The translations under genes were made by a program, and so were the position numbers. A model generated the notes under the pieces. The model worked only from the letters and a program-made list of their open reading frames with translations, ran no database searches and was not told the DNA's origin. 23,112 bases of DNA from a virus, in the IMG/VR virus record IMGVR_UViG_3300048922_000351, positions 1 through 23,112 of that record. The stretch is one strand, 5' to 3'. Numbering within the stretch: position 1 is the first letter of the stretch; each line of letters starts with the position of its first letter. Below are positions 1-23,112 of this stretch, one piece after another.

Positions 1-554
1 GCATCGGTCAGCCCCACGTCGCCGCCACCGTTGATGACGGCCTGCAACGTCGCCGCCGCCGCCGACGCCGAAGCCTGCGCCGCCGCCACCGCCGCCGCCA
101 AAGAGAGCGGCAAGGGAACAGGCGCGCCCGACGCTTCGCCGTCGACGCTCACCGTGTCACCCGTCCCGGCGATGGTGAGCGACGTGCTATCCGCGTCCGT
201 GCGCGTCAGTCCTGACGTCCAGAGCAGGCGACCGGAAAACAGCACGACAGCGGCCCCGCTCGCGAATTCGAGCCGGCAATCGTAATAAAGCGGCTTCGAC
301 ATGCGCCCCATGTCCGCGAGCGGCGCCAGGACCACGCAAAGATTTGTCCCGGCGTCGAATGCGATCCCGCCGCCTCCGGGCGAAGCATTCGAGGACCACT
401 CATAGACCAGTGGCGACGACGCCAGGGGCGAGAGCCGCGCCTGCATCCGGATCGTCGCCGTGGCTATATTATAGACCGCCGCCCATTGCGACAGGTCGCG
501 CGTCCAGCGAAAGGTTGAATTGTTGGAGGCGCGGAGGTTGTATGTTGTCGTCAT
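1..554 (-). CDS. Phage tail fibre / receptor-binding protein, N-terminal part (runs off left edge)
   Basis: This reading frame opens at the ATG at 554 and stays open to the window edge, giving at least 184 residues. Its ATG overlaps the TGA of the glycosidase gene upstream (ATGA), so the two are translationally coupled. The N-terminus (MTTTYNLRASNNSTFNWTRD-like, with Trp-rich beta strands) and the segment around LLWTSGLTRTDADSTSLTI look like the beta-rich N-terminal domains of minor tail and fibre proteins that attach to a tail tip. From about residue 145 the protein turns into an Ala/Ser-rich stretch (AAAVAAAQASASAAAATLQ), which suits a coiled coil starting a trimeric fibre shaft. The receptor-binding part would lie beyond the edge. 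The fibre assignment rests on position after the tip genes and on composition; I do not recognise a named family. Confidence 0.7.
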   Translation of the reverse strand, partial: MTTTYNLRASNNSTFRWTRDLSQWAAVYNIATATIRMQARLSPLASSPLVYEWSSNASPGGGGIAFDAGTNLCVVLAPLADMGRMSKPLYYDCRLEFASGAAVVLFSGRLLWTSGLTRTDADSTSLTIAGTGDTVSVDGEASGAPVPLPLSLAAAVAAAQASASAAAATLQAVINGGGDVGLTD

Positions 555-2323
555 GGCGCCCAGCCCTTCCACACTTGGTTCTCGAACAGGACCGGCGCTT
601 TCCCCAGCACGGAACTGCTCGCGACAATCGGCCCCGCCGTATTCATCGCGTCGCGCTGAAAAGCGTAAGTCCCTGGCACGTTATAGGCGGTCGGGCCGCC
701 GTTGCTATCCCAGGCGATCAGGCCCTGATAGCCGCCGGGGCGCGTGATCGTCGCCGTCCATTGCGAGCCGATGTCGGCGGTCGCGCCGGAGAGGCAGAAC
801 GTCGCGTCGAAGGAATTGCCAACCGAATAGGAGACGCCAAACTTCGGCTGAACATAGGTCGTGCTGGTGACCGCGATGTTCTGCTTCCAGTTCCAATAAA
901 CCGGCGTCGCGATCGGAACGACAGGCGCCGTGGTCGCGCCCATCGTCGGCGTGCCGGACGGCTGCTCGGTGAAGGCCATCTGCGCGCCGAGATTGGTCAT
1001 GGATCCCGCGACGAGGCTGACCGTGACGCCGACATTCATTTGCTGGCCAAAACCCGCCGTCACAATGCCGCTGCCTGGCTCGAATCCAATCGACGTGGAG
1101 CCGGACGCGCCGCTCTGGACCGTCGTCGGGGTGTAAAGGCGGATCGAGACGCCCAGCGTCGCGCCATTCGTGCAGGCGCCGACAACCTGCGTCACGACGC
1201 CGAAACCGCCATCCGTCGTGTTCGATGTCCAGTTCGTCGGCAGCGCGCCGGTCACGGTTCCGCCGGCGATGACGCCAGCCGAAGCCCCGGTCCCGTTGGG
1301 GTTGCGCACCATGTTTGTTGTGGCCGTGCGCGTCGGGCATTGTGTGATCTTCGCGCCGGCGAGCCATGATTGCATGGCCTTGTAACCCATGCCGCGCCCG
1401 TTGAGCGCCGTCGGGTTGGCGGAGCCAAGCCAGTAATCGAGCGAGGTGTTGCCGCCGGCCGGCCGGTCCCACGCATAGGGCATGTTGACCGTGGCGAAGC
1501 AGGCCATGAACAGCGGATCGAGCGCGCCCATCGCGACAGGATCGCTGGTCGAGTTCGAATAGCCGCCCTCGGTGACATAGATCGGCTGTCCGGCGCGGCC
1601 ATATTGCGCCAGCAGGGCTTGGTAAAACCGTGTCGTGTTGTCCCACTGCTCAAGATTGTCCTTGATCGCGACATTGAGCGGATAGTTGTGCCAGGCGAAG
1701 CCATCGACGCATTGGCCGCCGCCAGCCGCGAAATATTTGGCGTGATAGGTCAACCCGTTGCCATAATAGGTGCTGGGCGACAGCACCTTCGTTTTCGGCG
1801 AGAGCGCGTGCGCGACGGCGCACAAGCTGTTCTCCATCGTGAGCAGATCGGCCATCGAGCCGGCATAGCCGGTGACAGAGGTGGTGTCGGAAACCTCATT
1901 CCACACCTCGACGGCGTCGATCTTGTTGGCGTAGCGCGTCAGATAGGCCGTGACCCAATTGGTGTAATCGGTCAGGTCGGTCGGCGGATATTGCGTCGTC
2001 TGACTGCCGTTCGCCCAGGTCGGCGCGAAGCCGAGCACATATTCGATGGCGTAATTATTGGCCTGCGCGAAGGTCAAATAAGTGTCCATCGCGCCCCAGC
2101 CATAGCAGGGGTCGGCCGGGTTCGTCGGGGCGGCCGGCCGGCAGGATGCGATATTGCTCCAGTTGCCGCCGAGGTGCTTGGTTTCGGAAATGTAGACCGG
2201 CCGGGGATCGCTCTGCGAGGCGAGATTGAAGCCGAAGAAGCTCAGCGGGACTGTGATGTTGTCCGCGCTGGCCGCGCCACACAGCAGCGCCCAGAAGGCG
2301 AGGACGAAACAGAGGATCGGCAT
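551..2323 (-). CDS. Secreted-looking clan GH-A glycoside hydrolase in the tail-fibre region
   Basis: The 590-aa product begins with a hydrophobic signal peptide (about residues 1-20, ending CGAASA before DNITV). A TIM-barrel-type catalytic region follows, with VEVWNEV carrying the likely acid/base Glu143 and IYVTEGGYS carrying the likely nucleophile Glu252. That strand-4/strand-7 pattern is shared by clan GH-A families such as GH5 and GH39. Residues after about 350 are Gly/Thr/Ser-rich beta material that may bind carbohydrate. The start has a GAGG five bases upstream of the ATG. The gene overlaps the following fibre gene by ATGA and follows the adhesin-type gene by 7 bases, so it belongs to the tail operon. 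A role as depolymerase on capsule or exopolysaccharide is inferred from context. The signal peptide is unusual for a virion protein assembled in the cytoplasm. The substrate cannot be read from sequence. Confidence 0.75.
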   Translation of the reverse strand: MPILCFVLAFWALLCGAASADNITVPLSFFGFNLASQSDPRPVYISETKHLGGNWSNIASCRPAAPTNPADPCYGWGAMDTYLTFAQANNYAIEYVLGFAPTWANGSQTTQYPPTDLTDYTNWVTAYLTRYANKIDAVEVWNEVSDTTSVTGYAGSMADLLTMENSLCAVAHALSPKTKVLSPSTYYGNGLTYHAKYFAAGGGQCVDGFAWHNYPLNVAIKDNLEQWDNTTRFYQALLAQYGRAGQPIYVTEGGYSNSTSDPVAMGALDPLFMACFATVNMPYAWDRPAGGNTSLDYWLGSANPTALNGRGMGYKAMQSWLAGAKITQCPTRTATTNMVRNPNGTGASAGVIAGGTVTGALPTNWTSNTTDGGFGVVTQVVGACTNGATLGVSIRLYTPTTVQSGASGSTSIGFEPGSGIVTAGFGQQMNVGVTVSLVAGSMTNLGAQMAFTEQPSGTPTMGATTAPVVPIATPVYWNWKQNIAVTSTTYVQPKFGVSYSVGNSFDATFCLSGATADIGSQWTATITRPGGYQGLIAWDSNGGPTAYNVPGTYAFQRDAMNTAGPIVASSSVLGKAPVLFENQVWKGWAP

Positions 2324-2330
2324 ATCGGCC

Positions 2331-3212
2331 TCAGTTCGTGCAATAAAACGAGACGTAATTGATCGTGTCGCCAGAGCCGGCCGTCACCACGCCAATGCGG
2401 GCATAGGGCCAGCTTGTCGTCGTGGAGCTCTGCGCGGTGCTGTTATTGCCAGGGTTCACGGTCGATCCGGCGTTGGTCCAGTTCGTCCCGTCCGGGCTGT
2501 ACTGGATCTGGAACGTCGCTGCGGTCGTGGTCACGGCGCCATTGAAGGCGAAGAACTGGTTGTTGCGGCAACCGCCGACGCTCCAGGTCGGCGAGGCCGA
2601 GCCGAGCGTGTTGGGGTCAATCGTGCGATTGAAGAACTGCCGGATCAGAGGCGCCGAGGCTGTGCCGCGCGTCGAGATGATCGAAAGCGTGAAAGAGGGC
2701 GAGGTTCCGCCCACGGTCCATTTCCAGCGCCGGGTTCCGGTCAGCAGCATGTTCGGGACGGTCACCTGCCCCGTCGCGGTGATGCGCTGAAGCTGGAAGA
2801 TGTCGCTCCATGTCGCGCCGGCGTCCTGGCTCTCCTGCAAGGTCAGGTCGAGCGTCGGCGACGTGCCCGAGGCCGCCGTGACATTGACCGCCGCGCCGAG
2901 CGAATTGCCGCCGTCCAGCGCCAGGGTCGAACCGTTGCCGGTCGCTGTGATCGCCTGCGACGCCAGATCGGTCACGACAACGCTCTGCGCCTTCATCTGG
3001 ATCGGCGGCGTCAGCGCGGCGGCGGCGATCGCGTTGGCGACCGTGCTATCTTGCACCGCAAGCGGATTGGCGGCGCCGAACTTATTGCCGGCGCCGTCCT
3101 CGATGACAAAGCCATTCGTGCAGACCCCGCCGACGCACCATTGCCCGGCCTGAAGGGGCGCACTGAAGGCGAGCGCCAGCGCGCCCGCAAGAATGAGCCT
3201 TGCAAGATTCAT
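2331..3212 (-). CDS. Adhesin-type tail-region protein with signal peptide
   Basis: The 293-aa product starts at the ATG at 3212, preceded by GAGG; the open frame continues further upstream only because it lies over the previous gene. Residues 1-22 form a Sec-type signal peptide (MNLARLILAGALALAFSAPL then QAGQW). The remainder is Thr/Ser/Gly-rich beta structure with the phrases TLQESQDAGATWSDI and RRWKWTVGGTSPSFTLSI, which recall virion decoration or minor tail proteins. The C-terminus (FQIQYSPDGTNW, then YVSFYCTN) is another small beta domain. It lies 11 bases after the Mtd-like fibre gene and before the glycosidase. Function is unknown; adhesion or particle decoration is inferred from context. 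Together with the next gene it makes two consecutive proteins with export signals. Confidence 0.68.
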   Translation of the reverse strand: MNLARLILAGALALAFSAPLQAGQWCVGGVCTNGFVIEDGAGNKFGAANPLAVQDSTVANAIAAAALTPPIQMKAQSVVVTDLASQAITATGNGSTLALDGGNSLGAAVNVTAASGTSPTLDLTLQESQDAGATWSDIFQLQRITATGQVTVPNMLLTGTRRWKWTVGGTSPSFTLSIISTRGTASAPLIRQFFNRTIDPNTLGSASPTWSVGGCRNNQFFAFNGAVTTTAATFQIQYSPDGTNWTNAGSTVNPGNNSTAQSSTTTSWPYARIGVVTAGSGDTINYVSFYCTN

Positions 3213-3223
3213 GGGTTTTGTCC

Positions 3224-4081
3224 TCACGATGTCGAAACGGGCAGGAGAAGGATTTTCAGCGACAGGCGCACCGATCCGCCGGTGAACGAGCCGCTGGTCG
3301 CCGTGACGATCAGATTGGTCGCGGAATAGCAGCCATAGGGGCCGACGATTCCGAAATTGGTCGAGCCCGACGCGACATTGAGCGCGCCGCCGAATTGGGT
3401 TGGGGTTCCCGAGACGCCGACGCCGAAGGACGGCGCGCCCGTCACGGACGATAGAACGCGCGTCCCGACGCCAAGCACGATGCAATTCGTGGGGATCGGC
3501 GTCGCGGCCGTGGTCGAGGCGCCCGAAAGCGTTACGGTCTGCTCGATGACCTGGAACTGGATCGCCGCGCCATTGGCGCCCTGCGCGACCTGTTGCAGCG
3601 CGCTCGCGCCGAGCGCCTGGTCGATGACGGTCCATTTGCCGGAGCCGTTGCTTTCAAGCGCCAGATAGCCGTAAGCCGTGGCGATCGAAGCCAAAGTCGC
3701 GCCGTCTATCGTGTCCGACCCGCTGCGCGCGATCGTCAGCGCATTGGTCGCCGAGCAATTGCCGCTTTCGTCGAAGATCGTCAGCGCCGTCCCGGTCGGA
3801 TAGGCCGAGGCCGGCGGGAGCGTGACGGCGCGCGCCGCCGTCAGCGCCGTATAGGCGACGCTTCGGTCGGTCGCGAGGACCGTATAGGCGGCGTCGGAAA
3901 CGGCCGTGCGGCCGTTCGTGATGACTTCGGAAAGCCTCGCCGCAGCAAAGCCCCCGGCGGTCGCGCCGTCGTGTACCGTGACGCGATTATTCGTCGTGTC
4001 GACGATCAACTCGCCCTGGGCGCCCACATAGGCGGCGACCGTCGCCGCCACGTCGCGGCGCCGTTTGACTTGAACGGACAT
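3224..4081 (-). CDS. Tail fibre protein with Mtd-like N-terminal domain
   Basis: The 285-aa product starts MSVQVKRRR and contains the phrase GELIVDTTNNRVTVHDGATA at about residues 23-42. That phrase is characteristic of the small N-terminal domain of major tropism determinant and many phage fibres, which anchors the fibre to the tail. The middle (residues 60-150) holds repetitive strands such as TALTAARAVTLPPASAYP and ALTIFDESGNCSATNALTI, a common trimeric fibre repeat type. The C-terminal 120 residues form a Gly/Thr-rich domain ending SLKILLLPVSTS, probably the receptor-facing tip. AGGA lies 8 bases before the ATG. The gene sits directly behind the J-like tip protein, the usual place for a fibre. 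The receptor is unknown. Confidence 0.78.
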   Translation of the reverse strand: MSVQVKRRRDVAATVAAYVGAQGELIVDTTNNRVTVHDGATAGGFAAARLSEVITNGRTAVSDAAYTVLATDRSVAYTALTAARAVTLPPASAYPTGTALTIFDESGNCSATNALTIARSGSDTIDGATLASIATAYGYLALESNGSGKWTVIDQALGASALQQVAQGANGAAIQFQVIEQTVTLSGASTTAATPIPTNCIVLGVGTRVLSSVTGAPSFGVGVSGTPTQFGGALNVASGSTNFGIVGPYGCYSATNLIVTATSGSFTGGSVRLSLKILLLPVSTS

Positions 4082-4094
4082 GCGTTGATTCCTG

Positions 4095-6215
4095 TTAGGA
4101 GGTCAGATTGCCGAGGTCGATGATCGAGACGACCGGCGCCGCCACGGTCCCGAAATCGTCGTTTTCAGAAACGGCCTGGCTTGCGAGGCCGTAATCCATC
4201 GCGGTCCCGACCGCTAAAGTCGTGGCGACGGGGCCGAGAACGCCTGTCCCCTGAATCCGGTAAGGATAGGCTGTACAGGTCGAAATATCCTGCGTCGCGC
4301 CGCCGAAGATGTTGACGCTCTGGAATTTCAGATAAATCGTCTGGCCGATGTTGGCGTTCGGGACGTCAGATTTCAGGATCGCGGAATCAAGCAGGCAGAA
4401 GCCCGCGCCAATCGCATGGAAGCCGGGCGTCGAGCCGTTCAATCCGCGGTAAAGGCCGGTCAAATTATATTTGCTCGTCGCCGTGAGCGTCGCTGTCGTG
4501 TAGGCGAGATATTCGCCATCGACATAGCAGAGCGTGACGCCGGCCGCCGCGCTGGCGCTGTTCGTCGATTGCAGCGTTCCACCGCTTTCCGTCAGATCGG
4601 CCGCGAGCGTGTCGGTCGAATCCGGGTTCGATCCACCATAGGCCGCGAGCGAGGCCGAGAGGACGCCCTGGCGCGCCGGAACGGCGATTGACGACACCTC
4701 CGCATAGCTCGTCCCGTCAAGCGAGGCCCAGACGATGCAGCCCCCCCAATTCGGGTCTGCGCTTTGCGCGCTGGCGCCGATCCACAACTGCGTGACGCCG
4801 CCCGAAAGAGAGGGAGGCGGCTCGATAATGAGCGGCGTGTTGACCGAATTTGGCGTCACATCCGCGGCCGGGACGCCATTGCTTTTGGCCTGGACCGGAT
4901 AGGCGACGGCGGTCGCCACGCCCTGCGGGAATTCCTCGGCCGTGACCGAGAGCGCCCCATCATCGGCTTCCTCAATGTCCGTGATCCGGACGACGGTCGC
5001 GTTCAGCCCGAGCAGCGGATCGGTCAGGCTGACCAAATCCATCGGATCGAGCAGGCAGAATTCAGCCGAAAGCCGGAACTCGTATGTGTTCCGGATATAA
5101 AGCCCGCGCTGCAAGATCAATTGCGCGACTCTTTGCCCGACCGCGATGTCGCAAATTTCATGCGCCGTGACGGTCGAGGCGGCGCGCAAGCCGAAGCGGT
5201 CGATCGCCGACTGGTCGAAAGCGGTGATCGGCCCGGTGTTGTAGGAATCGCTCCGGGCCTGGATTTCGACGCTCTGCTGGTTATAGCCGGCGTAGGGGTC
5301 CGACCGCGCGATCTTGATCGGGTCTTCGCCTTCCGAGTGGAGGAAATCCTCATCCGTCAGGGCATAGCGAACCGTCAGGTCCGGCGTCCAGGTCTTGCCG
5401 CTCGCCGTGATCGCGCTGTCGCCGAGGGGAAGGAATTTGAGCACGCCGCCCGACCAGACCACCGTCGAATTGGTGAGCTGTAGCCAACGCGAGAGGATCG
5501 ACGAAGCCGATTCCTTCGTGTTCAGGACCGGGCTGAACGCAATCCCCGCCGTCCAGCAATAGGTCTGGTAGGACGAGTCCGCGGCGTTGGCAAAGAGCGA
5601 GGTCGCGTCGATCGAAGCGGCGGGGAAGCCGACGCCATATTGCGAATTGGTCAGGAAATCATAGATCACCTGGGCCGGGTCGCAATCGAGCGCGTTGACG
5701 CCCGAGCCGGATAGAAAGCCGCAGACCTCGAAATTATTGTCGCCGACGCTCGCCGACGCCCCAAGGTCGTAAAACGGATTGCAGACATAGGCGACGCCTG
5801 GATAGCCCAAGGCTTCCGAGGGATAGTAGGCGGAGGCCCACGCCCACGGCGCTTGCGGCGTCGTTCCGGTGAACTGGCTCAAGCCGAGCGCCGCCAGATT
5901 TGTCGGCGTCGTCGATGACGTCCAGATGTTCCCGATTTCAAGAATCGGGCCTTCGCATAGCGCCATGATGATCGCGCAGCGATAATCATAGCCCGTCGCC
6001 TGTTTGCTGCTTCCGCCGCCACCTTTGCCGCCGCCCTTGCCGCCGGAATATTGCGGCAGGGCGAGGAAATGATTGTACCAGATGACATTCGGCGACAGGA
6101 TATTGCGGCCCCAGGCGATCGGGACGGGGATGGCGCTCGAAGTCGACTGGATTTGCAGGCCGGAATATTTGGTGATCTGGGTCGCCGTGGCGTTGCCCGA
6201 GCGCAGAATGCCCAT
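4095..6215 (-). CDS. Tail tip attachment protein, Phage-tail_3 / lambda J-like (C-terminal half of GTA gp15)
   Basis: This 706-aa protein matches the part of GTA gp15 and lambda J-like proteins that forms the central tip. The N-terminus has the typical IPVPIAWGRN strand, a flexible Gly/Lys loop (residues 58-71, GGKGGGKGGGGSS) and then GYDYRCAIIMALCEGPI at 75-91, a hallmark of these hub proteins. The Phage-tail_3 region follows (about 200-450: SASSILSRWLQLTNS, VVWSGGVLKFLP, RNTYEFRLSAEFCLLDPMDLV, VVRITDIEEADDGALSVTAEEF). Residues after 470 are fibronectin-like beta domains. The gene begins inside the stop of the NlpC/P60 gene (TGATG). In contrast to RcGTA gp15, there is no TIM barrel here; that domain is in a separate upstream gene. 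Expected role: receptor contact and closing the tail tube. Confidence 0.9.
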   Translation of the reverse strand: MGILRSGNATATQITKYSGLQIQSTSSAIPVPIAWGRNILSPNVIWYNHFLALPQYSGGKGGGKGGGGSSKQATGYDYRCAIIMALCEGPILEIGNIWTSSTTPTNLAALGLSQFTGTTPQAPWAWASAYYPSEALGYPGVAYVCNPFYDLGASASVGDNNFEVCGFLSGSGVNALDCDPAQVIYDFLTNSQYGVGFPAASIDATSLFANAADSSYQTYCWTAGIAFSPVLNTKESASSILSRWLQLTNSTVVWSGGVLKFLPLGDSAITASGKTWTPDLTVRYALTDEDFLHSEGEDPIKIARSDPYAGYNQQSVEIQARSDSYNTGPITAFDQSAIDRFGLRAASTVTAHEICDIAVGQRVAQLILQRGLYIRNTYEFRLSAEFCLLDPMDLVSLTDPLLGLNATVVRITDIEEADDGALSVTAEEFPQGVATAVAYPVQAKSNGVPAADVTPNSVNTPLIIEPPPSLSGGVTQLWIGASAQSADPNWGGCIVWASLDGTSYAEVSSIAVPARQGVLSASLAAYGGSNPDSTDTLAADLTESGGTLQSTNSASAAAGVTLCYVDGEYLAYTTATLTATSKYNLTGLYRGLNGSTPGFHAIGAGFCLLDSAILKSDVPNANIGQTIYLKFQSVNIFGGATQDISTCTAYPYRIQGTGVLGPVATTLAVGTAMDYGLASQAVSENDDFGTVAAPVVSIIDLGNLTS

Positions 6216-6700
6216 CAGCCCGACACCTTTTTCGCCCAGATCGAGAAGAAACGCAGCCGGCGCTTGGGATCGGTCAGAAGCGGGTTTTGCGTCAGCCCTT
6301 CCTCGATGACAGCGCGAGCGTCATGCGAGGCGTGGACAATGCGAACCGGATCGGCCTCGACCACGATTCCGCCATGCGAATAGGTCCTGCCATAGCGGAA
6401 CAGAGCAATGTCGCCGACGCCTGGCGCATCGACTGGCGCGCAGCGTTCCTCGAAGAAGGCCAGATATTTTTCTTCGTCCCGGTGAAGCATCCAGTCAGGC
6501 GCATATGGGCGCGGATCGAACGGCTCGACCATGCCGGAGTCGACAAAAACCCGGACAATCAACATGCCGCAATCGACGCCCGAGCCCAAAACGTCGGCGC
6601 AGTTGTGATAGGGCGTGGCGATCCATTTGCGCGCCTCGGCGACGACACGATTTCTCTCGTCGGACTGGCTCTGTGCGCCCTCGGTTTGAACGATAGCCAT
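6215..6700 (-). CDS. NlpC/P60 cell-wall peptidase of the tail tip (GTA gp14-like)
   Basis: The 161-aa product has the NlpC/P60 arrangement: catalytic Cys44 in GSGVDCGMLIVRVF, His109 in YSHGGIVV and a third polar residue, His123, in RIVHASH. The helix before Cys44 (VAEARKWIATPYHNCADVLG) is also typical of the phage version. In RcGTA and related siphophages this protein sits at the tail tip and cuts peptidoglycan peptides during DNA entry. Position fits: it lies between DUF2163 and Phage-tail_3, joined to both by TAATG and TGATG overlaps. There is no signal peptide, as expected for a virion part. All three likely catalytic residues are present, so it should be active. Confidence 0.92.
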   Translation of the reverse strand: MAIVQTEGAQSQSDERNRVVAEARKWIATPYHNCADVLGSGVDCGMLIVRVFVDSGMVEPFDPRPYAPDWMLHRDEEKYLAFFEERCAPVDAPGVGDIALFRYGRTYSHGGIVVEADPVRIVHASHDARAVIEEGLTQNPLLTDPKRRLRFFSIWAKKVSG

Positions 6701-7623
6701 TATTTCCCCCTTCCGCTCGTGGTGGTGGACGAAAGCGGGCCGGTCATGATCTGCGGCGGCGGGACATAGGGAAATCCCTTGAAATTATTCAGATTGTTGA
6801 ACTTGCTGCTGCAAGTTCCCTTGGTATGGTCGCAGCCCTGCGCCACCGTAAAGGCGTCGCCGATGCTTGGCGCGGTCGACAGCGGATAGGCGAGCAGCAG
6901 CCAGCCGGAGCCGGCCGCCTTGATCGTCGCTTCGACGCCCGTGTTGGCGCCGGACGTGAACGTGATCGTCCCTTGCTGATAGGCGGAGGTCGCCGAGCCC
7001 CAGGCGATCTGCGTCCGGTCGGAACCCGCCGCGACGGCGCCCGACGCCGAATAGGTTCCGCGCGCCAGGCCGCAGCCCGAGCCGTAAAGGACATGGACGC
7101 AATTCGACTGGTAGCAGTTGCGCGGCATGTCGATGTCGAGCAGCGTCAAATCCGACGCCACCGTGACTTTGGCGGTGGTGCGCCCGATTTCGTCGATCTG
7201 CCCGACGCGGCCCTTGAACAGCACGACCGTTCCGATCGGGATGAGGTTCCCGCCAGAGGTCGTCCAGGACGAGAAGAACGCCCGCTCGCGCTGAATAAAG
7301 GCGCCGTCGAGAAGTCCTTGCTGCAAAGCTTGAAGGAACGGGACGCCGCCAATCGTGTCCGTCGCGCGCGCGGCGATAACGATTTGCTGCTTGTCGACAT
7401 TGGGACCGCATGAGGCCTTGTATTTAAGGCCGGCGATCAGGACGGAATTCGCCAGATAGGTCCGCCCGTTCCAGAAGGCGGGCGTATCGACGCCGCAATA
7501 GGTCAGGATCGTCCCGCTCGCCAGCGTGATCGTGAACAGATCCGCCATGTAAAGCGGCGCGTCGCCATTCGCGGTGCGCAGGCCGTTGAGATAGGTCAGG
7601 AGCGCGCCCGTTGTGGTTTTCAT
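6700..7623 (-). CDS. DUF2163 tail hub protein (GTA gp13-like)
   Basis: The 307-aa product starts at the ATG at 7623, which overlaps the TGA of the DUF2460 gene (ATGA); the longer open frame reaching 7800 runs over that gene and is not used. Family marks are the N-terminal MADLFTITLASGTILTYCG (residues 26-44), the GRVGQIDEIGRTTAKVTV strand pair, the Cys-rich PRNCYQSNCVHVLYGSGCG, and the C-terminal QGCDHTKGTCSSKFNNLNNF followed by KGFPYVPP. These correspond to the DUF2163 and adjoining C-terminal phage domain (BR0599-type) found in GTA gp13. The conserved cysteines may bind an iron-sulfur cluster or metal in the hub, as discussed for related tail hubs; that is inference here. It should form the baseplate hub between the distal tail ring and the tip. 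Confidence 0.9.
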   Translation of the reverse strand: MKTTTGALLTYLNGLRTANGDAPLYMADLFTITLASGTILTYCGVDTPAFWNGRTYLANSVLIAGLKYKASCGPNVDKQQIVIAARATDTIGGVPFLQALQQGLLDGAFIQRERAFFSSWTTSGGNLIPIGTVVLFKGRVGQIDEIGRTTAKVTVASDLTLLDIDMPRNCYQSNCVHVLYGSGCGLARGTYSASGAVAAGSDRTQIAWGSATSAYQQGTITFTSGANTGVEATIKAAGSGWLLLAYPLSTAPSIGDAFTVAQGCDHTKGTCSSKFNNLNNFKGFPYVPPPQIMTGPLSSTTTSGRGK

Positions 7624-8222
7624 CGAACCTGCCTGAATTTGACGCTCTTGTTGCTCCAAAGCCCGGACATGAAATTCTCGAAATCCATCTGATCGTCGAG
7701 GAACCGGCACTGGAAGGCATAGGAGACATTCGCGACGATCGCCGCGCCATTGGCCGGCGCAGTCGTGAAGGTGATCGTGTTGGGCGCGCTCAGGGTCCAC
7801 GCCCCTGTCGAGACGCCGGCGACCGTGACCCCCGAAACCGCGACCGCATAGCTGACCGGCTCGGCAAAGCCGCCGATCGAGCGAACAAGCGTGAAGCTGG
7901 TCGTCGCGCCGTCGCCGGTCGCAATGGCCTGGCCGCTGACCACATTGTCGGTCGGATCGACATAGAGGAAGGCGTTCAACTGGCCGCCGAGGCTAAGGAA
8001 GAACCCCATTAATGTTTGCAGCGATTGGGATTGCAGGCCGGGAAACACGCCCGAGGAATCGAGCCCGTCAAAGGTCAGCTCGAATTCATAAAGCGCATGG
8101 GCGAAAAGACCGGCGCGGACCTCCCGGCCCGAGGAATGCGACGAAACCCGGGTCGAGAAGGTCGGCTTTTTGTGGACGCTCCACCCCTGTCCGGGCAGGG
8201 TCGGGAAGGTAGGGAGCGTCAT
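7620..8222 (-). CDS. DUF2460 distal tail protein (GTA gp12-like), stand-alone copy
   Basis: This 200-aa protein matches DUF2460: LPTFPTLPGQGWSVHKKPTF at the start, then SGREVRAGLFAHALYEFELTF, FFLSLGGQLNAFLYVDP, IATGDGATTSFTLVRSIGG, NTITFTTAPANGAAI, and the ending CRFLDDQMDFENFMSGLW. In GTA particles this family forms the distal tail ring between tube and hub. Its ATG overlaps the stop of the larger upstream gene (ATGA). The same domain occurs again as the last 199 residues of that upstream gene, and the two align along their whole length, so this is one of two tandem paralogues. This copy has the usual family length. Confidence 0.92.
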   Translation of the reverse strand: MTLPTFPTLPGQGWSVHKKPTFSTRVSSHSSGREVRAGLFAHALYEFELTFDGLDSSGVFPGLQSQSLQTLMGFFLSLGGQLNAFLYVDPTDNVVSGQAIATGDGATTSFTLVRSIGGFAEPVSYAVAVSGVTVAGVSTGAWTLSAPNTITFTTAPANGAAIVANVSYAFQCRFLDDQMDFENFMSGLWSNKSVKFRQVR

Positions 8223-10732
8223 CCTCGCACAGTCTCCAATTTCAGCGTTTTGGCAGCCCAGAAGCTCGCGACGAATTGCTCGAAGTCGAGATCGTCATCT
8301 ACAAAGCGCGCGACATGAGCGGCGGAAAAATCGATCGTCAGCGCGACGCCAGCAGCGGGCGCCGTGGTGAAGGTGATCGTCGCCGGCAGAATGGAAACCG
8401 AATAGAGCGATCCGGAAACCGCAACGCCATTGGCGTAAACAGTCGGCGGCCCGCTAAGCGCCTGGACGCGCTCGCTGTAGCCGCCAATCGCGCGCGAGAC
8501 GACAAAGGCCCTGGTCGAGCCGTCGCCAGTCCCGAGCGCCACGCCGAAAGCGACGCCAAGACCGCCAGGCGGCGCGAACAGGAAGGGCGTCGCCTGCCCC
8601 GCCTGCGCCAGCATGAAGGCGATCACAGTCTGCAATTCGGCATTGACCGCGTCCGAACGCAGGAAGTTGAAGGTCAGGTCAATGTCCCAAAGCGGCGAAG
8701 CCATCACGCCGGCCCGCGTCTCGCGCCCCGAAACCTTCGCCATCGACCTCGTCGAGAACCGCGGCGAATAATGCACGCTCCAACCCTCCCCGGTCAGCGC
8801 CGGGAAAATGGCGTAGGAGCCCGCGCCGGGCGGCGGGTCAGCCGCCGGAGCCTGAACATAAGGCCCCTTGCCGCCGATCCAGTTGCCGGCCGCCCAATTG
8901 CCGCCGTCACCCCATGCGCTGGTATTGAGCGGGAAGGTCGGGAATGGGCGCGCGTCCCAATTCCAGGCGCAGCAAAATGGCGTCAGGATCATCGGAACGC
9001 CCGAGGCCGAAGTCTCGTTCTTGCCGCCGGTCCAATAATCATAGATCGCCTGTAGTCCGAGCGCGGCGAGAAGGTCGTCTCGGCGCGGCAGGAAGCTCGC
9101 GCCATCGGCGGAATCCCACACGGCCCAGAACGGCGTGTCGCTCTCGGTCGATTTCGCGTCGAAAAAGACGTTCGGCTGATTGGTGCATCGGTCGACCGTG
9201 GCGAAGCCATATTCGACGAAAATCATCGGCTTGGATTTCGCCGCCCATTGCGTCGGCTGGCCGTGCGGCGCCCATCCGAGTCCGTCGCTGGCGTCATAGA
9301 TCGCCTGATGCGTATTCTTCCACCACCAACGGAATTGCTTGCGGCCGAGCAGCTGCTGGTTGGCGTAATAGGGGTTGCGCGCCTGACTGGCGCGGTCGCC
9401 TTCGGGCAGGCTGACATATTGCCCCGTCCCGAGCGGATCGAGCCCGCGCCCGAGATTGTTCGAATCGCCATAGTACCAATTGAAGCTCTCGCCGCCCTCA
9501 ATATTGGCCTGCAAATAAGCCTCGCTGTGCAGCATGGGCGTCCCGGAAAGGCCAAGGCCGCTCATCGCGCCCGAAGACGGCGGCCAGGAGGTCGGCGCGG
9601 CGCTGGTCCAGTTGAGCGGGTCAAGGCCGCCATCGCCCGTCGTCCAGTCCGACAGCGGCAGATAATTGTCGAATGAGACGAGGTCGATATTCGCCGAGGC
9701 GAACAGCCAGTCGAGATGCGGCCATTGCCCGTTCGCGCCGGAATACTGGACGCCGTTCCATGACGACCAGTCGGCCGAATAGGAGATCAGGTTTTTCCAC
9801 GTCGTCAGGTTCTTGCTCAGGCCCGCGCCGTCGAAGATGGAGCGCACATCGGCCGCAAGCTGGATCAGACCGGCGACAAAGGGATAATCCCAGACCGCAA
9901 AGCCGCCGCCGTCCGTCGTCCCCGCCTTGGTCCAGCCGGGACCACGGATCGCTTCGAGGCCACGCAATTCCGATCCGATCAGGAACAGATCGACGCCGCC
10001 CGCCACCACGCACAGATTGGCGTAATGCAGGATCATCCGGCGATAGCTGAAATCGGTCGGCGAACCGGAATAGGCCACCGTCAAATTGGTCGCGTCGCGC
10101 GTGAATTGCCCGGTCGAGGCTGACCCGAGAAAGGCGTTGACCGCCGCCGTCGCGGCGCTGCTTACGTCGCTTGAAACCCCGATCCGCCCGCGCCAGGGCT
10201 TGCCCGCGCAATCCATCAGGATGAAAGGATAGAAAACCACGCGAAGGCCGCGCGCCTTCAAATCCTGAATGCAGCGGACGACGCTTTGGTCCGAAGGCGT
10301 GCCGCCATAGGAAAAGCTGCCGCCCGTCTGCGAAATCGGGATCAGGCCCGTCGAGGCCTGCGTCAGTCCCGAGCATTGCCAGTTCGCCACGGTCCAGGCC
10401 GAGCCCGTCCAAGACGTAAACGCGCCCTTGATGTAGGTCGTGGATGGATAAATCTGGCACGAGGCCGCGTCGGTCGAATTGCCGAACCATGCGACGACGA
10501 GGGCGACCGTCTGGCATTCCGGGTGCGCCGCCTGCAACTGATCGATCGCATAGGAATAGTCGGTCTTCGTCCCGCCCGGCGCGTAAAAGCAATTGACCGG
10601 CGCCAATGTTTCGAGCGCGCCGGTCCCGAAGGTTCCCCCGGTCGGGTTCCAGCGCGCGCCCTGCGCCGGGAGAGCGTCATAGGCGAATTCGCCGGTCGCG
10701 GGGAGAAGGCAGACGCCAAAAACCTGTGCCAA
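8219..10732 (-). CDS. GTA TIM-barrel-like domain fused to a DUF2460 domain
   Basis: The 837-aa product has two recognisable parts. Residues about 70-600 match the GTA_TIM domain of GTA gp15: QTVALVVAWFGNS, GGTPSDQSVVRCIQDLKARG, VVFYPFILMD then PWRGRIG, FLIGSELRGLEAIRG, ISYSADWSSW, VSFDNYLPLSDW, and MIFVEYGFATVDRCTNQPNV. A Pro-rich linker (about 621-638, APAADPPPGAG) leads to residues 639-837, a complete DUF2460 domain (EGWSVHYSPRFSTR, SGRETRAGVMASPLWDIDLTF, DLDFEQFVASFW). The frame begins with TTG at 10732, four bases after the tape measure stop; no ATG or GTG fits without losing conserved sequence. In RcGTA the TIM barrel is part of gp15, not joined to the distal tail domain. The barrel may act on cell-wall or surface glycans; activity is unproven. 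Confidence 0.9.
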   Translation of the reverse strand: MAQVFGVCLLPATGEFAYDALPAQGARWNPTGGTFGTGALETLAPVNCFYAPGGTKTDYSYAIDQLQAAHPECQTVALVVAWFGNSTDAASCQIYPSTTYIKGAFTSWTGSAWTVANWQCSGLTQASTGLIPISQTGGSFSYGGTPSDQSVVRCIQDLKARGLRVVFYPFILMDCAGKPWRGRIGVSSDVSSAATAAVNAFLGSASTGQFTRDATNLTVAYSGSPTDFSYRRMILHYANLCVVAGGVDLFLIGSELRGLEAIRGPGWTKAGTTDGGGFAVWDYPFVAGLIQLAADVRSIFDGAGLSKNLTTWKNLISYSADWSSWNGVQYSGANGQWPHLDWLFASANIDLVSFDNYLPLSDWTTGDGGLDPLNWTSAAPTSWPPSSGAMSGLGLSGTPMLHSEAYLQANIEGGESFNWYYGDSNNLGRGLDPLGTGQYVSLPEGDRASQARNPYYANQQLLGRKQFRWWWKNTHQAIYDASDGLGWAPHGQPTQWAAKSKPMIFVEYGFATVDRCTNQPNVFFDAKSTESDTPFWAVWDSADGASFLPRRDDLLAALGLQAIYDYWTGGKNETSASGVPMILTPFCCAWNWDARPFPTFPLNTSAWGDGGNWAAGNWIGGKGPYVQAPAADPPPGAGSYAIFPALTGEGWSVHYSPRFSTRSMAKVSGRETRAGVMASPLWDIDLTFNFLRSDAVNAELQTVIAFMLAQAGQATPFLFAPPGGLGVAFGVALGTGDGSTRAFVVSRAIGGYSERVQALSGPPTVYANGVAVSGSLYSVSILPATITFTTAPAAGVALTIDFSAAHVARFVDDDLDFEQFVASFWAAKTLKLETVRG

Positions 10733-10735
10733 ATC

Positions 10736-12013
10736 TTACGCCCCCGCAAGCCGTCGAAGCCCCAGATGGTTGCCGTCCGCGACGGCCTGATTGATCGCCT
10801 TCATGATCTGGCGCGAATTGCCGCCGAGCCAGCTCTTGACCGAGCCCGCATCGAGCGCGCTGACGTTCAGATGAACGCTCGCGCCGGCGGCTGGCGTCGG
10901 CCCGCCCGAACTGCCGCCCTTGGTCGCGCCGGACAGCATGGAGCGGAACGCCCCCGCCTCTGCCGCCGGCATGACCAGTTCGTTGCGATGGACCATCGCC
11001 AGCTGATCTTGCGGGATCGACCAGGCGCCAATGTCGAAAGCCGCGACGGACATCACCGCGCCCTGCGCCGCCGCCGCAGGCCCCGCCGCAGCAGGCCCCA
11101 TCACGGGCGCCAGAAAACCGAACACCCCCGCAAATGTCTCGGAGGCAGAAACCGTTATGCTTTTCAGTACGGAGCCCAGGATAGACGCCTGACCGGCCGC
11201 GGCTTCGCCAGCGACTATCCCGCTACGCGACGCGGCGCCAGCGGCGGCGGCGGCCGTCTTCTGGCCTTCGCCGGCTGCCGACAAAGCCGCGAGCGCCAGT
11301 TGCCGCTTGCCCCAATCCGCCACGACGCCGACGCCCATGCGGACGAACTGCGACACCACCGACTGGGCCAATGAAGACAGCGCCTGATTCAGCGTGCGCG
11401 TCCCCATAGCCATGCCCGTCAAGCCGGACGAAAAGGAGGACGCCATGGAGTCGATCACATGGTCCATCGGCGCGACCATTTGCCCGACTGACTGCAGCAT
11501 GATCTTCTGGCTGTCGAGCGCATATCGCGCATCGAGCGCGAGCTTCCGGTTCTCAATTTGCTCCCGCTGCCGGATGCTCAGGTCGCCAAGCTGCCCCTCT
11601 TTTTGGAGCAGCGACCTTTCCGCCGCATATTCCTCGTTCAAGGCGGCCTGGGAGGCAGAAAGCCGTTCGCCCGCGCTCATGACCTTCAATTTGGTCAGTT
11701 CGTCATAGAGCGATTTCTTTTCCGCAAGCGCCGCGCGCTCAGCGAAAATCTGGCGATTGATCGCCCCGAGGCTCTCCCGGGCGCCATCCTCCTGAGCGGC
11801 GCTCGCCATCCGCGCGGCGTCGCCGATCCCGGACAAGGCGTTAGCCGCGCCGGCGCCGAAGGCGGCAAAACTCCGCGTCGATTTGTCAACGCCGATCCCC
11901 ACCTGGCCGACATCGCCGGGCAGCGTCTGCAAGGCGGCCGAAACACGCGCGACGCCGTCGAGAAAGCCGGACGCATCTGCGCCGAAGGAAATTGAAACAT
12001 TGGATTCTGCCAT
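10736..12013 (-). CDS. Tail tape measure protein (short, GTA gp11-like)
   Basis: The chosen start is the ATG at 12013 (MAESNVSISFGADASGF) with GCGAGG just upstream; a GTG at 12031 would add only six residues. The 425-aa product has a long helical, charged region (about 70-175: AAQEDGARESLGAINRQI, QIENRKLALDARYALDSQK) followed by hydrophobic Ala/Gly/Met segments. Near the C-terminus it has FDIGAWSIPQDQLAMVHRNE then LVMPA, a motif typical of tape measure C-termini in alphaproteobacterial phages. It lies between the chaperone-like genes and the tip genes, as expected. Assuming about 0.15 nm per residue, the tail would be about 60 nm, near that of GTA and short-tailed siphophages. That length is inference. 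Confidence 0.85.
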   Translation of the reverse strand: MAESNVSISFGADASGFLDGVARVSAALQTLPGDVGQVGIGVDKSTRSFAAFGAGAANALSGIGDAARMASAAQEDGARESLGAINRQIFAERAALAEKKSLYDELTKLKVMSAGERLSASQAALNEEYAAERSLLQKEGQLGDLSIRQREQIENRKLALDARYALDSQKIMLQSVGQMVAPMDHVIDSMASSFSSGLTGMAMGTRTLNQALSSLAQSVVSQFVRMGVGVVADWGKRQLALAALSAAGEGQKTAAAAAGAASRSGIVAGEAAAGQASILGSVLKSITVSASETFAGVFGFLAPVMGPAAAGPAAAAQGAVMSVAAFDIGAWSIPQDQLAMVHRNELVMPAAEAGAFRSMLSGATKGGSSGGPTPAAGASVHLNVSALDAGSVKSWLGGNSRQIMKAINQAVADGNHLGLRRLAGA

Positions 12014-12046
12014 GCCATCCTCGCTTTTCACAGGACATTCGCGCTG

Positions 12047-12304
12047 TCAGATGCGCCCTGACGGAAACAGCCCCCGCAGCGCGGCGACCGCATCAGTGGC
12101 GCGACGCTCCGGCTTCCAGCAGCCCAGGCCAATCGCGAGCGCGGACAACAGAACTGGCGCCGGCGGACATTCCCGCCAATAGGCGTGGCGGGCGAAGATT
12201 TTGACGAAAGTCAGTTCCGCTTCGAGCGCGTCGGTCCAGGCCTCGCCGGACATTTGGCAATAATGGGCGACGATCCGGTCGAAATCCGGAGCGTCGCCTT
12301 TCAT
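12047..12304 (-). CDS. Putative tail assembly chaperone, second part (lambda T-like position)
   Basis: The 85-aa product contains YWRECPPAPVLLSALAIGLG, resembling the YW..PP..L..A..G.K pattern I associate with the second tail-assembly-chaperone piece of alphaproteobacterial prophages. Its ATG overlaps the TGA of the preceding chaperone-like gene (ATGA), placing it in the -1 frame relative to that gene. This is the geometry of the lambda G/GT programmed frameshift. It lies just before the tape measure gene, where such chaperones are needed to coat it during tail assembly. The family match is weak, so the function rests mostly on position. Confidence 0.6.
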   Translation of the reverse strand: MKGDAPDFDRIVAHYCQMSGEAWTDALEAELTFVKIFARHAYWRECPPAPVLLSALAIGLGCWKPERRATDAVAALRGLFPSGRI

Positions 12305-12681
12305 TCCCCCGGCGGCTGCGCCTCCATTGGCGCAAACAGGCCCGTCTGCCCGGCGATGACGGCAAGCGCCGCGACGAGATCCGTGAATCCCGCCTCGAGA
12401 TCGAGAACATCGTCACGCGCCAATTCGGGATAGGCGCGGGTCAATCCGCAATGGACGACGTCGAGCATCAGCTCGACGTCGTCCTGCTCCAGCAGCGCCG
12501 CGCCCAGCGGATCGCCGGCGGAGATACGCGCCTGGATGGCGTTGAGGCGCGGCATCAGTTTCAACAGGCCCGGCACGACGACGCGCGCCTGCCGCAGGGC
12601 GAGGGGCGGCACGAAGAACTCCTGCCCGCCGAGAGCGACGACAGGCGAGCCAGCGCAATTGATTTTCGGATCCGGAACCAT
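12301..12681 (-). CDS. Tail assembly chaperone (lambda G-like)
   Basis: The ATG at 12681 follows the tail tube stop by one base; the longer open frame to 12759 runs over the tail tube gene. The 126-aa product has the usual chaperone layout: VVALGGQEFFVPPLALRQAR near the N-terminus, then a helical segment, then VELMLDVVHCGLTRAYPELA and DDVLDLEAGFTDLVAALAVI. This follows the pattern (GG.EF..PPL, VVH.AL.R.YPEL) of tail assembly chaperones encoded between tail tube and tape measure. The gene ends in a run of five G followed by AATGA, where ribosomes could slip back one base into the next gene. Confidence 0.72.
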   Translation of the reverse strand: MVPDPKINCAGSPVVALGGQEFFVPPLALRQARVVVPGLLKLMPRLNAIQARISAGDPLGAALLEQDDVELMLDVVHCGLTRAYPELARDDVLDLEAGFTDLVAALAVIAGQTGLFAPMEAQPPGE

Positions 12682-12682
12682 G

Positions 12683-13435
12683 TCAAACCGCCGTGTTGAT
12701 TTCGCCGATCGAATTCGCCGCATTGGCGAGGGCTTCGAAATCGAGCTCGGGAACGACAAAATCCTGCGTCTTCGAGGCGATGCTCAGCTTGTTCGAAACG
12801 CAATTGAAAAGCCGCAAGGACCATTGCGCGCCGGCGATATTGGGATTGGTCTGATAGAAATCGATCTGGAAGGTCGGCGCAGTCCCCATCGTCTTGTTGA
12901 CGATCAGCGCGCGCGATCCGCCGCTGGTCTGCGTATAGGAATAGGAGACCAGAACAGCCTTGCCGGCGTCGCCTGAGCTGAAGGTATAGACGCCAGCCGA
13001 GACGCTATATTGGCCAACGGCGGGAGCAGAGGAAACCCTGGTCAGCGCCAGGCCGCTCGCCGCATAGACCACGCCGAGGTCGCCGTCGAAATTGGCGGCG
13101 TTGGCCGTGGCGTAAGTATAGGGCGAGGAGGAAGGAACAGCGCCAGCCTCATTATAGGCCCACAGTTTCTGCCCGGCATTCAGCGTCTGGCCAAAGAAGC
13201 AGGCGTTGAACAAAGGCCCGTCGATATTGGCGAATTTCGCCTTGCCGGTGATCTTGCCTTCGCCCCGCGCCAGAGCGATGGGAAACTGATATTGCCCGAA
13301 CAATTGCTTTGACGAAAAACTGATGTCCAGTGTGACATCCTGCACGGCGCCAAATTGAACGGGCGTCGCATTGGCCCCCGAGGGCGTCGCGATCAGAACG
13401 CCAGAGCCGAAAGCGACGGAAGTTGTGTTGGACAT
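12683..13435 (-). CDS. Major tail tube protein with inserted beta module
   Basis: The 250-aa product has the features of a siphophage tail tube monomer: SGVLIATPSGANATPVQFGA, VQDVTLDISFSSKQLFGQYQ, then FPIALARGEGKITGKAKFAN at 51-70, and a C-terminal QWSLRLFNCVSNKLSIASKT. Between them lies a module at about 116-168 (GDLGVVYAASG, SAPAVGQYSVSAGVYTFSSG, DAGKAVLVSYSYT) that could be an insert displayed on the tube surface. A related module is present in the head-tail connector of this window. AGGAG lies nine bases before the ATG and includes the stop of the preceding small gene. High expression is expected since the tube needs many copies. Confidence 0.85.
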   Translation of the reverse strand: MSNTTSVAFGSGVLIATPSGANATPVQFGAVQDVTLDISFSSKQLFGQYQFPIALARGEGKITGKAKFANIDGPLFNACFFGQTLNAGQKLWAYNEAGAVPSSSPYTYATANAANFDGDLGVVYAASGLALTRVSSAPAVGQYSVSAGVYTFSSGDAGKAVLVSYSYTQTSGGSRALIVNKTMGTAPTFQIDFYQTNPNIAGAQWSLRLFNCVSNKLSIASKTQDFVVPELDFEALANAANSIGEINTAV

Positions 13436-13438
13436 GGA

Positions 13439-13633
13439 TCATTGCTCCTGCAGAAGAGCGGCGAGTCTCGCTTTCAAGACATCGACCGCGGCGCGCACAT
13501 GGTTGAAAATGTCGGTGGCGCGCGAGACCGGCGAATGGTGCATGGTCTCGACAAACCAGGATTCGATTGCCGCCTCGATTTCACGGGCGGCCACTTCGGA
13601 TTGCTCCGGAGGAATTTGAATAGAACTTTGCAT
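13439..13633 (-). CDS. Small unknown protein between tail terminator and tail tube
   Basis: The frame opens at the ATG at 13633, with AGGGA upstream, and gives 64 residues (MQSSIQIPPEQSEVAAREIE at the start). The product looks alpha-helical, with VAAREIEAAIESWFVETMHH and FNHVRAAVDVLKARLAALLQ likely helices. The frame stays open upstream to 13831, but that part overlaps the terminator gene and is not needed. It sits 28 bases after the terminator stop and 3 bases before the tail tube start, so it belongs to the operon. I do not recognise the family. A small assembly or decoration factor is possible. Confidence 0.6.
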   Translation of the reverse strand: MQSSIQIPPEQSEVAAREIEAAIESWFVETMHHSPVSRATDIFNHVRAAVDVLKARLAALLQEQ

Positions 13634-13661
13634 CACGAATTCCCTGGAAGTGAACGCGGCG

Positions 13662-14123
13662 TCATGGCGCGAGGATGCGGATCGGAACAAGCGCAAGGCC
13701 CTGTCCATCGAGGTCGCCGGGATCCTTGATGATCCGTCCCTCGATCCGGCAGTGATGAACCAGGCCGCCAAGAGTCTGGCGACCGATCGCGGGATCAGGC
13801 GCCAGCGCCGCGCAAAGCGCGTCGAGCGCAATGTTCAGATCGCGCGCCGGTACAACGCATGGGTCGTTCGCCCCGGCGACATAGACGAAGAGATCGACGT
13901 TCAGGACTGTTTTGCCGGGCGCATTTTCACTGGCATAGGCGATGCTTTCGCCGTGCTCCGTGACGAACAAGGCCGGCTGATCCGCCGCCGCGACATCGCT
14001 CCATAACTTCACGCGCCGCGACAAAATCGCCCAACTTTCGTGGCCATTGATCGGCGTCGAAAATTGCGCTCCGGCCAGACGCGCGCAAAGCGCCGCCATG
14101 ATCTCTTCGCGGGAGTTTTTCAT
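13662..14123 (-). CDS. Tail terminator / tail completion protein
   Basis: The 153-aa product begins MKNSREEIMAALCARLAGAQ and contains RRVKLWSDVAAADQPALFVT, VLNVDLFVYV and CRIEGRIIKDPGDLDGQGLA near the end. This is the pattern of the small alpha/beta proteins that cap the tail and join it to the neck (lambda U or HK97 gp11-like): helix, then a strand ending in Q.P.LFV, then VDL.VYV. Its ATG overlaps the stop of the gp10-like neck gene (ATGA). Position between neck and tail tube fits the role. The assignment is by pattern and order. Confidence 0.75.
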   Translation of the reverse strand: MKNSREEIMAALCARLAGAQFSTPINGHESWAILSRRVKLWSDVAAADQPALFVTEHGESIAYASENAPGKTVLNVDLFVYVAGANDPCVVPARDLNIALDALCAALAPDPAIGRQTLGGLVHHCRIEGRIIKDPGDLDGQGLALVPIRILAP

Positions 14124-14620
14124 CTGGGCTCTTTCAGCTGTTCGGCGGCGTTGGCGACGACTTCCCCGAGCGTCGCCGCGATTTCGCCACTCGCATCGTC
14201 CAGCGCCCGGCCGAGATAGGACCGCGCGGCGAATGTCGAACCCGGGTGCTGGATTCTGCGCGCGAAGACCTGTTTGCCATTCGCCAGAAACGCCAGCGCT
14301 CTCGCCTTGTCGGGCAGGATTTCGTGCGCCGCCGTCTTGCCGCCGAATTCGAGAATCGCGGCATAGGGGACGTCGCCATCGGAGAAGATTTTCGCATCGA
14401 CCCGCGCGTCCTCCCCTTGGACATCGATCTGGATAGAATCCCGCAGCGCCCCACTGCGCGCGTTCAAGACGGAGCCGCTCAGATTGACGCCGACGACCTG
14501 CGCATAGAGCGCCGACGCCAGGGCTTGGACTTTCTCCTTCAAAGCCACGCGCAATTGATCGGGCAAAGCGTCCAGCCGCGCAGAAAATTCGGCGGCGCCG
14601 TCGAGGCTAATCTGCAACAT
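14120..14620 (-). CDS. HK97 gp10-like neck / minor tail protein
   Basis: The 166-aa product has the HK97-gp10 family layout: N-terminal helix (LDALPDQLRVALKEKVQALA), the central SGALRDSIQIDVQGEDARVD and PYAAILEFGGKT, and the C-terminal RSYLGRALDDASGEIAATLG. The R.GALRDSI and Y...LEFGG phrases are the family marks. These proteins sit at the head-tail joint and help the tail attach. The gene starts three bases after the connector stop (TGAGCCATG) and overlaps the tail terminator gene. It is of typical length. Confidence 0.85.
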   Translation of the reverse strand: MLQISLDGAAEFSARLDALPDQLRVALKEKVQALASALYAQVVGVNLSGSVLNARSGALRDSIQIDVQGEDARVDAKIFSDGDVPYAAILEFGGKTAAHEILPDKARALAFLANGKQVFARRIQHPGSTFAARSYLGRALDDASGEIAATLGEVVANAAEQLKEPR

Positions 14621-14623
14621 GGC

Positions 14624-15436
14624 TCAACTCGGGATGACGCGGGTGTAGTTGCGCAAGGCGACGGCGACATAATCGGGCACGGCCGAGATGCGGAACGCGG
14701 TCGTCTCCTGGCCGCCAAGGCTTTTCGACGTCATCGCGATGCGCTCGCGATAACGGTAACGGTCGGCCGCCCATTCCAGCGCGCAACTGGCCAGATCGGC
14801 GGGGACGTAGCCGTAATTCAGCAAAAGAGTCTGGCCGGCATCGGCGGTCGAGAAAAAATAGCCGTCGCCGCCGTCAAACGCATATTGCCCCTGCGCCGGA
14901 TTGGCCGCCACGCAGGCGAGCGGCTTACCGCTGGCGTAAGTGACGCCCGCATCGCAAGCGTATTCTCCGAAGGGCTGCGCGGCTTGTATCAGGAAGGATC
15001 CCGAGGCCGGCGCGACGAAGGCCTCGTTCGAGATCTGATATCCCGCGCGATAGGCGATTGTGATGTTTTGCCATCCACGTGAGAATGTCGCGCCGCGCAA
15101 CAGAATTTTCTGCATCGCGCCCGGCGGTTCGATATCGCCCGACTCCAGCGCCCATCCGACGCCCAGAGGCGTTTGCGCCTGCGGAATGTTCTGGCCATCG
15201 ATCGAGACCGAGGAGACTGAAATCACCGGCCAGTTTCGTAACTGGATCGACGCCCTGCCGTTGCCGTCGAAATGATCGGCGACATCGCGCGGCCAGACGA
15301 AGGGGCGGTTGATATAGGCGCAGATCGCGCGGCTGATCTGGCTAATCAGGCCGGCGAGCAGAATGTCGTCGCCACTCGATTGCACGCCGAGATGCGCCTT
15401 GAGCTGTGCCAGCGAAACGAGGTCGCCCTGCGCCAT
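14624..15436 (-). CDS. Head-tail connector protein (HK97 gp6-like) with inserted beta module
   Basis: The 270-aa product starts with the connector hallmark LVSLAQLKAHLGVQSSGDD (residues 6-24), then helix ISQISRAICAYINRPFVW, the strands ISVSSVSIDGQ and ITIAYRAGY (125-133), and the C-terminal VPADLASCALEWAADRYRYR (211-230). In ordinary gp6-like connectors the AYRAGY strand runs directly into VPADL. Here about 77 residues (134-210) are inserted, containing a module (CDAGVTYASG, GQYAFDGGDGYFFSTADAGQ, TLLLNYGY) related to one in the tail tube protein. It is longer than usual (about 190-200 aa) because of that insert. It should form the 12-fold ring under the portal. Confidence 0.85.
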   Translation of the reverse strand: MAQGDLVSLAQLKAHLGVQSSGDDILLAGLISQISRAICAYINRPFVWPRDVADHFDGNGRASIQLRNWPVISVSSVSIDGQNIPQAQTPLGVGWALESGDIEPPGAMQKILLRGATFSRGWQNITIAYRAGYQISNEAFVAPASGSFLIQAAQPFGEYACDAGVTYASGKPLACVAANPAQGQYAFDGGDGYFFSTADAGQTLLLNYGYVPADLASCALEWAADRYRYRERIAMTSKSLGGQETTAFRISAVPDYVAVALRNYTRVIPS

Positions 15437-15438
15437 GG

Positions 15439-15648
15439 TCAGCTCGCCTTCCCGGCGCGCGAACGCCCGCGTGAGCTTTTTTCTCCGACGGACGCGCCGG
15501 GCAGATCAGACTCACATTCGACGCAACCATGAGCCCTCAATTCGTCGGCCAGTTCCTCCGATGCTTCGAAAACGCCGGCTTCGTTCGGCGCGATGGTTTC
15601 GCCCGCGCAGGACAACGCGGTCACGCCCTCGGGCGCCCGATATTTCAT
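15439..15648 (-). CDS. Small head-region protein of unknown function
   Basis: The 69-aa product (MKYRAPEGVTALSCAGETIA at the start, then GVFEASEELADELRAHGCVE) follows the pattern of short proteins encoded between the capsid and connector genes of many siphophages. These have a short beta start and an EELADELRAHG helix. The tail is basic and Ser/Arg-rich (SSRGRSRAGKAS). GGAG lies seven bases before the ATG. It is two bases from the connector gene. Its exact role is not known; a capsid-completion or neck contact is possible. Confidence 0.6.
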   Translation of the reverse strand: MKYRAPEGVTALSCAGETIAPNEAGVFEASEELADELRAHGCVECESDLPGASVGEKSSRGRSRAGKAS

Positions 15649-15708
15649 GTCGCGACTCCATTTCAGGAAAGAAATCGCGCCGCCTTATGCAAGGCGGCGC
15701 GCCAGGCG

Positions 15709-17223
15709 TCAGCCGTTGCCGATATTGGTGATGACCGACATGGACGGCGGGAAGAAGTGCTGCAGCACTTCATCGGCATAGACGCCATATTCATAGCGCC
15801 GGGCGCGCAGCGGCCATTCGATCTGGTAATAATCCTGCCGCGTGCGGACCTGGATGACATTGCCAACATTCGCCAGCGGATAAGGCAGCTTCCGCGTCAG
15901 GAACAGCATGGTCCCCGCCGGCATGTTCGGGTGGATCTTGATGTCGAGCGATTTTGCGCCTGCGAGCGAATATTTGTTCTTGTAGGTCGTGACCATCACG
16001 CCGCCGCCGATAGCGTCCTGCTTCGTGTCGAAGATGAATCGCTGCGCGCCAGAGGCCCCGCCCGCCAGGATTTTCTTCGAGATATTGTTCGCTTCCTGCG
16101 ACGAGACCCAAACCTCATCAGGCGAGAGCCGGTAGAGATCCCAATTAGCCTTGAGCACGGCTTCAATCTCAACGATGCCGCCGGCGCCATCGCTCGTCAG
16201 CGGCGTGCCCGCGCCCGCGACGCCGGTCGGCTGCACATTCACCATCGCGCCCGAGCCGGGCAGCAACGCCTGAGTGAGCAGTCCGTCAAAGGCGAGCGAA
16301 TTGGCTGACCAGTCGGCGGCCGGCAAGGAGGCGGCGGTCTGCGTTCCGGTCGCGGCGGCCGTGATCGCCACGCTATTGACGGTGGTGACGGCGCCCAGAA
16401 CCTCCGAACCCGCGGCGCCCCAATACCAGGCGTAGCCGAAAACGCCGGTCTTGGCCGCGACCGTCGCGGTGACGCTGCCGCTGGGGCCGGTGACGGAAAC
16501 CGTGGCGTTGGCGGATTTCTGCGCGGCGCCGCCGCCGAAGACGTCCGACGAGGAATCCGCATTGGCGCGGCTGATCGACGCCTGGACGCCCGTGGCGACC
16601 GAGGAATTCATCAGGCCGTCGAGGGTCAGGGCGACGCAGATCACGGACCAGGTCGCGGTCGCCAGCGCGCCGCCGGAAGCGGAGGCGGCGAGGGTTGGAG
16701 TTGCGGTCACGCCCAGGGACATCGACGTATTACCGCCGAGCAGCATCGCTTCTTCGCCGATCATCAGCGCCTCGAGGCCGGTCTGCGCGGCAAGCGCGCG
16801 AACGTCGTCGAAATTCTGGCCCGCGAACTGGGCCTCGAAATCGGCATTGGTTTCGATGCCGATCCCCTTGTAGGTTGCGACATAATCCTTCGTCGTGACA
16901 GCCGCCACGGCGCCGCGGTTGCCGCCCGAAACGCCGATGCGCAGGCCGGTCGAATTGATCGCCGTGACGGCGCGCCAGGCGGCCTGAACGCCGCCCCTGC
17001 CGGAGACGCGCGGGATCGAGTTGCGCAGCGGCGTCAGCACCGGAAACAGCAGTTTTGCGCCGGCTTCGAGATCGTAATAGGTCAGTCCCGAAGTCGGCGA
17101 GGACGCCTGCGAGAAGGTGGATTTTTCCAGGCTGGAGAAACGCGGATCGAATACGGGCGCGGCCTGCGCCTTTCGGATCGCCTGAGTCAGCTCAAGCGCG
17201 GTCTGTTGTGCGGTCATGGACAT
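15709..17223 (-). CDS. Major capsid protein (HK97 fold) with large inserted domain
   Basis: The chosen ATG at 17223 gives 504 residues (MSMTAQQTALELTQAIRKAQ); an upstream TTG at 17247 would add eight. HK97-fold marks include LLFPVLTPLRNSIPRVSGRG, DYVATYKGIGIETNADFEAQ, GLEALMIGEEAMLLGGNTSM at 149-168, then after the insert LSPDEVWVSSQEANNISKKI, RFIFDT and AGTMLFLTRKLPYPLANVGN near the end. Residues about 170-300 form an extra Ser/Thr/Ala-rich domain (SVTGPSGSVTATVAAKTGVF, GYAWYWGAAGSEVLGAVTTV) that looks Ig-like and is probably exposed on the capsid. It follows the protease gene, as usual. The protease would remove an N-terminal or fused scaffold part, although the capsid N-terminus here is short. 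Confidence 0.88.
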   Translation of the reverse strand: MSMTAQQTALELTQAIRKAQAAPVFDPRFSSLEKSTFSQASSPTSGLTYYDLEAGAKLLFPVLTPLRNSIPRVSGRGGVQAAWRAVTAINSTGLRIGVSGGNRGAVAAVTTKDYVATYKGIGIETNADFEAQFAGQNFDDVRALAAQTGLEALMIGEEAMLLGGNTSMSLGVTATPTLAASASGGALATATWSVICVALTLDGLMNSSVATGVQASISRANADSSSDVFGGGAAQKSANATVSVTGPSGSVTATVAAKTGVFGYAWYWGAAGSEVLGAVTTVNSVAITAAATGTQTAASLPAADWSANSLAFDGLLTQALLPGSGAMVNVQPTGVAGAGTPLTSDGAGGIVEIEAVLKANWDLYRLSPDEVWVSSQEANNISKKILAGGASGAQRFIFDTKQDAIGGGVMVTTYKNKYSLAGAKSLDIKIHPNMPAGTMLFLTRKLPYPLANVGNVIQVRTRQDYYQIEWPLRARRYEYGVYADEVLQHFFPPSMSVITNIGNG

Positions 17224-17258
17224 GCTTTCTCTGTTGGGAGTCGACAAAAGGATGCGGC

Positions 17259-18281
17259 TTAGCCGAAGCGTTTCGGCTGGGTCTGGGCCGCCTTGATCAG
17301 CACGAGGGAGGCCTGCTCGGGCGAGAGCCGCGCCAGTTCGGCAGCAAGGTCTTCGAGGCTCGCCTCCCCCGATTTGGAGACCGGCGCAAAGCCCGGCATC
17401 AGGACGGGCGCCGCTGGCGCGGCCTCCAGCGCGCTTACGCGCTCGGCAAGCTCCGCCAGACGCGGCGCGAGATCCGCCGCGACTTTACGGGCCGCTTCGC
17501 CTTGCGCGGCGAGCTTTTCAAGCCGGGCTTCAAGCGAACCTGATTTCTCGGCCGCGCGGGGCTGAAGCGCCGCGACGCATTGCGCCTTCAGCCGCGCCAG
17601 CAGGGACGAGAGGGGCGCATCATGAATCGGGTCGGCGTTGAGGTCGTGTTCCAGCGCATCAAAAAAATCGGCAATCGTCTCGGCCGCATCGCAATCGCTC
17701 GTCACGTTGCCGGCAAGCCAGTCGCGCAGGGCGGAGGCCACCTCGTCCGGCGCGGCCTGCGCCTTGGCGAGAGGCTCAATGAACGCGCGCCTCTCGCTCA
17801 CGCCGTCCGCCTTGACCAGCTCGAAGCCGGCTTCCGGCAAACAGGGCAGATCGACCAGCGAAATTTCGGTCGGACTAGCGGTATAGCGCGTGAATTCGGG
17901 CTGATCCGGATCGGGCCAGCGCTTCACATAGGCGCCGCCCTGGCTGAAGCCGGTATAGACTCCCTCCTCGATCTTGCGCCATTCGTCGTCGTCGATGATC
18001 TTGGCTGCGATCTCGATGCGCTTGGCGTCATCGTTGAAGGCGATCGAGGAAATCTTCCCCGCCGCGATCTTGCCATGCATGGCGCGCAAATTGCCGAGGC
18101 TCTTGCCTCCGGAGGCCTTGGCGCAATCCGCCGACCATCGCTCGTAAAAAGGCTTGGTGCTGGCGTAATCGCAGATCTCGCCGGATTTGTCCGGCAATTC
18201 GGCTGTGGCGTAGCCATAGATCAGGCGACTGGCGGCATCCGCCTTGCGCAGGGGTATGAACATTTGCAACGGGTCCGGCAC
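17259..18281 (-). CDS. Prohead protease (S78-like) with coiled-coil scaffold-like C-terminus
   Basis: The chosen start is GTG at 18281, because GAGGAG lies eight bases upstream and the product then begins VPDPLQMFIPLRKADAASRL, matching the family N-terminus. The frame stays open to an ATG at 18401, but that ATG lies over the hisC start and lacks a ribosome site. In the 340-aa product, likely catalytic residues are His69 (NLRAMHG), Ser113 (YTGFSQGGAY) and Glu139 (PTEISLVDLPCLP). Residues about 247-287 form a heptad-rich coiled coil (LEARLEKLAAQGEAARKVAA), suggesting a fused scaffold domain. It should cleave capsid precursors during head maturation. Its usual upstream neighbour, the portal, is separated from it by hisC on the other strand, so its own promoter would have to lie in 18282-18399 or transcription must read through hisC antisense. 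Confidence 0.85.
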   Translation of the reverse strand: MPDPLQMFIPLRKADAASRLIYGYATAELPDKSGEICDYASTKPFYERWSADCAKASGGKSLGNLRAMHGKIAAGKISSIAFNDDAKRIEIAAKIIDDDEWRKIEEGVYTGFSQGGAYVKRWPDPDQPEFTRYTASPTEISLVDLPCLPEAGFELVKADGVSERRAFIEPLAKAQAAPDEVASALRDWLAGNVTSDCDAAETIADFFDALEHDLNADPIHDAPLSSLLARLKAQCVAALQPRAAEKSGSLEARLEKLAAQGEAARKVAADLAPRLAELAERVSALEAAPAAPVLMPGFAPVSKSGEASLEDLAAELARLSPEQASLVLIKAAQTQPKRFG

Positions 18282-18289
18282 GCTTGGCG

Positions 18290-18295
18290 CTCCTC
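18290..18295 (-). promoter_or_regulatory. Ribosome binding site deciding the protease start
   Basis: GAGGAG on the minus strand lies eight bases before the GTG at 18281. Neither the ATG at 18335 nor the ATG at 18401 has such a site, so this fixes a non-ATG start for the protease. Confidence 0.65.
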
Positions 18296-18363
18296 GCTGG
18301 GTTGAGCCGGCCGCGCTCGCCGCGGGGCTGGCCATGGGGTCGAAAATTTTGCTAAAGGGATGC

Positions 18364-18380
18364 GCGCCATCCAATGGCGC
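18364..18380. repeat. Perfect inverted repeat in the hisC leader
   Basis: Arms GCGCCAT and ATGGCGC with a 3-base loop lie directly before the hisC ribosome site, within the 118-bp divergent space between protease and hisC. It could form a hairpin in the hisC leader or be an operator. A related repeat with the same arms lies just behind hisC. No regulator is known from the sequence. Confidence 0.5.
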
Positions 18381-18390
18381 GGAGAAAAGG
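18381..18390 (+). promoter_or_regulatory. hisC ribosome binding site
   Basis: GGAGAAAAGG lies nine bases before the ATG at 18400. It supports that start over the upstream open frame, which begins at 18244 and overlaps the protease gene. Confidence 0.65.
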
Positions 18391-18399
18391 CGCGAAACC

Positions 18400-19452
18400 A
18401 TGGAATTCTGGAGCGCAAAGGCGCAGAGCCTGAGCCCCTACACGCCCGGCGAGCAGCCGCGCATCGAGGGTCTGGTCAAGCTCAACACCAATGAATGTCC
18501 GCTACCGCCATCGCCGCGCGCGATCCACGCGATGCGCGACGCTGCGACCGACGCCCTGCGCCTTTATCCCGATCCGGAATCGCTCGCTTTACGCGAAACC
18601 CTCGCGCGCTATCACGGTCTTCGCGCTGAAAATATCTTCGTCGGCAATGGCTCCGACGAGGTGCTGGCCCATGTTTTCGTCGCGTTGCTCAAGCATGAGA
18701 AGCCCCTGCTTTTTCCAGACGTGACCTATAGTTTCTATCCCGTCTGGGCCCAGCTCTATGACATCGCTTTCCAGACTGTCGCGCTGGACGACTCCATGTG
18801 CCTGCGCGTGGATGACTACCGCCGCAACGCCGCCGGCGCGATCGTCTTCGCCAATCCCAACGCGCCGACGGGCGTCGCTCTTTCATGCGACGAGGTGGCG
18901 CGAATGCTGGAGCAGCACGCCGACATACCGGTCGTCGTGGACGAGGCCTATGTCGATTTCGGCGGCGAGAGCGCGATTCCGCTGATCGCGGCGCATCCCA
19001 ATCTTCTGGTCGTGCGCACCTTCTCGAAATCGCGCGCGCTCGCCGGCCTGCGCGTCGGCTATGCGCTCGGCCAGCCTTCGCTGATCGACGCGCTGACCCG
19101 GGTAAAGAACTGCTTCAATTCCTACCCGCTCGGCCAGATCGCGCAGGCCGGCGCCATCGCCTCGGTCGAGGACGATTCCTATTTCCGTTCAAGTGTCAAA
19201 ACCATCATCGCCGAGCGCGAAAACATGACCGCGCAGTTACGCGAACTCGGCTTCGACATTCTGCCGTCGAGCGCGAATTTCATCTTCGCCCGACACAAAA
19301 CCGCGAAGGGCGGCGAACTCGCCCGCGCCCTGCGCGACCGCGCCGTGCTGGTGCGTCATTTCAACGCGCCGCGCATCGAGGATTATCTGCGCATTACGAT
19401 CGGAACAGCGGAGCAGACGGACAAGCTTGTCGCAGCGCTAGAGGCGTTCTAG
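18400..19452 (+). CDS. hisC: Histidinol-phosphate aminotransferase
   Basis: This 350-aa PLP enzyme (fold type I aminotransferase) converts imidazole-acetol phosphate and glutamate to histidinol phosphate and 2-oxoglutarate in histidine synthesis; some homologues also act on aromatic keto acids. Visible marks are KLNTNECP near residue 30, VGNGSDEVLA (81-90), the FANPNAPTG turn (150-158), VVVDEAYVDFGG with Asp181 and Tyr184, and the PLP lysine Lys210 in RTFSKSRALAGLRVGYALG, with Arg218. The C-terminus is complete (YLRITIGTAEQTDKLVAALE). Length is normal for HisC. Most HisC proteins have NTNENP where this has NTNECP. It is the only clear metabolic gene, lies opposite to all the phage genes, and has no his operon partner beside it. 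Either the host gene was moved into the phage module or the phage carries it as cargo. Confidence 0.93.
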   Translation: MEFWSAKAQSLSPYTPGEQPRIEGLVKLNTNECPLPPSPRAIHAMRDAATDALRLYPDPESLALRETLARYHGLRAENIFVGNGSDEVLAHVFVALLKHEKPLLFPDVTYSFYPVWAQLYDIAFQTVALDDSMCLRVDDYRRNAAGAIVFANPNAPTGVALSCDEVARMLEQHADIPVVVDEAYVDFGGESAIPLIAAHPNLLVVRTFSKSRALAGLRVGYALGQPSLIDALTRVKNCFNSYPLGQIAQAGAIASVEDDSYFRSSVKTIIAERENMTAQLRELGFDILPSSANFIFARHKTAKGGELARALRDRAVLVRHFNAPRIEDYLRITIGTAEQTDKLVAALEAF

Positions 19453-19458
19453 GCTGAC

Positions 19459-19493
19459 GGCGCCATCTTCCCGCCGCAGAAAGGCATGGCGCC
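19459..19493. repeat. Inverted repeat just after hisC
   Basis: Arms GGCGCCAT (19459-19466) and ATGGCGCC (19486-19493) enclose a 19-base loop, starting six bases after the hisC stop. No T-run follows on either strand, so it is not a standard intrinsic terminator. The arm core is the same as in the repeat before hisC. Confidence 0.5.
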
Positions 19494-19576
19494 CGGCCCC
19501 ATCGTAACCGTTAGCACATCGGCGCTTCGGTCATTGCACCGATCATCGCCCATAATCGTGGCTGCGCGGCGGCGGG

Positions 19577-19813
19577 TCATCGACTTGTTTTCAGCTCGTC
19601 CGGCGTGGGATCAGGATAATGCTCATAGACTGGACGAAGGATGCTGAAATATATTTCGCCCAGAAGAGAACCTATCAGCTTTTTATATTCAGCCGTCTCT
19701 TCGGCATTGGCGCCCTGAAGCAACTCCATCAGAATTCAGTTGAGATTGTCAGAAGCTTGAAGCGCGAGCTCGGATATTGCTTTTGCACGGTCAAGTTCCA
19801 TTTCAATTTCCAC
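19577..19813 (-). pseudogene. Small reading frame broken by an in-frame TGA
   Basis: On the minus strand a frame with AGGTGG before an ATG at 19801 reads MELDRAKAISELALQASDNL, then meets TGA at 19738-19736. The same frame continues for 50 residues from the ATG at 19729 to a stop at 19577 (MELLQGANAEETAEYKKLIG, then EIYFSILRPVYEHYPDPTPD). Both halves look like real protein. The same frame is also readable upstream to about 19906 before a TAG (DDDPDGANISLKYPAKQSTK). The simplest view is a decayed small gene, although the second half could still be made as a 50-aa protein. Family unknown. The whole stretch 19453-19923 has no other gene I can support and looks richer in AT than the phage genes. 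Confidence 0.42.
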
Positions 19814-19923
19814 CTATTGCTGTTTGGTGCTCTGTTTTGCTGGGTATTTCAGAGAAATATTTGCGCCATCCGGGTCATCATCCCGGCGAGGACAGGTTTG
19901 CGAAACTGCTCAGCTGTATTAAA

Positions 19924-20283
19924 TTAGAGAAGTCGAACGAGGGGTGGCGGATTTGGGTTAGTGTCGATCAATTTCTGCTTGGCCTCCGCGAGGGCAAAAT
20001 TCGGGATTTTGATGGCGTATTTCAGTCCATCCCGCTCGCACACTGCAACCGAAGGCACCTGATCCGCGCGAAACGCGCCAATATTAATTCCAGGTCCATA
20101 ATCGGTCGTCGAGCCGTCCTTAGGATCGAAACCTGACATGGACTTGTGCCATGAGAACGCAACAATCCAGGTCTCCGAATGGCTGCCTGGCAGGGCCTGA
20201 GCAAACGCACGCGCGCGTTCAAACGCCGCTTGCGTCACCTGGACGGCGCCAGCCTTCTGAAAATAGTTAAGTTCCTTAGTCAT
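19924..20283 (-). CDS. Unknown 119-aa protein behind the portal, immunity-like by position
   Basis: The 119-aa product starts MTKELNYFQKAGAVQVTQAA with GGGAG five bases upstream of the ATG. It appears to be a soluble alpha/beta protein: helix AAFERARAFAQALP, strand SETWIVAFSWHKS, the loop DPKDGSTTDYGPGINIGAF, then SVAVCERDGLKYAIKIPN and the ending LAEAKQKLIDTNPNPPPLVR. It has no signal peptide or membrane segment. It follows the portal stop by 44 bases on the same strand, and is not a usual head gene at this place. Because the portal ends in an extra domain, this gene occupies the position an immunity gene takes after a phage-borne toxin domain. That reading is only inference. Confidence 0.65.
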   Translation of the reverse strand: MTKELNYFQKAGAVQVTQAAFERARAFAQALPGSHSETWIVAFSWHKSMSGFDPKDGSTTDYGPGINIGAFRADQVPSVAVCERDGLKYAIKIPNFALAEAKQKLIDTNPNPPPLVRLL

Positions 20284-20327
20284 TTCCGCTCCCAGAATGC
20301 GATTTAACGATTCTCAAAACGTCAATT

Positions 20328-21947
20328 CTAGCCCCTCGGGTCGAGAATGAATCCGTCAAAGTCACCGACGCCTTGAATTCTATAGATATAGCCGTCGCGG
20401 CATTCATAGGACACGGAATAGCTCTTGTTCCCATACTGATCGGTGAAACGCGCGACTCCGGAAGCGACGCAAATGTTGATGACATCGCCAGCGAGCGTCG
20501 CAGTCCAACGCCCATGATCGTCACGAGGTTGATCTGCAATGAATTTTTTCAACATCGGATCTTCGTAAGAAAAACCGCCTACACTTTTCGCGGTGCCGTT
20601 TGAATCCGAACCGCCGCCCAGCCGCACAACACCCTGCCCGGTCGACACCGTCAGCACGTCCGCCATCGGATCGGCGGGCAGCCTCTCGCCCATGATTTCC
20701 GCCGCGCGGCGCCGGGTCATCATGCCGGCATTGACGTAAGCGACGAGATTCTCCCGCTGCACGGTCGGATCGATCGCTGTCTCGTGGCGCCAGGTGAATT
20801 CCAGACTGTCCACGCCCAACATGTTCTGGATGACATGATCGCAAAGCCGCTTGATCCAGGCGAGGATGGGGAACAGCCCCTCCTCGTCGGCAGTCTCCTT
20901 CTGCGTTTCGCTGGTCGCGCGATTCATCTGGCTGACGAAGGGCTGCGGCGAGATCGAAAAGGCAAAGCACACCACCCGCGCGATCCATTCGTCGAAGGCG
21001 TTTTTAAGCTCAGGCTCCTTGGTCTGGATGAAGGTTTTCGCCACCCCGCCGGGCACGAATTTCGCCCTTCGGCGTCGCGCCAGATCGCCGGTGAAATAGA
21101 GGTCCCAATAATCCTGGAAATTCTTGATCTGGTCCGGCGTCCAGGCGTCCGGCACGCCGATCAGGCTCTCCGGCACATTGCCCTCGCTGTAATAGCTCAG
21201 CTGGTGCAATTGCCGCTTCAGGCCGATATTGACCGTCGCCATCACCTGCTCGACCGGCGAGAAGCCATAGGCCCGATGCGACCGCACATTGCGTGGCCGG
21301 TAAACAATGTCGCGCTCGCCGTAATTGACGGCGGGCACGCCTTTCAGGATCTGCTGAAACGCGACCGGATAAACCAGCTTGCCGTTCTGGACGAAAGCCC
21401 GAGGGGTCCGGCCCCAGGCGTCGAGTACGGGCTTGATGGTGGCGCCGTCGAGCGGATGCAAGGCCAAAAGCCCGCCCGCGCGGTCGCGCTCGCACCAAAG
21501 CGCCGGCGCATCGATGACAAACAGATCTTCCAGAATCATCCGCATCCAGGCGCACCAGTCACGGACGCCGTCCGGACTCTGGAAGAACTTCTCGACGCGC
21601 GCGATCTGCCCCAGCTCGGCGCTCGCGCCCACCCTGGCGCGGATGCCCCAATTCATCCGTTCGATCTGATCCTTGCGCGTTTCGATCACCAGACGCAGCA
21701 GATCATAGGCGTCGGCGAGCATACGCAGATCGGAGAAGGAAAACGCCTCGTAATTGCGCGCTTGGACGTTGAGATTATAGCCCGAGGGGAAATCCCATTG
21801 CCGCCCCGCAACCTCCGCCGGCGCGCCCGGCGCCAGCGGATCGGACGGCCCGAACCAATCGGCCGCGCGCTCGAAGCCGCCGAAGCTGGCGGTCACTTCG
21901 ACAGGCGAAAGGGTCCAGCGTGGCAGACCCGCGCCGCGTTCGGTCAT
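20328..21947 (-). CDS. HK97-type portal protein with extra C-terminal domain
   Basis: The 539-aa product has the portal pattern: NYEAFSFSDLRMLADAYDLL and VIETRKDQIERMNWGIRAR (N-terminal), then DIVYRPRNVRSHRAYGFSPV with EQVMATVNIGLKRQLHQLSY in the middle, and the marks PQPFVSQMNRATSETQKETA and VQRENLVAYVNAGMMTRRRA towards the end. Portals form the dodecameric DNA gate at the capsid vertex. AGGAG lies six bases before the ATG. After residue about 460 the protein continues with a linker carrying DQPRDDHGRWT (472-482) and a 57-residue beta domain (DVINICVASGVARFTDQYGN, then YIYRIQGVGDFDGF). That tail is not part of the portal fold and could be a carried cargo or effector module. Its coding stretch looks less GC-rich than the core. 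The next expected gene, the protease, lies beyond hisC. Confidence 0.9.
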   Translation of the reverse strand: MTERGAGLPRWTLSPVEVTASFGGFERAADWFGPSDPLAPGAPAEVAGRQWDFPSGYNLNVQARNYEAFSFSDLRMLADAYDLLRLVIETRKDQIERMNWGIRARVGASAELGQIARVEKFFQSPDGVRDWCAWMRMILEDLFVIDAPALWCERDRAGGLLALHPLDGATIKPVLDAWGRTPRAFVQNGKLVYPVAFQQILKGVPAVNYGERDIVYRPRNVRSHRAYGFSPVEQVMATVNIGLKRQLHQLSYYSEGNVPESLIGVPDAWTPDQIKNFQDYWDLYFTGDLARRRRAKFVPGGVAKTFIQTKEPELKNAFDEWIARVVCFAFSISPQPFVSQMNRATSETQKETADEEGLFPILAWIKRLCDHVIQNMLGVDSLEFTWRHETAIDPTVQRENLVAYVNAGMMTRRRAAEIMGERLPADPMADVLTVSTGQGVVRLGGGSDSNGTAKSVGGFSYEDPMLKKFIADQPRDDHGRWTATLAGDVINICVASGVARFTDQYGNKSYSVSYECRDGYIYRIQGVGDFDGFILDPRG

Positions 21948-22043
21948 GTCAAACTCCTGAGGATAAGAATTTACGCGGTCAATATTTTCGCAGGGATGCG
22001 AAACAAAAGCCGCTGCTCACGAGAGCTTTTTCGGATTCGGTTG

Positions 22044-22127
22044 CTATTCCCCGTTGCCGATATAGGGCGAGGGCAAAGCAAACCATAGCCCGCCAGGATC
22101 GCAGTCCGGCGATCCGGCAGCCAGCCA
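22044..22127. repeat. 84-bp direct repeat, copy 1 (3' end of the 128-aa gene)
   Basis: This segment codes the last 27 residues and the stop of the 128-aa protein. Copy 2 at 22831-22914 lies in the same orientation and differs at three of 84 bases by my reading. The 787-bp offset covers the body of this gene and the 85-aa gene. Confidence 0.85.
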
Positions 22128-22430
22128 TTCATTCATGACCGCATCAAGAATTTCCTCATTCGTCTCGCCATAGTGCGGCTGATAAATCCAATCGAACTCG
22201 GTACCGCCGCCGCCTACGACAGGCTTGGCGCCATGCGCCAGCAGTTCAGCCACGCATTGACGAACAAACTCCGCGAGGTCATCGCCCGACAAATCAAATT
22301 CGTATTGTCCAGCAGGAACAATTTGCCACATGCCTACTGCATCAACAGGCAGTTCGCCAGGAACCGACTCAATCCATTCCAGGACTGTCAGATCGTACCG
22401 ACGACCTTTTGCATGCAGGTTTAAGCTCAT
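22044..22430 (-). CDS. Unknown 128-aa acidic protein, immunity-like by context
   Basis: The 128-aa product starts MSLNLHAKGRRYDLTVLEWI. It contains MWQIVPAGQYEFDLSGDDLA, then EFVRQCVAELLAHGAKPVVG, YGETNEEILDAVMNEWLAAG and the ending DPGGLWFALPSPYIGNGE. It is acidic, Trp-rich and soluble, with no signal or membrane segment. Such small acidic proteins often sit in toxin/immunity loci, but I cannot name a family. The 3' 84 bases are repeated at 22831-22914, where only this end of the gene survives. It lies upstream of the portal, with 96 bases between. The ribosome site is poor; a 12-base palindrome lies just before the start. Confidence 0.65.
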   Translation of the reverse strand: MSLNLHAKGRRYDLTVLEWIESVPGELPVDAVGMWQIVPAGQYEFDLSGDDLAEFVRQCVAELLAHGAKPVVGGGGTEFDWIYQPHYGETNEEILDAVMNEWLAAGSPDCDPGGLWFALPSPYIGNGE

Positions 22431-22433
22431 CGC

Positions 22434-22445
22434 CGAGGCGCCTCG
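22434..22445. promoter_or_regulatory. 12-bp perfect palindrome before the 128-aa gene
   Basis: CGAGGCGCCTCG is its own reverse complement and lies three bases upstream of the ATG at 22430. It could be an operator or could mask the ribosome site, but a chance palindrome is possible in GC-rich DNA. Confidence 0.3.
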
Positions 22446-22526
22446 AATCCCGGCATTTCAGCGTGACGCGGACAGCGCAGCGTCAACAGACCAATCGCCA
22501 CCATTGTGAAAACATTTTTCATTTTG

Positions 22527-22784
22527 CTATTCGCGGTACGAACCCTTCGTAAGCGGCGTTATGGTCAAACTCACGTCCACATTGTCCCGCCGCGCCTTTT
22601 CCACACAACGAAGCCAGTCACCCCATGCCGCTGGATCAGCAGTCTTTCCATCTGGCAATAGGCTCAGGTCTCCTAACAGCGAACCCAGCGCATCGGACTT
22701 CGTTCGCTGGTATAGCCCGTCCAGGAATTCGAACATTGCGAGATAGGCTTCTCGCAGACTGATGCGATCCGTTTCCATGATCAT
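22527..22784 (-). CDS. Unknown 85-aa protein resembling small proteins found beside polymorphic toxins
   Basis: The 85-aa product (or 83 aa from the ATG at 22778) reads REAYLAMFEFLDGLYQRTKS, then DALGSLLGDLSLLPDGKTAD and PAAWGDWLRCVEKARRDN. The order EAY.AMF.FL..Y.RT.SD..G.LLGD...L.DG..ADPAAW.DW is one I recall, from memory, for small proteins encoded in toxin-associated loci of many bacteria. I cannot confirm this here. It looks all-helical and soluble. It is followed by the 128-aa gene 96 bases further on, and lies between the two copies of the 84-bp repeat. No good ribosome site is visible. Confidence 0.65.
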   Translation of the reverse strand: MIMETDRISLREAYLAMFEFLDGLYQRTKSDALGSLLGDLSLLPDGKTADPAAWGDWLRCVEKARRDNVDVSLTITPLTKGSYRE

Positions 22785-22830
22785 TTCGAACCCGATAGTC
22801 CAGTTGCTTGATTATAAGCGTTGGGATTTT

Positions 22831-22914
22831 CTATTCCCTGTTGCCGACATAGGGCGAGGGCAAAGCAAACCATAGCCCGCCCGGATCGCAGTCCGGCGAT
22901 CCGGCAGCCAGCCA
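22831..22914 (-). pseudogene. Truncated duplicate of the 128-aa gene's 3' end (repeat copy 2)
   Basis: On the minus strand this copy reads WLAAGSPDCDPGGLWFALPS then PYVGNRE and a stop, matching the C-terminus of the 128-aa protein (ending PYIGNGE). Upstream the frame meets TGA TAA within about seven codons, so no complete gene is present. Directly at its upstream border lies an inverted repeat (CAGATT TC AATCTG, 22916-22929). It looks like the remnant of a second paralogue after deletion, or of a partial duplication. Confidence 0.8.
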
Positions 22915-22915
22915 G

Positions 22916-22929
22916 CAGATTTCAATCTG
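22916..22929. repeat. Short inverted repeat at the border of the duplicated segment
   Basis: Perfect 6-bp arms CAGATT and AATCTG enclose two bases, starting two bases after the end of repeat copy 2. It marks the point where similarity with copy 1 stops. It is short enough to occur by chance. Confidence 0.35.
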
Positions 22930-23023
22930 GGATTATCACTTTTTATAACGTCAATTGTTGTTGCATGCCGGGCACTCAGCCGAACGCCAAATACAGTGCC
23001 ATCTGCCCTTTGATACCAAACGC

Positions 23024-23112
23024 CTAATAGCCCGACGGCGTCGTCACCGGAATAGCGCTATCCATCAACTGCGACCGCAATTGCTCAAATTGCTCCGGCT
23101 GAGGGGCGTCTC
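23024..23112 (-). CDS. C-terminal end of an unidentified protein (runs off right edge)
   Basis: One minus-strand frame is open from the edge to TAG at 23026-23024, ending QPEQFEQLRSQLMDSAIPVT then TPSGY. The other two frames are closed near the edge by TGA. By position ahead of the portal it could be the end of the large terminase, but the 28 visible residues do not show this. The 109 bases between it and the truncated repeat hold no gene I can support. Confidence 0.45.
   Translation of the reverse strand, partial: DAPQPEQFEQLRSQLMDSAIPVTTPSGY

Follow-up and report, generated by a model that had tools for sequence, protein, structure and literature searches.

A GTA-type TIM barrel carried by an extra distal tail protein in phages of Hyphomicrobiales

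Described tail tips and the tail-tip module of the window

In RcGTA and R4C, a TIM barrel forms part of the large tail-tip protein, the megatron (Rcc01698, encoded by g15, structures 6TBA/6TEH, in RcGTA; 8GTC in R4C), where it corresponds to the peripheral domain (residues 230-744 of the RcGTA protein; PMC7296036), whose function is still called unknown by a 2026 RcGTA preprint (PMC13420450). Both have a single gene for the distal tail protein (Dit; Rcc01695, encoded by g12, in RcGTA), which belongs to the DUF2460 family. Sugar-related domains on a distal tail protein have been reported from phages of Gram-positive hosts, in which the so-called evolved Dits carry CBMs inserted in the galectin-domain loops of the only Dit (PMC7291167, PMC10688798). 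In phage JBD30, gp49 combines two Dit-type beta-sandwich domains per unit with N-terminal extra domains and bridges the six-fold tube to the three-fold tip (PMC11445458).

We analyzed a stretch of 23,112 nucleotides (hereafter the window; IMG/VR virus record IMGVR_UViG_3300048922_000351), the minus strand of which encodes a siphophage tail-tip module composed of tape measure, an 837-aa fusion protein, Dit, hub, an NlpC/P60-like protein, megatron and fibre. The tape measure protein (10736-12031, assigned by a PHROG match) lies directly upstream of the fusion gene (8219-10732), which is a single 837-aa frame with zero internal stops. It is followed by a stand-alone distal tail protein of 200 aa (7620-8222; DUF2460, Pfam E 2.5e-41), a baseplate hub protein (6700-7623; Phage_phiJL001_Gp84_N and Phage_BR0599 by Pfam), a putative NlpC/P60-like tail peptidase (6215-6700; weak match at E 7e-4, below the Pfam cut-off, together with its position and a PHROG tail match), a 706-aa megatron (4095-6215) and a tail-fibre-like protein with an Mtd N-terminal domain (3224-4081; Mtd_N by Pfam). 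Gene transfer agents are defined by packaging of host DNA and a lack of replication genes; the window comes from a virus record, and a related Rhodoblastus locus has a terminase and an Mtd-type fibre. In the same module of the window, the C-terminal extension of the head-tail adaptor (14624-15436) resembles a phrog_8234 protein encoded downstream of it (12683-13435; 28% identity over 137 aa, E 2e-9), and this pair is another case of a domain common to two proteins.

The initial annotation had placed the TIM barrel on a DUF2460 protein instead of the megatron, joined to a full distal-tail domain by a Pro-rich linker, and the domain searches agreed with this in every part. Within the one frame, PF13547 (GTA_TIM) is complete at residues 228-601 (E 3.6e-94, 315.9 bits vs. 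a cut-off of 27, profile positions 1-299 of 299) and PF09343 (DUF2460) is near-complete at residues 648-835 (E 2.4e-26, 92.9 bits vs. a cut-off of 30.4, profile positions 8-204 of 205). PHROG and PDB matches widened the extent of the barrel to residues 4-623, and with phmmer residues 6-623 aligned to residues 222-761 of the RcGTA megatron (E 3.8e-69); as these ends lie close to those published for the peripheral domain, the barrel is delimited in the same way as a structural domain already known. The protein can thus be divided into the barrel (residues 1-622, 8867-10732), the Pro-rich linker (residues about 623-642, 8807-8866), which reads ...PYVQAPAADPPPGAGSY..., is poorly conserved in the family alignment and has low pLDDT in the structure model, and the fused distal-tail domain (residues 643-837, 8222-8806). 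The profile of the fusion family matches both the RcGTA and the R4C Dit, and the DUF2460 family and fold are common to these, to the fused half and to the plain neighbour. The gene product is thus a distal tail protein that bears a TIM barrel.

As had also been noted, Phage-tail_3 stands alone in the 706-aa protein, four genes after the barrel gene (fusion, plain Dit, hub, NlpC/P60-like protein, then the 706-aa protein). The Pfam scan found Phage-tail_3 (E 2.7e-31) and Rcc01698_C (E 1.6e-13) in this protein, and no GTA_TIM. Its structure model aligned to the RcGTA megatron (6tba_8A) with 350 aa at 3.0 Å and a Z score of 24.5, and since these 350 aa are spread across RcGTA residues 65-984, the middle part, i.e., the peripheral domain, is missing. 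The model also aligned with the tip proteins of lambda (J), JBD30 and Chi. The window barrel is a full-length homologue of the peripheral domain of the RcGTA and R4C megatrons, and the 706-aa protein is homologous to their remainder, but what is one protein in RcGTA and R4C is found here as two, with the barrel on a Dit, and their single Dit gene contrasts with two in the window, one of them with an N-terminal barrel.

Conservation of the fusion and history of its parts

A search for proteins with both GTA_TIM and DUF2460 in IMG/VR plus one genome per species yielded 109 loci (from IMG/VR and Hyphomicrobiales genomes, some of them near-duplicates), with identities to the window protein of 54 to 95% across the aligned set. 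The named hosts are all Hyphomicrobiales (Rhodoblastus, Methylocella, Methylovirgula, Beijerinckia, Methylobacterium, Xanthobacteraceae, and Methylocystaceae), and the fusion-bearing family consists of phages of soil bacteria. Rhodoblastus acidophilus DSM 137 and DSM 142 carry relatives (L035/L036). In an even sample the fusion is rare, the seed genome being the sole match among 397 Hyphomicrobiales genomes (strict profile search, E <= 1e-150), and none of the INPHARED phage records covered 80% of the fused protein. Far from being peculiar to one genome, the arrangement is carried by many related prophages. That a sequencing or assembly error erased a stop between two genes has a practically negligible probability, and this reading was rejected because the continuous frame is kept in more than 100 loci from independent assemblies and is intact in isolate genomes of Rhodoblastus, Methylocella, Beijerinckia, and Methylobacterium.

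A plain second Dit lies downstream of the fusion in 107 of the 109 loci (the remaining two end at contig ends), with a median of 2 bases between the stop of the fused gene and this next Dit. All complete megatrons in fusion loci (67/67) are without TIM, and the 53 loci with TIM in the megatron have no fusion and at most one Dit each, the two architectures being mutually exclusive. The barrel is thus found on the Dit in 109 loci and on the megatron in 53, and since the former arrangement is common to many related prophages, this domain does get shifted from one tail-tip carrier to another, as the initial annotation had suggested. Both halves of the fusion are under purifying selection (pN/pS 0.11-0.26 for TIM, 0.21-0.36 for Dit), which is generally stronger on the Dit core than on the Dit insertion domain. 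The insertion domain has been lost from the fused Dit, and the core kept, in 8 to 10 loci, which suggests that a fused Dit can change more readily than an only Dit could. Methylobacterium brachiatum (G005; C49:53998-54909, C43:269820-270950) has a GTA-type megatron with TIM (in a frame of 1359 aa) and, at a different locus, a prophage with the barrel-Dit (in a frame of 772 aa), so both forms meet in one cell.

The fused barrels form one clade apart from the megatron barrels (SH-aLRT 100; the sole extra member is a truncated contig) and the fused Dits also form one clade (support 100/97), i.e., the fusion has a single origin. In the megatron tree, for which the TIM segment was taken out of the alignment first, TIM-bearing and TIM-less groups are parted by a branch of 1.68 (SH-aLRT 100), and the window megatron falls in the TIM-less group together with those of Acinetobacter, Pseudomonas, and Brevundimonas phages, which branch outside it. 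The Dit tree has the same deep split, with window and GTA Dits on opposite sides of the long branch. The fused, the neighbouring and the Pseudomonas KT1 Dits group together (support 96/94), and a clade of fused and neighbour Dits alone is neither shown nor rejected (p-AU 0.38); a duplication inside the lineage is the likely source of the second Dit.

These trees do not agree with the view that the domains of GTA gp15 were re-sorted here. As the window megatron belongs to a TIM-less family and the barrel is of the GTA type, the gp15 of this lineage was probably not split, such a splitting being disfavoured by the megatron tree. A true re-sorting would require that the ancestor's own megatron held the barrel, and that the segment moved within the genome to a duplicated Dit and was lost from the megatron. 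Both the mutual exclusion of the two architectures and the coincidence of the barrel ends with those of the peripheral domain would fit such a history, but we regard it as improbable, given that megatrons without TIM are also found in the outgroups Acinetobacter vB_AbaSI_5, Pseudomonas KT1 and Brevundimonas Polewnik; as these branch outside the fusion clade, the TIM-less form is the simpler ancestral state. For a GTA-type barrel on a tip module of the other type, capture is simpler than the splitting of its own gp15, and from the phylogenies it is more likely that the barrel was captured once by the extra Dit. The simplest reading is a capture and then a replacement of function, each tip having one type of barrel.

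Probable catalysis of the barrel and its possible place in the tail tip

In structure comparisons, the AF2-modelled fusion (mean pLDDT 73, pTM 0.67) matched the R4C megatron with a Z score of 27.1 and GH113 beta-mannanases with one of 20.9 (282 residues, 3.2 Å), followed by lower matches to other clan-A hydrolases, among them PslG (Z 12.6). The Pfam GH113 profile scored above its cut-off (35.5 bits vs. 27), over a short stretch only (residues 139-188, profile positions 49-96 of 289). Clan-A retaining glycosidases have glutamates at the ends of barrel strands 4 and 7. In the model, Glu255 (9968-9970) follows the strand at residues 249-254 and Glu507 (9212-9214) the strand at residues 503-505, which makes them the predicted acid/base at the end of strand 4 and the predicted nucleophile at the end of strand 7, respectively. 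Neither residue varies among the 103 fused and the 68 megatron barrels (171/171), between which groups the identity is only about 35%. The invariance of both glutamates suggests that the barrel is probably an enzyme of the clan-A glycoside hydrolase type, and the earlier label of a glycan-binding domain is probably an understatement in view of GH113 as the nearest fold.

A catalytically dead or weak barrel would instead serve as a carbohydrate-binding domain, an adhesin on the Dit comparable to the CBMs of the evolved Dits. The RcGTA authors count tip domains as oligosaccharide-binding sites (PMC7296036), CBM-bearing evolved Dits are common (PMC7291167), and the literature searched contains no report of activity for any GTA_TIM. 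Nevertheless, we consider a purely binding role unlikely, as some loss of the glutamates would be expected at this divergence and the best structural matches are active GH113 mannanases.

The explanation that we favour, with moderate confidence, is that the window encodes an extra Dit that sits in the tip ring and, by means of its N-terminal GTA-type barrel, acts as a clan-A glycosidase on host surface polysaccharide. The Dit half would take its place in the ring joining the tail tube to the hub, either alternating with the plain Dit (3+3) or forming an extra ring above it, and the barrel, as a putative retaining glycosidase with Glu255 as acid/base and Glu507 as nucleophile, would cut or hold the polysaccharide as the phage makes its way to the outer membrane. 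The barrel-free megatron would retain its hub and fibre-binding roles. The C-terminal part of the AF2 model matches the R4C Dit (8gtc_G, E 6e-9, TM 0.63 by target) and also T5 pb9. The RcGTA Dit is a hexamer in which odd and even subunits differ in conformation and in which both termini and the long loops point to the baseplate (PMC7296036); with the N-terminus on that side, a barrel suspended from the linker would lie at the outer rim of the tip, facing the cell.

The Dit half could also dock a detachable accessory loosely from outside the ring, as TspA does on RcGTA. The complete plain Dit that accompanies the fusion in 107/109 loci and the ability of the fused Dit to lose its insertion domain would be compatible with such an arrangement, which we nonetheless judge to be quite unlikely: purifying selection acts on the Dit core, which is conserved up to and including its Arg-containing C-terminal end, and the barrel-Dit gene lies between those for the tape measure and the plain Dit, with the hub gene next, in a type of gene cluster whose order usually mirrors the position in the tip (PMC7291167).

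For a fused Dit within the ring, the number of barrels may be three or six; the initial annotation had pictured many copies around the tip instead of a place on the central trimer. One TspA spike of RcGTA simultaneously contacts a peripheral-domain loop of the megatron and the OB domain of the Dit (PMC13420450), so the barrel and the Dit insertion (OB) domain are close together in RcGTA, and the Dit of JBD30 is a trimer of double-Dits with two beta-sandwich domains each, i.e., a 3x2 ring (PMC11445458). From this double contact and the 3x2 ring, three barrels near the old position appear as likely as six. A barrel on every second Dit N-terminus could keep near-RcGTA place and number (three), and as the plain Dit is always kept, a ring of three barrel-Dits and three plain Dits is as plausible as one of six barrel-Dits; six barrels in a separate ring are possible too. 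JBD30 gp49 differs from the window in having both Dit domains in one chain and in its N-terminal domains, which are not described as a TIM barrel. Duplication of the Dit offers a simple way in which a tube of six-fold symmetry could be joined to a three-fold tip.

Several plain neighbour Dits have an extra inserted domain, with two DUF2460 stretches (L024:3148-4407, L155:7764-8795, L033, L047, L125, L133, L161, and L170).

Additions to the Dit N-terminus and other carriers of the barrel

The domains of the fusion all come from known families, and sugar-related additions to a Dit were already known in phages of Gram-positive hosts (PMC7291167). The barrel-Dit parallels these evolved Dits in phages of Gram-negative hosts, but it is built in another way: where CBMs lie in the galectin-domain loops of the only Dit, the phages of Alphaproteobacteria analyzed here have a hydrolase-like barrel N-terminal to a complete extra Dit. 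A published TIM barrel on DUF2460 was not found in the literature searched (coverage was incomplete, with most subscription journals outside its scope), nor was a description of the barrel-Dit combination and the carrier swap.

A second kind of barrel-Dit was found among 398 evenly drawn Pseudomonadota genomes, 88 of which have DUF2460, 12 of these with DUF2460 at the end of a 740-950 aa frame. In the one long Dit that was scanned, PF23844 (NCTSP_N) and PF23845 (TIM-barrel_NCTSP) precede DUF2460, and all 12 align throughout to it at 50-61% identity. These two NCTSP domains are the N-terminal domain and the TIM barrel of a non-contractile tail sheath protein. The proteins (L205-L216, e.g., L205:6518-8899 and L207:7770-10115, both on the minus strand) fall in phrog_6040, and the scanned one is about 780 aa long. 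As in the window, the TIM barrel is N-terminal to DUF2460 and a TIM-less megatron follows downstream (12/12 loci), but the barrel belongs to another family and the Dit is single and of the GTA type, the Dits and megatrons of all 12 loci being placed on the GTA side of both trees. GTA_TIM, searched for directly, was absent from these 12 genomes, and in a profile comparison between the GTA_TIM fusion and the NCTSP proteins only the DUF2460 halves aligned. By these sequence comparisons, the NCTSP barrel-Dit is best described as an independent fusion with a different barrel family.

The strict swap of carriers and the second, independent barrel case show that phages of Gram-negative hosts have a socket for surface-polymer tools in the Dit N-terminus, and it looks like a general one. 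Phage tips can plug the same tool into different tip parts, and with the barrel on another protein, cut at exact borders, one can express, mutate or delete it and leave the central tip protein intact. Our wider proposal is a tentative one, and we would not be surprised to see it fail: each tip of an alphaproteobacterial phage or GTA would carry a glycosidase-like TIM barrel of exactly one kind, with the megatron and the Dit N-terminus as interchangeable sockets, a state reached independently with two unrelated barrel families, and in the lineage of the window the Dit duplication would have led to a 3+3 ring that keeps three barrels at about their RcGTA place.

Other domains also precede DUF2460. 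A 642-aa protein (L217:5821-7746, plus strand) has two F5/8 type C (galactose-binding-like) domains ahead of it, and the Brevundimonas phages Polewnik and Strzyga (L172:5164-7614 and L177:5164-7614) have an 816-aa Dit with an N-terminal Gly-rich ALK/LTK-like domain, in a module without TIM. In Acinetobacter phages (L173:5929-7755, L175:6436-8589, and L176:5914-7668), an interchangeable enzyme-like gene (SASA esterase-like, GDSL lipase-like or BNR sialidase-like) lies between hub and peptidase, and the megatrons are TIM-less.

GTA_TIM itself was also seen in other settings. Six loci (L184, L185, L186, L187, L188, and L192) have a divided GTA-type megatron, in which the N-terminal part and TIM make up one frame of 800-930 aa and the central part, where seen, is in the next frame. 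A solitary 734-aa GTA_TIM gene (L182:6208-8409, L183) has neither Dit or megatron parts nor recognised tail-tip genes nearby, and further solitary frames occur in G037 (758 aa) and G197 (734 aa). In the Xanthomonas jumbo phage LucasX (L197:5296-11361), GTA_TIM is part of a protein of ~2020 aa, encoded far from tail-tip genes of this kind.
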